Shown here: positions 1 through 64,000 of the stretch, in pieces
Numbering within the stretch: position 1 is the stretch's first letter
How the letters are laid out: every line of letters begins with the position of its first letter
Assembly (NCBI RefSeq): GCF_000025485.1
Contig: NC_013851.1
Coordinates: 1,713,154-1,777,153, forward strand
From: Allochromatium vinosum DSM 180
GTDB taxonomy: Bacteria; Pseudomonadota; Gammaproteobacteria; Chromatiales; Chromatiaceae
Direction of reading: 5' to 3'
Length of the DNA stretch: 64,000 nt
Translations under genes and position numbers: made by a program
Notes under the pieces: model-generated
What the model was told of the DNA's origin: nothing
The model's database searches: none
Seen by the model: only the letters and a program-made list of their open reading frames with translations

Positions 1-1039
1 CGATGTCGCCGAAGCGACACTTCTCGGCAAACTTCAGGTGCAGGATCTCGGAGACCACGCGTGCGGCCTCGTCGCGCTCGTCGCGGCAGCGGATGACGCG
101 GGCGCGCTCGCCGGGGCCGTGCTCGCTCCACAGCCGTTTCTCGAACACATGCGGGTTGTTGGCGATCAGGGTGTTGGCCAGCCCCAGGATGCGCGCGCTG
201 GAACGATAGTTCTGCTCCAGCATGATGACCCGCAGGGCCGGATAGTCCTCCTGGAGCCGCGCCAGGTTCTCGGGCCGCGCGCCGCGCCAGGCATAGATCG
301 ACTGATCGTCGTCGCCGACCACGGTGAAGGCCCCGCGCGCGCCGGTCAACTGGCGCACCAGCTCGTACTGGGCGCTGTTGGTGTCCTGATACTCGTCGAC
401 CAGCAGATAGCGGATGCGTCCGCGCCACTGTTCCAGGATCGCCGGCTGGCTGCGGAACAGGCGCGTCGGCGCCAGGATCAGATCATCGAAGTCCACCGCG
501 TTGTAGATGCGCAGACGACGCTCGTAGTCGGCATAGAGTGCCGCGAGCCGCGCCTCGAAGGCATCCTCGGCGAGCTGGGCCGCACGCTCGGGGTCGACGA
601 GATCGTTCTTCCAGCGCGAGATCCGGTGCTGCACCGCCCCTGGACTGAGCGCATCGGCCTCGGCCAGACCGCGTAACCCCTCCTTGAGCAGCGACTCGGC
701 ATCCTGGGCGTCGAGCAGGGCAAAACCCGAATGCAGACCGGCCGCCTCGGGATGACGGCGCAGGATCTCCAGCCCCAGCCGATGGAAGGTCGAGATGGCC
801 AGTCCGCGCGTCTGGGTGCCCTTGAGCTGATGGCTCACCCGCTCGCGCATCTCGCGCGCGGCCTTGTTGGTAAAGGTCACGGCCCGGATATGCCGGGGCG
901 CGAGTCCGATCTGCTCGATCAGGTGTGCGATCTTCTGGGTGATGACGCGCGTCTTGCCCGAACCGGCGCCGGCGAGCACCAGCAGCGGGCCGGCGGTGTA
1001 GTGCACGGCGTCGAGTTGTCGCGGATTGAGTTCGGCCAT
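1..1039 (-). CDS. rep: ATP-dependent DNA helicase Rep, N-terminal part
   Basis: Reading leftward from an ATG at 1039, one frame stays open to the window edge, so the C-terminus is missing. It encodes a superfamily 1A 3'-5' helicase. Visible motifs are the Walker A segment GAGSGKT near residue 25, the motif AVTFTNKAAREM, the DEYQDTN Walker B region and GDDDQSIYAWRGA. The start MAELNPRQLDAV and the segment FHRLGLEILRR match Rep more closely than UvrD, which is why Rep is preferred. Rep displaces proteins ahead of the replication fork. It is divergent from the DUF2782 gene. Family call is firm; Rep versus UvrD is fairly sure. Confidence 0.85.
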   Translation of the reverse strand, partial: MAELNPRQLDAVHYTAGPLLVLAGAGSGKTRVITQKIAHLIEQIGLAPRHIRAVTFTNKAAREMRERVSHQLKGTQTRGLAISTFHRLGLEILRRHPEAAGLHSGFALLDAQDAESLLKEGLRGLAEADALSPGAVQHRISRWKNDLVDPERAAQLAEDAFEARLAALYADYERRLRIYNAVDFDDLILAPTRLFRSQPAILEQWRGRIRYLLVDEYQDTNSAQYELVRQLTGARGAFTVVGDDDQSIYAWRGARPENLARLQEDYPALRVIMLEQNYRSSARILGLANTLIANNPHVFEKRLWSEHGPGERARVIRCRDERDEAARVVSEILHLKFAEKCRFGDI

Positions 1040-1161
1040 GATGTCGGGGCGCGTTCGGGCGGAGCAGGCGGGGAGGGCGCATTATGCCCGATCGGGCGAG
1101 CAATCCGGAGCGGATCGTACTACCATTCGGGCCATGTTCCCCGACCTGGCCTGGTGATCCC

Positions 1162-1521
1162 GTGCTCAACCGACGACTTGCCGTTCTGATCCTCGCGTCC
1201 TGCCTGACGACCGCCCACGCTCAAGAAGCTCAAGAAGAAGCGGAGGCACCAGACGCCGGCGGATTCCTTCAGGCCCCCGAGGTCGTGCCGTCCCCGGTCA
1301 CGGGCGAGGCGGTCGAACCGGATATTACCATCCGCGAGTCCGGCGACGAGATCGTCTACGAATATCGGGTGCGCGGCGTGCTGTATATGGTGCGGGTGCA
1401 GCCGCAAGTCGGGCCGGCCTATTATTTCTATGACATCAATGGGGATGGGCTGATCGACGCCCAGGAGCGCGCGGCGCGTAACACCTCCGTGCCGCAATGG
1501 GTGTTGTTCGAGTGGAAATGA
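1162..1521 (+). CDS. DUF2782 family exported protein
   Basis: A small protein of about 119 residues. The GTG at 1162 is chosen because it gives a clean signal peptide (MLNRRLAVLILASCLTTAHA, cleaved before QEAQ); an in-frame ATG at 1084 would add an unlikely N-terminal stretch. The mature protein is acidic and then has the family signature YEYRVRGVLYMVRVQPQVGP followed by a YYFYDINGDG segment, which looks like a DUF2782 domain. The DINGDG loop resembles a calcium loop, but that is only a resemblance. Predicted periplasmic; function unknown. It is divergent from rep, with a 12-base palindrome (GCCCGATCGGGC) near 1086 between them. Confidence 0.75.
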   Translation: MLNRRLAVLILASCLTTAHAQEAQEEAEAPDAGGFLQAPEVVPSPVTGEAVEPDITIRESGDEIVYEYRVRGVLYMVRVQPQVGPAYYFYDINGDGLIDAQERAARNTSVPQWVLFEWK

Positions 1522-1563
1522 GGCGTGCTGGAATCGCGCCCCGTTCGAACCGCGCGGCGCGGG

Positions 1564-1929
1564 TCAAACGGCGCTGAGTCCTGACCCGGCCTGGGCGTCG
1601 AAGGCGGTGTGCGGCATGGGGGGCATGGGGGGCATGAGCGACTCGGCGCTCGACTGCAAGAGATCGGGATGGGTGTCACGGAACATGACGCCGATTCCGG
1701 CGTTGTCCTGATGGACCACGATGGCGGGGATGCGCCAATCGCGGTCCATGTCCCGGACCTCGAGCACCACCAGGGTACCTGTGGGCAAGGTCAGATTGCT
1801 GACCTCGAGATACATGCCCTGGTCGGAAAGATTACGTCCCCTGGCGCTGCGGAAGCGGCGGTTGCGATACTGGATCTGGACTTCGATGTCACTCGCACGG
1901 CGCGTGCGGTAGCGATGCTCGATACTCAT
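1564..1929 (-). CDS. PilZ domain protein
   Basis: A 121-residue single-domain protein. It carries the two PilZ c-di-GMP binding signatures: an arginine cluster RYRTRR near residues 6-11 and NLSDQG near residues 34-39 (the D/NxSxxG motif). The rest is the expected beta-barrel pattern. The tail has a repeated Met-Pro-Pro segment (LMPPMPPMP) from a GGGGGGCAT repeat in the DNA. The start at 1929 has GGAG about seven bases upstream. It probably acts as a c-di-GMP receptor in the cytoplasm; target unknown. No cyclase or phosphodiesterase lies next to it. It converges with the DUF2782 gene. Confidence 0.85.
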   Translation of the reverse strand: MSIEHRYRTRRASDIEVQIQYRNRRFRSARGRNLSDQGMYLEVSNLTLPTGTLVVLEVRDMDRDWRIPAIVVHQDNAGIGVMFRDTHPDLLQSSAESLMPPMPPMPHTAFDAQAGSGLSAV

Positions 1930-2050
1930 TGGTTGACTCCGGAGGCATCCTCGTTGCCTCGCTATGTTAGGCGCGGATGTTGACGATTGTATTCAGCGCC
2001 CATGACGAGCCCGTGAACGGGCATCCGATCGTGCGCCGGATTGGTGCATG

Positions 2051-2371
2051 TCAGGCGGTCTGGCACGAGTAGGTGGCACTGAGCCGGCTCACCTTCGGAC
2101 TATCCTTGAATACGGCGGCCTCGATCTGATTCCGGTCGCGAATGCCGCGTGCGCGCAGATAGTGCCAGATAGCGGCGGCGAAGAATTCGGCGTCCTCGCG
2201 CAGAAAATCGAAGCCAAAGGTGCTCATGTAGTGAGCAAGGATGGTGTCGGCATGTCTGGCCGCGAATTCCTGTTCCGTCAAACGGCTGTCCGTGAGTAAT
2301 CGTGCTTCGGTCTCAGGTGTCATGGCCAGATCTTCGAAGAACCCCCGGCCAATGCGAATGAGCTCGGTCAT
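2051..2371 (-). CDS. Hypothetical protein, small and soluble
   Basis: About 106 residues, no family recognised. The ATG at 2371 (MTELIRIGRGFFED) is preferred over one at 2404 because it is preceded by a GGGGGCGGA purine stretch suitable as a ribosome binding site. The protein is rich in Glu, Asp, Ala and Phe, appears alpha-helical, and has no signal peptide or membrane span. A TATATAAATA stretch upstream at about 2410-2425 could hold a -10 element. The C-terminus (SRLSATYSCQTA) has a single Cys. It stands alone between a PilZ gene and polA. GC-typical codon use and a plausible start support it being real. Confidence 0.55.
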   Translation of the reverse strand: MTELIRIGRGFFEDLAMTPETEARLLTDSRLTEQEFAARHADTILAHYMSTFGFDFLREDAEFFAAAIWHYLRARGIRDRNQIEAAVFKDSPKVSRLSATYSCQTA

Positions 2372-2785
2372 GGTCTTCCGCCCCCGTTGAAAATCAATAA
2401 TCAATGTCTGAAGTATTTATATAACAACTTCGTTAAGTTCTCGTGACGGTCGCGCCGGTTCGTGGGCCTGCATGTGCGATCTGCCGTCCAGCGTTGTGAA
2501 TTAATTTCTTTAAGGCAATAAATGAGCCATCCGGGAGTCAGGCGGCTGGCTGGAACGACAGGCAAGCGTGGGCGCCGAGAGCGCAGCAGGGCTGCTCGGT
2601 GATGACGGCTTGGGATGAAGTGGGTTCAATCAAAACAAAGACCCCCGAGGCTCGGGGTCAGGGCCTCGGGGGAACATTCCCCGGCCAGGGGAAGCCGGGG
2701 ATTGGGGCCGTCATCCAGGGGGAGAAATGCCCGGTCCCGTTTCGCTCGAAAACTCCGACTGTCGGGATCGGATTTGGTTCCCGGC
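2372..2785. other. Intergenic region upstream of small orphan and downstream of polA
   Basis: About 410 bases without a convincing gene. The left third is relatively AT-rich (TATATAAATA on the minus strand) and probably holds the promoter of the leftward orphan gene. The right part holds the polA terminator. Short frames that cross it have no recognisable similarity and are read as chance openings. Confidence 0.5.
2627..2672 (-). terminator. Rho-independent terminator of polA
   Basis: A perfect 10-base inverted repeat, CCCCCGAGGC at 2642-2651 and GCCTCGGGGG at 2663-2672, with an 11-base loop. Read leftward, the stem is followed directly by TCTTTGTTTTGATT, a T-rich run. It lies about 115 bases after the polA stop codon. 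Confidence 0.8.
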
Positions 2786-5521
2786 TCAGTGCGCGTCGTC
2801 CCAGTTCGCGCCCTCGCCGATGTCGACCACCAGGGGAACGGCCAGCTCGGCGGCGGTCTCCATCGCGGCGCACACCCGTGCACGGGTTTCCTCGACCGCC
2901 GACTCGGCAACCTCCAGCACCAGTTCGTCGTGGACCTGGAGGATGAGCCGGGCCGCCGGCTGTTCGGCTTCGATCCAGGCATCGACGGCGATCATGGCGC
3001 GCTTGATGATGTCGGCGGCCGTGCCCTGCATTGGTGCATTGATGGCGGTACGCTCGGCGGCGGCGCGTCTGGCCTGGTTGCCGTGGCCGATCTCGGGCAG
3101 GTGCAGTCGGCGACCGAAGAGCGTCTCGACATAGCCGTCCTCGCGCACCTGCCGGCGGGTGCGGTCCATGAAGTCACGCACGCCCGGATAGCGCTCGAAA
3201 TAGCGGTCGACGTACTCCTGAGCCGCGCCGCGCTCGATGCCGAGCTGACGGGCGAGTCCGAACGCCGACATGCCGTAGATGAGCCCGAAGTTGATGGCCT
3301 TGGCCGAACGGCGCTGTTCTCCGGTGACATCCTCGGGTGCCAGCCCCAGGATCTCGGCTGCGGTGGCGCGATGGATGTCCTGACCGCCGGCGAAGGCGGC
3401 GAGCAGGCGTTCGTCGCCCGAGAGATGAGCCATGATCCGCAGTTCGATCTGCGAATAGTCGGCGGCGAGCAGGCGATGACCGGACGCCGCGATGAAGGCG
3501 CGGCGGATGCGCCGCCCCTCCTCGGTGCGGATCGGGATGTTCTGGAGGTTGGGATCGCTCGACGACAGCCGTCCGGTGGCCGTGACCGCCTGATGATAGG
3601 AGGTGTGGACGCGCCCGGTGTCGCGGTCGACCATGCGCGGCAGCTTGTCGGTGTAGGTCGACCTGAGCTTGGACAGTCCGCGATGGTCGAGGATGATCCG
3701 GGGCAGTTCATGGCCCTCGGCGGCCAGACGTTCGAGCACATCCTCGGAGGTCGAGGGCGCGCCCTTGGGCGTCTTGGCGACCACCGGCAGCCCCAGCTCG
3801 TCGAAGAAGATGGCGCCGATCTGCTTGGGTGAGCCGAGATTGAAGCGTCGGCCCGCGACCCGGTAGGCGGATTCCTCCAGTTCGAGGATTTTGCGCGCCA
3901 GCTCGGCGCTCTGCGTGGCGAGCCGGGCGCTGTCGATCAGCACTCCGGCGCGTTCCAGGCGCGAGAGCACCGGCACCAGCGGCATCTCGATCTCGCGATA
4001 GAGGCGCTCGAGCGCGGGCACGGCCGCCAGACGCGGCTGGAAGACCCGATGCAGGCGCAGCGTGACCTCGGCATCCTCGGCGGCATAGGGACCGGCCTGC
4101 TCCAGCGGCACCTGATCGAAACCGATCTGTTTGGCGCCCTTGCCGGCGACGTCCTCGAAGCGGATGGTGTCATGGTCGAGAAAGCGCTTGGCCAGCGAGT
4201 CCAGATCATGGCGCGCGGTGCTGTCGAGCACATAGCTCTCGAGCAGTGTGTCGTGAGCGATGCCGCGCAGGGCGATGTCATAGCGGGCGAGCACGCTCAT
4301 GTCGTACTTGAGGTTCTGGCCGACCTTGGGGCGGCCGGGGTCTTCCAGAAGCGGCTTCAATCGGGCCAGGACGCGATCGCGGTCGAGCTGATCGGGTGCG
4401 CCCGGATAGACGTGCGCGAGCGGAACATAGGCGGCGCGTCCGGGTTCGAGCGCGAACGAGACGCCGACCAGCTCGGCCTGCATGGCGTCGAGTGCGGTGG
4501 TCTCGGTGTCGAAGGCGAAGAGGTCGGCTGTTTGCAGGCGACTCAGCCAATCCTCCAGAGCCGCTTCGGTCAGTATCAGCTCGTACTGTGGTTCGGTGCC
4601 GGCCTCGGACTCCGTCGAGTGCTCGGCCTCGTGCGAGCGTGCAGCGGTCGGCGCGCCGGCGACTCCGACCCCATCGAGCGTCGCCAGCAGGCGGCGCGAT
4701 TCCAGTCGCTCATACCAGTTGCGCAGCGTCTCGACGTCCGGCGGGGTGGGGCGCAGATCGGTCGGCCCGAGATCGAGTGCGACATCGCGCTTGATGGTGG
4801 TGAGGTCGCGCGCCAGCGGCAACTGATCGAGCACCGCGCGCAGCGACTCGCCGATCTTGCCCTTGATCGTACCGGCCTGAGCCATGACGCCGTCGAGATC
4901 GCCGTATTCGGCGATCCACTTGGCCGCCGTCTTGGGGCCGCACTTGGGCACGCCGGGGACGTTGTCGACGCTGTCGCCCATCAGGGCCAGATAGTCGACG
5001 ATGCGTTCGGGCGGCACGCCGAACTTCTCGCGCACGCCGTCCGGATCGAGCCGGGTGCCGGTCATGGTGTTGATCAGGGTCACGTGTTCGCCGACCAGTT
5101 GCGCCAGATCCTTGTCCCCGGTCGAGATCAGGGTCGGCAGACCCGTTGCCGCCGCTTGCGTGGCCAGGGTTCCGATCACATCATCGGCCTCGACTCCCGG
5201 CACCACCAGCAGCGGCAGTCCCATGGCGCGGATGATCGTCCGCAGCGGCTCGATCTGCGCTCGCAGATCCTCCGGCATCGCCGGGCGGTTGGCCTTGTAG
5301 TCGGGATAGCGGTCGTGACGGAAGCCGCGCCCGCCGGCATCGAAGACCACACCGATGTACTCGGGTCGATGATCCTCGATGAGCTTTCGCAACATATTGA
5401 GTACGCCAACCAGCGCCCCGGTCGGCTCGCCTCGCGAGTTGGTCAGCTTGGGCAGCGCATGATAGGCCCGAAAAAGATAGCCGGAGGCGTCGACGAGGAT
5501 CAATGGATATTGGGGTATCAT
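2786..5521 (-). CDS. polA: DNA polymerase I
   Basis: About 911 residues starting at [17 protein letters not shown] (ATG at 5521); an upstream in-frame ATG at 5542 would add seven residues. Domain order is the 5'-3' exonuclease (about 1-295), 3'-5' proofreading exonuclease (about 305-510, with [13 protein letters not shown] so the DxE pair is present) and polymerase (about 520-911, with [29 protein letters not shown] and [10 protein letters not shown]). All three activities look intact. It fills gaps and removes RNA primers during replication and repair. It is divergent from the CHASE-domain kinase and ends before a strong terminator. Confidence 0.97.
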
Positions 5522-5615
5522 GAGAGGCGTGTTTGGATGCATTGGCCGTCAACGGACGTTCAACGGTAGCACAATCAGCGCTGTCGCTGGCTTTTTGCCT
5601 TTAAGCGAGATCTTT

Positions 5616-8333
<2,718 letters not shown>

Positions 8334-8344
8334 GTGCGCTCTGG

Positions 8345-11300
8345 TCAGGCGCCGTGCTCGACGGCAATCCCAAGCCGGTCGGCCAGCACGCGCACCGCTG
8401 CCACCCCGCTGCGGGCATCGAAGTTTCCGAGCGCTTCGCGCAGGTCGACGAGCCGGTCGTCGGGCAGCTCGTGCGCGAGCCGTTTGACGGCTGATTCGGC
8501 GCCGATGATGTCGAACTCGTTGAGGGCGCTCAGGGCTGCATGCAGGAGCGGTGCGATCCGGCCGCGCTTGGCGGCGGATTCCGGTTCGGCCGCCATACCC
8601 GCCTCGGACACGACCGGCGTCTCGCGCGCGTAGCGGGCGATGGAGTCGAGCGCTGTCTCCAGGGCTGACTGCAGGGCCGTCATGGACGTTGCGTCCGACT
8701 CGGCCGCGACCGGATCGGCCATCAGCGACTCCAGTCTGCCGGCCTGCGACGCAACCTCGGTGAGTCCCAGATTCCCGGCAACGCCTTTGAGCGTATGGAG
8801 CAGTTGCTGAGCCAGCGGCGGTTCGGCCGCTGCGAGGCGGCTGACCACATCGGCGTATTCCTGCGCGAACCGGCGCAGATAACGACGATAGGTTTCGGCC
8901 TCCTGCCACATGGTCAGCGCGCGATCGATCGCCAGTCCCGGTAGCGGCAAGGCGTTCGGTGCGTGCGTGGCTGACGTGGCGGCCGAGGCGGGCGGGTGCT
9001 CCGTGTCGGATGCCTTGAGCGTCGACGCCCGCGTCTGGCCCCGGTCGTCTGTCAGGCGCCGGATGACAGTCACCGCCTGCTCGACCTCGAAGGGCTTGGG
9101 GATGAAGTCATCCATTCCGGCCTCCTGGGCCAAGACCTCCTGGGAATGCAGCGCGCCGGCGGTGAGCGCCACCACCGGCAGGCGTGAGAGCTCCGGGATC
9201 TGGCGAATACGACGTGTGGCTTCGTGGCCATCCATGATCGGCATTTGCACATCCATCAGCACCAAGTCGACGGCATCCGGATGCGCCTGGAGCCAGTCGA
9301 GCGCCTGTTGACCATCGTTGGCCAGCGTGATCGTCGCCCCTTCGTCGCTAAAAATGCGCCGAGCGACCTCGCGGTTGATCTCGCTGTCGTCGACCACCAG
9401 CAGGCGCCGACCCGCGAGCCGTCGCGGCTGGCGGCGGACGCGCGCGGGTGTCTCGATCTTGCCGAGACGCCGGCCGCGCGCCTTGGCGACAGCGTCGTAC
9501 AAGGGGGTGGGGGTCAACGGCTTGGCGAGCACGGCCTCGATGATGTCGCCGTCGGGACGTTGCCGGATCTGGTCGGCCGGCGCCTGGGTCAACAGGAACA
9601 GCAGCGGCCGGCGTGACGCGGGCAGGGCCTGGCAGATGGCTTGAGCGGTCGCCAGCCCGTCGCGCTCCGGCCCCCAGTCCAGAAGCACCGCGGCATCCGG
9701 TCCCTGCAGGAACGAATGATTCAAGACAGCGTCCAGCACCGCGTCCCGCGAGTCCACCGAGGTCGCTGACCAGCCCAGGGCACTGACCGTCGCCCACAGC
9801 GCATCGCGGACACAGGGATGGTCGTCGCTGATCAGCACCTGTAGAGGCCGCGCCCGAGGCCGATCCGGCGCGTCCGGTTCGGTGCGGCCTAGCGGAACCT
9901 CGAACCAGAAGGTGCTGCCGACGCCCGGCGCACTCTCGACGCCCAGCCGTCCGCCCATGAGTTCGACCAGTTGCCGCGAGATCATCAGCCCGAGACCGGA
10001 GCCTCCGAAGCGGCGCGTGGTGGACGCATCCGCCTGCATGAAGGGCTGAAACAGCCGGGCCTGGGTCTCGGCATCGATGCCGATCCCCGTATCCCGAACC
10101 GTGAACCGCATCACGAGATTGGATGCGCTGGACTCGACAGGCGTGATCCGCACCTCGACCACGCCGGAGTCGGTGAACTTGATGGCATTGTTGGTGAGGT
10201 TGATGAGGATCTGGCCCAGTCGCAGCGGATCACCGAGCAGCGGCCAATCACAGTCGCGCGGCGGCACGATGGCCAGCGCGAGATCCTTGCCTCTGGCCGC
10301 CGTGGTCATGATGGTTGCCAGGTTGTCCAAGACCTGACTGAGCTGAAACCTGGTCTGTTCGATCAAAATCTTCCCCGACTCGATCTTGGAGACGTCGAGG
10401 ATGTCGTTGATGATGCCGAGCAGACTCTGGCCGGAGTGATAGATCTTGCGTGCCAGGTCGCACGCCTCCTCGGGCAGGTTTTCCTGACGCTCCAGTAGAT
10501 AGGCCAGCCCCAGCACGGCATTCATGGGAGTGCGGATCTCATGGCTCATGTTGGCCAGGAACTCGCTCCTGGCCTGTGCCAGCCGCAGCGCCTGCTCACG
10601 CGCCGCGCGCAGCTCGGCGGTACGCTCGGTCACGCGCTGCTCCAGGTCGGCATTGAGTCGCCGCACGGCCTCTTCGGCCTGGAGGCGCGCGGTGACATCG
10701 CTGCCGACGGAGAGGATTTCGCTCACCGCGCCGTGCGCGTCGCGGATCGCCTGGTTGGTCCAGCTCATCCAGACCCGGCGCCCATCGCGGCAGACGTTTT
10801 CGTTGATGTTGCTGCGATAGTCCTCCGGGTGCGCCAGGAGGTTTTCGATCAGTCCGCGGAGATCGGTCCCGGTCGATGTCTGGTCCGGCACCAGGATGTC
10901 GATGCGGCATTTGCCGACGACCTCCTCGGCACTCCAGCCGAAAAAGCGTTCGGCATACTCGTTGAAAAAGGTCAGGGTACCGTCGCGGGTCCAGCGGATG
11001 ATGGCGCTGCTGGCGCTCTGCACCAGCTCGCGGTAGCGTCGCTCGCTCTCGCGTAGCGCCGCTTCGGCCTGTTGCTGCTCGGTGATGTCGCGCAGGATGA
11101 AGGTGTAGGTTCTGGAGCCGAAGACGGACGCGCACGAGCTGCTGGCCTCGAGCGTGAGCATCCGCCCATCATGGCGTCGGCCTTCCACCACCACGTAACG
11201 GCGTTCATAGACCTGGGTGCCAGTCAGATCGCCCGGTGACTTGAGTTGGACCGGATTGCATTTGAGCCGCTCGTAGCCATCGCCCGGCAGCAGAAAGCCG

Positions 11301-11872
11301 ATGCCCTGGCCGAGCATTTCGCGCATGGCATAACCGAAGATGGCTTCGGCACCCTGGTTGTAGACCTGGATCCGGCCGTGTTCGTCGACGACCATGATGG
11401 CGTCCTGAACGCTGTCCAGAAGCGCGCGGAACTGCACCTTGGTCACCAGTGTCTGGCGGCGACGGTTGGCTTCCTGGAGCTCACGCTCGACCAGCACTCC
11501 CAGGCGCGCCAGATGCCCCTTGAGGATGTAGTCGTTCGCACCGGCCTTCATGGCGCGGACACCGATATCCTCATCTGCGGCATCCAGGAGGACGATGAGC
11601 GGAACGTCCGGCCATCCGCGTCGCATGCGAGCCAGAGCCTTGGGGTCGTCGAGGCCGGGCAGGCGATCGTCCGAGATGATGATGTCCCAGGGGCCGATCA
11701 GCCATGCTTCCCGGAGCTGCTCAACCGTTTCCACGCAGCGATGCTCGACCTGATATCCGGCCTCTTTTAGAGTGTGTACGAGCAGGCCGGCATCGTCGGC
11801 TGAGTCCTCCACGATCAGGAGGCGTAGGAGTGTCGGTGCCGTTTCCATTATCATCGCGTCCATTCCATCCAA
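8345..11872 (-). CDS. Cytoplasmic multi-domain hybrid histidine kinase (REC-PAS-PAS-HK-REC-REC-Hpt)
   Basis: About 1175 residues without membrane spans. Order: N-terminal receiver (about 15-130, LLIVEDSADD, SDDRLPG), two PAS domains (about 145-265 and 280-395), coiled linker, HisKA ([15 protein letters not shown]), HATPase_c (NNAIKF, DTGIGID, GGSGLGLMISR), a divergent receiver (ISDDHPC, LLDWG, LAKPL), a canonical receiver (VVDDSEINREV, LMDVQMPIMDG, PKPFE) and a C-terminal Hpt (LLHTLKGVAGNLG, phosphoacceptor His). Several ATGs sit at the start (11872, 11863, 11854, 11848), so the exact N-terminus is open. It is closely similar from HisKA onward to the neighbouring MASE3 kinase. No output response regulator lies beside it. 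Confidence 0.9.
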   Translation of the reverse strand: MDGMDAMIMETAPTLLRLLIVEDSADDAGLLVHTLKEAGYQVEHRCVETVEQLREAWLIGPWDIIISDDRLPGLDDPKALARMRRGWPDVPLIVLLDAADEDIGVRAMKAGANDYILKGHLARLGVLVERELQEANRRRQTLVTKVQFRALLDSVQDAIMVVDEHGRIQVYNQGAEAIFGYAMREMLGQGIGFLLPGDGYERLKCNPVQLKSPGDLTGTQVYERRYVVVEGRRHDGRMLTLEASSSCASVFGSRTYTFILRDITEQQQAEAALRESERRYRELVQSASSAIIRWTRDGTLTFFNEYAERFFGWSAEEVVGKCRIDILVPDQTSTGTDLRGLIENLLAHPEDYRSNINENVCRDGRRVWMSWTNQAIRDAHGAVSEILSVGSDVTARLQAEEAVRRLNADLEQRVTERTAELRAAREQALRLAQARSEFLANMSHEIRTPMNAVLGLAYLLERQENLPEEACDLARKIYHSGQSLLGIINDILDVSKIESGKILIEQTRFQLSQVLDNLATIMTTAARGKDLALAIVPPRDCDWPLLGDPLRLGQILINLTNNAIKFTDSGVVEVRITPVESSASNLVMRFTVRDTGIGIDAETQARLFQPFMQADASTTRRFGGSGLGLMISRQLVELMGGRLGVESAPGVGSTFWFEVPLGRTEPDAPDRPRARPLQVLISDDHPCVRDALWATVSALGWSATSVDSRDAVLDAVLNHSFLQGPDAAVLLDWGPERDGLATAQAICQALPASRRPLLFLLTQAPADQIRQRPDGDIIEAVLAKPLTPTPLYDAVAKARGRRLGKIETPARVRRQPRRLAGRRLLVVDDSEINREVARRIFSDEGATITLANDGQQALDWLQAHPDAVDLVLMDVQMPIMDGHEATRRIRQIPELSRLPVVALTAGALHSQEVLAQEAGMDDFIPKPFEVEQAVTVIRRLTDDRGQTRASTLKASDTEHPPASAATSATHAPNALPLPGLAIDRALTMWQEAETYRRYLRRFAQEYADVVSRLAAAEPPLAQQLLHTLKGVAGNLGLTEVASQAGRLESLMADPVAAESDATSMTALQSALETALDSIARYARETPVVSEAGMAAEPESAAKRGRIAPLLHAALSALNEFDIIGAESAVKRLAHELPDDRLVDLREALGNFDARSGVAAVRVLADRLGIAVEHGA

Positions 11873-11924
11873 TATGTCCGCCTGTCCGCGTCGGCTACAC
11901 TGTGGTCGACGGAGGCCGGTCTCG

Positions 11925-14858
11925 ATGTTTCACCCACGGGTACGCGAGGTTTCGGAGTTGGGTCTCAAAGCCAATAAACCAAGATCCAGTGGGTTCGCGG
12001 ATCCAGATCAGACTGTGATGTTGCCAGTGAACGCTCATCCGCAAGTTCGCGCGGCGCTGACTCCGCTACGTGGAGGGCGTCTGTTCGTTCCTCTGCTGGT
12101 CATTGCCCTGCTCGTGCCGGTGAGCGCCTTCAGTTTCCCGCTGTTCCACATCCTGGCCGAGCTGATTCCGATCATCATCGCCACCAGCGCCTTCACCATC
12201 GCCTGGAGCACCTACCCCTTTTCGCGCAACAGCTTTCTGTTGTTCCTCGCCACGGGCCTCTTCTGTCTGGGGCTGCTGGATCTCTTCCACTCGCTCGTCT
12301 ACAAGGGCATGGAACTCTATCCGGGCCAGGCCGACTCCAACCGGCCGACCCAGTTCTGGATCGGCGCCCACTATCTGCAAGCGTTGCTCCTGTTGATCGC
12401 CCCGTTGACCTCGAACCTTGCGCTGAAGCGAGTGCCCCTGCTGCTGGCGATGGGCGGCTGCACGTTGCTGGTATTCGCCTGGATCATGAGCGGCCATTTT
12501 CCCGACGCCTTCATCGAGGGGCAGGGACTGACATCGTTCAAGATCTACAGCGAATACCTGATCGTCGCCCTGCTGGCGGCGTCATTGATACAGCTTCACC
12601 GCCGGCGCGCGGACCTGGGCGCGGATCTCGTGACCCTGGTCCAGGTCGCCGTGTTCGTCACCATCCTCTCCGAGCTGTCCTTCACCTTCTACGTGAGCGT
12701 CGATGGCCTCTCGAATCTCGTCGGACATCTGCTCAAGATCATCGCCTACTGGTACATCTACAGCGTTTTCATGGATTTCGCCATTCGTGCCAGGGCCGAG
12801 AGCGAGGACCGCTTTCGCTCCGTTTTCGACCAGCAGTTCCAGTTCATGGCCATCCTCACGCCCGAAGGCCGTGTCATCGACATCAACGAGTTGGTACGCC
12901 GCTTCCAGGGCTATGCCCGTGAGGACTTCATTGGCCAGCTGTTCTGGGAGTCCCCGGCCTGGCGTGACTATCCGGAGTGGCGGGAGATCTGGCCAAAACG
13001 TCTCGCGCAGGCGACCACGATGGATGGCCCGCTGATCACACATGACATCTATCAGAAGCGCAATGGCGAGATCCGCATGGCCGATGCCGCCACCACGGCG
13101 ATCCGCGGACCCGATGGCGCGGTACGCTGGTATGTGATCCAGGCCACGGATACGACAGAGCGTCGTCGGGCCGAGGCCGCGTTGCGCGAGAGCGAAGAGC
13201 GGCTGCGCATGCTGCTGCGCCGCATCCCCGACCTGGTGTGGCTGAAGGATCCTGATGGCCGGTATCTGACCTGCAACGCACGCTTCGAGACGCTCTTCGG
13301 CCGGCCAGAGGCAGAGATCATCGGCAAGACCGACTACGACTTCGTCGATCGTGCGCAGGCGGATTTCTTCCGGGCCAATGACCTGGCCGCCATCGCCGCC
13401 GGTGGCCCCAGGGTCAACGAGGAGGAGATCGTCTTTGCCGGCGACGGTCATCGTGAACGCATCCAGGTCGTCAAGACGCCCGTGCATGACGCCGATGGAA
13501 CCGTGATCGGTGTGCTCGGTATCGCGCGCGACATCACTGAGATGCGACGGGTGGAGCAAGAACTCGAACAGCACCGTCATCATCTGGAGGAACTGGTGGC
13601 GGAACGCACGGAGGAACTCACGCAGGCGCGCCTGGAGGCCGAGCGTCTGGCCCAATCCAAGGGCGAGTTCCTGGCCAACATGAGCCATGAGATCCGCACC
13701 CCGATGAACGCCGTGCTCGGTCTGGCCTACCTGCTGGAACGTCAGCCCTTGCCCGATGAGGCACACGAGCTGGCGCGCCAGATCCATCGTTCCGGTCAGA
13801 GCCTGCTGCACATCATCAATGACATCCTGGACTTCTCCAAGATCGAGTCCGGTCGTATCGAGATCGAACGCATTCCCTTCCAGCTCGGCGAGGTGCTCGA
13901 CAATCTGGTCACCATCGTGGGTACGAGCGCGGCCGACAAGGCCATCGATCTGGTCATCCGGCCGCCCGAAGATCTGGAGTCCAGCCTGGTCGGCGACCCG
14001 CTGCGCCTCGGTCAGATCCTCATCAACCTCACCAGCAATGCCGTCAAGTTCACCTCCGACGGTCAGGTCGAGGTGCGGGTCGAGTCCATCGCCCGCAGCC
14101 ATACCGAAGTCACCTTGCGCTTCACGGTGCGCGACACCGGCATCGGCATCGACCCGGAGACCCAGGCCCATCTGTTCCAGCCCTTCACCCAGGCGGATGC
14201 CTCCACCACGCGGCGCTTCGGCGGCTCGGGACTCGGGCTGGTCATCTGTCGTCGTCTGGCCGAGCTGATGGGCGGGCGTCTGGGACTGGACAGTGTGCCG
14301 GGTGAAGGCAGTACCTTCTGGCTCGAGCTGACCTTCGGCCTGACTGAACACGAGAGCCGGCCGGGAACCTCTTCGCTCGACGCCTCCCCGGAGTCAGGCG
14401 AGCCCCCGTTGAGCGGTCTGCGTGTGCTGGTGGTCGACGACAGTGAGATCAACCGCGAGGTCGCCCAGCTCATCTTCAGCGGTGAGGGCGCTGAGGTCTG
14501 TTCGCTGAACGATGGGCGCCAAGCCGTCGATTGGCTCATCGCGCATCCGATGGCTGTCGACATCGTCCTGATGGATGTGCACATGCCGGTCATGGATGGA
14601 CGCACGGCCACCCGTCTGATCCGCGAGACACCCGAGATCGCCTGGATTCCCATCGTGGCCCTGACCGCCGATGCCGTGGGCGATCAGGAGGGCGCGGCGC
14701 TGGAGGCCGGCATGGATGCCTTTTTGCCCAAGCCGCTCGATGTGCCGGCGGCCGTCGCCTTTGATCCGGCGTCTGACCGGGCGGGCGGTCGAGATCCCAG
14801 AGGATCGCCATACGCCCGATCCCGCTGCCGGCAGCGTCCAGATCCACTCGTCCGATAG
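11925..14858 (+). CDS. MASE3-PAS-PAS hybrid histidine kinase, frameshifted in its receiver
   Basis: The ATG at 11925 has GGAGG nine bases upstream; the frame also opens earlier (GTG 11772) and has a later ATG at 12018. An N-terminal block of about eight membrane helices (12060-12790) looks like MASE3. Then come two PAS domains, HisKA ([15 protein letters not shown]), HATPase_c (SNAVKF, DTGIGID, GGSGLGLVICRR) and a receiver (VVDDSEINREV, LMDVHMPVMDG, PKPLD). After DVPAAVA the frame goes into about 30 unrelated residues and stops at 14858. The expected continuation, LIRRLTGRAV, is in the next frame from 14761. A one-base gain in the TTT at 14760-14762 explains this. Confidence 0.85.
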   Translation: MFHPRVREVSELGLKANKPRSSGFADPDQTVMLPVNAHPQVRAALTPLRGGRLFVPLLVIALLVPVSAFSFPLFHILAELIPIIIATSAFTIAWSTYPFSRNSFLLFLATGLFCLGLLDLFHSLVYKGMELYPGQADSNRPTQFWIGAHYLQALLLLIAPLTSNLALKRVPLLLAMGGCTLLVFAWIMSGHFPDAFIEGQGLTSFKIYSEYLIVALLAASLIQLHRRRADLGADLVTLVQVAVFVTILSELSFTFYVSVDGLSNLVGHLLKIIAYWYIYSVFMDFAIRARAESEDRFRSVFDQQFQFMAILTPEGRVIDINELVRRFQGYAREDFIGQLFWESPAWRDYPEWREIWPKRLAQATTMDGPLITHDIYQKRNGEIRMADAATTAIRGPDGAVRWYVIQATDTTERRRAEAALRESEERLRMLLRRIPDLVWLKDPDGRYLTCNARFETLFGRPEAEIIGKTDYDFVDRAQADFFRANDLAAIAAGGPRVNEEEIVFAGDGHRERIQVVKTPVHDADGTVIGVLGIARDITEMRRVEQELEQHRHHLEELVAERTEELTQARLEAERLAQSKGEFLANMSHEIRTPMNAVLGLAYLLERQPLPDEAHELARQIHRSGQSLLHIINDILDFSKIESGRIEIERIPFQLGEVLDNLVTIVGTSAADKAIDLVIRPPEDLESSLVGDPLRLGQILINLTSNAVKFTSDGQVEVRVESIARSHTEVTLRFTVRDTGIGIDPETQAHLFQPFTQADASTTRRFGGSGLGLVICRRLAELMGGRLGLDSVPGEGSTFWLELTFGLTEHESRPGTSSLDASPESGEPPLSGLRVLVVDDSEINREVAQLIFSGEGAEVCSLNDGRQAVDWLIAHPMAVDIVLMDVHMPVMDGRTATRLIRETPEIAWIPIVALTADAVGDQEGAALEAGMDAFLPKPLDVPAAVAFDPASDRAGGRDPRGSPYARSRCRQRPDPLVR

Positions 14859-15261
14859 CGAACTCGAGTTCCCCGGTCTCGATGTCGAGCGCGCGCTGAC
14901 GGTCTGGAAAGACGCTGACGTCTATGGTCAGTACCTGCGTCATTTCGTCGACAGCTATGGTGAGGTGAGCCGCCGCCTCGTCACGGCCGAGCCGGAGTCG
15001 GCGCGACAGCTGGCGCACAAACTCAGGGGCGCGGCAGGCAATCTGGGGCTCGTCGATGTAGCCGCCCGCGCCGCCGAACTGGAGCAGGCACTGAAGTCGG
15101 CCGGAACCGGCACGACTCCGGAGATCGACAGTCAGGTCGTCGCACTCCAGGGGGCGCTCGCAACCGCCCTGGCCAGCATCGAGCGCTTCGCGACTGTCCC
15201 GTCGTCGGTGCCGACAGGTCTCCGGCATCACATCGGGAGCCGTGCAAACCCAGGTCGCTAA
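14671..15261 (+). pseudogene. Displaced Hpt domain, C-terminal part of the preceding kinase
   Basis: The real similarity begins near 14761 (LIRRLTGRAVEIPED) and runs to the stop at 15261. It contains an Hpt phosphotransfer domain with the phosphoacceptor histidine in LAHKLRGAAGNLGLVDVA, matching the Hpt of the neighbouring kinase (HTLKGVAGNLGLTEVA). Residues before 14761 in this frame are only an out-of-frame reading of the receiver. No ribosome binding site marks a separate start, so as written this domain is probably not made, unless the frameshift is a sequencing error or is bypassed during translation. Confidence 0.75.
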
Positions 15262-15319
15262 AGAGGCGAAGATCGAGTACAACGCGCCCTTTACCACATG
15301 GTTTGAGTGATCGTTCCAG

Positions 15320-18106
15320 ATGCAAGATTTCGTACCCGGTCAGCGTTGGCTGAGCGAGACCCAGACCGAGCTCGGACTCGGCCTGGTCGAGGCTGTCGAT
15401 GGCCGCCATGTCCGGATCGCCTATCCGGCGACCGGCGAGACCCGTCTCTATGCCAGGAGCGAAGCACCGCTGGCGCGGCTGGTGGTCGAGCGCGGCGAGC
15501 GTATCCGCGACCGCGCCGGGCGCGAGCTGCGCGTCATCGAAGCCCGTGTTGAGCACGGACTCATCATCTATCGCGGCGAGGATGCTGAGGGTCAGCTCCG
15601 GGAGCTGCCCGAGCCGGAACTCGACGATCGCCTGAGCTTCAACCGTCCAGGCCAACGCCTGCTCGCGGCCCGACTCGACAGCGATCACTGGTTCCGGCTG
15701 CGCCATCGGACCTGGACGCAGGGAATGCGTGAGGCCGGTTCACCGACCCTGGGACTGGTCGGCGCACGGGTGGCGCTCATCCCACATCAGTTGCATATCG
15801 CCGCTGAGGTCTCGCGGCGCGAGGCCCCGCGCGTGCTCCTGGCCGACGAGGTGGGGTTGGGCAAGACCATCGAGGCCGGTCTGATCCTGCATCGGATGCG
15901 CCTCACCGGGAGTGCGCGCCGGGTGCTGATCCTGACCCCCGAGCCGCTGCTGCATCAGTGGCTGGTCGAGATGCGTCGTCGTTTCAATCTGGCGCTGGCG
16001 CTGTTCGATCAGGAGCGCTTCGAGTCGATCCGGGACGACAATCCCTTCCTGTCCGAACAATGCGTGCTATGCGGGCTGGAACTGCTGGTTGCTCAGGCCG
16101 GGGCGGGGCGGGCGGTCCTAGAGGCCGAGTGGGATCTGTTGATCGTCGACGAGGCCCATCATCTGACCTGGTCCGAGACCGATCCGAGTCCGGCCTATCG
16201 GCTGGTCGAAGCGCTGGCGAGCCGCATTCCCTCGGTACTGCTGCTGACGGCCACGCCCGAACAGCTCGGGCGCGCCGGCCATTTTGGACGGTTGCGCCTG
16301 CTCGATCCGGCCCGCTTCCATGATCCGGCCGCCTTTCAGGACGAGGAGGCGCGCTATGCACCCATCGCCGCCTTGGCCGCACGCCTGCTTGATGACGAAC
16401 CGCTCGACGACGCTGACCGGGCGCGCCTCGAATCGCTGCTCGGCGAGTGCGACGGACTAGACCGCGAGACGCTCATCGAGCGCCTGATCGACCGTCACGG
16501 CACCGGGCGCGTGCTCTTCCGCAACACCCGCGCCACCATTCCCGGCTTTCCGCGCCGCGAACTGATCGCTCATCCGCTGCCGGAACCGGACGCCTACCGC
16601 ACCGTTCCGGACCTCGACCCGCTGGCACGCCTGACTCCGGAGTGCGCGCACGGCTCCGGCTGGGAGTCGGTCGACCCGCGACTCGACTGGCTGATCGCGA
16701 CCCTGCGCGACCTGCGTCCGGCCAAGGTGCTCCTGATCTGCGCCCAGGCGCACACCGTGCTCGAACTGCGCGAGGCGCTGCGCCAGCGCGCCGGCATTCA
16801 TGCCGCCGTCTTCCACGAGGGAATGGAGATCGTCGAGCGCGACCGGGCGGCGGCCTATTTCGCGTCCGTCGAGGATGGCACCCAGATCCTGCTGTGCTCG
16901 GAGATCGGCAGCGAGGGGCGCAACTTCCAGTTCGCCCATCACCTGATCCTGTTCGACCTGCCGCTGGAGCCGGATCTGCTCGAACAGCGCATCGGACGGC
17001 TCGACCGCATCGGCCAGGCCCAGACCATCCGCCTGCACGTGCCCTATCTGAGCGGCGGCCCGATGGAGATCCTGTTTCGCTGGTATGCCGAGGGGCTGGG
17101 CGCCTTCGAGCAGCTGTGTCCGGCGGCCGCCGCCGTGCACGAGCGTCTGGGCGGGAGACTGAGGGACGCCCTGGCCGATCCCGCGCAGGCTGAGGCGCTG
17201 ATCGCGGAGACCCGAATGCTGGCCAGCCAACTCAACGGCGAACTGGCCGCCGGGCGCGATCGGCTGCTCGAACTGCACTCGCACCGGCTCACGCGCGACG
17301 CGGCCCTGGTCGAGTCGATCGCGGCCAGCGACGCTGAGCGCTCGGTCGCGGACTATCTGAGCGACTTCTGGGACGCCTTCGGTGTGGAGCACGAACCCGG
17401 TCCGGGTGGATCGGTGGTGGTGCGGCCCGGTCCGCAGATGCTCCAGGAGACCTTTCCGCGTCTGCCCGAGGATGGGCTGACCGCGACCTTCGACCGCGCC
17501 CAGGCACTGGCCAACGAGGACCGCGCGTTCCTGACCTGGGAGCATCCGATGACGCGCGAGGCGATGGAGCTGCTGACGGCGTCCGAGCTGGGCAGCGCGG
17601 CGCTGATCCTGATCCAGGGCGATGCGCGCTTCCCCCGTGCCACGCTGTTGCTGGAGATCCTCTACGTTGCCGAATGTCCGGCTCCGCCCGAACTCCAGGT
17701 CGAGCACTTCCTGCCACCGACCCTGGTGCGTCTGCTGCTCGACGCCGAGGGGCGGGATCGCGCCGGGGAGATCGCGCACGAGAGCCTGCGGGGCGACTGC
17801 CTGAGCCATAACGGCACGCTCGCCCGCGCCCTGATCGCCTCACAGGCGTCGCGTCTGGCCGAACGGCTGGAGCAGGGCGAGGAGCTGGCGCACGGGGCGC
17901 TGAAGGATCTGGAGCAGGAAGCGCGAGCGCGCATGCATCAGGTGCTCGGTGATGAGCTGGAGCGGCTGCTGGCGCTGGCAGCGGTCAACCCTGCGGTGCG
18001 CCCCGACGAGATCGCGCGTCTGCGACACAGGCGTGAGCGGCTCGACGTGCTGCTCGGTCAGGCACACCTGCGACTCGACGCATTGCGGCTGATCATCGCG
18101 CATTGA
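15320..18106 (+). CDS. rapA: RNA polymerase-associated ATPase RapA
   Basis: A 928-residue Swi2/Snf2-type protein. The N-terminus (FVPGQRWLSETQTELGLG) matches the RapA beta-barrel Ntd. The ATPase core has the Walker A motif LADEVGLGKTIEAGLIL and the DEAH box LLIVDEAHHLTW, and helicase motifs V-VI (GSEGRNFQFAHHL, EQRIGRLDRIGQ). Family members are about 950-970 residues, so it is full length. RapA binds RNA polymerase and promotes its recycling after transcription. It is a single gene followed by a leftward YcaR-type gene. Confidence 0.95.
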   Translation: MQDFVPGQRWLSETQTELGLGLVEAVDGRHVRIAYPATGETRLYARSEAPLARLVVERGERIRDRAGRELRVIEARVEHGLIIYRGEDAEGQLRELPEPELDDRLSFNRPGQRLLAARLDSDHWFRLRHRTWTQGMREAGSPTLGLVGARVALIPHQLHIAAEVSRREAPRVLLADEVGLGKTIEAGLILHRMRLTGSARRVLILTPEPLLHQWLVEMRRRFNLALALFDQERFESIRDDNPFLSEQCVLCGLELLVAQAGAGRAVLEAEWDLLIVDEAHHLTWSETDPSPAYRLVEALASRIPSVLLLTATPEQLGRAGHFGRLRLLDPARFHDPAAFQDEEARYAPIAALAARLLDDEPLDDADRARLESLLGECDGLDRETLIERLIDRHGTGRVLFRNTRATIPGFPRRELIAHPLPEPDAYRTVPDLDPLARLTPECAHGSGWESVDPRLDWLIATLRDLRPAKVLLICAQAHTVLELREALRQRAGIHAAVFHEGMEIVERDRAAAYFASVEDGTQILLCSEIGSEGRNFQFAHHLILFDLPLEPDLLEQRIGRLDRIGQAQTIRLHVPYLSGGPMEILFRWYAEGLGAFEQLCPAAAAVHERLGGRLRDALADPAQAEALIAETRMLASQLNGELAAGRDRLLELHSHRLTRDAALVESIAASDAERSVADYLSDFWDAFGVEHEPGPGGSVVVRPGPQMLQETFPRLPEDGLTATFDRAQALANEDRAFLTWEHPMTREAMELLTASELGSAALILIQGDARFPRATLLLEILYVAECPAPPELQVEHFLPPTLVRLLLDAEGRDRAGEIAHESLRGDCLSHNGTLARALIASQASRLAERLEQGEELAHGALKDLEQEARARMHQVLGDELERLLALAAVNPAVRPDEIARLRHRRERLDVLLGQAHLRLDALRLIIAH

Positions 18107-18175
18107 GTGGCGATGAATCGCCTCTGATGAGGAGACGGGCGGGCGACTGGACGGACCTGTGCGCCCGCCGCCCCT

Positions 18176-18367
18176 TCAACGATAGCTGTCGAGTTCGTCC
18201 AGCGTCAGGCGACGTGCTTCGTCCTCCAGCATGATGGGGATATCGTCGCGGATGGGGTAGGCGAGCTGGGCCGACAGCGAGATGAGCTCCCCGCGCGCCT
18301 TGTCGAGGATCAGCGGACCCTTGGTGACCGGGCAGACGAGGATGTCGAGGAGTTTCTTGTCGAGCAT
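18176..18367 (-). CDS. YcaR/Trm112-like small protein
   Basis: A 63-residue protein starting at [19 protein letters not shown] (ATG 18367, AAGGAG about ten bases upstream; longer in-frame starts exist to 18415). It carries the UPF0434/YcaR signature: [12 protein letters not shown], then a [16 protein letters not shown] segment. Only one of the usual cysteines is left in the first knuckle (CPVTK), so zinc binding is doubtful. Family members often neighbour lpxK-kdsB, but here it stands alone after rapA. Function unknown. Confidence 0.85.
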
Positions 18368-18747
18368 GGGTTGATCGCTCCTTGGGCGAGACATAGCTTG
18401 GTAGATACGGACCAAGTTTAACTGTTATCGTGCCCATGGAGATACTGGACAGGCGGTAGTCTGAATTTTGCCGCCGGCCTGCTCTCGGCGGTCAGGGCAA
18501 CAGGCCCGGCCACCTTGATTTTTCAGGCTGACATAAAAACAAATATTGATTATGGGCAATCTATATTCATCCCTGAGTTTGACGTAAAATGCAGAAACCA
18601 TGGTGGTTTACTTGAGTCGCGACACCTTTATCTCACGTCAAACGCGACCTGTACCATCGATCCAGCCCGCAAGGGAACCGCGTCCCCGCGGGAAATCACC
18701 AGAATAATCATCCCCGCTATCCACCGTTCGGCAGGAGGAGTCTCGAC
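18368..18747. other. Intergenic region ahead of the hemerythrin-like gene
   Basis: About 380 bases. The middle (18520-18600) is AT-rich and probably holds the promoter of the hemerythrin-like gene, with an FNR-like half-conserved site. A GC hairpin (CCGCCG/CGGCGG) lies near 18470. No credible gene was found: the frame at 18515 only becomes meaningful in another phase as the hemerythrin-like gene. Confidence 0.45.
18546..18559 (+). promoter_or_regulatory. Possible FNR/Crp-type site
   Basis: TTGATtatgGGCAA keeps the left half (TTGAT) and CAA of the right half of the TTGAT-N4-ATCAA anaerobox. It lies about 190 bases upstream of the hemerythrin-like start in an AT-rich patch. Anaerobic control is plausible but the match is partial. 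Confidence 0.25.
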
Positions 18748-19194
18748 ATGGTCGCTTTCGAACAATTACACGCTCAGAACCATAAGATCACGGAGCTCTC
18801 GAACGTCTTCCTCTATCTGGTGCGGGAGCGTTCCATGTGCGATACCGATGTCACGTGCAACGTCTTCTTCGATCTCACCAATCATGTGCGTGAGCACATG
18901 GAAGTCGTCGACCGTGATCTCTGCGGCAAGCTCCTGTCCTATCCGGACCAGTCGGTCAAGAACACCGCCAACCGCTTCCTGTCCGGCTCGACCGAGATCA
19001 AGCGCATCTTCAGCGCCTATGTCAAACAGTGGTGCTCGGAGAAACGCCACTCGCTGACGATCAACGATCACGCCTCCTTCGTGCAGGATACCGAACAGAT
19101 GTTCGCCCTGGTCATGGATCGCCTGCAACGCGAGACCGAGTATCTCTATCCGCTGATTCGCAATCTCGACGAGAAGGAGCAGGCGGCGGCTTGA
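18748..19194 (+). CDS. Hemerythrin HHE-like protein
   Basis: A 148-residue soluble, helical protein with a clear AGGAGG ribosome binding site upstream of ATG 18748. The spacing of histidines and acidic residues, with LHAQNHKITELSNVF, LTNHVREHMEVVDRDL and METEYLYPL-type ends (TEYLYPLIRN), is that of a bacterial hemerythrin-like four-helix bundle that binds a diiron site. Ligands inferred are His in AQNH, His in TNHVREH, and Glu in ETEYLYP. It converges with nifM, so a role in oxygen or NO sensing or protection of nitrogenase is a reasonable guess but not shown. Confidence 0.65.
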   Translation: MVAFEQLHAQNHKITELSNVFLYLVRERSMCDTDVTCNVFFDLTNHVREHMEVVDRDLCGKLLSYPDQSVKNTANRFLSGSTEIKRIFSAYVKQWCSEKRHSLTINDHASFVQDTEQMFALVMDRLQRETEYLYPLIRNLDEKEQAAA

Positions 19195-19207
19195 GCGCGC
19201 CCCTCTT

Positions 19208-20080
19208 TCAGGTGCCGGCGCGGCGCAGCCGAGCGATCCAGGCTTTCTGGCAGTCGTGCCGGCGCTGGGATTGGAGTCGCTCCCGGATGTGTGGGCGCGC
19301 CTGCTCGAAGTCGATCGTGCGCCCCGGCTCGATGTGCTCGCACCAGAGTAGATGGAAGCCGATCTCGGATTCCAGCACGCCGCTGACCTGACCCGCGTCG
19401 AGGGCAAAGAGCGCGGCGTCGAGTTCGGGGTAGAGCCGTCCGCGGGGGAGGGTGCCGAGGCGTCCGTCTTCCAGCGCGGTCGGGCATTCGGAATGACGGC
19501 GCGCGAGTTGGCCGAAGGCGTCCGGGCGGGCCTGAGCGTCGGCGGCGAGCGCTTCGATACGGGCACGTGCCGCCTCACGGCCGTTCTCGGCGTAATCGGC
19601 GTTGATGGTGATCAGGATATGACGTGCCGCGCGTCGTTCCGGGATCTGGAAGCGCTCGGGGTGCTCGGCATGGAACCGGCGCACCTCCTCCTCGCTGACC
19701 GCCTCGGCACGCGCCCCGACGCGCGTCATCACGGCATCGAAGATCAGTTCGCGTCGCAGTGCCTGACGCAGCCCCGTCTCGTCGAGCCCATTGCGCGCGA
19801 GATCCGCCAGAAACGCGCCTTCGTCCGGGTAGCGGCGTCGAACCTCGGTCAGCGCCTCGTCGAGATGCCGCTCGGGAATCAGCGTATCGCGTGCCTCATC
19901 CGTGGCCAGAACCAGTGATTCGAGCGTCCAGGTCTGCTCGGCCAGACGCTCGACCACGGTCCGTTGCGCCGCGTCCAAGGCATCCACGGGCGCCTGGAAA
20001 CGCTCACTGGCGGCGCGTAGCCGATGGTAGCGGTATTCGGCCGATGGTGTGTGTCGATGTCTGTCGGCAATCTGGTTCAT
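19208..20080 (-). CDS. nifM: Nitrogen fixation protein NifM, parvulin-type peptidyl-prolyl isomerase
   Basis: 290 residues. The C-terminal third is a parvulin-type PPIase domain (ARHILITINADYAEN, GRLGTLPRGRLYPELDAALFAL, VSGVLESEIGFHLLWCEHI). The N-terminal helical part (RTVVERLAEQTWTLESLVLATDEA) has the SurA/NifM layout. NifM is needed for maturation of the nitrogenase Fe protein NifH. It is the last gene of the nifV-nifW-nifZ-nifM run, 47 bases after nifZ, which supports the specific name over a generic PPIase. Confidence 0.88.
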   Translation of the reverse strand: MNQIADRHRHTPSAEYRYHRLRAASERFQAPVDALDAAQRTVVERLAEQTWTLESLVLATDEARDTLIPERHLDEALTEVRRRYPDEGAFLADLARNGLDETGLRQALRRELIFDAVMTRVGARAEAVSEEEVRRFHAEHPERFQIPERRAARHILITINADYAENGREAARARIEALAADAQARPDAFGQLARRHSECPTALEDGRLGTLPRGRLYPELDAALFALDAGQVSGVLESEIGFHLLWCEHIEPGRTIDFEQARPHIRERLQSQRRHDCQKAWIARLRRAGT

Positions 20081-20127
20081 CTTGGGATACTCGCGCGTGC
20101 CCGGAATCGAATCACATGCCGTCCGAT

Positions 20128-20592
20128 CTAGGCCGAGGCTGCGGCGGCCAGAGGCTCGGGTTCGGTCAGGGCGGTCTCGGGGACGATCAGGGTGTTGCGA
20201 TCGGGGAAATGGACGTGATAGGCCACGCCGCCCGGATGGTCGCGCAGGACGCGGATCACCTCGCCGACCTCGCCGGCCTCGACCAGGACACGCCCCTGGA
20301 GTCCGAGCGGTAGCCGGGCGGCGACCTGATCGCGGAACTCGAAACGGCTCGGGATCCAGGGCGCGTCGGCGTGCTGGAGTTCCTCGGCGCGGCAGCCGAC
20401 GATGCGATCGCTGTCCAGGAAGTGCACCGAATAGATGATCTGATCCTGCAGAAAGGTGCCCACGTCACGCACGAAGCCGGTGCTGCCGCGCCGGATCAGG
20501 AGCGCGCCGGTCGGCTCACCCGGATAGGTGCCGTCGTTGCGCACGTTGCGCAGCACCCGCACCTCGTCGCCATATTCATACTCGGGTCGCAT
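20128..20592 (-). CDS. nifZ: Nitrogen fixation protein NifZ
   Basis: 154 residues. The start MRPEYEYGDEVRVLRNVRNDGTYPG and the pattern FVRDVGTFLQDQIIYSVHFLDSDRIVGCR with a repeat-like YHVHFPDR segment are typical of NifZ. NifZ helps form the P-cluster of the MoFe protein. It overlaps the end of nifW by 17 bases, implying translational coupling. Confidence 0.92.
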   Translation of the reverse strand: MRPEYEYGDEVRVLRNVRNDGTYPGEPTGALLIRRGSTGFVRDVGTFLQDQIIYSVHFLDSDRIVGCRAEELQHADAPWIPSRFEFRDQVAARLPLGLQGRVLVEAGEVGEVIRVLRDHPGGVAYHVHFPDRNTLIVPETALTEPEPLAAAASA

Positions 20593-20920
20593 GGGGGCGG
20601 CTCTCCATCAGGTCGTTGAGCGGGATGGCCACTTGTCGTGGTTCATGCATCCGGAACACCCGAAACACCTTCTCGGTGCGCGCGTCCGAGGTCTCGAAGT
20701 CCTGGTAAGCCGCTTGCAGCCGATCGGCGTACAGCGCCCACTTGGCCTGGACCGAGTCCGGCATCTCGTCGACCTGATCGAGATAGTCGTGGAAGCGTTG
20801 CAGGATGTGCAGGCGATTGACCTGCACCACGGCCGGCTGATACTGGATACCGAAATAGTCCAGGAAGTCCTCGGCGCTGGTCAGTTCGCTCAGATCGAGT
20901 TCGAAGTCGTCGTCGGTCAT
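20576..20920 (-). CDS. nifW: Nitrogenase-stabilizing/protective protein NifW
   Basis: 114 residues from ATG 20920, chosen because AGAGGTGA precedes it at good spacing. The sequence ELSSAEDFLDYFGI-type opening (ELTSAEDFLDYFGIQYQP), VNRLHILQRFHDYL and FRVFRMHEPRQVAIPL match NifW. The protein is acidic and soluble and associates with the MoFe protein, thought to protect it from oxygen or assist its maturation. It sits 48 bases after nifV. Confidence 0.93.
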   Translation of the reverse strand: MTDDDFELDLSELTSAEDFLDYFGIQYQPAVVQVNRLHILQRFHDYLDQVDEMPDSVQAKWALYADRLQAAYQDFETSDARTEKVFRVFRMHEPRQVAIPLNDLMESRPHATRV

Positions 20921-20968
20921 GGAATCACCTCTGTCGTTGGGCGGTCGTGGGTGTTTAGCGGCCACCCG

Positions 20969-22123
20969 TCATTGCAGTCGCGCCGTTTGCGGATAGCCGA
21001 TCTCGGCGAGGAAGCGGCGCAGGTCACCAGTCTCTGGACTGCGCTTGGTCTCGGTGACGAAGCGGCGCACCAGCGGCAGCAGACGTTCGGCCTGCTCCTG
21101 ATCCAGCTCAAAGCACAGGCTTTCGGCATAGACACGTTGAACGGCATGTCGGCCCGAGTGCTTGCCAAGCACCAGCCGATGGTTGAGTCCGAGTTCGGCC
21201 GGATCGACGCCCTGATAATTCAGCGGATCCTTGATCAGACCATCGACATGGATACCGGCCTCATGCGTGAAAGCACCGGCGCCGACCAGACTCTTGTGCC
21301 AGGCGATCGGCTTGCCGGAGGCTTGGGCGACCAGGCTCGATAGCGCCGAGAAACGTTTCAGATCGACGCCGCAGTCGAGTCCCTGGACATGCCGGAGGCC
21401 CATGACGACCTCTTCGAGCGCCGCATTTCCGGCTCGCTCACCGAGACCGTGGACCGTGGTGTTGACATGGGTCGCGCCGGCACGGACCGCCGCCAGGGTG
21501 TTGGCGGTCGCCAGTCCGAGATCGTCATGCGCGTGCATCTCGATTTCGAGATCCACGCGGGCGCGCAGCGCGTGCAGCCGCTCGTAGAGACCGAAGGGAT
21601 CCATGAGTCCGACCGTGTCGGCGAAGCGGAAGCGCCGCGCGCCGGCGGCCTGAGCGGTCTCGGCCGCGCGCCATAGGAATTCGGAATCGGCGCGCGAAGC
21701 GTCCTCACCACCGACACAGACCTCCAACCCCAGATCCAGGGCCAAGCGAACCTTGCGCTCGATCTGGGCGAGCACCCAGCCCCGATCGCGCCCGAGCTTG
21801 CGGGCGATCTGCTGATCCGAAAGCGGCATGGAGAGGTCGACCAGTTGCACCCCGAGATCGCGGCATTGAACGATGTCGTCGGCCAGCATCCGCGTCCAGA
21901 CCATGAGCCGCGCCGAGAGTCCGAGTGCGGCCACGGCGCGGATCGACTCGCGTTCCTCCTCGCCCATCGCCGGGATACCGATCTCCAGCTCCGGGACGCC
22001 GAGCGCGTCGAGACCCTGCGCGATGGCCAGCTTCTCGTCGAGTGAGAAGGCCACGCCTGCCGACTGCTCGCCGTCGCGCAGGGTGGTGTCGTTGATGATG
22101 ACTGAATGCTGGGGGTTCGACAT
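20969..22123 (-). CDS. nifV: Homocitrate synthase NifV
   Basis: 384 residues from ATG 22123, which has GGAG six bases upstream; an ATG four codons earlier overlaps that site. It has the alpha-isopropylmalate/homocitrate synthase hallmarks [18 protein letters not shown] at the N-terminus, the metal-binding [12 protein letters not shown] motif (here [22 protein letters not shown]) and [14 protein letters not shown]. It condenses acetyl-CoA with 2-oxoglutarate to give homocitrate, an organic ligand of FeMo-co. It is the first gene of the nifVWZM operon and lies behind a sigma-54 promoter. The nif context separates it from leuA. Confidence 0.95.
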
Positions 22124-22156
22124 GGCTCGCTCCAAAAGACCTCTGGTGAAGCTCTA

Positions 22157-22172
22157 TGCACAAAGCGAGCCA
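22157..22172 (-). promoter_or_regulatory. Sigma-54 promoter of nifV
   Basis: On the minus strand the sequence TGGCTCGCTTTGTGCA matches the -24/-12 consensus TGGCAC-N5-TTGCA, with GG and GC separated by exactly ten bases. It lies 34 bases upstream of the nifV start, leaving room for transcription start near 22146. Confidence 0.8.
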
Positions 22173-22226
22173 GTTTATTTTACTTCTTCGTTTCAGATGC
22201 TTAGGACTTTCTCGCCGTCCAGTCCC

Positions 22227-22242
22227 TGTGTTATTTACGACA
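22227..22242. promoter_or_regulatory. NifA upstream activator site
   Basis: TGT-gttatttacg-ACA is an exact TGT-N10-ACA match. It lies about 60 bases upstream of the -24 element, a usual distance for NifA bound with IHF-assisted looping. Confidence 0.7.
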
Positions 22243-22296
22243 AAAGGGCGAGATTCATCCACTCTGCGCTTGTGGCAGGGTGCGTAGACGTCCCAT

Positions 22297-22324
22297 AAAA
22301 AAACCCCGCCGGTGAAGGCGGGGT
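22297..22324 (-). terminator. Rho-independent terminator of the radical SAM gene
   Basis: Stem CCCCGCC at 22304-22310 and GGCGGGG at 22317-22323 with a six-base loop (GGTGAA). Read leftward the stem runs into seven T residues (the A run at 22297-22303). It ends transcripts arriving from the gene at 22484-23659 before the nifV promoter. The space 22325-22483 holds nothing else recognised. Confidence 0.85.
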
Positions 22325-22483
22325 GAATCACCACTGAGGAAGTCAGAGAACGAGACAGAGGGACAAGCCTCAACTCTGCCGCTTTTCAGCAAGGCATTTT
22401 CAGTGCCAGCTTTTTGTAAGTGGCTGTTTTCACTTTTGTATCAGGCTTCTACACGCAGCGATCGATGTGGCGTATGACCGGGC

Positions 22484-23659
22484 TTACTGCAAATCGAGGC
22501 CGTTTTGACCTGGATTCGACCCGCTTGCACTCGATTGGTGCATCGGCGTCGAGGCGCGTTCTTCAGCGCGCCCCAGACCAATCCCCGCCACAGGCGTTCC
22601 GCAGTCCGGACAGATGCCATGCCGGACACGGTTCTCCAGCAGCTGAAAACCGTGACGGTGGATGAGCCGCGCGCCGCATCCGGGGCAATGGGTATCCTCG
22701 CCGCCATCGCCCGGCAGATTGCCGACATAGACATACCGCAAGCCGACCGCAAGCCCGATACCGGCAGCACGTCTGAGCGTCGCCGAGGGCGTGGGCATCA
22801 CATCGGCCATGTGATAGGCGCCATGGAACCGCGAGACGTGCCAGGGGATGTCGGGCGAGACCGAATGGATGAAGCGCGCGATGTCGCGCAATTCCTCGTC
22901 CGAGTCGTTGACGCCCGGAATCACCAGGGTCGTGACCTCCACCCATACACCGAGGGCGTGATAGCGACCGATGGCGTCGAGCACCGGCTGGAGCCTGACG
23001 CGGCTGATGTGACGGTAGCTCTCGTCGCGGAAGAACTTGAGATCCACGTTGGCCGCGTCCAGCACACCGGCCAGCTCGCGCTGGGGCGCCGCGTTGATGT
23101 AGCCGTTGGTGACGAAGATATTGATCAGCCCCGCCTCGCGCGCCAGACAGGCCGTCTCATAGGCCAGCTCATAGAAGATCGTCGGCTCGGTATAGGTGTA
23201 GGCGATGGAGCGCGCGCCCGCTGCCTGGGCCGCGCGCACGATCTGCGCCGGCGTCACCGGCTCGCCGGGCACCCGGTCGCCGAGTCGCGCCAGTTGGGGA
23301 CAGAGCGGCGTCCCGTCCGCCGACACGGCCTCGTCCGGCTCCAGATGCTTGGGAAGACGCTCGCGCGGCCACTGCGAGATCTCCCAGTTCTGGCAGAACT
23401 CACAGCGCAGACTACAGCCGACCGTGGCGATCGAATAGGCCGTCGATCCGGGATAGACATGGAACAGCGGCTTCTTTTCGATCGGATCGAGACTGCGCGA
23501 GACGATCCGATCGGCCACCAGCGTGAAGAGGGTGCCCTGACTGTTGTAGCGCACCGCGCAGACACCGCGACCCGCGTTCGGGATGATGCAGTCGTGTGGA
23601 CAGAGCCGGCACTGGACGCGCTTGGCGTCGAGCCGGTCGTAGAAGCGAGCCTCCTTCAT
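22484..23659 (-). CDS. amrS: AmmeMemoRadiSam-system radical SAM enzyme
   Basis: 391 residues. It has the radical SAM cluster motif GCSLRCEFCQNWEISQ (CxxxCxxC) near residue 82, after an N-terminal Cys cluster CRLCPHDCIIPNAGRGVCAVR, which is typical of the AmrS family. Other conserved parts are YTYTEPTIFYELAYETA, VDLKFFRDESYR and PWHVSRFHGAY. A second Cys pair set (CPGCGARLIHR, CPDCGTPV) forms a C-terminal zinc-ribbon-like tail. Reaction unknown for the family. Neither the AMMECR1 (AmrA) nor the Memo (AmrB) partner lies nearby. GGAGG precedes the start; a mobile-element-like hairpin begins about 18 bases upstream of it. Confidence 0.88.
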   Translation of the reverse strand: MKEARFYDRLDAKRVQCRLCPHDCIIPNAGRGVCAVRYNSQGTLFTLVADRIVSRSLDPIEKKPLFHVYPGSTAYSIATVGCSLRCEFCQNWEISQWPRERLPKHLEPDEAVSADGTPLCPQLARLGDRVPGEPVTPAQIVRAAQAAGARSIAYTYTEPTIFYELAYETACLAREAGLINIFVTNGYINAAPQRELAGVLDAANVDLKFFRDESYRHISRVRLQPVLDAIGRYHALGVWVEVTTLVIPGVNDSDEELRDIARFIHSVSPDIPWHVSRFHGAYHMADVMPTPSATLRRAAGIGLAVGLRYVYVGNLPGDGGEDTHCPGCGARLIHRHGFQLLENRVRHGICPDCGTPVAGIGLGRAEERASTPMHQSSASGSNPGQNGLDLQ

Positions 23660-23671
23660 CAGTTCCTCCGC

Positions 23672-24056
23672 GAGAAACCCCGTCCTTCAGGGCGGGGAGG
23701 GATAGTGGCTACGACCGTGCAGTCGCCGGAAACAGGTGCAGGCTTTCCACCTGCCGGGCCGCGAGGCTCTGCCCGTAAGGGCCTGGTGACGGTGCGGCGT
23801 CTCACGACGCCACACGCTCCCCTCGCCAATGTGTGCAACCGGCTCCCGCTGGCGCGGCGATCAAAACCTTCGACGCTTTACCTTTCGCCTGCATCATTTC
23901 GACCTTTCAGAGCGGCGGACTGAGGAAGCATCCGCCGGTGAGTCTTAGCGACCTGTTGCATACGTAGCCCCTTTCGACCGTCCTGGTCAGGCGGGCTGAG
24001 GCTGGTCAACCCAGCTTGCTCTCACAAGCTCCGGCCTTCAGGCCGGGGTAGTTGAC
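23672..24056. mobile_element. Non-autonomous IS200/IS605-like element (hairpin-bounded, no transposase)
   Basis: A block of about 385 bases between two leftward genes, bounded by two hairpins with the same TTCA loop: CCCCGTCC/GGGCGGGG at 23678-23697 and CTCCGGCC/GGCCGGGG at 24029-24048, the latter followed by TAGTTGAC. Subterminal imperfect hairpins are the TnpA recognition signals of IS200/IS605 elements. There is no inverted terminal repeat pair or target duplication, as expected for this family. No TnpA, TnpB or IscB frame remains inside. Exact ends are uncertain by several bases. Confidence 0.6.
23700..24012. ncRNA. Candidate HEARO/omega-RNA-like structured RNA inside the element
   Basis: The interior folds into many perfect stems: CAGGTG/CACCTG at 23733-23753; GCCC-GTAA-GGGC at 23771-23782; GGCGTC-TCAC-GACGCC at 23796-23811; CGGCGGA/TCCGCCG at 23913-23937; GACC/GGTC at 23976-23988. 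It keeps no protein similarity. From memory the layout and wording resemble the HEARO RNA (omega-RNA) of IscB elements. Strand is unclear: GTAA is a GNRA loop on the plus strand, but GTGA on the minus strand is one for the next stem. No nuclease gene accompanies it. Confidence 0.4.
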
Positions 24057-24088
24057 GTTCGGACCCTCCCAAACAGACCACAGGCCGC

Positions 24089-26932
<2,844 letters not shown>

Positions 26933-27067
26933 GGTACAAAGGCTCGGATGGCTGAAACCAGAGTGTCATTTGAGCCGTTTCGATCCTCGATGCAAGCGTT
27001 TTCCGTGCGCAACCCGCCTGCACTGCGGGGGCGCGCCAGGCGTCCCCCACAGCGCTCGTCGTCAATC

Positions 27068-27502
27068 TCAGGCGGCCGCCGCCTGGACCTGGCGAAGCAG
27101 TTCGCCGGGGGCGAGCACGGGCAGGGTGGCCGCGTCGAAGTCGGGCGCATTGAGTGAGATCACACGATCGAGTCCGTTGACACGGGCACACTCGTGGATG
27201 AGTGCATCGTCGAAATAGCGCCAACCCAGCCCCATGGCCGAGTCGATGACCTCGGCATCGACTGGAGCGATCTCGAGCATGGCGCGCAATGCGCTCAGTT
27301 TGGCACTCGCGCCCGGATAACCGTGGGTGCGCGCGAGGAGGTCGTGGAGCGACTCGATCGTCGCGGCGCAGACATAGCCGGTGATATGGCCAGTGGCGGC
27401 CAGCGTCAGGGCGGCGGAAGATTCGGGCGCGGGATGCTCCGCGTTGGTCAGGGCATCGACCAGTACACTGATGTCGAACAGTGTCTTGAGCGGTGGGTTC
27501 AT
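27068..27502 (-). CDS. PIN-domain ribonuclease, VapC-like
   Basis: 144 residues from ATG 27502 (MNPPLKTLFDISVLVDAL). Acidic residues typical of the PIN active site are visible: Asp in LFDISVLVDAL near residue 9-16, Glu in AATIESLHDLL, and the pair in RYFDDALIHECARVNG, followed by VISLNAPDF. PIN proteins cut RNA and are usually toxins of VapBC pairs. No antitoxin-like frame was found directly upstream or downstream, so it is orphaned or has a distant partner. The usual VapC size is 130-150. Confidence 0.78.
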   Translation of the reverse strand: MNPPLKTLFDISVLVDALTNAEHPAPESSAALTLAATGHITGYVCAATIESLHDLLARTHGYPGASAKLSALRAMLEIAPVDAEVIDSAMGLGWRYFDDALIHECARVNGLDRVISLNAPDFDAATLPVLAPGELLRQVQAAAA

Positions 27503-27906
27503 GGTGTCACTCCTGTTTACATCGATGATCCGCCGGGACCGTCGATCCGGCCCCGTGAGTGCGCCGAACGGACTGCGTGCGTCCATCACCCGTAGGGTTC
27601 ACTCGCGCGAAGAGAATCCCGGCGACTCCAGCCGCTCGGGTGGTTGAAACCGGTGTATCGAACGCTGGAGGCGGGATGGGGTGCCCAATCGCGCTGAGAC
27701 GGGGCGGGCGAACTGGAGACTGGCGAATGCCAGCCTCCCGGATACCTTTGATGTGTATGGTTTCCGGGAGGCCAAAAGGCCCGGGGAGCGACTCCTGGAT
27801 GAGGCTGAGCATCTCCTTGAATGTCCCTGCTCGTCGTCATCGAATGGTCGTATTCTAAACGGCGTTCGGGTTCAGACAAGCGATTTTTGATCCACGCGGC
27901 CGGGCT
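27503..27906. other. Intergenic region with inverted repeat, no gene recognised
   Basis: About 400 bases between the PIN gene and glgP. Several short frames are open on both strands, but none has a recognisable family or a good start, so none is called. A 10-base inverted repeat lies inside (27733-27772). The right end (27830-27900) is more AT-rich. Confidence 0.4.
27733..27772. repeat. Inverted repeat between PIN gene and glgP
   Basis: GCCTCCCGGA at 27733-27742 and TCCGGGAGGC at 27763-27772, perfect over ten bases with a 20-base spacer. No T run follows on either strand, so a simple terminator is unlikely. Confidence 0.55.
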
Positions 27907-30420
<2,514 letters not shown>

Positions 30421-30517
30421 GGGTGTCCTCTCGTCGTTCTTGGGCGGGGAATTCGCCACGCGACTCTAAAACGCCTGAATGCGGGCGTCCACCACGAAAC
30501 CGTGACCGCCGGACGGC

Positions 30518-32092
30518 TTAGACGAAGGTCAGGACGAAACGGCTGCCCTGCGGTTTGACGTCCGTGTAGGTCAGGCGAATGCCGTTGGATTCGGCCAGCT
30601 CGCGGGCGATGTAGAGTCCGAGTCCGGTGCCCTGGCTCCGGGTGGTGAAGAACGGGTTGAAGATGTCGCGCGCGGTCCTCGGGTCGATCCCCGGACCGGC
30701 GTCACGAACCTCCAGACGGATCCCGTCCGGATCGCTCCCCAGCCGCAGTTGGATGTGTGCCGGTTCATCGGGTCCGTGCCCGTGGACGAGCGCGTTCTCG
30801 CACAGGTTGGCCAGGATCTGATGCAGATGACGCGGGTCGGTCTCGATGTCGAGCGGACGCGCCTCGATCAGCACCTGGAGTCTGGAGTCGTCGAGTCCAT
30901 GCTGTTCGCGAAAGTCCTCGGCGAAGGCCAGGGTCCAGGCCGCCAGCTCGATCGGACGCGGCTCGACCTGATTGCCGCGCGAGAGCTGGAGCACGCTGCG
31001 CACCGTCTCCTCGATGCGCGCGCTGTTGCGCTGGACGATGTCGAGCAGATGCCGGTCCTCGTCCGACAGGGCCGGGCCTTCCGAGAGGAGCTGGCCGGCG
31101 TGACTGATGGCGCTCAGCGGATTGCGGATGTTGTGGGCGATGCTGGCCGTCAGGGTGCCGAGCGAGGCGAGCTTGATCTGCTGGGCTTCGTGCTCGGCCT
31201 CCTGATTGTCGCGGAGATAGACGACGACACCATTGGCGCACCTGTGTCCGAGTCGCTTGAGCGAGACCCGAACCTGACGGTCGGCGATGGTCAGACGCCC
31301 CTCACGCGGCGAGCCGGCACGGATCTGGGCGGCGAGCCACTGATTCAGTTCGACCGAGAGTTCCTGGAGCGCGGTGCCCGACTTGGCGCGCCGTACATCG
31401 AGCAAATGCAGCGCGGCGGTATTGATCAGCCGCAGCCGTCGTTCGCCGTCGGCGACCAGGATGCCGGTCCCGATGCTCTGGATGATGAACTCGTTGAGCT
31501 GTGAGAGATCGTCGATGTCGACCTGGCGCCGCGCGGCCAGCGCCTCGGCCGAACGCACCCGGCGGTAGAGAACATGGGCCAGCAGGGCGACCGTGAAGAA
31601 GAGCAGACCCAGCAAGCCGGCCTGGGTGAAGGAGATCGCCCGGCTGCCGCCGAGCATGGCGCTGTAGATCTGCTCGCTGATGACCGTCAGCGAGGCCAGG
31701 GCCGCAAACAGCAGCGACAGCCGCCCTTCGAGCATGAGCGCGCCGGCCGCCACGGCGAGCGCAATCAGGATTCCCAGCCCGCTGGTGACACCGCCGGCGG
31801 TGTGCATGAGCGCGGTGTAGACGAGGATGTCGGTGAAGATAGCGAGCTGGACCTGACTGATCCGTGACGGCCGGCGCAGTGAGAGTCCGAGTCCGCTGAG
31901 TAGCACCAGCACCGCATAGACCACGAGCACATTCCAGGCGAGTTGGTTGTCGGAGCGGGCGAGTGCCGGGTCGCTGGCCGCGGGCGAGAAGGCCAGCACC
32001 AGACCGACGACCATCAGCAGCCGGAAGAGAAAGAGCCAGCGCAGGGCGCTCCAGCTCGGATAAACGGATTCGGTTCCGGGTTCGACATCCAT
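30518..32092 (-). CDS. pilS: PilS-like sensor histidine kinase
   Basis: 524 residues. About six membrane helices occupy residues 15-180, followed by a PAS-like domain (about 200-300), HisKA with [20 protein letters not shown] (phospho-His about residue 320) and HATPase_c ([31 protein letters not shown]). This six-helix-PAS-kinase arrangement is that of PilS, which with PilR and sigma-54 controls type IV pilin transcription. No pilR or pilin gene is adjacent, so the name rests on architecture. It is divergent from sucC. Confidence 0.75.
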
Positions 32093-32234
32093 CGGGGTTG
32101 GGTGGGCCAGGGGCGCGCGATCGAGAAAGACCAGACCCGCCAGACGCGACGGGCATTCGATTGTATTATGCGCCGACCAAGCCGTTTCGCCGATCGCCTG
32201 CGGGCATCGTGCGCCTCATTCACGGTCGATCCGA

Positions 32235-33443
32235 ATGAACTTACACGAATTTCAAGCCAAACAGTTGTTGCGGGAGCGCGGACTCGCGGTCCCGGATGGA
32301 GTCCTGGTCGAGCGTCCCGAGGCCGCACGCGACGCCTGCGTTCAGCTCGGCGGCACGCGCTGGGCGGTCAAGGCGCAGATCCACAGCGGCGGTCGCGGCA
32401 AGGCTGGGGGCGTAGTGCTGGTCGACAGTCCCGAGCAGGCCGAGAGCGAGACGCGCCGTCTGCTCGGCTCACGGCTCGTCACGCTCCAGAGCGGGCCGGA
32501 CGGGCTGCCGGTCGGATCAGTCCTGATCGAACGCCCGACCGCCATCGCGCGCGAGCTCTATCTGAGTCTGCTGGTCGATCGCGCCAGCGAGCGGTTGCTG
32601 TTCGTCGCCTCGGCGGCCGGCGGCATGGACATCGAGACGGTGGCGGCCGAAACGCCCGAGCGGATTCTCAAGGTCGCGCTGCATCCGGTGGTCGGCTTCC
32701 AGCCTTACAAGGCGCGCCGGCTCGGCTTCGGGCTGGGATTGGACGAAAGCCAGATCAAGGCGCTCGGTACGCTGATGGATGGACTCTATCGGCTCTTCGT
32801 CGACACGGACGCCAGCCTGATCGAGATCAATCCGCTGGTCGTCACCGACACGGGCGAGCTGCTGGCGCTCGATGCCAAGATCACGCTCGACGACAACGCG
32901 CTCATGCGTCATCCGGCACTGGCCGCACTCCGCGACCCGAGTCAGGAAGACCCGCGCGAGGCGGCGGCGCGGGCGCACGATCTCAACTACATCAGTCTCG
33001 ACGGCAACATCGGCTGTATGGTCAATGGGGCTGGGCTGGCGATGGCGACCATGGATCTGATCAAGCTCCAGGGCGGACGGCCGGCCAACTTCCTCGATGT
33101 CGGCGGCGGGGCGACGGCGGCGCGCGTGGCCGAGGCGTTCAAGCTCATTCTCTCCGACCCCAAGGTCGCCTCGATCCTGGTCAACATCTTCGGCGGTATC
33201 GTGCGCTGTGACCTGATCGCCGAGGGGATCATCCAGGCGGTGCGCGAGGTTGGGGTGTCGGTGCCGATCGTGGTGCGCCTGGAAGGCACCAATGCGCCGC
33301 AGGGGTTGCAACTGCTCGCCGACAGCGGGCTGGCGCTTCAGACGGCCGGCGAACTCGACGCGGCCGCGACACTGGCGGTCGAAGCCGCGCGGCGTGGTAT
33401 CGGCGCATCATCGAACACCGTGGAAGAGGAGGGCCGCCCATGA
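32235..33443 (+). CDS. sucC: Succinyl-CoA synthetase (ADP-forming) beta subunit
   Basis: 402 residues starting [22 protein letters not shown]. It has the ATP-grasp part ([46 protein letters not shown]) and the CoA-ligase end ([34 protein letters not shown]). It forms the alpha2beta2 or alphabeta enzyme of the TCA cycle with SucD. Its stop overlaps the sucD start by four bases (ATGA). Confidence 0.97.
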
Positions 33444-34315
33444 GCATCCTGGTCGACGCCAAGACGCGTGTCATCTGTCAGGGCTTCACCGGCAAGCAGG
33501 GGACGTTCCACAGCGAGCAGGCCATCGCCTACGGCACCCATCTGGTCGGCGGCGTGACGCCCGGCAAGGGCGGACAGCGCCATCTCGACCGGCCGGTGTT
33601 CGACACCGTGAGCGATGCCGTGCGCGAAACGGGCGCGGATGCCAGCATGATCTATGTACCGGCGCGCTTTGCCGCCGATGCCATCCTGGAGGCAGCCGAC
33701 GCCGGGATTCGGGTCATCGTCTGTATCACCGAGGGCATCCCGGTGCTCGACATGCTGCGGGTCAAGGCGGCGCTCAGCGGGACGGGGGCGGTGCTGATTG
33801 GTCCGAACTGTCCGGGTGTCATCACGCCGGGCGCGTGCAAGATCGGCATCATGCCGGGACACATCCACCAGCCGGGACGGGTCGGGATCGTCTCGCGCTC
33901 GGGCACCCTGACCTATGAGGCGGTCTATCAGACCACCCAGGCCGGTCTGGGTCAGAGCACCTGTGTCGGCATCGGCGGCGATCCGATTCACGGGCTGGAT
34001 TTCATCGACTGTCTGCGCCTGTTCGAGCGCGACCCCCAGACCGAGGGCATCATCCTGGTCGGCGAGATCGGCGGCGAAGCCGAGGAGGCGGCCGCCGAGG
34101 TCATCCGGACCGAGATCAGCAAGCCGGTGGTGGCCTATATCGCCGGGGTCACGGCGCCGGCAGGCAAGCGGATGGGACATGCGGGGGCCATCGTCACGGG
34201 GGGCGCGGGCACGGCCGAAGGCAAGTATGCGGCGCTGGAGGCGGCCGGCGTGCTGACCGTGCGCTCACCGGCTCAGATGGGGGCGCGGTTGGCCGAGCGG
34301 TTGCGGGGCGCCTGA
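33440..34315 (+). CDS. sucD: Succinyl-CoA synthetase alpha subunit
   Basis: 291 residues. The CoA-binding Rossmann fold starts [42 protein letters not shown] and [12 protein letters not shown] follow. The phosphorylated histidine lies in [20 protein letters not shown] near residue 248. Start overlaps sucC. A strong hairpin follows the stop. Confidence 0.97.
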
Positions 34316-34337
34316 GCATCTACTCCGAACGACCAGG

Positions 34338-34359
34338 GGCCGACCCAGCCGGGTCGGCC
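34338..34359 (+). terminator. Hairpin terminator after sucCD
   Basis: GGCCGACCC at 34338-34346 and GGGTCGGCC at 34351-34359, a perfect nine-base stem with loop AGCC. Only two T residues follow, so release may be weak or need Rho. Confidence 0.55.
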
Positions 34360-34468
34360 TTCACGCCCGATGTGCCCCTTCCGCTCAAATTGCCCAACTG
34401 TCATACTGGGATTCAGAACGCGACCGGCTCGAATCGACGAGTCCGCCTTTGGACAGACGGCCCATATC

Positions 34469-36268
34469 ATGCTCAACACCGCTCCCGCACACGCTGATCA
34501 CCCCGCGCTCGACGTGGAGGCGATCCGCGCCCAGTTCCCCATCCTGACGACCCCGACCGACGGCCAACCGCTGATCTACCTCGACAGTGCCGCCAGCACC
34601 CAGCAGCCCGAGTGCGTGATCGACGCCGTGGCCGACTATCATCGCGGCCATCATGCCAACATCCATCGCGGCGCCTACCAGCTCTCGCGCACCGCGACCC
34701 GGATGTACGAGGCGGCACGCGAGCGGGTCGCCCGCTTCCTCAACGCCGCCGATCCGGTCGAGTGTCTGTTCACGCGCGGCACGACCGAGTCGATCAACCT
34801 GGTCGCCGCCATCTGGGGCCGCGCCACGCTCCAGCCCGGCGACGAGATCCTGATCTCGACCCTGGAGCATCATTCCAACATCGTCCCCTGGCAGATGGTG
34901 GCCGCGACCACGGGCGCGCGCCTCCGTGTCATCCCGATCGACGATGCCGGTGATCTGGATCTGGACGCCTATCGACGTTTGCTCTCGCCGCGCACGCGGC
35001 TGGTCGCGGTCAATCAGGTCTCCAACGCGCTCGGCACCATCAACCCGGTGGCCGAGATCATCGCCGAAGCCCATGCCGCCGGGGCGCTGGTGCTGATCGA
35101 TGGGGCGCAGTGGGTCGCGCACGGCCCGACCGACGTCCAGGCGCTCGACGCCGATTTCTATGTGTTCTCCGGCCACAAGCTCTATGGACCGACCGGCATC
35201 GGCGTGCTCTACGGCAAGCGCCGGCTGCTGGAGTCCATGCCGCCCTATCAGGGCGGGGGCGACATGATCGAGCGCGTCACCTTCGAGCACACCACCTATG
35301 CCGGACTGCCGAACCGCTTCGAGGCCGGCACGCCGCACATCTCGGGCGCGGTCGGCCTGGCGGCGGCCATCGACTGGGTCGAGTCGATCGGCCTGGAGGC
35401 CATCGGCGCGCACGAGCAGGCGCTATTGCATCAGGCCACCGGACGGCTGGCGCAGATTCCGGGGCTTACGATCAAGGGCACGGCCCGACACAAGAGCGGC
35501 GTCATCTCCTGGGTGATGAACGATCCGCCGATCGCCACGCTCGACATCGGCACCGCGCTCGATCTGCGCGGCATCTGCATCCGCACCGGGCATCACTGCT
35601 GTCAGCCGCTCATGGACCGACTGGGCGTGAACTCGACGGCGCGCGCCTCCTTCGGCGTCTACAACCGGCTCGACGAAGTTGAGGCGCTGGCCGAGGCGTT
35701 GAGCGAGATCCGCGCCTCGGCGAGTCGTCAGCGGCACGCATCGGGCGTGTCTCAGGTGACACCGGGAGCCGCCGGGGAGAGTTTGAACCCAGGAAGCGGG
35801 GAGGGGCCGGAACCGACCCTGAGCTACCCGGCCGCCATGGCCGATTCCCCGCGAGCCGCCGCCGACGAGATCGCCGAGGTCTTCGAACTGCTGCCCGACT
35901 GGCCGATGCGCCATCAGCACATCATCGACCTGGGCGATCGACTGCCGCCCATGCCGGACTCGCTCAAGACCGAGGCCAACGCGGTGCACGGCTGCCAGAG
36001 TCAGGTCCACATCGCCGCGCGGGTGCGGCCCGGAACCACGGATGTCATCGAGTTCCTGGCCGACAGCGACGCCAACATCGTGCGCGGTCTGATCGCGCTG
36101 CTCCAGCAGCTCTACTCGGGTCAGCCGGCACGCGACATCCTGGCGTTCGATGTCGAAGCGTTCTTCAAGCAGATCGGACTCGACCAGCATCTGAGCCTGA
36201 CACGGCGCAACGGACTGGAGGCCATGGTGCGGCGTGTGCGTCAGTTGGCGGGGACGATCGCGGGCTGA
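34469..36268 (+). CDS. Fused cysteine desulfurase SufS and sulfur acceptor SufE
   Basis: About 599 residues from ATG 34469 (MLNTAPAHADHPALDVEAIRAQFP). Residues 1-415 are SufS: LDSAASTQQP, EHHSNIVPWQM, the pyridoxal phosphate lysine in FSGHKLYGPTGIGVLYGK (about 236) and active cysteine in RTGHHCCQPLMDRLG (about 377). After a linker of about 45 residues rich in Gly, Pro and Glu comes SufE (about 465-599), with acceptor cysteine in EANAVHGCQSQVHIAARV (about 508). SufS takes sulfur from cysteine and SufE carries the persulfide to the SufBCD scaffold. Here both are one chain, away from any suf operon. Confidence 0.93.
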   Translation: MLNTAPAHADHPALDVEAIRAQFPILTTPTDGQPLIYLDSAASTQQPECVIDAVADYHRGHHANIHRGAYQLSRTATRMYEAARERVARFLNAADPVECLFTRGTTESINLVAAIWGRATLQPGDEILISTLEHHSNIVPWQMVAATTGARLRVIPIDDAGDLDLDAYRRLLSPRTRLVAVNQVSNALGTINPVAEIIAEAHAAGALVLIDGAQWVAHGPTDVQALDADFYVFSGHKLYGPTGIGVLYGKRRLLESMPPYQGGGDMIERVTFEHTTYAGLPNRFEAGTPHISGAVGLAAAIDWVESIGLEAIGAHEQALLHQATGRLAQIPGLTIKGTARHKSGVISWVMNDPPIATLDIGTALDLRGICIRTGHHCCQPLMDRLGVNSTARASFGVYNRLDEVEALAEALSEIRASASRQRHASGVSQVTPGAAGESLNPGSGEGPEPTLSYPAAMADSPRAAADEIAEVFELLPDWPMRHQHIIDLGDRLPPMPDSLKTEANAVHGCQSQVHIAARVRPGTTDVIEFLADSDANIVRGLIALLQQLYSGQPARDILAFDVEAFFKQIGLDQHLSLTRRNGLEAMVRRVRQLAGTIAG

Positions 36269-36293
36269 TGGGACGGGGAAGCGGATGTTGAAC

Positions 36294-36318
36294 CGCCAGG
36301 GCGCGAAGGACGCCAGGG
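36294..36318. repeat. Short direct repeat in convergent intergenic space
   Basis: CGCCAGGG occurs at 36294-36301 and again at 36311-36318, separated by CGCGAAGGA, between the converging SufS-SufE and DsrC-like genes. The wording resembles small dispersed intergenic repeats seen in many proteobacteria. Confidence 0.3.
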
Positions 36319-36357
36319 ATGGCGATGCCCGGCTTCGCGCCTCGACGGTTGTGCGGT

Positions 36358-36696
36358 CTAGTAACCGCCCTTGCGCTTGACCGCCGGCAGTCCGGCGATC
36401 TTGGTGCCCTGCTTGGTGGGCGCCAGCGGGAAGAGCAGGTAGAGATCCTTGCTGGTGGGCTTGGTGCCCCACATCTTGCCCATGTCCTTGAGCACCACGC
36501 GCTCCATCGGCTGATTCTGGCCGTTGTTGATGTACTCGTCGCGCAGATAGTTGATCACGTCCCAGTGCTTGTCGGTCAGCTCGATGCCCTCGATCTCGGC
36601 GAGCTTGCGGGCGACGTCCTCGTCCCAGTCGGAGTGGTTCTCCAGATAACCGGTGTCAGTCGTGGCGATGGTGCGGCCGTTGACCTCGATGGCCAT
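36358..36696 (-). CDS. DsrC/TusE-family protein lacking all cysteines (RspA-like)
   Basis: 112 residues. The sequence MAIEVNGRTIATTDTGYLENHSDWDEDVARKLAEIEGIELTDKHWDVINYLRDEYINNG is plainly DsrC/TusE fold. In DsrC the C-terminal arm carries two cysteines (about GxCxPTGCV) and TusE keeps one. Here the arm reads LPAVKRKGGY and the whole protein has no cysteine, so it cannot carry sulfur as a persulfide or trisulfide. Cysteine-less homologues are known as RspA and are thought to be regulatory. It does not sit in a dsr cluster; SufS-SufE is the convergent neighbour. Confidence 0.85.
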   Translation of the reverse strand: MAIEVNGRTIATTDTGYLENHSDWDEDVARKLAEIEGIELTDKHWDVINYLRDEYINNGQNQPMERVVLKDMGKMWGTKPTSKDLYLLFPLAPTKQGTKIAGLPAVKRKGGY

Positions 36697-36793
36697 GTCT
36701 TGCTCCTCTCTGTCATCAGAATTGTCGTGTGGTTGGCCTAGATAGCGGCATTGCCTGCCGTTCTCAATTCAGAACATTCGGATTTTATGATGC

Positions 36794-38059
36794 TCATAGC
36801 AGGATCGCCACTACCGCGCCCGTCATCAGGGTCGCGAGCGTGCCGGCGAGGATGGATTTGAAACCGAACGCGACGATCTCGGGTCGGCGCTCCGGGGCCA
36901 GGGCGCCGAGTCCGCCGATGAGGATGCCGAGACTGCCGAGATTGGCGAAGCCGCACAGCGCATAGGTCAGGATGATCCGGCTGCGCTCGCCGAGCGCTTC
37001 GGGAGGCAGCGCGGCGAGCTGGAGATAGGCCACCAGCTCATTGAGCACGGTCTTGACGCCCATGAGCGCGCCGGCGGTCTGAGCCTCGGACCAGGGAATG
37101 CCGATCAGCCAGACCACCGGCGCCATCAGCCAGCCGAGCAGCCGTTGCGCCGTGAGCGGCTCGCCGGCGACCGCCGGCAGCAGACCCAGCGCCTGATTGA
37201 ACAGACTGACCAGCGCGACCATGACGATCAGCATGGCGATGATGTTGAGCCAGAGCGGGATGGCTTCCAGTGCGCCGCGCGTGATGGCGTCCATGGCGCC
37301 GTGGGTTGAGCGCTCGATCCGAGTGTCGAGAACCGGCGTGTTTCCGGCCGGCTCGGGGATCAGGAGTCCGGCGATCACCAGCGCGGCGGGCGCGTTGATC
37401 AGCGAAGCGGTGAGGATATGGCCCATGGCGTCCGGCACCACAGGCCCGATGAGACTGGCATAGAGCACCATCACGGTGCCGGCGATGGTCGCCATGCCGC
37501 AGGTCATGAGTCCGAACAGCGCCGAGCGCGACAGGCTCGACACATAGGGCCGGATCAGCAGGGGCGCCTCGGTCATGCCGACGAAGACATTGGCGGCGGC
37601 CGCCAGTCCCAGCGGCCCGCCGGTGCCCAGGGTGCGTCGCAGCAGCCAGGCGAAGCCGCGCACGACCAGCGGCAGGATGCGCCAGTGGAAGAGCAGGGAC
37701 GAGAGCGCGCTGATGACCAGGATCAGCGGCAGGGCGCGGAAGGCGAGCACGAAGCTGTTGTGCGGATAGACCGTCTCGAACGGGGCGGACCCGCCGCCGA
37801 GATAGCCGAAGACCAGCTCGGTGCCGGCCTGGGTCGCAGTCTGGATGGACAGCACCAGTTGGTTGAGCAGCAGAAAGCCGTCCTTGACCCCCGGCAGCTT
37901 GAGCAGCGCCAGCGCCATGAAGAATTGCAGTCCCAGACCGGCGAGCACCAGCCGGGGACGCACGGCGCGCCGATCCTCGCTCAACAGCCAGGCCAACGTC
38001 AGGAACGCCAGTAGCCCGAGCAGCGGCTGGAGTCGCGTCAGGATGTCAGGATGGTCCAC
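36794..38059 (-). CDS. Concentrative nucleoside transporter, NupC/CNT family
   Basis: 421 residues with about ten membrane helices. CNT features: GTELVFGYLGGG, FVLAFRALPLILVISALSSLLFH, VFVGMTEAPLLIRPYV (the G-Q/M-T-E-A-P region that binds Na and nucleoside), FGLMTCGMATIAGTVMVLYA and ALMGVKTVLNELVAYLQL near the end, then LCGFANLGSLGILIGGLGALAPERR. It imports nucleosides with Na or H ions. It runs in the same direction as the DsrC-like gene. Confidence 0.93.
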   Translation of the reverse strand: MDHPDILTRLQPLLGLLAFLTLAWLLSEDRRAVRPRLVLAGLGLQFFMALALLKLPGVKDGFLLLNQLVLSIQTATQAGTELVFGYLGGGSAPFETVYPHNSFVLAFRALPLILVISALSSLLFHWRILPLVVRGFAWLLRRTLGTGGPLGLAAAANVFVGMTEAPLLIRPYVSSLSRSALFGLMTCGMATIAGTVMVLYASLIGPVVPDAMGHILTASLINAPAALVIAGLLIPEPAGNTPVLDTRIERSTHGAMDAITRGALEAIPLWLNIIAMLIVMVALVSLFNQALGLLPAVAGEPLTAQRLLGWLMAPVVWLIGIPWSEAQTAGALMGVKTVLNELVAYLQLAALPPEALGERSRIILTYALCGFANLGSLGILIGGLGALAPERRPEIVAFGFKSILAGTLATLMTGAVVAILL

Positions 38060-38083
38060 GGGTCGGCGGCGGGCGTCAGCGGA

Positions 38084-38956
38084 TCATTGCTGGGTCGCCG
38101 GGGGCGCGTGGCGGGTGGCGCCGGCGAAGAGCTGGCGCGCGTCGACCGGGTCGAAGCGATAGAGCCGGTTGCAGAACTCGCAGGTGACTTCGATCGCCCC
38201 GTGCTCGTCGAGCAGGTGGTCGATGTCGGATTCGCCGAGCAGCTTGACCATGTCGGCGATGCGCGAGCGCGAGCAGCCGCAGCGGAAAGAGACCGGCTCT
38301 GATTCGAACAGCCGCACGGTCTCTTCGTGGAAGAGCCGGTGCAGTAGCGGTTCGGTCGCCAGGTCCAACAATTCGCCGGGCGTGAGCGTATCGGCGAGCA
38401 GGGTCACGCGGTTCCAGTCTTCTTCGGTCGCGCCGGCCTCGGGCAAGCGTTGCAGCAACAGACCCGAAGCACGCGACGGACCCGCCGCCAGCCACAGTCG
38501 GGTCGGGATCTGCTCGGAATCGGTGAAATAGTGCTCGATGGCATCGGTCAGACGCGCACCGGCCAGAGGGATCACGCCCTGATAGGGCTGGCCGCGCCCC
38601 TGGTCGATGGTCAGCACCAGTTGTCCCGTGCCGAACTGCGCGCTCAGCGAGTCGGCGGCTGGAACCTCAGCCTCCCAGCGCGCCAGACCGCGCACCGTGC
38701 GCGCGTGCGTGGCCTGGGCGACCAGGGTGCGGATCGGGCCTGAACCCTGGATCTGGAGTATCAGCGACCCTTCGAACTTGATGGTCGCCGCCAACAGCGA
38801 GGCCGCCGCCAGCGCCTCGCCCAGTCGCGCGGCCACTGGCTCGGGGTAGGGATGCGCCTCCAGCGCAGCACGCCAGCTCGCATCCAGATGGACCAGATTG
38901 CCGCGAATGCCGGCGTGTTCGAAGAGAAAGCGTGAGAGTGTATCCGAGTCGTTCAT
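38084..38956 (-). CDS. hslO: Redox-regulated chaperone Hsp33
   Basis: 290 residues. The C-terminal zinc switch is CGCSRSRIADM followed by CEFCNRLYRFDP, giving the CxC...CxxC set that releases zinc and forms disulfides under oxidative stress. The N-terminal part (GNLVHLDASWRAAL, IKFEGSLILQIQGSGPIRTLVAQ, GQPYQGVIPL) matches Hsp33. It is 25 bases upstream of the transporter gene in the same direction. Confidence 0.97.
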   Translation of the reverse strand: MNDSDTLSRFLFEHAGIRGNLVHLDASWRAALEAHPYPEPVAARLGEALAAASLLAATIKFEGSLILQIQGSGPIRTLVAQATHARTVRGLARWEAEVPAADSLSAQFGTGQLVLTIDQGRGQPYQGVIPLAGARLTDAIEHYFTDSEQIPTRLWLAAGPSRASGLLLQRLPEAGATEEDWNRVTLLADTLTPGELLDLATEPLLHRLFHEETVRLFESEPVSFRCGCSRSRIADMVKLLGESDIDHLLDEHGAIEVTCEFCNRLYRFDPVDARQLFAGATRHAPPATQQ

Positions 38957-39031
38957 CGAATGATTTTGGGGCGTGTTGTTCAGTGCGTTGAATTTCGTTC
39001 AGTTCGTTCCGTCGATCGCAACCATTGCCGC

Positions 39032-39868
39032 TCAGTCGAGCGTCGCCAGAAACGCATCGACGGTCGGTTGCAGCGCGCGTTCACCGGCCAGCACGGCCGT
39101 CTCGAAGTCACGGCGCCACAGCTGCATCAGTGGTCGGGCGCGCTTCCATTCCTCGAACAGGATGCGTGCCAGCGGCCCGCCGTGCTCGATGAAGCCGAGG
39201 TCGTCGAAGTCGCGCGCGGCCTGTTGGCGGTCATAGGCGAAGCGCACGATCTCCCAGCTCCAGGCACCGCGCTCGAACGTCAGCAGGGCATAGCTGCCGC
39301 GCGGATCGCCATCGAAGGGCGAGCCGACCGAGCCGACGTTGAGGATAGGCAGGCCGTCGAGTACCCGCTCCAGCGGACGATGGGTGTGGGCGGTGACGAA
39401 GAGCGCCAGATCGGTCGGCAGTGTACCGCGCAGCTCTTCGTCCGTGACGCTGGTGCCGATGCCGTGGCGGTTGCTGACCAGGGTGCCGTGGGTGACATGC
39501 ACCCAGGAATCATCGGTGCCAGCGTTGAAACAGAGATGATCCGGCCAGTCGACGAGTGCGTCGAGCCGGGGTTCGATCTGCTTGTAAGTCCAGTCGGCGA
39601 ACAGACGCATCTCGGCTTCGAGCGCATCGCGCGGGGCTTCATGTCCGCAACGCTGGATCCAGGTCTCGTGGTTGCCGTTGACCGGCAGCCAGCCGCGCGT
39701 GCGCCTCAATTCGTCGAAGCGTTCCAGACAGGCCAGACTGCTGGGTCCGCGATTGATGAGATCCCCGGCCATGACCACCAGATCCGGCCTCCAGTCGAGG
39801 ATATGGGCGACGGCCTCGTCCATGGCGGGCCGGTTGCCCTGGACATCGGAGAAGATGGCGACCTTCAT
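39032..39868 (-). CDS. Calcineurin-like metallophosphoesterase
   Basis: 278 residues. Motifs of the fold: IFSDVQGNRPAMDEAV (D-x-Q/H), MAGDLINRGPSSLACL (GDxxxRG), PVNGNHETWI (GNHE), GTLVSN and VTAHTHRPLE (GHTH-type). It resembles the YfcE/PrpE-like predicted phosphodiesterases; substrate unknown. Its start overlaps the stop of the MTH1187-type gene by four bases, so they are co-translated. Confidence 0.85.
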   Translation of the reverse strand: MKVAIFSDVQGNRPAMDEAVAHILDWRPDLVVMAGDLINRGPSSLACLERFDELRRTRGWLPVNGNHETWIQRCGHEAPRDALEAEMRLFADWTYKQIEPRLDALVDWPDHLCFNAGTDDSWVHVTHGTLVSNRHGIGTSVTDEELRGTLPTDLALFVTAHTHRPLERVLDGLPILNVGSVGSPFDGDPRGSYALLTFERGAWSWEIVRFAYDRQQAARDFDDLGFIEHGGPLARILFEEWKRARPLMQLWRRDFETAVLAGERALQPTVDAFLATLD

Positions 39869-40188
39869 GGCTGGTCGGCCGTCGGCGCGTCGAGCCGGCG
39901 GCGCACCGAGTCGAGCTTGCCGGTCAGGCGTCCACTCGCTCCAGGGCGGATGTCGAACTTGGCGACCACATAGACGCGCTCGGCACCGAATCCGTCCAGG
40001 ATGGCGTTGGCGCGCTCGATGATGGCCAGCGCCTCGGGCAATGTATCGGTTTCGACCTGGGTGCCCATGGGCGAGAGCTGATGCTCGAAGCCGCTGTCGC
40101 GGATCATGGCGATCACGGGTGCGACGAACCGGCTGAAACTGCTCCCCTGATCGGTCGGGAAAATGGTGAGATCGAGGATCACGGACAT
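39865..40188 (-). CDS. MTH1187/YkoF-like thiamine-binding family protein
   Basis: 107 residues. The sequence MSVILDLTIFPTDQGSSFSRFVAPVIAMI, GTQVETDTLPEALAIIERAN and RVYVVAKFDIRPG has the ferredoxin-like layout of the MTH1187 (UPF0045) family. Members bind thiamine or related compounds in some structures; the cellular role is unclear. It is the first gene of a pair with the metallophosphoesterase. Confidence 0.85.
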   Translation of the reverse strand: MSVILDLTIFPTDQGSSFSRFVAPVIAMIRDSGFEHQLSPMGTQVETDTLPEALAIIERANAILDGFGAERVYVVAKFDIRPGASGRLTGKLDSVRRRLDAPTADQP

Positions 40189-40270
40189 GGGTGTGCCACC
40201 TCTGGTGGACGGACGCCGGTTATTGCGGCGTTCAAGCGGGATTGAGCCAGTCGTGCTGAGGTCGGGGCGG

Positions 40271-40312
40271 GACGACCGGGATTCCAGGCGTGACCTGGAT
40301 GTCCCGGTCGTC
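40271..40312 (-). terminator. Long hairpin downstream of acnA
   Basis: GACGACCGGGA at 40271-40281 and TCCCGGTCGTC at 40302-40312 pair over 11 bases, and CCAGG/CCTGG continue the stem inside. No T run follows leftward, so it may stabilise the acnA 3' end or serve as a factor-dependent end. Confidence 0.5.
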
Positions 40313-40327
40313 GGGCGGGATGGCCGA

Positions 40328-42991
<2,664 letters not shown>

Positions 42992-43113
42992 CGAGGGCTC
43001 CGGTGGCATGGATCGGCTAGTTATCGTTTGGAGCGCTCGATTCTAGCGTCCGGTGCTGGGATATTCCATATGCTGCACTGCAACGAAAACCGGATCGCAT
43101 GTCGGCGTCCGCT

Positions 43114-43737
43114 TCAGCCATGCCGATCGAGATAACGCCGCGCTTCATCCAGGATCGGCCGGTTGCGAAACAGCAGTTGCCAGCGCGAACCGCCGACCTG
43201 ACGCCACAGCCGCGCCGCGCGTACCGCCGCCAGCAGCAGCGCGCGCAGCCGGTTCTGGTTGTCGGGGTTGCGCAGATGCAGCGGGTCGCCGTGGATCAGA
43301 ATACGTGGTTGCAGATGACTGAGCGTCTGGCTGTAGAGATCGGCGAAATGGGCCAGCAGGTTGGGGTGAAGCAGCTCGAAATGGACGCGCTTGGATTCGG
43401 CCTCGCGGATACCGTCCCCGAGGATCGCGAGCAGATCGGGCCGCTTGGCCAGCTCGCGTTCGAGCTTGATGACCTGGACTGCATAGCGCGTCAGCTCCAG
43501 GTTGCGCTCGGGCTGCCCGGTCAGCTGGGCGACGAGCTGGCGCGCGCCATTGGCCAGCACGCCCGGCTCGCCGAAGACCGACTCGACGTTCTCGGCATCG
43601 ACCTGGAACAGGCTATGGATGCAGGGCTGCATGATCTCGGTATCGACCGAACCCTGGCGGGCGATGCGGATGACGCAGTTGACGGCCTGATAGAGGCCGG
43701 CGAGGGCGATGGTGCGCTCCAGGTTGGTACGGGGCAT
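43114..43737 (-). CDS. hflD: High frequency lysogenization protein HflD homolog
   Basis: 207 residues from ATG 43737 (MPRTNLERTIALAGLYQAVNCV). The wording QPCIHSLFQVDAENVESVFG, GARQLVAQLTGQ, YAVQVIKLERELAKRPDL and LLLAAVRAARLWRQVGGSRWQLLF matches HflD. In Escherichia coli it is a peripheral membrane protein downstream of mnmA; the same mnmA-hflD order occurs here with a 64-base gap, which supports the call. Confidence 0.93.
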   Translation of the reverse strand: MPRTNLERTIALAGLYQAVNCVIRIARQGSVDTEIMQPCIHSLFQVDAENVESVFGEPGVLANGARQLVAQLTGQPERNLELTRYAVQVIKLERELAKRPDLLAILGDGIREAESKRVHFELLHPNLLAHFADLYSQTLSHLQPRILIHGDPLHLRNPDNQNRLRALLLAAVRAARLWRQVGGSRWQLLFRNRPILDEARRYLDRHG

Positions 43738-43801
43738 GGATATGGGGTCTCGATCGCAATACGTTGTGGCTGATGACGCCATCTTACAACGCATTCGAGG
43801 C

Positions 43802-44917
43802 TCAGGACGCCACGCCACGCTCGATGACGGCCCCGCCCAGACACTCGGTCTCCTGGTAGAAGACGACCGACTGGCCGGGCGTGACCGCACGCTGCGGCTC
43901 GTCGAAGCGCACCCGGCATCCATCGGCCCCGATCTCGACCAGTTCGCAGGCTTGCAACGGTTGGCGATGGCGCAGGCGCGCCAGACAGCGAAACGGCGTC
44001 TCGGGCGCCCGACCGCTGATCCAGTGGGGCTGGAGCGCCTCCAGCCCGGTCGACATCAGGAGCGGATGCCGGCTGTCCTGGACCACGATCAGCCGGTTGT
44101 TCGCGCTGTCTTTGACGGCGACATACCAGGGCGCCTCGCGTCCCTGGCTGACTCCGCCGATCCCGAGTCCCTGACGCTGGCCGAGGGTGTAATAGGCCAG
44201 CCCGTGATGCTCGCCGAGCCGCACGCCTTCGGGCGTCTCGATCGGTCCCGGCTCGCGCGGCAGATAGCGGGCGAGGAAGTCGCTGAACCGCCGCTCGCCG
44301 ATGAAGCAGATGCCGGTGCTGTCCTTCTTGGCGGCATTGGCCAGACCGAGTCGGCGAGCCAGGGCGCGCACCTCGCCCTTGGTGAGATCGGCGAGCGGAA
44401 ACAGGGCACGCGACAACTGTTCCTGATCCAGCAGATGCAGGAAATAGGTCTGATCCTTGTCGGCGTCGACGGCGCGATGCAGGTGATAGCCGCCCTGCGC
44501 GTCGGCGACGACCCGGGCATAGTGCCCGGTCGCGATCGCCTCGGCGCCCAGGCCGAGCGCATGGTCGAGGAAGGCGGCGAACTTGATCTCGCGGTTGCAG
44601 AGCACGTCCGGGTTGGGTGTGCGCAGCGCCTGGTATTCGCGCAGAAAATACTCGAAGACCCGATCCCAGTACTCAGCCGAGAAGTTGACCGTATGCAGCC
44701 GGATTCCGAGCCGCTCGGCCACCGCGCGCGCGTCGGCCAGATCCTCGGCGGCGGCGCAGTAGCCCTCGGCGTCGTCCTCCTCCCAGTTCTTCATGAACAG
44801 CGCCTCGACCGCATAGCCCTGTTCGAGCAGCCGATGGGCGGCGATGGCTGAATCGACACCGCCGGAGAGACCGACGATGACGCGCTGAGCGGAAGGAGTC
44901 TGGGCGTTTGCTGGCAT
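43802..44917 (-). CDS. mnmA: tRNA-specific 2-thiouridylase MnmA
   Basis: 371 residues from ATG 44917 ([28 protein letters not shown]). It has the PP-loop ATP site GLSGGVDS, the first catalytic cysteine in [14 protein letters not shown] and the second in [13 protein letters not shown]. It makes the 2-thio group of U34 in Glu, Gln and Lys tRNAs using sulfur relayed by Tus proteins. Upstream of hflD in the same direction. Confidence 0.97.
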
Positions 44918-45118
44918 GACGAAATGACGAAGCGATGGTTGAACTTGGGGAGATCCAGAATCGACAGGGCGCCCGCGAGGGTTCATCCTTGGAACCCGAT
45001 CACAGACCCAACCGCGTCGGGAGCCGACTCGCTGGCGCGAACCACTTGGCATCCCAGTACCGGCCCCGCTGGTCGGTCCACGATGATGTCACAAGGATAC
45101 AGCACGAGATAGACTGCC

Positions 45119-45538
45119 ATGTCAGAGGCAACTTTCGATCTGGTCGATGCCCGGGATTCATTCATGGATACGGACTGGTTCCATCACTGCCGGCAGACGC
45201 GCACGCCCTATATCGTGATCCGCAGCGCCGAAACCTCGGCCGATGTGCTCTGGGACTATGTCACCCTGTCGCCCGAGGCCGATGTCCGGATTCGCACCGA
45301 TTTCGCGGCCTTCGAGCGCGAGGCGCGCGCCATCTTCGAGCGTTGCGCCGGTCCCGATTCCTATCTGCGCATCAAGCCGACTCAGATCTGCTTCGACCAC
45401 CTGGCGCTCGACCGCGCCAAGCGCGCCGCGCTCGATCTCTATAGGCTGGTCGAGACCTATCTGTCCGCCCGCCCGGTGATGCGGGAGCCGGAGCACGCAC
45501 GGCCGAGTCTCCGCGAGGCGGCGGCTTCGATCGCCTGA
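45119..45538 (+). CDS. Hypothetical protein
   Basis: 139 residues, not recognised. It is soluble, with no signal peptide. A central part DYVTLSPEADVRIRTDFAAFEREARAIFERC and a helical end CFDHLALDRAKRAALDLYRLVETYL suggest an alpha/beta domain. It lies nine bases before a polysaccharide deacetylase gene in the same direction and probably shares its transcript, hinting at an envelope or carbohydrate role, but that is only context. About 200 bases upstream hold no recognised feature. Confidence 0.6.
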   Translation: MSEATFDLVDARDSFMDTDWFHHCRQTRTPYIVIRSAETSADVLWDYVTLSPEADVRIRTDFAAFEREARAIFERCAGPDSYLRIKPTQICFDHLALDRAKRAALDLYRLVETYLSARPVMREPEHARPSLREAAASIA

Positions 45539-45547
45539 GGGACGCCG

Positions 45548-46336
45548 ATGTTCACGCCATCCGGGCCGCGCGTTTCGATACTCATGTACCATCAGGTCGG
45601 CGTGTTCGCGCCGATGCGCGAACATCGCGCCAACTATTGCGACCATCGGCGCTTCGGCGCTCAGATGGATCTGCTCGCGCGTCTCGGCTATCGGGTGCTG
45701 GGTCTCGACGACGCCCTGGCCGGTCTGCGCGGTGAGCGTCCGCTACCGGCGCGTGCCCTGGTCCTGACCTTCGACGACGCCTACGACAACTTCGCCGAGT
45801 ATGCCTGGCCGGTGCTGGAGCGGCATGGCTTTCCGGCGACCGTCTATGCCATCAGCGGCTGGCTCGGGCGACGCGCCGAGTGGTTCGCCAAGGATCCGGG
45901 GCGCCCGATCCCGACGCTGATGAGCGCCGGGCGTCTGCGCGAGCTGCACGCCGCCGGCATCACGATCGGCTCGCACAGCGTCGATCATCTCAAGCTCGGT
46001 ACGCTCGATCCCGAGGCTCAACGCCGTCAGCTCGTCGACAGCCGCGCGGCGCTCGAAGACGTGCTCGGCGCGCCCGTGCGGCATCTCTGCTATCCCTTCG
46101 GCAGCTTCGACCGGACGACGGTCCATCTGGCCGGGGAGGCCGGCTACCGGAGCGCGACGACCTGTCTGCGCGGCGCGGCTGGCCCGGACGATCATCCGCT
46201 GGTACTGCCGCGCAAGGCGATCTCCTTCGGTGACGATCGGCTCGGCTATTGGTGGAAGCTCGCCGTCAAGCACGCGCCCAAGCCCGAGCTGGTCGAGTGG
46301 CGCCGACGTCTGGCCGGAGCGACGGCTTCGGGCTAG
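45548..46336 (+). CDS. Polysaccharide deacetylase family protein (NodB-like)
   Basis: 262 residues with GAGG ahead of the ATG. Carbohydrate esterase 4 motifs: catalytic LVLTFDDAYDNFAEYAWPVL (TFDDA), metal histidines in ITIGSHSVDHLKLG (SHSxDH), and the CYPFGSFDRTTV motif. No signal peptide or membrane helix is seen, so it is predicted cytoplasmic. It removes N- or O-acyl groups from a sugar polymer or lipid-linked sugar. It is followed by hldE, so lipopolysaccharide or envelope sugar work is likely. Confidence 0.88.
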   Translation: MFTPSGPRVSILMYHQVGVFAPMREHRANYCDHRRFGAQMDLLARLGYRVLGLDDALAGLRGERPLPARALVLTFDDAYDNFAEYAWPVLERHGFPATVYAISGWLGRRAEWFAKDPGRPIPTLMSAGRLRELHAAGITIGSHSVDHLKLGTLDPEAQRRQLVDSRAALEDVLGAPVRHLCYPFGSFDRTTVHLAGEAGYRSATTCLRGAAGPDDHPLVLPRKAISFGDDRLGYWWKLAVKHAPKPELVEWRRRLAGATASG

Positions 46337-46374
46337 ACTGCCAAGCCAATTATTTCCACCGCCCGGCCTCGATC

Positions 46375-47811
46375 GTGACCACTCCATCGACCTTCCCCGA
46401 TTTCGCGCGTGCCCGAGTGCTGGTGGCCGGCGATCTGATGCTCGACCGCTACTGGACCGGCGCCACGCGCCGCATCTCGCCCGAGGCGCCGGTGCCCGTG
46501 GTGCATGTCGAGGGCGTCGAGGACCGACCCGGCGGTGCGGCCAATGTCGCGCTCAATCTGGCCATGCTCGGCGCGCGCGTGACGCTGGCCGGCGTGACCG
46601 GCGACGACGAGGCCGCCGCGATCCTCGAAACGCGCCTGAGCGGGCAGGGGATCGCCACCCGTTTCGAGCGCCGCGCCGGGGTGCCGACCATCACCAAGCT
46701 GCGCGTGCTCAGTCATCATCAGCAGCTCATCCGGCTGGACTTCGAGCGCTCGCTGGCGCCGAATGGTCCAGACCCGCTGCCGGCCTTGGTGTGGCCCGCA
46801 CTGGCCGACTGTGATCTGCTGCTGCTCTCGGACTATGCCAAGGGCACGCTCGACGATCCGCAGCGGCTCATCGCGCTGGCCCGCGACCAGTGCAAGCCGG
46901 TCCTGATCGACCCCAAGGGCCGCGATTTCAGCCGCTACCGGGGCGCCACCCTGCTGACGCCGAACCGCGCCGAGCTGGAGGAGATCATCGGCGCCTGCCC
47001 GGATGACGCCGTGCTCATCGAACGGGCCGAGCGGCTGCGCGCCGAACTGGAACTGGAGGCGCTGCTGGTGACGCTCGGCGAGCGCGGGATGCTGCTGGTG
47101 CGCGCAGGCGCCGAGGCGCTGCACCTGCCGACCCGCGCGCGCGAGGTCTTCGACGTCACGGGCGCGGGCGATACCGTCATCGCGACCCTGGCCGCCGCGC
47201 TGGCCGCCGGCGCCGAGCTGGCCGACGCCTGCGCCCTGGCCAACTGTGCCGCCGGTCTGGCCGTCGGCAAGCTGGGCACGGCCAGCGTCGGCGCGGCCGA
47301 ACTGGAGCGCGCCTACCTGGGGGTCGAGTGGCGCCCGATCCTCGATCGCGAGGCGCTGATCGCGGCGGCGGAGACCGCGCGCGCGGCCGGTGAACGGTTG
47401 GTCATGACCAACGGCTGCTTCGACATCCTGCACGACGGGCATGTGGCCTATCTCCAGCAGGCCAGGCGGCTGGGCGACCGGCTCATCGTCGCCGTCAACG
47501 ACGACGATTCGGTGCGCCGGCTCAAGGGCGAAGGCCGTCCGATCAATGGCGTCGAGCAGCGCATGGCGGTGCTGGCCGGGCTGGCCTCAGTCGACTGGGT
47601 CTGTCCGTTCGGCGAGGACACGCCCGAGGCGTTGATCCGCGCCGTCGGGCCGGACGTGCTGGTCAAGGGCGGCGACTATCGGCCCGAGCAGATCGCGGGC
47701 GCCGACGCGGTGCTGGCACGCGGCGGCGAGGTGCGGGTGCTTGACTTCGTGCCCGGACGTTCCACGAGCCGTATCATCGGTGCGATCGGTCGGCGCGGCG
47801 ACGGGGCCTGA
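46375..47811 (+). CDS. hldE: Bifunctional heptose-7-phosphate kinase / heptose-1-phosphate adenylyltransferase
   Basis: 478 residues from a GTG at 46375, which gives the usual family length; the frame stays open upstream into the deacetylase gene. The N-terminal ribokinase-like part (about 1-320) has ISPEAPVPVVHVE, RPGGAANVALNLA and the DVTGAGDTVIATLAAAL anion hole. The C-terminal nucleotidyltransferase (about 340-478) has TNGCFDILHDGHVAYLQQAR and GRSTSRII. It makes ADP-heptose for the lipopolysaccharide core. Confidence 0.96.
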   Translation: MTTPSTFPDFARARVLVAGDLMLDRYWTGATRRISPEAPVPVVHVEGVEDRPGGAANVALNLAMLGARVTLAGVTGDDEAAAILETRLSGQGIATRFERRAGVPTITKLRVLSHHQQLIRLDFERSLAPNGPDPLPALVWPALADCDLLLLSDYAKGTLDDPQRLIALARDQCKPVLIDPKGRDFSRYRGATLLTPNRAELEEIIGACPDDAVLIERAERLRAELELEALLVTLGERGMLLVRAGAEALHLPTRAREVFDVTGAGDTVIATLAAALAAGAELADACALANCAAGLAVGKLGTASVGAAELERAYLGVEWRPILDREALIAAAETARAAGERLVMTNGCFDILHDGHVAYLQQARRLGDRLIVAVNDDDSVRRLKGEGRPINGVEQRMAVLAGLASVDWVCPFGEDTPEALIRAVGPDVLVKGGDYRPEQIAGADAVLARGGEVRVLDFVPGRSTSRIIGAIGRRGDGA

Positions 47812-47910
47812 CGCAACGTCGGCGGCGCCTCTGGATCGACCTCCCACGCGCGGTTTAGACTCGGCGTCTACCCGCCTTCTCATTCATCGCCAAGGGTTCG
47901 CTCTGCCATC

Positions 47911-49155
47911 ATGTCCTCCGACACCCTGATTCTCATCCTGGCTCAGGATCGCGGCCTGGGGCTCGATGCCCTGACCCGCCAGCGCACCAAGGCCGCCGTG
48001 CCCTTTGGCGGCAAGTACCGGATCATCGACTTCACCCTGGCCAACTGTCTGCATTCGGGATTGCGCCAAGTGCTGGTACTGACGCAGTACAAGAGCCACT
48101 CGCTCCAGAAACATCTGCGCGACGGCTGGTCGATCTTCAATCCCGAGCTGGGCGAGTTCATCACCCCGGTTCCGCCCCAGATGCGCGAAGGACAGGACTG
48201 GTACAGCGGCCCCTTCGACGCCATCCGCCAGAACCGCTATCTGATCGAGCGCAATCGCGCCAGTCAGGTGCTGATCCTGCAAGGGGAGGCCATCTATCGC
48301 ATGGACTATGCCGAGCTGGCGCGCGCCCATCGCGAGACCGGAGCGGCGATCACGGTCGCCACGCGCACCGTGTCGGCGCCGGGCACGGGACGTCAAGCGC
48401 GGGTCGTGCTCGACGCCGATGAGCGTATCCTGGAACTGTGTGCGCCCAGCGCGGATGGGGCCGATGGAACCGAAACGGCGGAGGGCGAGCACCAGGAGAC
48501 CATGGGCGTCTATCTGTTCGACAAGTCCCTGCTGCTCGATGCCCTGGCCGGCTACGAGCGCGGTGTCTCGCCCGATGCGGATCTGGCGCTCGACGTCATC
48601 GCACCACGGCTCGCGGCGCATCCGGTTCGCGCCTATCGCTTCGGTCAGACGCGCGGCCGGGTGACGCCGGACCGCTACTGGTGCGATCTGGCCTCGGTCG
48701 ACGCCTACTATCAGGCCAACATGGCGCTGTTGCGCGCCGAGCCGCCGCTCGATCTCTATCAGCCTGACTGGATCATCCATACCCATCAGGGGCAGTATCC
48801 GCCCGCCCGCACCGTCCCCGGCCCACGGACCGGCAACGAGGGCGTCTTCGTCAACTCGATGCTGGCGGCCGGAACCGTCATCAGCGGCGGCGGGGTCAAT
48901 CACTCGATCCTGTTTCCCCAGGTCCGTGTCGAGGATGGCGCCATCGTCGAGGCGTCCATTCTGTTCCAGGGGGTGAGCGTCGGCGCCGGCGCCCATCTGC
49001 ACAACTGCATCGTCGAGAAAGACGTCCGGATCGCTCCCGGCGACCAGATCGGCTTCGACGCCCGGCGCGATCGCGAGCGCTTCGAGGTCTCGCCCAACGG
49101 GATCGTCGTGGTCACGGGCGAGAATGGATCATCGATGGGGCTGGCGTCTCGGTGA
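47911..49155 (+). CDS. GlgC-like protein lacking ADP-glucose pyrophosphorylase catalytic motifs
   Basis: 414 residues, GlgC length and fold. Conserved parts: RTKAAVPFGGKYRIIDFTLANCLHSGLR, VLTQYKSHSLQKHL, YWCDLASVDAYYQANMALL, and a left-handed beta-helix tail. The key sites are altered. The nucleotide loop GGRGxRL is ILAQDRGLGLDAL; the catalytic GDHIY is QGEAIYRMDY, losing the essential Asp; the glucose-1-phosphate site FxEKP is absent (ILELCAPS). So an active pyrophosphorylase is unlikely. It may be a regulatory subunit or a new role. The true glgC is not in the window. Confidence 0.8.
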   Translation: MSSDTLILILAQDRGLGLDALTRQRTKAAVPFGGKYRIIDFTLANCLHSGLRQVLVLTQYKSHSLQKHLRDGWSIFNPELGEFITPVPPQMREGQDWYSGPFDAIRQNRYLIERNRASQVLILQGEAIYRMDYAELARAHRETGAAITVATRTVSAPGTGRQARVVLDADERILELCAPSADGADGTETAEGEHQETMGVYLFDKSLLLDALAGYERGVSPDADLALDVIAPRLAAHPVRAYRFGQTRGRVTPDRYWCDLASVDAYYQANMALLRAEPPLDLYQPDWIIHTHQGQYPPARTVPGPRTGNEGVFVNSMLAAGTVISGGGVNHSILFPQVRVEDGAIVEASILFQGVSVGAGAHLHNCIVEKDVRIAPGDQIGFDARRDRERFEVSPNGIVVVTGENGSSMGLASR

Positions 49156-49266
49156 AGTGTTCGACTGACGGTTTGCAGCGACCATTTGGGTGTAGTGCCT
49201 GACCCCGGCCACCTCCATCGCCGCCGGAGCGCAGACGAGTCGCGGTCCGGCGGATGAAACATCGGC

Positions 49267-49863
49267 TCAAAAGACCTTGGTCGCCGCGAAGGCCGCGAAC
49301 AGGAGAAACAAGAGGCCGCTGATCTGATGCAGCCGATGCAGGGGAATGTGTCGCAGCAGACGCCGCCCGACAAAGACACCGAGCGCCGATGTCGCACCCA
49401 GCGCCAAGGTCGCACCGATCCAAACGGGGATCGCCGGCAGGGTGCCCGTCATACCGGCCACGGCGAGCTGCGTCTTGTCGCCCATCTCGGCCAGGAAGAT
49501 CATCAGGAAGGTCGTGACGAAGAGACCGTGACCGCTGAACGTCTTGGGTTCTTCCGTTTCATCCTGTTCCTCGGCGCGCAGCGACAGCAGACCGAACACC
49601 GCAAACAGGACAGCCACGACCGCCGCCAGAACCCGCTCCGGCACCCAGTGAGCCAATCCGGCACCAAAGACGACCGCCAGCCCATTGAGCACCACAAACG
49701 CCGCCAGCGCCCCCAGGAGGACAGGCCGGTGACGGTGCCGGGCCGCCAGTGCCATACAGACCAGCTGACTTTTGTCGCCGATCTCAGCCAGAAAGATCAA
49801 ACCGAATGTCGTCGCGGTCGCCGTCAGGCTGCCAAGCAGCGATGTCGCGGTCAATGACTCCAT
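49267..49863 (-). CDS. TMEM165/GDT1-family cation transporter (MneA-type)
   Basis: 198 residues from ATG 49863. Six membrane helices are arranged as two repeats, each with the family motif E-x-G-D-K-T/S: FLAEIGDKSQL near residue 26 and FLAEMGDKTQL near residue 126. The loop between the halves is acidic (EEQDETEEP). Bacterial members export manganese. A yybP-ykoY riboswitch about 170 bases upstream on the same strand supports manganese as substrate. Open frame further upstream is the riboswitch leader, not protein. Confidence 0.92.
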   Translation of the reverse strand: MESLTATSLLGSLTATATTFGLIFLAEIGDKSQLVCMALAARHRHRPVLLGALAAFVVLNGLAVVFGAGLAHWVPERVLAAVVAVLFAVFGLLSLRAEEQDETEEPKTFSGHGLFVTTFLMIFLAEMGDKTQLAVAGMTGTLPAIPVWIGATLALGATSALGVFVGRRLLRHIPLHRLHQISGLLFLLFAAFAATKVF

Positions 49864-50035
49864 GGACGGCCTCCAGCGATCGCCGGCAAACAGCCGCCAT
49901 ACTGGGTGAGTCGTCTCCGGGGAGCGCGCGAGGCGTGTCGTACAGAACAGCGTGACATGAACGATCCAAAGGGGGCCGGGACGATGAACCTTACAGACAG
50001 GACAGAGCGCGCCCAGCCCCAGCCGGACACTCCAT

Positions 50036-50147
50036 CGAGTCCAAAGTCTCGTCAAGCCACAAGCCGCGCACGCCATGACCGATCGGTCAAGGATGTTGAC
50101 GTGCGCCCCTTCCATCGCGGAAGGGCGACTACTCCCCTCAAGACGCG
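50036..50147 (-). ncRNA. yybP-ykoY manganese riboswitch
   Basis: On the minus strand the leader reads GAGGGGAGTAG, then a stem CGCCCTTCC/GGAAGGGGCG, CACGTCAACATCC, a palindromic stem GACCGATCGGTC, and near the end GGCTTGACGAGACTTTGG. GGGGAGTAG, CGTCAACAT and GACGAGACT are the conserved blocks of the yybP-ykoY motif in the right order. It lies upstream of a TMEM165/GDT1 gene, a usual partner, about 170 bases ahead of its start. The roughly 170-base stretch to the start codon may hold the expression platform. Confidence 0.8.
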
Positions 50148-50343
50148 CGGCACCTTACGGTGCGCGTGTCGGCCTGTCAAGGACGACGATAACGCTACTG
50201 ATCGCCGTTTCACCCCCTATATTGAACTAGGCGGACCCGTCGCTGTCCGTGACGAACGGATGCATCGATCCACAGCGCCCGAGCCATGGTTCAGCTCACC
50301 GCCATGATCCGGGCCTCATGACCTCTCTATTCAGGAGACCAAG
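50148..50343. other. Divergent promoter region between riboswitch and cusF
   Basis: About 200 bases that must hold the promoter of the leftward riboswitch transcript and of the rightward cusFBA operon. CACCTATATT-like AT patches occur near 50210-50230 (CCCCCTATATTGAACTAGG). No clear CusR or CueR box was recognised. CAGGAG is the ribosome binding site of cusF. Confidence 0.4.
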
Positions 50344-50778
50344 ATGCCTCAGATTCCTGTCGATCACAGCGCCTTCTCGGCGCGTTTCTCCTCGCCGCCT
50401 TCAGCGGCCACTGGCCTGTCTGGCTTGGCCCTGCTGATGGCGCTCAGCGTCTCACCGGCCATCGCGGCCGATCCGGCCGCGCACGGCGAAGCCATGATGA
50501 ACCACGGTCCAATGGGCGACCACGCCGGAATGCACGGTCAGGCGAGTGCCGGAGCCAGTGGCCAGGGACTCATCAACAGCGTCGATCAGGCGCAAGGACT
50601 GGTCAACATCACGCACGAGCCGATACCGGCCCTGAACTGGCCGGAGATGACCATGGATCTGCCTGTGGCCGAAGGCGTCGATCTGGAGACGATACAGGCG
50701 GGCGAGGCCGTGCGCTTCCGCGTGGAGCTGGGGGCGGATCAGGTCTACCGGATCACCGAAATCGAGGCGATGCCTTGA
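50344..50778 (+). CDS. cusF: CusF-like periplasmic copper/silver chaperone
   Basis: 144 residues. A signal peptide ends about residue 41 ([10 protein letters not shown]). A His/Met-rich stretch follows ([19 protein letters not shown]), then the CusF OB-fold: [34 protein letters not shown] with metal ligands His in THEPI, Trp and Met in NWPEMTM. It hands Cu(I) or Ag(I) to the CusBA pump. Its stop overlaps the cusB TTG start by four bases. Confidence 0.93.
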
Positions 50779-52082
50779 GCCGGCCGGCGTTCCTGCTCGG
50801 AGCGGCCGCGCTCGGCTGGAGCGTCTGGGCGATGACCTTCTGGGGCACGGTATCCGCGGCAGAGGCGGCCGTCGGTTCCCCCTCGGCCACAACGCACGAC
50901 GACAGCCACGCCGGGCACGTCCACGCTGATACGCAACCGCCAGCCGTCACCCAGTACGTCTGCCCGATGCATCCGCAGATCATCCGCGACGAACCCGGCA
51001 CCTGCCCGATCTGCGGCATGGATCTGGTCGAGAAACGGGTCGAACCCATGACCGGCCGCTATCCGCCGGTCAGCCTGACGCCGGCCGTGGTTCAGACGCT
51101 CGGGGTGCGCACAGCGGTCGCGGAGCGCGGACTCCTCTGGCGCGCCATCCGCACCCTCGGGCGCGTGACCTATGACGAGACGCGCCTCGCCCATGTGCAT
51201 CCGCGCGCCTCGGGCTGGATCGAGGCGCTGGATCTGCGCGCCGAAGGCGAGCCGGTCAAGCGCGGTCAGACGCTGGCGGAGTTCTACGCACCCGACATCC
51301 TCTCAGCCCAGATCGATTTCCTGCTGGCGCGCGAGGGGCGCTCCGGCGCCCGCATCGATGCCGACAAGGCGCGCAATCTGCTGCGGCTACTGGCGGTGCC
51401 GGACGACGTGATCAGCGCCATCGAGCGCGACGGCCGGCCGCGCAACCGCATCCCGGTGCGCGCGCCCATGGACGGCATCGTCACCCGAATCGAAGCGCGC
51501 GAGGGCATGTATGTGACCGAGTCGACCGAGATGTTCCGGGTCGCCGACCTGAGCCGCGTCTGGGTCATGGTCGACGTCTACGAGCATCAGATCGACTGGC
51601 TCAAACCCGACGCGCCGGCCGAGATCCGGGTACCGGCCCGCCCCGGACGCACCTGGAACGGCCGGGTCGACTATCTCTATCCGGAACTCGATCCCGACAC
51701 CCGCACCCTGCGCGTGCGCCTGGTGTTCGACAATCCGGACCTCAGTCTCAAACCCAACATGTTCGCCGATGTCGAGATCTTCGGCGGACCCAAGCGCGAT
51801 GTGCTCAAGATTCCGGCCGAGGCGCTGATCGTCACTGGCGCGCGCACGAGCGTGGTCCGGGCGCTCGGCGACGGACGCTTCCAGCCGGTCGACGTGGTCA
51901 GCGGCATGCAGCGTGACGGCGTGGTCGAGATCCTGTCCGGACTCGAAGCCGGGGATCGCGTCGTCACCTCCGGGCAGTTCCTGATCGACTCCGAGTCCAA
52001 TCTGCGCGCGAGCTTCCAGCGTCTGGGTGAGCCGGGCGCCGAGGCCGCCGCCGCGGCACACAGTGGCCATGGAGGCCACTGA
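50775..52082 (+). CDS. cusB: CusB-type efflux RND periplasmic adaptor
   Basis: 435 residues with a TTG start coupled to the end of cusF. After a signal region ([18 protein letters not shown]) there is a heavy-metal binding domain [28 protein letters not shown], then barrel-sandwich and beta-barrel domains ([52 protein letters not shown]) and membrane-proximal end. A His tail (AAHSGHGGH) closes the protein. It links CusA to an outer membrane channel. Confidence 0.93.
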
Positions 52083-55000
52083 ATGAAAGCCGTCATCCTC
52101 TGGTCGCTCAAAAACCGCTTCCTGGTCCTGCTCGCGGCCCTGGCGCTGACCGCCTGGGGGCTCTATGCCCTGGTCCGCACCCCGCTCGATGCCATTCCGG
52201 ACCTGTCCGACGTCCAGGTCATCGTCAAGACCAGCTTTCCCGGTCAGGCCCCGCGTGTGGTCGAGGAGCAGGTCACGTACCCCATCACCACCACCATGCT
52301 TTCGGTGCCGGGCGCCAAGGCGGTGCGCGGCTACAGCTTCTTCGGCGACAGCTATGTCTATGTGATCTTCGAGGACGGGACCGATCTGTACTGGGCGCGC
52401 GCCCGAGTGCTCGAATATCTGAACCAGGCCGCCGCCGATCTGCCGGATGGCGTGCAGCCGCGCCTGGGACCGGATGCGACCGGCGTGGGCTGGATCTACA
52501 GCTATGCGCTGGTGGACCGCTCCGGCCGGCACGATCTGGCCGAGCTGACCAGCCTGCAGAACTGGTTCCTGAAGTTCGAGCTGCAATCCCTGCCCGGCGT
52601 GGCCGAGGTCGCGACCGTCGGCGGCATGGTGCGTCAGTATCAGATCGTCGTCGACCCGGAGAAACTGCGCAGCTTCGGCCTGCCGCTGCGGCAGGTGATC
52701 GCGGCGGTGCAGAACGCCAACCGCGATGTCGGCGGCTCGGTGCTGGAGCTGGCCGAGGCCGAATACATGGTGCGCACGCGCGGCTATCTGCGCTCACTCG
52801 AAGACATCGAGCTGATCCCGGTGAAGACTTCGCCCGAGGGCACGCCGGTGCTGTTGCGCGACATCGCCCGAGTGCAGATCGGTCCCGAGATGCGCCGTGT
52901 CGTGGCGGACCTCGACGGCGAGGGCGAGATCACCGGCGGCATCATCGTCATGCGCTCGGGCGAGAACGCGCTGGCGACCATCGGCGCGGTCAAGGAACGT
53001 CTCGACGCCCTGCGCGCGAGCCTCCCCGAGGGCGTGGAGATCGTCGAGACCTACGACCGCTCCGGGCTGATCCTGGACGCGGTCGACAACCTCCGGACCA
53101 AGCTGATCGAGGAATTCGTCGTCGTCGCTCTGGTCTGCCTCGCCTTCCTGTTCCATCTGCGCTCGGCGCTGGTGGTGATCCTGAGTCTGCCGCTCGGCAT
53201 CCTGGCGGCCTTCATCGTCATGCAGCACCAGGGCATCAACGCCAACATCCTGTCCCTGGGCGGCATCGCCATCGCCATCGGCGCCATGGTGGATGCGGCC
53301 ATCGTCATGATCGAGAACGCCCACAAGCATCTGGAGCGCTGGGAGGCCGCGCATGGGGCGTGTCCGCGCGGCGAGGACCACTGGCGGGTGATCGGCGAGG
53401 CGACGGTCGAGGTCGGCCCGGCGCTCTTCTTCAGTCTGCTGATCATCACGCTGAGCTTTCTGCCGGTCTTCAGCCTCCAGGCGCAGGAAGGGCGGCTGTT
53501 CAGTCCGCTGGCCTTCACCAAGACCTATGCCATGGCCGCCGCCGCCGGACTGGCTGTCACCCTGGTGCCGGTTCTGATGGGCTATCTGGTGCGCGGGCGC
53601 ATCCCGAGCGAGACGGCCAATCCGCTCAACCGCTGGCTCATCGCACTCTACCGTCCGGGGCTGCGCGCGGTGCTGCGCCGGCCGCGCCTGACCCTCGGCG
53701 TGGCGGCGCTCGTGATGCTGAGTGCCTGGTGGCCGCTCAAGCATCTCGGCACCGAGTTCATGCCCGATCTCTACGAAGGCGACCTGATGTACATGCCGAC
53801 CACCTTGCCGGGCATTTCCATCGGCAAGGCCCAGCAGTTGCTGCAACAGACCGACCGGCTGATCGCCGGCCTGCCGGAGGTCGAACGGGTGTTCGGCAAG
53901 ATGGGCCGCGCCGATACCGCCACCGACCCGGCCCCCCTGACCATGGTCGAGACTCTGATCCAGCTCAAGCCGCGCTCCGAGTGGCGCGAAGGCATGACGC
54001 TGGAGACACTGATCGCCGAGCTGGACGCGACCGTCGCGCTGCCCGGCGTCACCAATGCCTGGGTGATGCCGATCAAGACCCGCATCGACATGCTGGCCAC
54101 CGGCATCAAGACCCCGGTCGGCATCAAGATCGCCGGCCCGGATCTGACCGAGATCGAACGCCTCGGCACCCAGGTGGAGCGGGCGGTGAAACAGGTGCCG
54201 GGCACCGCCTCGGCCTTCTCCGAACGGGTCGCCGGCGGGCGCTATATCGAGATCGTCCCGGATCGGCTGGCGGCGGCGCGGGTGGGCTTGAACGTCAGCG
54301 ACATCAACGATCTGGTCGCGGCGGCCATCGGCGGTCTCAATGTCAGCCGCAGCGTCGAAGGACTCGAACGCTATCCGATCAACATCCGCTTTCCGCGCGA
54401 GCAGCGCGATGACCTCCAGAAGCTGCGCGAGCTGCCCATCGTCACCCCGAGCGGCGCCCAGATCCCGCTGGCGCAGATCGCCGAGGTCAGGATCACCGAT
54501 GGCGCGCCCATGCTCAAGAGCGAGAACGCGCGCCTGAACGGCTGGGTCTTCGTCGACATCCGTGGGCGGGATCTCGGGCGCTGGATCGCCGAGGCGCGGC
54601 AGGTGGTCGCCGAACAGGTCCGGCTGCCGCCGGGCTATTCGCTGACCTGGTCCGGGCAGTACGAGTACCTGGAACGCGCCCAGGAACGTCTGGCGCTGGT
54701 GGTGCCGCTGACGCTCTTGATCATCTTCGTGCTGCTGTATCTGACCTTCTCTCGGGCGTCCGAGGCGCTGTTGGTGATGTTGTCGCTGCCCTTCGCCCTG
54801 GTCGGCGGTCTGTGGCTGATCCATCTGCTCGACTACAACCTGTCGATCGCCGTGGCCGTGGGCTTCATCGCGCTGGCCGGCGTGGCGGCCGAGTTCGGCG
54901 TCATCATGCTGGTCTATCTCGACAACGCGCTGGACGAGGCGCGCCGCGCCGGGCGTCTGGCGAGCGACGCGGATCTGAAGGCCGCCATCGAAGAGGGCGC

Positions 55001-55217
55001 GGTCCTGCGTATCCGTCCCAAGGCCATGACGGTCGCCACCATCTTCGCCGGACTCCTGCCGATCATGCTGCTGGGCGGCGTCGGCTCCGAGGTCATGCGC
55101 CCCATCGCCGCGCCCATGGTCGGCGGCATGATCACCGCGCCGCTGCTGAGCCTGTTCGTCATCCCGGCGATCTATCTGCTGTGGCAGCGGAACGCGGCAG
55201 GGTCGGCGGATCCTTAG
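52083..55217 (+). CDS. cusA: CusA-type copper/silver RND efflux pump
   Basis: 1044 residues, 12 membrane helices in the heavy-metal RND plan. The methionine triad of CusA is visible: [10 protein letters not shown] (about 573), PLTMVETLI (about 623) and [11 protein letters not shown] (about 672). Charged residues of the proton relay appear in [23 protein letters not shown]. It pumps Cu(I)/Ag(I) out through CusB. It begins directly after the cusB stop. No cusC-type outer membrane factor follows; instead it converges with feoC with a four-base overlap. Confidence 0.96.
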
Positions 55218-55468
55218 GGGACCGGCGAACCCACGGCGGTTTCGTGCCGATCCACCCATTCATAGATCTCGATCGTCGTCGGATCGCACTGGCAGCACCC
55301 CCCGGCGCAGGGCGTATCGGCCGGGAGCTTGCGCACCCGACCCTTGCGCTCCAGCGTTTCCAGCATTCCGCGCAGCGCGTCCGGCTCGGCATCGAAGCGA
55401 TAGGCCAGATCGCGCACGGCGGCGCGGCGGTTGTCGCGCAGATAGCGCGAGAGTTCACTGACGATCAT
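55214..55468 (-). CDS. feoC: FeoC-like iron-sulfur regulator
   Basis: 84 residues. A winged-helix N-terminus ([43 protein letters not shown]) is followed by a Cys cluster [10 protein letters not shown], as in FeoC proteins that bind an oxygen-labile Fe-S cluster. It probably modulates FeoB or its stability. Start overlaps feoB stop by four bases. Confidence 0.85.
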
Positions 55469-57858
55469 GACGACACTCCCTCGGCGGCGGCCAGTTTGAC
55501 GGTGGCCGGCTCGCGCTGTGCCCAGAGACGCATCCCGATGACGACGGTGAGCAGCAGCCCGAGCATCACGCCGATCCAGATCGAGGCGTTGACCGGATCA
55601 CGGTCGAAGATCGCGGCCTGATAGAACACCGTGGCCGTGACATAGCCCAGTCCCGTGGTCCAGAGCACCGCGAAAGCGGCCCAGCCGGTGCTGGTCTCGC
55701 GCTGGATGGCGCCGATCGCGGCGACACAGGGCGAGTAGAGCAGGATGAACAGCAGATAGGCGAAGGCTCCGGCCTGTCCGTCGAAACGCGCGGCCATGGC
55801 GCCGAAGGTGCCGCTGCCGACCTCCAGTTCCTCCGCAGCGGCTTCGGGATCGACCGTCTCAGCAACGCCGCCCAGGCCCAGCGGATCGGCCCAACTGCCC
55901 AAGGCATCGATCAGATTGACCGGAATGGTCGCCACGGCTTCGTTCAAGCCGGCGCTCAGGCTGTAGGGCGCGTCCGCCTCGGTGCCTGCCTCCTCACCCG
56001 CGTCGGCGGCCGCCAGGCCCGAATAGGTTGCGTCCAGCGTGCCGACCACGGCTTCCTTGGCCAGGATGCCGGTGAAGATGCCGACCGTCGCCGGCCAGTT
56101 CTCGGCGTTCAGCCCCATCGGCGAGAAGGCCGGCGCGATGGTGCGCCCGATGGCGGCGAGCACCGACTGTTCGCTGTCCTCGTTGCCGAAGCTGCCGTCG
56201 GTGCCCGTAGTGTTGAGCACGTTGAGCACCAGCACCATGGGCACGATCACCGCGCCGGCGCGCACGACGAAGCCCTTGGTGCGATCCCAGGTGCGCAGCA
56301 GTACGCCCTTGAGCGTGGGCAGATGGTAGGGCGGCAGTTCCATCACGAAGGGCATGACCTGACCTTCGAGCAGGGTGCGCTTGAGGATGAAGCCGGTCAG
56401 CACGGCGGCGAGGAGACCGATCAGATAGAGCGCGAACACCACATTCTGCCCGCCGGCCGTGAAGAAGGCGGCGGCAAAGAGTGCATACACCGGCAACCGC
56501 GCCCCGCACGACATGAAGGGCGCCATCAGCACCGTCAGGATGCGGTCGCGCGGATTCTCAAGGGTGCGTGCCGCCATCACAGCCGGCACGTTGCAGCCGA
56601 AACCGACCAGCAGCGGTACGAACGACTTGCCCGGCAGCCCGATGGCGCGCATGAAGCGATCCATGACGAAGGCGGCGCGCGCCATGTAGCCCGAGTCTTC
56701 CAGCGCCGACATGAACAGATACAGGAAGGCGATGATCGGGATGAAGGTCGCCACCACCTGCACGCCGCCGCCGAGTCCGCCGGCCAGACCGATGATCAAC
56801 CACTCGGGCGTGCCGATCCGACCCAGCAGCTCGGCGGCACCATCGACGAAGATGGCCCCGGCGGCAATGTCGAAGAAGTCGATGAAGGCCCCGCCGATGT
56901 TGATGGTGAACATGAACATCAGATACATGACGGCCAGGAAGATCGGGATGCCGAGCGCGCGATTGAGCACCACGCGGTCGACCCGGTCGGAGAGCGAACG
57001 CGAGGCCTGGCCCGATTGCTTGACCGTCGCCTGGGTGACGGCATGCGCAAAGCCGTAGCGCGCGTCGGCAAACAGGATATCGACGTCGTCTGCCTCGTCG
57101 CCGAGCAGGGCGCGGACTTCGTCCGCCGTCACCGTCGAGCCGGTCAACTGACGCGCCAGATCGTCGCCTTCGAGCAACCGCGCCCCCAGCCAGCGCACCG
57201 GATCGCCCTGGGCCTCGGCGATCGCACTCAGACGTGGTTCGAGCGCACTGATCGCCGCTTCCAGCGTCGGGCCGAACGGAATCAGGACCGGCGGTGCGAT
57301 GGCACGGCCGGACGCGTGCGCGGCTTGTTCGAACAGTGTCTGCTTGAGTTCCGGCAGTCCCCGGCCATTGGCCGCCACCAGCGGAATCACCGGACAGCCG
57401 AGCCGTTTGGAGAGCGCGGCGATGTCGATCTGGATGCCGCGCGCTTCGGCCACATCCATCATGTTGAGCGCCAGCACCAGCGGGCGGCCCATCTCGATGA
57501 GCTGGGTGGTCAGATAGAGATTACGCTCCAGGCTGGAGGCATCGAGGATGTTGAGGATGACATCGGCCTCGCGCGCATGGACGAAATCGCGTGCGATGCG
57601 CTCGTCGAGCGAAACCGAGGGATCGGTGACGTCGAGCGAATAGGTGCCGGGCAGGTCGACCAGGGTGAACTCGGACTCGCCGAACCGATAGCGTCCGGTC
57701 TTGCGCTCGACCGTCACGCCCGACCAGTTGCCGACCTGCTGGCGCGAACCAGTGAGGGCGTTGAAGAGGGTCGTCTTGCCGCAGTTGGGATTGCCGACGA
57801 CGCCGATGCAGTACGACGGCTTGGATTGGGACTGGGGTTTGGGCTGGATCTGACTCAT
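55465..57858 (-). CDS. feoB: Ferrous iron transport protein FeoB
   Basis: 797 residues from ATG 57858; the GTG one codon earlier is also in frame. The N-terminal G domain has GVVGNPNCGKTTLFNALTG (Cys where Ser is common), DLPGTYSLDV and LNMMDVAE. The C-terminal half has the two Gate repeats and Core helices (VGFGCNVPAVMAARTLENPRDRILTVLMAPFMSCGARLPVY). The start overlaps the feoA stop by one base (TGATG). It imports Fe(II) across the inner membrane. Confidence 0.96.
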   Translation of the reverse strand: MSQIQPKPQSQSKPSYCIGVVGNPNCGKTTLFNALTGSRQQVGNWSGVTVERKTGRYRFGESEFTLVDLPGTYSLDVTDPSVSLDERIARDFVHAREADVILNILDASSLERNLYLTTQLIEMGRPLVLALNMMDVAEARGIQIDIAALSKRLGCPVIPLVAANGRGLPELKQTLFEQAAHASGRAIAPPVLIPFGPTLEAAISALEPRLSAIAEAQGDPVRWLGARLLEGDDLARQLTGSTVTADEVRALLGDEADDVDILFADARYGFAHAVTQATVKQSGQASRSLSDRVDRVVLNRALGIPIFLAVMYLMFMFTINIGGAFIDFFDIAAGAIFVDGAAELLGRIGTPEWLIIGLAGGLGGGVQVVATFIPIIAFLYLFMSALEDSGYMARAAFVMDRFMRAIGLPGKSFVPLLVGFGCNVPAVMAARTLENPRDRILTVLMAPFMSCGARLPVYALFAAAFFTAGGQNVVFALYLIGLLAAVLTGFILKRTLLEGQVMPFVMELPPYHLPTLKGVLLRTWDRTKGFVVRAGAVIVPMVLVLNVLNTTGTDGSFGNEDSEQSVLAAIGRTIAPAFSPMGLNAENWPATVGIFTGILAKEAVVGTLDATYSGLAAADAGEEAGTEADAPYSLSAGLNEAVATIPVNLIDALGSWADPLGLGGVAETVDPEAAAEELEVGSGTFGAMAARFDGQAGAFAYLLFILLYSPCVAAIGAIQRETSTGWAAFAVLWTTGLGYVTATVFYQAAIFDRDPVNASIWIGVMLGLLLTVVIGMRLWAQREPATVKLAAAEGVSS

Positions 57859-58091
57859 CACGCGCGCTCCACTTCGAGTACCGCCGCCTCGTCGCGGCGC
57901 AGACTGACCGAGGTGCCGCGCACCCGGATCTCGACCGGATCACCCAACGGGGCGACCCGGATCACTTCCAATGCGGCACCGGGCGTGAGTCCCATGGCCA
58001 GCAGCTTGCGCCGATAGGTTCCACCGCCGGCCTGAAAACCGAGTACGCGCCCGTGGTCCCCCGCCTTGAAATCCTTGAGTGTCGTGTTCAT
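57858..58091 (-). CDS. feoA: FeoA protein (second copy, next to feoB)
   Basis: 77 residues from ATG 58091. SH3-like FeoA fold: GDHGRVLGFQAGGGTYRRKLLAMGLTPGAALEVIRVAPLGDPVEIRVRGTSVSLRRDEAAVLEV. It interacts with the FeoB G domain. Starts within the last four bases of the upstream feoA. Confidence 0.92.
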   Translation of the reverse strand: MNTTLKDFKAGDHGRVLGFQAGGGTYRRKLLAMGLTPGAALEVIRVAPLGDPVEIRVRGTSVSLRRDEAAVLEVERA

Positions 58092-58414
58092 CCGTCGATC
58101 GCCTCCACCAGGATCTTGACGGCCATGCCGCACCCGAGCGCCAGGCGTGTCTCGCCGCGCGCCACCACCAGACCGCCGCCCTGACGTGTCACGATGCACA
58201 CTTCGGTACCCGGATTCAGACCCAGCTCGGTCAGTCGTTTGGCCAGGCCCTTGCCGCCTTGCAGGGTTTGGATGCGCACCCGCTCACCCTCACCGGCCAT
58301 GGCGAGCGGGAAGGTCTTGGCTGCCGGCTGACTTTCGCAACGATCGATGTGAACAGCCGGGCAGAAGACGGGGTCACCGATATCGCCCGGATGCGACGAG
58401 AGAGCACGAGTCAT
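58088..58414 (-). CDS. feoA: FeoA-domain protein (first copy)
   Basis: 108 residues. The FeoA domain (about 40-105) reads GEGERVRIQTLQGGKGLAKRLTELGLNPGTEVCIVTRQGGGLVVARGETRLALGCGMAVKILV. A preceding segment (FCPAVHIDRCESQ) has two Cys and one His not found in the short copy. It heads a four-gene operon feoA-feoA-feoB-feoC, all overlapping by one to four bases. Confidence 0.9.
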   Translation of the reverse strand: MTRALSSHPGDIGDPVFCPAVHIDRCESQPAAKTFPLAMAGEGERVRIQTLQGGKGLAKRLTELGLNPGTEVCIVTRQGGGLVVARGETRLALGCGMAVKILVEAIDG

Positions 58415-58474
58415 GGTTAAAAGGCTCCTAGGAATAAGAATAACTCCTAATCCTAGTCAGATGCCTATACGAAT

Positions 58475-58493
58475 GCAATGATTTCTCATTATC
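58475..58493 (-). promoter_or_regulatory. Possible Fur box upstream of the feo operon
   Basis: GCAATGATTTCTCATTATC matches 11 of 19 positions of the Fur box, with the right half (CATTATC) perfect. It lies about 60 bases ahead of the first feoA in an AT-rich patch. Iron-dependent control is expected for feo, but the match is moderate. Confidence 0.35.
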
Positions 58494-58520
58494 CTATCGA
58501 GGTCTGATCCCAGACCTGTA

Positions 58521-58796
58521 TCACTTGAGGTATGAGCGCAAGACGCTGACCACCTGTTCGAGATCCTCGCGTCGCTCTTCGGGCGTGCGATCCTCCGCAT
58601 GCAAGTGGTCGCGCAGGTGACCCTCCAGCACCTGCACCATCAGACCATTGACGGCGCCACGAATCGCGGCGATCTGCTGGAGCACAGCCGAGCACTCGTT
58701 TTCCTGTTCGAGTGCACGCTCCAGGGCAGCGGCCTGTCCCTGAATCCGGCGCACGCGCGCGAGCAGGGCGTTTTTCTCTTTGACGGTATGTGGCAT
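58521..58796 (-). CDS. dmeR: RcnR/DmeR-type nickel-cobalt responsive repressor (CsoR/RcnR family)
   Basis: 91 residues from ATG 58796 (MPHTVKEKNALLARVRRIQGQ). All four RcnR metal ligands are present in place: His3, Cys35 (ENECSAVL), His60 and His64 (EGHLRDHLH). This separates it from copper CsoR and from formaldehyde FrmR, where position 64 is not His. It is divergent from the DmeF exporter, matching the dmeR-dmeF arrangement, and should repress it until Ni or Co binds. Confidence 0.9.
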   Translation of the reverse strand: MPHTVKEKNALLARVRRIQGQAAALERALEQENECSAVLQQIAAIRGAVNGLMVQVLEGHLRDHLHAEDRTPEERREDLEQVVSVLRSYLK

Positions 58797-58818
58797 GGTG
58801 TTTGTCTTGCTGTGACTA

Positions 58819-58835
58819 GAGTACGGGGGTACAGT
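58819..58835. promoter_or_regulatory. G-tract operator for the RcnR-type repressor
   Basis: AGTACGGGGGTACAGT has a five-G tract flanked by GTAC/GTAC halves (GTAC at 58821-58824, TAC at 58830-58832). RcnR/DmeR-type sites are inverted TACT/AGTA halves around a G tract. It lies in the 68-base space between dmeR and dmeF. Confidence 0.65.
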
Positions 58836-58864
58836 ATAAATGATGATCAACATCGAGGTCGCTC

Positions 58865-59806
58865 ATGATGCAAGACAGCGCCGTACTCGAAAACCGGCAA
58901 CATTCCCATGTCTTCGACGAAGGCAATCCGCTCGCTGAGCGCAATACGCGCTGGGTGGTGTGGCTGACGGCCACCATGATGGTCGCCGAAATCACCGGCG
59001 GCTGGATCTTCAACTCCATGGCGTTGCTCGCCGACGGCTGGCACATGAGTTCGCATGCGTTTGCGCTCGGACTTTCGGTGCTGGCCTATTGGGGTGCGCG
59101 CCGGTTCGCGCATGATCCGCGCTTCGCCTTCGGCACCTGGAAGATCGAGATCCTCGGCGGTTATACCAGTGCGCTCTTTCTGGTGGTCGTCGCCGGATTC
59201 ATGGTGTATCACTCGGTCGAGCGGCTGCTGGCGCCGATGCCGATCCACTACGATCAGGCGATCGGCATCGCCGTGCTGGGGCTGGTGGTGAATCTGGTCT
59301 GCGCCTGGCTGCTCAGGGACGGGCATGGCCACGCGCATCACCATCATCATCACGATGGGCACGCGCACCACGACCATCATCACGATCTGAATCTGCGGGC
59401 GGCCTATCTGCATGTGCTGGCAGACGCAGCGACCTCGCTGTTCGCGATCGTCGCGCTGTTCGGCGGCAAACTGTGGGGCGCGGCCTGGCTCGATCCGGTC
59501 ATGGGGATCATCGGCGCGGCCCTGGTGTCGATCTGGGCCTACGGGCTGCTGCGCGACACCAGTCGGGTGCTCATCGATGCGGAGATGGATCGACCCGTGG
59601 TGGCCGAGGTGCGTGAAGTCATCGCGCAGCTGCCGGTCGCGGCCAAGATCGCCGATCTGCACGTGTGGCGGGTGGGGCGGGACAAGTATGCCTGCATCCT
59701 GTCGCTGGTGGTGAATGAGCCGCTGGAACCCGATGCCGTCCGGCAGGCGCTGAGCATTCACGAGGAGCTGGTCCACGTGACTGTCGAGATCCATCGTCAC
59801 CGCTAG
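58865..59806 (+). CDS. dmeF: Cation diffusion facilitator DmeF (cobalt/nickel exporter)
   Basis: 313 residues, six membrane helices. It has the CDF metal site in LLADGWHMSSHAFAL (HxxxD variant with D and H) and HVLADAATSLFAIVAL (HxxxD). A long His-rich loop lies between helices IV and V (DGHGHAHHHHHHDG...HDHHHD). The N-terminal HSHVFDEGN is typical of DmeF. Exports Co(II)/Ni(II). A GAGG ribosome binding site precedes ATG 58865. Confidence 0.93.
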   Translation: MMQDSAVLENRQHSHVFDEGNPLAERNTRWVVWLTATMMVAEITGGWIFNSMALLADGWHMSSHAFALGLSVLAYWGARRFAHDPRFAFGTWKIEILGGYTSALFLVVVAGFMVYHSVERLLAPMPIHYDQAIGIAVLGLVVNLVCAWLLRDGHGHAHHHHHHDGHAHHDHHHDLNLRAAYLHVLADAATSLFAIVALFGGKLWGAAWLDPVMGIIGAALVSIWAYGLLRDTSRVLIDAEMDRPVVAEVREVIAQLPVAAKIADLHVWRVGRDKYACILSLVVNEPLEPDAVRQALSIHEELVHVTVEIHRHR

Positions 59807-59850
59807 CCTCAGACTCTGATTCCGGTACCCGGCACGGTAGATCTCGACGC

Positions 59851-59890
59851 AAATATACATTTGAAAATATATATAGCCGAATGTATATTT
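59851..59890. promoter_or_regulatory. Palindromic operator of the ArsR-type gene
   Basis: AAATATACATT at 59851-59861 and AATGTATATTT at 59880-59890 are perfect 11-base inverted halves with an 18-base spacer, ending eight bases before the start codon. AT-rich composition contrasts with the surroundings. This is the expected form of an ArsR/SmtB-family operator. Confidence 0.75.
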
Positions 59891-59897
59891 CGTCGCC

Positions 59898-60845
59898 ATG
59901 ACGACTATCGCCCCACACGATCTCTTTGCAGCCCTCGCCCATGACACGCGCCTGCGCTGTCTGCTGCTGCTCGCCACCCAGGGCGAACTCTGTGTCTGCG
60001 AACTGACCCAGGCCACGGGTGTGGTTCAGCCGCATGTCTCGCGCCATCTGGCACAGTTGCGCGAACTGGGGCTGGTGCAGGATCGGCGCGAGGGTGTTTG
60101 GATGCACTATCGTTTGCATCCTGATCTGCCGGCCTGGATCCAGGCCATCCTGCGCGAGACGGTCGCGGTCGCGCATACCCAATCACCCTTCATCGAGGAT
60201 GCGCGCGCGCTGGCGGCGATGTCGAATCGACCCGCGCGCCTCGCTGTCCCCGAACCACTGTTTGCAATAGCCGGCGTCTCGAATCCATCCATCGATCCTG
60301 AGTCTCAACGGGAGCCTCCCATGTCCGAGCGTGTCTACAATGTGTTGTTTCTGTGCACCGGCAACTCGGCGCGCAGCATCCTCGCCGAGCGAATCATCGA
60401 GCGCTGGGGCAATCGCCACTTCCGGGGCTTCAGCGCCGGCAGCCATCCCAAGGGCGCGGTGCATCCGCTGGCCATCGAGATCCTGAAGCGCAACAACTAT
60501 CTGACCGAGGGATTGCGCAGTAAGGACTGGGCCGAGTTCGCCCAGCCGGACGCGCCGGTCATGGATTTCGTCTTCACCGTCTGCGATCAGGCCGCCGGTG
60601 AGGTGTGCCCGGTCTGGCCCGGTCAGCCGATGACAGCGCACTGGGGTCTGCCCGATCCGGCCGCGGCCGAGGGCGACGAGGTCGCGCGCATGATGGCCTT
60701 TCGTAACGCCTTCCGCGAGCTGGAGAACCGGATCAAGATCTTCACCGCCCTGCCGCTGGCCTCGATCGACCGGCTGAAGCTGCAACGCGAACTCGACCGG
60801 ATCGGCACGACGCACGCACCGGCTCCGGCCGCGGCTGAAGCCTGA
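59898..60845 (+). CDS. ArsR repressor fused to thioredoxin-type arsenate reductase ArsC
   Basis: 315 residues. Residues 1-100 are an ArsR/SmtB winged helix with metal-site ELCVCELT (Cys-Val-Cys) and VVQPHVSRHLAQLRELGLV. After a linker of about 45 residues, residues 147-300 are low-molecular-weight phosphatase-type ArsC: VLFLCTGNSARSILAE with nucleophile Cys, then VCDQAAGEVCPVWPGQ with a second Cys pair. It senses arsenite or antimonite and reduces arsenate. An in-frame ATG at MSERVYN (60321) has a GGGAG site just upstream, so ArsC alone could also be made. It starts an operon with the permease and thioredoxin-like genes. Confidence 0.92.
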   Translation: MTTIAPHDLFAALAHDTRLRCLLLLATQGELCVCELTQATGVVQPHVSRHLAQLRELGLVQDRREGVWMHYRLHPDLPAWIQAILRETVAVAHTQSPFIEDARALAAMSNRPARLAVPEPLFAIAGVSNPSIDPESQREPPMSERVYNVLFLCTGNSARSILAERIIERWGNRHFRGFSAGSHPKGAVHPLAIEILKRNNYLTEGLRSKDWAEFAQPDAPVMDFVFTVCDQAAGEVCPVWPGQPMTAHWGLPDPAAAEGDEVARMMAFRNAFRELENRIKIFTALPLASIDRLKLQRELDRIGTTHAPAPAAAEA

Positions 60846-60850
60846 GCACG

Positions 60851-61804
60851 ATGTTCGACGCACTCGGCGCGCTGATCGCCTTCCGGCTACTGCACCTGGA
60901 GCCGGCCTCGGGTCTGGGCGCGGCGGTCCATTTCTTCGTCATGGACGTGGCCAAGATCTTTGTGCTCCTGGTCATCGTCATCTATGTGATGGGGCTGTTG
61001 CGCGCCATGCTCTCGCCCGAGCGGGTGCGCGAGTTCGTGCGCGAGCGTCCCGACTGGCAGGCGCGCGGGATGGCGGTCACGCTGGGCGCGGTCACACCTT
61101 TTTGCTCCTGCTCCTCGGTGCCGCTGTTCATCGGTTTCGTCGAGGCCGGGATTCCGCTGGGCGTGACCTTTTCGTTCCTGATTGCCAGCCCGATGATCAA
61201 CGAGGTGGCCGTCTTCATCTTGGCCGGGGTGCTGGGCTGGAAGCTGACCGCGCTCTATGTGCTCGCCGGTCTGGCGGTGGCCTGGTTCGGCGGAATCGTC
61301 ATGCAGCGGTTCAGGCTCGAGCGCTGGGTCGAGGGCTATGTCTGGAAGATCCGTCTGGGCGAGGCCAATCGCGTCGAGCCGGATCGGAGTCTGCGGGGAC
61401 GTCATCGTCAGGCGCTCGCCGAGGTGCGCGAGATCCTGCGCCGGCTGTGGCTGTGGGTGCTCATCGGCATCGGCGTGGGCGCGCTCTTTCACGGCTTCGT
61501 GCCGGAAGACTGGGTGAGCCGTCATCTGGGCGGCGAGGCCTGGTATACGGTCCCGGCAGCGGTACTGCTGGGGATTCCACTCTACTCGAACGCGACCGGC
61601 GTCATCCCGGTGGCCGAAGCGATGTTGACCAAGGGGGTCGCGGTCGGTACGACCCTGGCCCTGATGATGAGTGTCGCCGCGCTGTCCTTGCCCGAGATGC
61701 TGATTCTGCGTAAGGTCATCCGCTGGCCGGCGCTGGCGCTGTTTGCCGGGGTGCTGGCGGTGGCCTTCACGCTGGTCGGCTGGGGATTCAATCTGATTGC
61801 CTGA
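60851..61804 (+). CDS. arsP: ArsP/SO_0444-type permease
   Basis: 317 residues with about eight membrane helices. It carries the family motif TPFCSCSSVPLFIGFVEAGIPLG (CSC in helix) and SPMINEVAVFILAGVLGW, then YSNATGVIPVAEAMLTKG. ArsP exports trivalent organoarsenicals; the related SO_0444 group exports copper or zinc, so the substrate is open. Position directly after the ArsR-ArsC fusion (five-base gap) favours arsenic. Confidence 0.85.
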   Translation: MFDALGALIAFRLLHLEPASGLGAAVHFFVMDVAKIFVLLVIVIYVMGLLRAMLSPERVREFVRERPDWQARGMAVTLGAVTPFCSCSSVPLFIGFVEAGIPLGVTFSFLIASPMINEVAVFILAGVLGWKLTALYVLAGLAVAWFGGIVMQRFRLERWVEGYVWKIRLGEANRVEPDRSLRGRHRQALAEVREILRRLWLWVLIGIGVGALFHGFVPEDWVSRHLGGEAWYTVPAAVLLGIPLYSNATGVIPVAEAMLTKGVAVGTTLALMMSVAALSLPEMLILRKVIRWPALALFAGVLAVAFTLVGWGFNLIA

Positions 61805-61823
61805 TAGTGAGGGATTCTTCCTG

Positions 61824-62060
61824 ATGAAGACATTCAAGGTGCTCGGCGGCGGTTGCCGCAACTGCGAGGTCACGGCCCGCGCGATCGAACAGGCCGCCAA
61901 GGAGGCCGGGGTCGCGATCCAACTCGAAAAGATCACGGACATGGCCGAGATCCTGGGGCATGGCGTCATGTCGACGCCCGGCGTGGTGCTGGACGGTCAG
62001 GTGATCCACTCGGGCGGCGTACCGGCCCCGGATCAGATACGCGCCTGGATGCGCGACTGA
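61824..62060 (+). CDS. Small thioredoxin-like protein
   Basis: 78 residues from ATG 61824 (MKTFKVLGGGCRNCEVTARAIEQAA). It has the GGGCRNCEVT redox CxxC motif and the thioredoxin cis-proline segment VMSTPGVVLDGQVIHSGGVP. These compact proteins (redox-active disulfide family) commonly follow ArsP-type permeases, and may reduce ArsC or pass metal to the permease. Overlaps nothing; 19 bases after the permease. Confidence 0.85.
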   Translation: MKTFKVLGGGCRNCEVTARAIEQAAKEAGVAIQLEKITDMAEILGHGVMSTPGVVLDGQVIHSGGVPAPDQIRAWMRD

Positions 62061-62084
62061 TCCGGCCGGATGGAGGGGGCGGCC

Positions 62085-63239
62085 GTGAAATTCCTCCATA
62101 CCGCCGACTGGCAACTCGGCAAACCCTTTGCCCGGATTCCGGATCCCGACAAACGGCGCCGGCTCCAACAGGCACGCCTGGACGGCCTGGAACGGCTCGC
62201 CGCGATCGCCCGTCGTGCGGAGGCGCGGTTCATCCTGGTCGCGGGCGATCTGTTCGACTCGCCCAGTCCGGCGCGTTCACTGGTCTCGGCGACCTTCCAT
62301 GCCATCGGCGCGATGCGCCTTCCGGTCGTCGCCATCCCCGGCAACCATGATTTCGGCGGACCGGGCGGCCCCTGGGAGCAGGCGTTCGTGCAGCAGGAAA
62401 TGGCCGCGCTGGCGCCGAACTTCAGCATCCTCACCGAGGAACGGCCTCTGGTGCTCGACGAGGCCGTGATCCTGCCGGCGCCGCTGCGTCAGCGCCATGT
62501 CGCGCACGATCCGACCGGCTGGATCGGCCGGGCCTGTGACGCGCTGCCCGCTGATCGGCCGTGGATCGTGCTGGCGCATGGCAGTGTGCAGGGGTTCGGT
62601 TCGGCGGATGAGGAGCAGGGCGCCACCACCTACAATCGGCTCGATCTGAGCCGGCTGCCGGACGGTCAGATCGACTATATCGCGCTCGGCGACTGGCACG
62701 GGCTGAAGTCGATCGATCCCAGGATCTGGTATTCGGGCACTCCCGAGATCGACGGCTTTCCGAAGGGCGAGGGCCATCGGCCCGGACATGCGCTGCTGGT
62801 CGAGGTCGCACGTGGCGTCGCCCCCCAGGTCGAGGCGGTGGCGACAGGCGCGATTCGCTGGGAACGGATCGGTTTCCACTTCGACGCCGAGTCCTCGCTC
62901 GCCCAGCTCGAACGACTCTTCGACGACCGGCTCGGGAGTGGCGCAGAGGGCGCGCTGTTGCACCTGGATCTGAGCGGACAGTTATCGATCGGCGAGCGGC
63001 TGGCGCTCGAGCAGCGGCTGGCGACCTGGGAGGCGCGGCTCATTTGGCTCAGGGTCAATGATCAGGTGCGCGAAACGCCGTCCGAGGACGAGATCGAACG
63101 CTTGACCCAGCGCGCCGACGATCCGCTGACGGCGCGTGTCGCCCGGCGTCTGCTGGCCGAAACCGCGAGCGCGGATGCCGAAATCGCCGCCATCGCCCGG
63201 CTCGCTCTGCGCGAACTCTACCAAGCCGCCAACGCCTGA
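62085..63239 (+). CDS. SbcD/YhaO-like metallophosphoesterase (DNA exonuclease)
   Basis: 384 residues from a GTG at 62085 (MKFLHTADWQLGKPFARI), preceded by GGAGGG; an ATG five codons earlier overlaps that site. Nuclease motifs in order: FLHTADWQLG (DxH-like), LVAGDLFDSPSP (GDxxD), AIPGNHDFGGPG (GNHD), VLAHGSVQ and ALGDWHG. It resembles SbcD and the YhaO family. It is coupled to the ATPase that follows, as in SbcCD/YhaON pairs. Confidence 0.85.
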   Translation: MKFLHTADWQLGKPFARIPDPDKRRRLQQARLDGLERLAAIARRAEARFILVAGDLFDSPSPARSLVSATFHAIGAMRLPVVAIPGNHDFGGPGGPWEQAFVQQEMAALAPNFSILTEERPLVLDEAVILPAPLRQRHVAHDPTGWIGRACDALPADRPWIVLAHGSVQGFGSADEEQGATTYNRLDLSRLPDGQIDYIALGDWHGLKSIDPRIWYSGTPEIDGFPKGEGHRPGHALLVEVARGVAPQVEAVATGAIRWERIGFHFDAESSLAQLERLFDDRLGSGAEGALLHLDLSGQLSIGERLALEQRLATWEARLIWLRVNDQVRETPSEDEIERLTQRADDPLTARVARRLLAETASADAEIAAIARLALRELYQAANA

Positions 63240-63253
63240 ACGGATTCCCCGCC

Positions 63254-64000
63254 ATGAAGCTCGTCTCGCTCCGGGTTCGTCATTATCGTCTCCATCGCGA
63301 ACAGCAGATCGCGTTCGATCCCTCGCTGACCCTGATCGGGGGGGCGAACGAGACCGGCAAGAGCACCCTGGTCGAAGCGGCGCATCGCGCGCTCTTCCTC
63401 AATCATCGCCGCACCGGGCAGGATCTCGCGGCCATGCGCTCGCGACAGAGCGGGGAGGCGCCTGAGGTCGAACTCGTCTTCGAGCAGCATGGTCGTCCGT
63501 ACCGGCTGCTGAAGCGATTCAGCGGAGCACGCGGTCATGCCGAGCTGATGCGTCTGGACACGGCCGAACGCTGGCAGAGTGCCGAAGCCGAACTGGCCTT
63601 GGCGGCCGTGTTGGGCTATGCCGAGCCGGTGTCGTCCAATCAGGTCCCGTCGCAGTGGGCGCATCTCTGGATCTGGCAGGGGGCGGCGGGCGTCGATCCG
63701 ACCGGTCAGATCGAGCGCGAACAGACCGCCTTGCTCGAACGGCTGCAAGCCCAGGGCGGAACGGCCGTCATGCAGTCGGCGCTGGACGCGCGCTTGGGCG
63801 AGCGGTTTCTCGCCGCCGTCGAGCAGACCTTCACCTCGGCCGGCAAACCGCGAGCCGGCTCTGCCTTGAAGCAGGCCGAGACAGCGCTGCAATCGGCCCG
63901 GCAGCGCTTCGAGACCTGTCAGGCCCGCACCGAGGCACTGGCAACGGCCAGACGCGATCATGCGCAGGCGCTACAGCGACGCGCCGAGGCGGCCGAGGCC
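63254..64000 (+). CDS. SbcC/YhaN-like AAA ATPase, N-terminal part
   Basis: The frame opens with ATG 63254 (MKLVSLRVRHYRLHREQQIAFDPSLTLIGG) and continues beyond the window. The Walker A motif is GANETGKSTLVEAAHRALF. Following LFLNHRRTGQD, it goes into a long helical region rich in Glu, Ala and Arg (coiled coil starting near residue 190). This is the SMC-like partner of the upstream nuclease in double-strand break processing. The C-terminal Walker B is outside. Confidence 0.88.
   Translation, partial: MKLVSLRVRHYRLHREQQIAFDPSLTLIGGANETGKSTLVEAAHRALFLNHRRTGQDLAAMRSRQSGEAPEVELVFEQHGRPYRLLKRFSGARGHAELMRLDTAERWQSAEAELALAAVLGYAEPVSSNQVPSQWAHLWIWQGAAGVDPTGQIEREQTALLERLQAQGGTAVMQSALDARLGERFLAAVEQTFTSAGKPRAGSALKQAETALQSARQRFETCQARTEALATARRDHAQALQRRAEAAEA

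What the first reader, a model, noticed from the sequence alone, without database searches (positions are those of the whole stretch)
23672..24056. Hairpin-bounded structured element, candidate nuclease-free HEARO/omega-RNA locus
Two TTCA-loop terminal hairpins like IS200/IS605 ends enclose about 310 bases of densely structured, non-coding sequence with at least six perfect stems, and no TnpA, TnpB or IscB gene. If it is an omega-RNA, it stands alone and could act in trans with an IscB or TnpB elsewhere in the genome, or be repurposed as a small RNA. Resemblance to HEARO is from memory and not proven.
Basis: partly seen in the sequence, partly recalled or inferred. Interest (0 to 1): 0.7.

Follow-up and report, generated by a model that had tools for sequence, protein, structure and literature searches.

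The report
Nuclease-free guide-RNA transposons at start codons
A small piece of mobile DNA that keeps the guide RNA of the IscB nuclease but not the nuclease gene has spread through purple sulfur bacteria, often landing exactly between a gene's ribosome-binding site and its start codon and bringing a replacement ribosome-binding site with it.

Summary
Rfam's HEARO (IscB omega-RNA) model matches window 23811-24056, minus strand, over its full length (101.9 bits, cut-off 83). No IscB or TnpA match lies in the window. The genome has nine HEARO loci: five beside an open iscB frame, four alone. This 397-nt element (23660-24056) is one of 29 full-length standalone copies in four Allochromatium genomes. 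All 29 exceed the HEARO cut-off, and the fold is kept by two-sided pair changes.

Empty sites in sister species, including acpP, show insertion between the native Shine-Dalgarno and ATG without duplication. Native Shine-Dalgarno-like motifs flank 22 of 37 such elements, 5 of 23 iscB-type elements and 37 of 459 ATGA sites of the window. The predicted guide is the displaced native ribosome-binding region; the predicted target motif is ATGA, the start codon.

Best reading: a non-autonomous IscB-type (IS200/IS605-like) element, moved and retained in trans, made tolerable by its own ribosome-binding site. Trans action and translation are inferred, not shown.

The parts
23660..24056 (-). Whole standalone element, 397 nt, read in omega-RNA orientation (GTCAAC... 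to ...GGAGGAACTG)
   Evidence: Same ends in 29 other standalone copies; empty sites of the same gene in sister species
23811..24056 (-). HEARO (IscB omega-RNA) scaffold
   Evidence: Rfam RF02033, 101.9 bits, model 1-211 of 211; two-sided pair changes among 29 copies
24057..24072 (-). Predicted 16-nt guide, the host sequence upstream of amrS. Guide side and length are recalled from IscB biology, not tested
   Evidence: Position directly 5' of the HEARO; the empty allele of A. humboldtianum joins the matching flank to ATGA
24064..24070 (-). Native Shine-Dalgarno-like GGGAGGG of amrS, moved away from its start codon by the 397-nt element
   Evidence: A. humboldtianum empty site ...gggagggtcaaacc ATGAGGGAGG (L140)
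23698..23810 (-). Conserved tail with small hairpins (four counted, the first overlapping the end of the HEARO match); shared with S4, which carries a different HEARO; its first part matches, by eye, the leader between HEARO and iscB in full-length elements
23678..23697 (.). Subterminal hairpin CCCCGTCCTTCAGGGCGGGG; nearly the same hairpin ends the genome's TnpA-bearing element
24031..24048 (.). Hairpin at the HEARO-side end, part of the omega-RNA 5' domain
23663..23669 (-). Element-borne Shine-Dalgarno GGAGGAA, 3 nt (CTG) before the ATG; GGAGG itself ends 5 nt before it
   Evidence: Last 12 bases GCGGAGGAACTG in 21 of 30 standalone copies; GGAG kept in 26 of 30
23656..23659 (-). ATGA: start codon of amrS, insertion target (TCAT on the other strand) and predicted IscB target-adjacent motif
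22484..23659 (-). AmrS-like radical SAM gene (name AmrS by eye) whose start codon now follows the element's end
   Evidence: ORF; Pfam Radical_SAM PF04055
24089..26932 (-). Co-directional upstream ORF (acyl-activating plus acyltransferase, by eye); the element sits between two same-strand ORFs
   Evidence: ORF

Best explanation
The element is a non-autonomous derivative of an IscB-carrying IS200/IS605-type transposon: the nuclease gene is gone and the omega-RNA and both hairpin ends remain. Shown: intact HEARO fold, many copies, precise insertion before ATGA, five open iscB frames elsewhere in the same genome, and an element end with a Shine-Dalgarno next to the host start codon. Inferred: a TnpA supplied in trans moves it. 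The omega-RNA is made from read-through operon mRNA and loads IscB made elsewhere. The loaded complex would cut only the empty allele (displaced ribosome-binding region + ATGA), so that repair copies the element back. Insertions between a Shine-Dalgarno and an ATG survive because the element supplies a new Shine-Dalgarno, so the host gene, even acpP, is still translated.
For: HEARO over the whole model. Nine HEARO and five open RRXRR frames in the genome, so four HEARO are alone. The IscB scanned carries RRXRR and HNH domains and matches solved IscBs. 29 full-length standalone copies at 87-100% identity, 29 of 29 above the HEARO cut-off (3, 14, 12). Pair conservation 89.8%, 14 pairs with two-sided change, 0 of 500 shuffles, slid controls 31-42%. 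Empty sites without target duplication at amrS, aprM, a PotC-like permease, a DUF2304 gene, glgP, sat and one unnamed gene, and at acpP, empty in 7 of 8 genomes. GGAG at the element end in 26 of 30 copies. A scan whose pattern stops before ATG: 25 of 25 stretches have ATG within 12 nt, and 20 of 25 an open frame of 75 aa or more. Native Shine-Dalgarno-like flank in 22 of 37 SD-ended elements, against 5 of 23 iscB-type elements (Fisher p 0.007) and 37 of 459 ATGA of the window (p 2e-15). A Y1 TnpA-bearing element has nearly the same terminal hairpin.
Against: No transcript, translation, transposition or cleavage was measured. The standalone omega-RNA is only 73-77% identical to the genome's iscB-linked ones, so IscB compatibility is unproven. 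The iscB-type elements, without a GGAG end, also show a slight excess of native Shine-Dalgarno flanks over the window (5 of 23, p 0.03) and an ORF of 75 aa or more in 10 of 23, near background. The ORF contrast with them is weak for the 30 standalone copies (22 of 30, p 0.047). An SD-ended family in G007 is followed by such an ORF in only 7 of 23 sites, the background rate, so the end motif alone does not produce start-codon sites. Of 7 mini-elements only 3 have a native Shine-Dalgarno-like flank. One copy (G5m) seems, by eye, to interrupt a gene. In the single-sequence fold the Shine-Dalgarno pairs with UUUCUC. S1 and G5k occupy the same amrS site but fall in different clades. The measure 'further pair types' was reached by 47 of 500 shuffles.
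Confidence: 0.66

Rival explanations
1. Passive MITE: the HEARO segment is carried along only because it contains an end recognised by TnpA. It no longer guides anything, and spread needs only TnpA in trans.
For: Mini-elements of 45-46 nt with one hairpin and no omega-RNA also sit before open frames of 105 aa or more (7 of 7), and a tail-only copy without HEARO lies before a gene in G029, so the omega-RNA is not needed for presence at such sites.
Against: 29 of 29 full-length copies exceed the HEARO cut-off, with 14 two-sided changed pairs, 11 of them in HEARO helices away from the terminal hairpins.
Confidence: 0.25
2. Repurposed leader RNA: the omega-RNA in the mRNA leader regulates the downstream gene, or is a small RNA acting on other genes.
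For: S1 lies between two same-strand ORFs; the Shine-Dalgarno can be masked by UUUCUC. A search of the genome with 13 guide bases + ATGA, up to 3 mismatches, gave 21 sites against 0 for the reversed pattern.
Against: The downstream genes that could be named are unrelated. Where orthologous sites were compared, amrS is filled by this family in 2 of 7 genomes and acpP in 1 of 8, unlike a conserved regulator. None of the 21 sites is exact; the only hits with 2 mismatches are the locus itself and one other.
Confidence: 0.12
3. The start-codon position is only the TCAT target motif plus selection against disruptive insertions; the GGAGG end is an accident of the transposon end sequence.
For: iscB-type elements with a non-SD end also hit some starts (10 of 23 with ORF of 75 aa or more; native Shine-Dalgarno-like flank 5 of 23, slightly above the window); the SD-ended G007 family shows no ORF excess.
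Against: The excess of native Shine-Dalgarno flanks is larger in SD-ended elements (22 of 37 against 5 of 23, p 0.007). The iscB-type elements end GCGCAAGACTG or a close form without GGAG, so the GGAGG is a difference between the two classes.
Confidence: 0.27

Closest known systems
HEARO RNA / IscB omega-RNA (Rfam RF02033; OMEGA systems)
   Same: Full-length covariance-model match, same architecture and position at the element end
   Different: No nuclease gene in the element; the guide, if it lies where IscB guides do (recalled), is a host ribosome-binding region
IscB-carrying IS200/IS605-type transposons (five in the same genome)
   Same: Similar terminal hairpins, same ATGA/TCAT site, HEARO followed by a similar leader sequence
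   Different: iscB absent; the end is GCGGAGGAACTG instead of GCGCAAGACTG or close forms; omega-RNA 73-77% identical
Non-autonomous IS200/IS605 derivatives (MITEs, PATEs; recalled)
   Same: Short, multi-copy, no transposase, end similar to that of a TnpA element, no target duplication
   Different: Retains a covarying omega-RNA and places a Shine-Dalgarno at a host start codon
IStrons (recalled)
   Same: A transposon of the TnpB/IscB world with a device that limits damage to the host gene
   Different: The proposed device is a supplied ribosome-binding site, not a self-splicing intron

Membership tests
HEARO / IscB omega-RNA | Match above the curated covariance-model score over the full model | tested here: met
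   101.9 bits against 83, positions 1-211 of 211
HEARO / IscB omega-RNA | Fold maintained by compensatory change | tested here: met
   14 pairs changed on both sides, 0 of 500 shuffles; slid controls 31-42% paired
HEARO / IscB omega-RNA | Guides IscB to DNA next to a target-adjacent motif | not testable with these tools
   Only predicted: empty sites read flank + ATGA
IscB-encoding OMEGA transposon | iscB gene within the element | tested here: not met
   Element is 397 nt; the five IscB genes of the genome are elsewhere
Non-autonomous IS200/IS605 element | Subterminal hairpin like that of a Y1 TnpA element | tested here: met
   Match of 37 bases at 89% at the TnpA element
Non-autonomous IS200/IS605 element | Insertion next to a fixed short target without duplication | tested here: met
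   Empty-site comparisons; ATG after the end in 29 of 30 copies
Non-autonomous IS200/IS605 element | Mobilised by TnpA in trans | not testable with these tools
   Only inferred from similar ends and copy number
IStron | Group I intron fused to the transposon | tested here: not met
   No intron family above its gathering score in the window

The most novel reading that the evidence does not exclude
A start-codon-capturing, RNA-guided parasite. The element inserts between a gene's ribosome-binding site and its ATG, takes the displaced ribosome-binding region as its guide and the start codon as its target-adjacent motif, and gives the gene a replacement ribosome-binding site. Removal would then leave an allele that the cell's IscB cuts, while keeping it costs little, even at essential genes.
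Probability: 0.4. Interest if true: 0.8.

Novelty: new variant of a known kind. Interest (0 to 1): 0.62.

Why it matters
If right, it shows how a transposon can colonise the most sensitive site of a gene, the gap between ribosome-binding site and start codon, without killing it. It also shows that an omega-RNA can spread apart from its nuclease. Four Allochromatium genomes carry 3 to 14 standalone full-length copies each with known empty alleles in sister species, a natural system for testing whether IscB acts in trans to keep nuclease-free elements in place.

Tried and rejected
Folding energy as evidence of structure: z only -0.73, not used. Guide targets elsewhere in the genome: no exact match to 13 guide bases + ATGA; one other site with 2 mismatches, the rest with 3 (21 sites including the locus itself, 0 for the reversed control), so a second target for S1 was not claimed. 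A coding remnant in the tail: by eye no convincing IscB C-terminus; L093 (G084), a standalone HEARO element with a non-SD end, looks by eye like an intermediate that keeps more of the iscB 3' end, not followed further. The claim that a Shine-Dalgarno end always means start-codon sites was rejected after the G007 family (7 of 23). Shared S1/G5k ancestry at amrS was not accepted because the copies fall in different clades. In one search, matches of G3a (72%, a likely paralogue), G3d (unclear junction) and one iscB-type element were not counted as empty sites; the glgP flank is only loosely similar.

Searches added the rest: three mini-elements without a native Shine-Dalgarno-like flank (two of them before the same gene, with ATGG instead of ATGA), and L069 and L070 (flank positive), L008 and L072 (negative; iscB broken in L072). 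L073 has iscB but no HEARO-side end was found, so it is left out of the flank count; its downstream ORF is 170 aa. The earlier figures were 22 of 34 against 3 of 19 (p 0.0013); the mended ones are 22 of 37 against 5 of 23 (p 0.007). I lowered the best explanation from 0.68 to 0.66 and raised the third rival from 0.25 to 0.27 for that reason.

Limits: one search scored at most 40 candidates per genome and at most 21, so copy numbers are lower bounds. IscB was sought with Pfam in G000, G005 and G006 of the genus; in the 22 loci used as iscB-type elements it was confirmed by tblastn. Of the 15 HEARO hits in G084, 10 exceed the cut-off and only two loci were looked at.

Literature: search listings showed, in the rows listed, no paper describing Shine-Dalgarno-bearing IS200/IS605 ends or standalone HEARO elements at start codons. 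I saw passages only of PMC3049150, PMC9755519, PMC11870625 and PMC12558985. Altae-Tran 2021 and Meers 2023 are not held. What I say of IscB guide side and length, target motifs, MITEs/PATEs and IStrons is recalled.

Full report
What is there. The Rfam HEARO model (RF02033, the IscB omega-RNA) matches window 23811-24056 on the minus strand over its full length, 101.9 bits against a cut-off of 83, E 8.2e-20 for the window. The element is longer than reported: 23660-24056, 397 nt, in omega-RNA orientation from GTCAACTACCCC to GCGGAGGAACTG, directly followed by ATGAAGGAG, the start of an AmrS-like radical SAM gene. No PF14239 (IscB) or PF01797 (TnpA) match of the genome lies in the window.

The genome. 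Contig sizes (3,526,903 bases for contig 1; 3,669,074 in all) fit Allochromatium vinosum DSM 180; that name is recalled. The genus is supported, where contigs with the lengths of those of G001 and G003 are A. palmeri DSM 15591 and A. humboldtianum DSM 21881. The genome holds nine HEARO loci, all above the cut-off, and five RRXRR frames of 526-535 aa without stops. Five HEARO adjoin these frames and four stand alone. One IscB, given twice to Pfam, carries RRXRR and HNH domains and matches solved IscBs such as TbaIscB and OgeuIscB. Of two Y1 TnpA matches, one sits in an element whose end has nearly the same hairpin (37 bases at 89%).

The family. The 406-base query recovers 29 full-length copies (392-399 nt) at 87-100% identity: 3 in the window's genome, 7 in G001, 5 in G003 and 14 in G005 (at most 40 candidates were scored per genome). 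A fourth standalone element of the window's genome, S4, has a different HEARO but the same tail at 90%. All 29 exceed the HEARO cut-off: 3, 14, 12. In G084, another genus, 15 HEARO hits (10 above the cut-off) stand against one IscB hit; two of those loci were looked at, and L093 is a standalone element with a non-SD end.

Is the RNA maintained? On the alignment of the 29 copies, the structure taken from the Rfam alignment of S1 plus four small hairpins downstream has 89 pairs: 89.8% of cells pair, and 14 pairs and 81 cells show two-sided change. 0 of 500 shuffles reach these three values or the covariation score; 47 of 500 reach the number of further pair types. With partners slid by 1-3 columns 31-42% pair. 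The structure came from one of these sequences, and copies may exchange segments (G5n and G3e share one replaced helix), so the counts are not independent events. Folding energy alone is not unusual.

The end of the element. In the 30 standalone copies (29 plus S4) the last 12 bases are GCGGAGGAACTG in 21; GGAG is kept in 26, GGAA stands in 3 and GGAT in 1. ATG follows in 29 of 30; in S3 it is ATTGAGATG, one T more than expected from the empty site. To avoid circularity I scanned the genome-contig collection with a pattern that stops before the ATG: 25 stretches, 25 with ATG within 12 nt, 24 of them ATGA, 20 with an open frame of 75 aa or more, in Allochromatium, Thiocystis, Halochromatium, Thiodictyon, Thiorhodococcus, Ectothiorhodospira, a Competibacteraceae bin and an unnamed Chromatiaceae bin. 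Some of these are the same sites as above.

Empty sites. At amrS, A. humboldtianum reads ...tttgggagggtcaaacc ATGAGGGAGG and A. palmeri ...gcgggagggccacgac ATGAAGGAGG, whereas A. vinosum and G005 carry the element at the junction. Of 7 genomes with amrS, two are filled by this family, one (G007) by another element, four are empty. The same junction is seen, against one held locus each, at aprM (S3), a PotC-like permease (G5d), a DUF2304 gene (G5f), glgP (G1d; the empty allele is in this window, start codon at 30420-30418, flank only loosely similar), sat (G1g) and an unnamed gene (G3e). At acpP seven of eight genomes are empty; four of these read gagaggaatcaa(t/a)cct ATGAGCAGC and three have variants of it. 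Only G005 has the element, with gagaggaatcaatcct upstream of it. No target duplication is seen. At amrS and acpP the element thus parts a native Shine-Dalgarno-like sequence from its ATG and supplies another. The names acpP, sat, aprM, glgP and PotC are by eye, with Pfam matches where searches give them; AprM has none.

Statistics. I asked whether GGAG, GAGG or AGGA occurs 16 to 5 nt before the site. SD-ended elements: 19 of 30 standalone copies and 3 of 7 mini-elements, 22 of 37 together. iscB-type elements: 5 of 23. ATGA sites of the window: 37 of 459. Binomial p 2e-15 against the window; Fisher p 0.007 against iscB-type elements. The iscB-type elements are themselves slightly above the window (p 0.03). 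ORF of 75 aa or more after the site: 29 of 37 (22 of 30 and 7 of 7), 10 of 23, and 159 of 459; Fisher p 0.011 for all SD-ended, 0.047 for the 30 alone, 0.048 without the shared amrS site. Of the 26 downstream proteins of 60 aa or more scanned, 21 have a Pfam match at E 0.001 or better, two of them below the curated cut-off; among them SurE, FliL, RNase PH, phosphorylase, ATP-sulfurylase, a phosphopantetheine carrier, Prismane and a BamB-type propeller.

Against an over-simple reading. G007 has at least 40 copies of another element end, TGCGGAGGGTCT, followed by ATGA in 23 of 23 ends read; one, the end of an element with TnpA- and TnpB-like ORFs by eye, sits independently at the amrS start (L143). 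Only 7 of the 23 are followed by an ORF of 75 aa or more, the background rate. A Shine-Dalgarno-like end therefore occurs in more than one family and does not by itself direct insertion to starts. The simplest account is survival: where the element falls between a Shine-Dalgarno and ATG, an element with its own Shine-Dalgarno is tolerated and kept.

How it may work. Shown: anatomy, copy number, precise junctions, omega-RNA conservation, iscB elsewhere in the same genome. Inferred: transposition by TnpA in trans; transcription from the operon (S1 lies between two same-strand ORFs); loading of IscB made elsewhere; cutting of empty alleles, whose predicted target is the displaced ribosome-binding region and whose predicted motif is ATGA; translation from the element's GGAGG. 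In the single-sequence fold this GGAGG can pair with UUUCUC upstream, which could weaken or regulate translation; in the consensus fold it is mostly unpaired.

Verdict. Standalone omega-RNAs and IS200/IS605 MITEs are known kinds (recalled); the combination with an element-borne ribosome-binding site at start codons was not found in the rows listed by the searches named under Tried and rejected.

Noticed in passing
window 50005-50143, minus strand: Manganese riboswitch (yybP-ykoY, RF00080), 65.8 bits against 45.
   Followed up: no
L143, L156, L160, L162, L164, L166, L168-L185 (G007): A second Shine-Dalgarno-ended element family with at least 40 copies in one genome; the copy at the amrS start codon is the end of an element with TnpA- and TnpB-like ORFs by eye.
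   Followed up: partly
L094, L095, L096, L097, L098, L099, L100: Mini-elements of 45-46 nt: one hairpin carrying both element ends plus GGAGGAACTG or a close form, each before an open frame of 105-451 aa; two sit before the same gene in different genomes, at ATGG.
   Followed up: partly
L003 1890-1910: Between sat and aprM the junction carries one extra T (CTGATTGAGATG) against the expected CTGATGAGATG, which removes an ATG just before the real one.
   Followed up: no
L001 and L064: The same amrS site is filled in two species by copies of different subfamilies (91% identity, different clades): independent insertion or gene conversion.
   Followed up: no
L089 (G029): A tail-only derivative lies before a gene that looks like ihfB (by eye), with the Shine-Dalgarno end kept; G029 has no HEARO match.
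   Followed up: no
L013 2272-3164: Next to one full-length IscB element a repeated GSSPRARGT-type reading suggests a CRISPR array (by eye).
   Followed up: no
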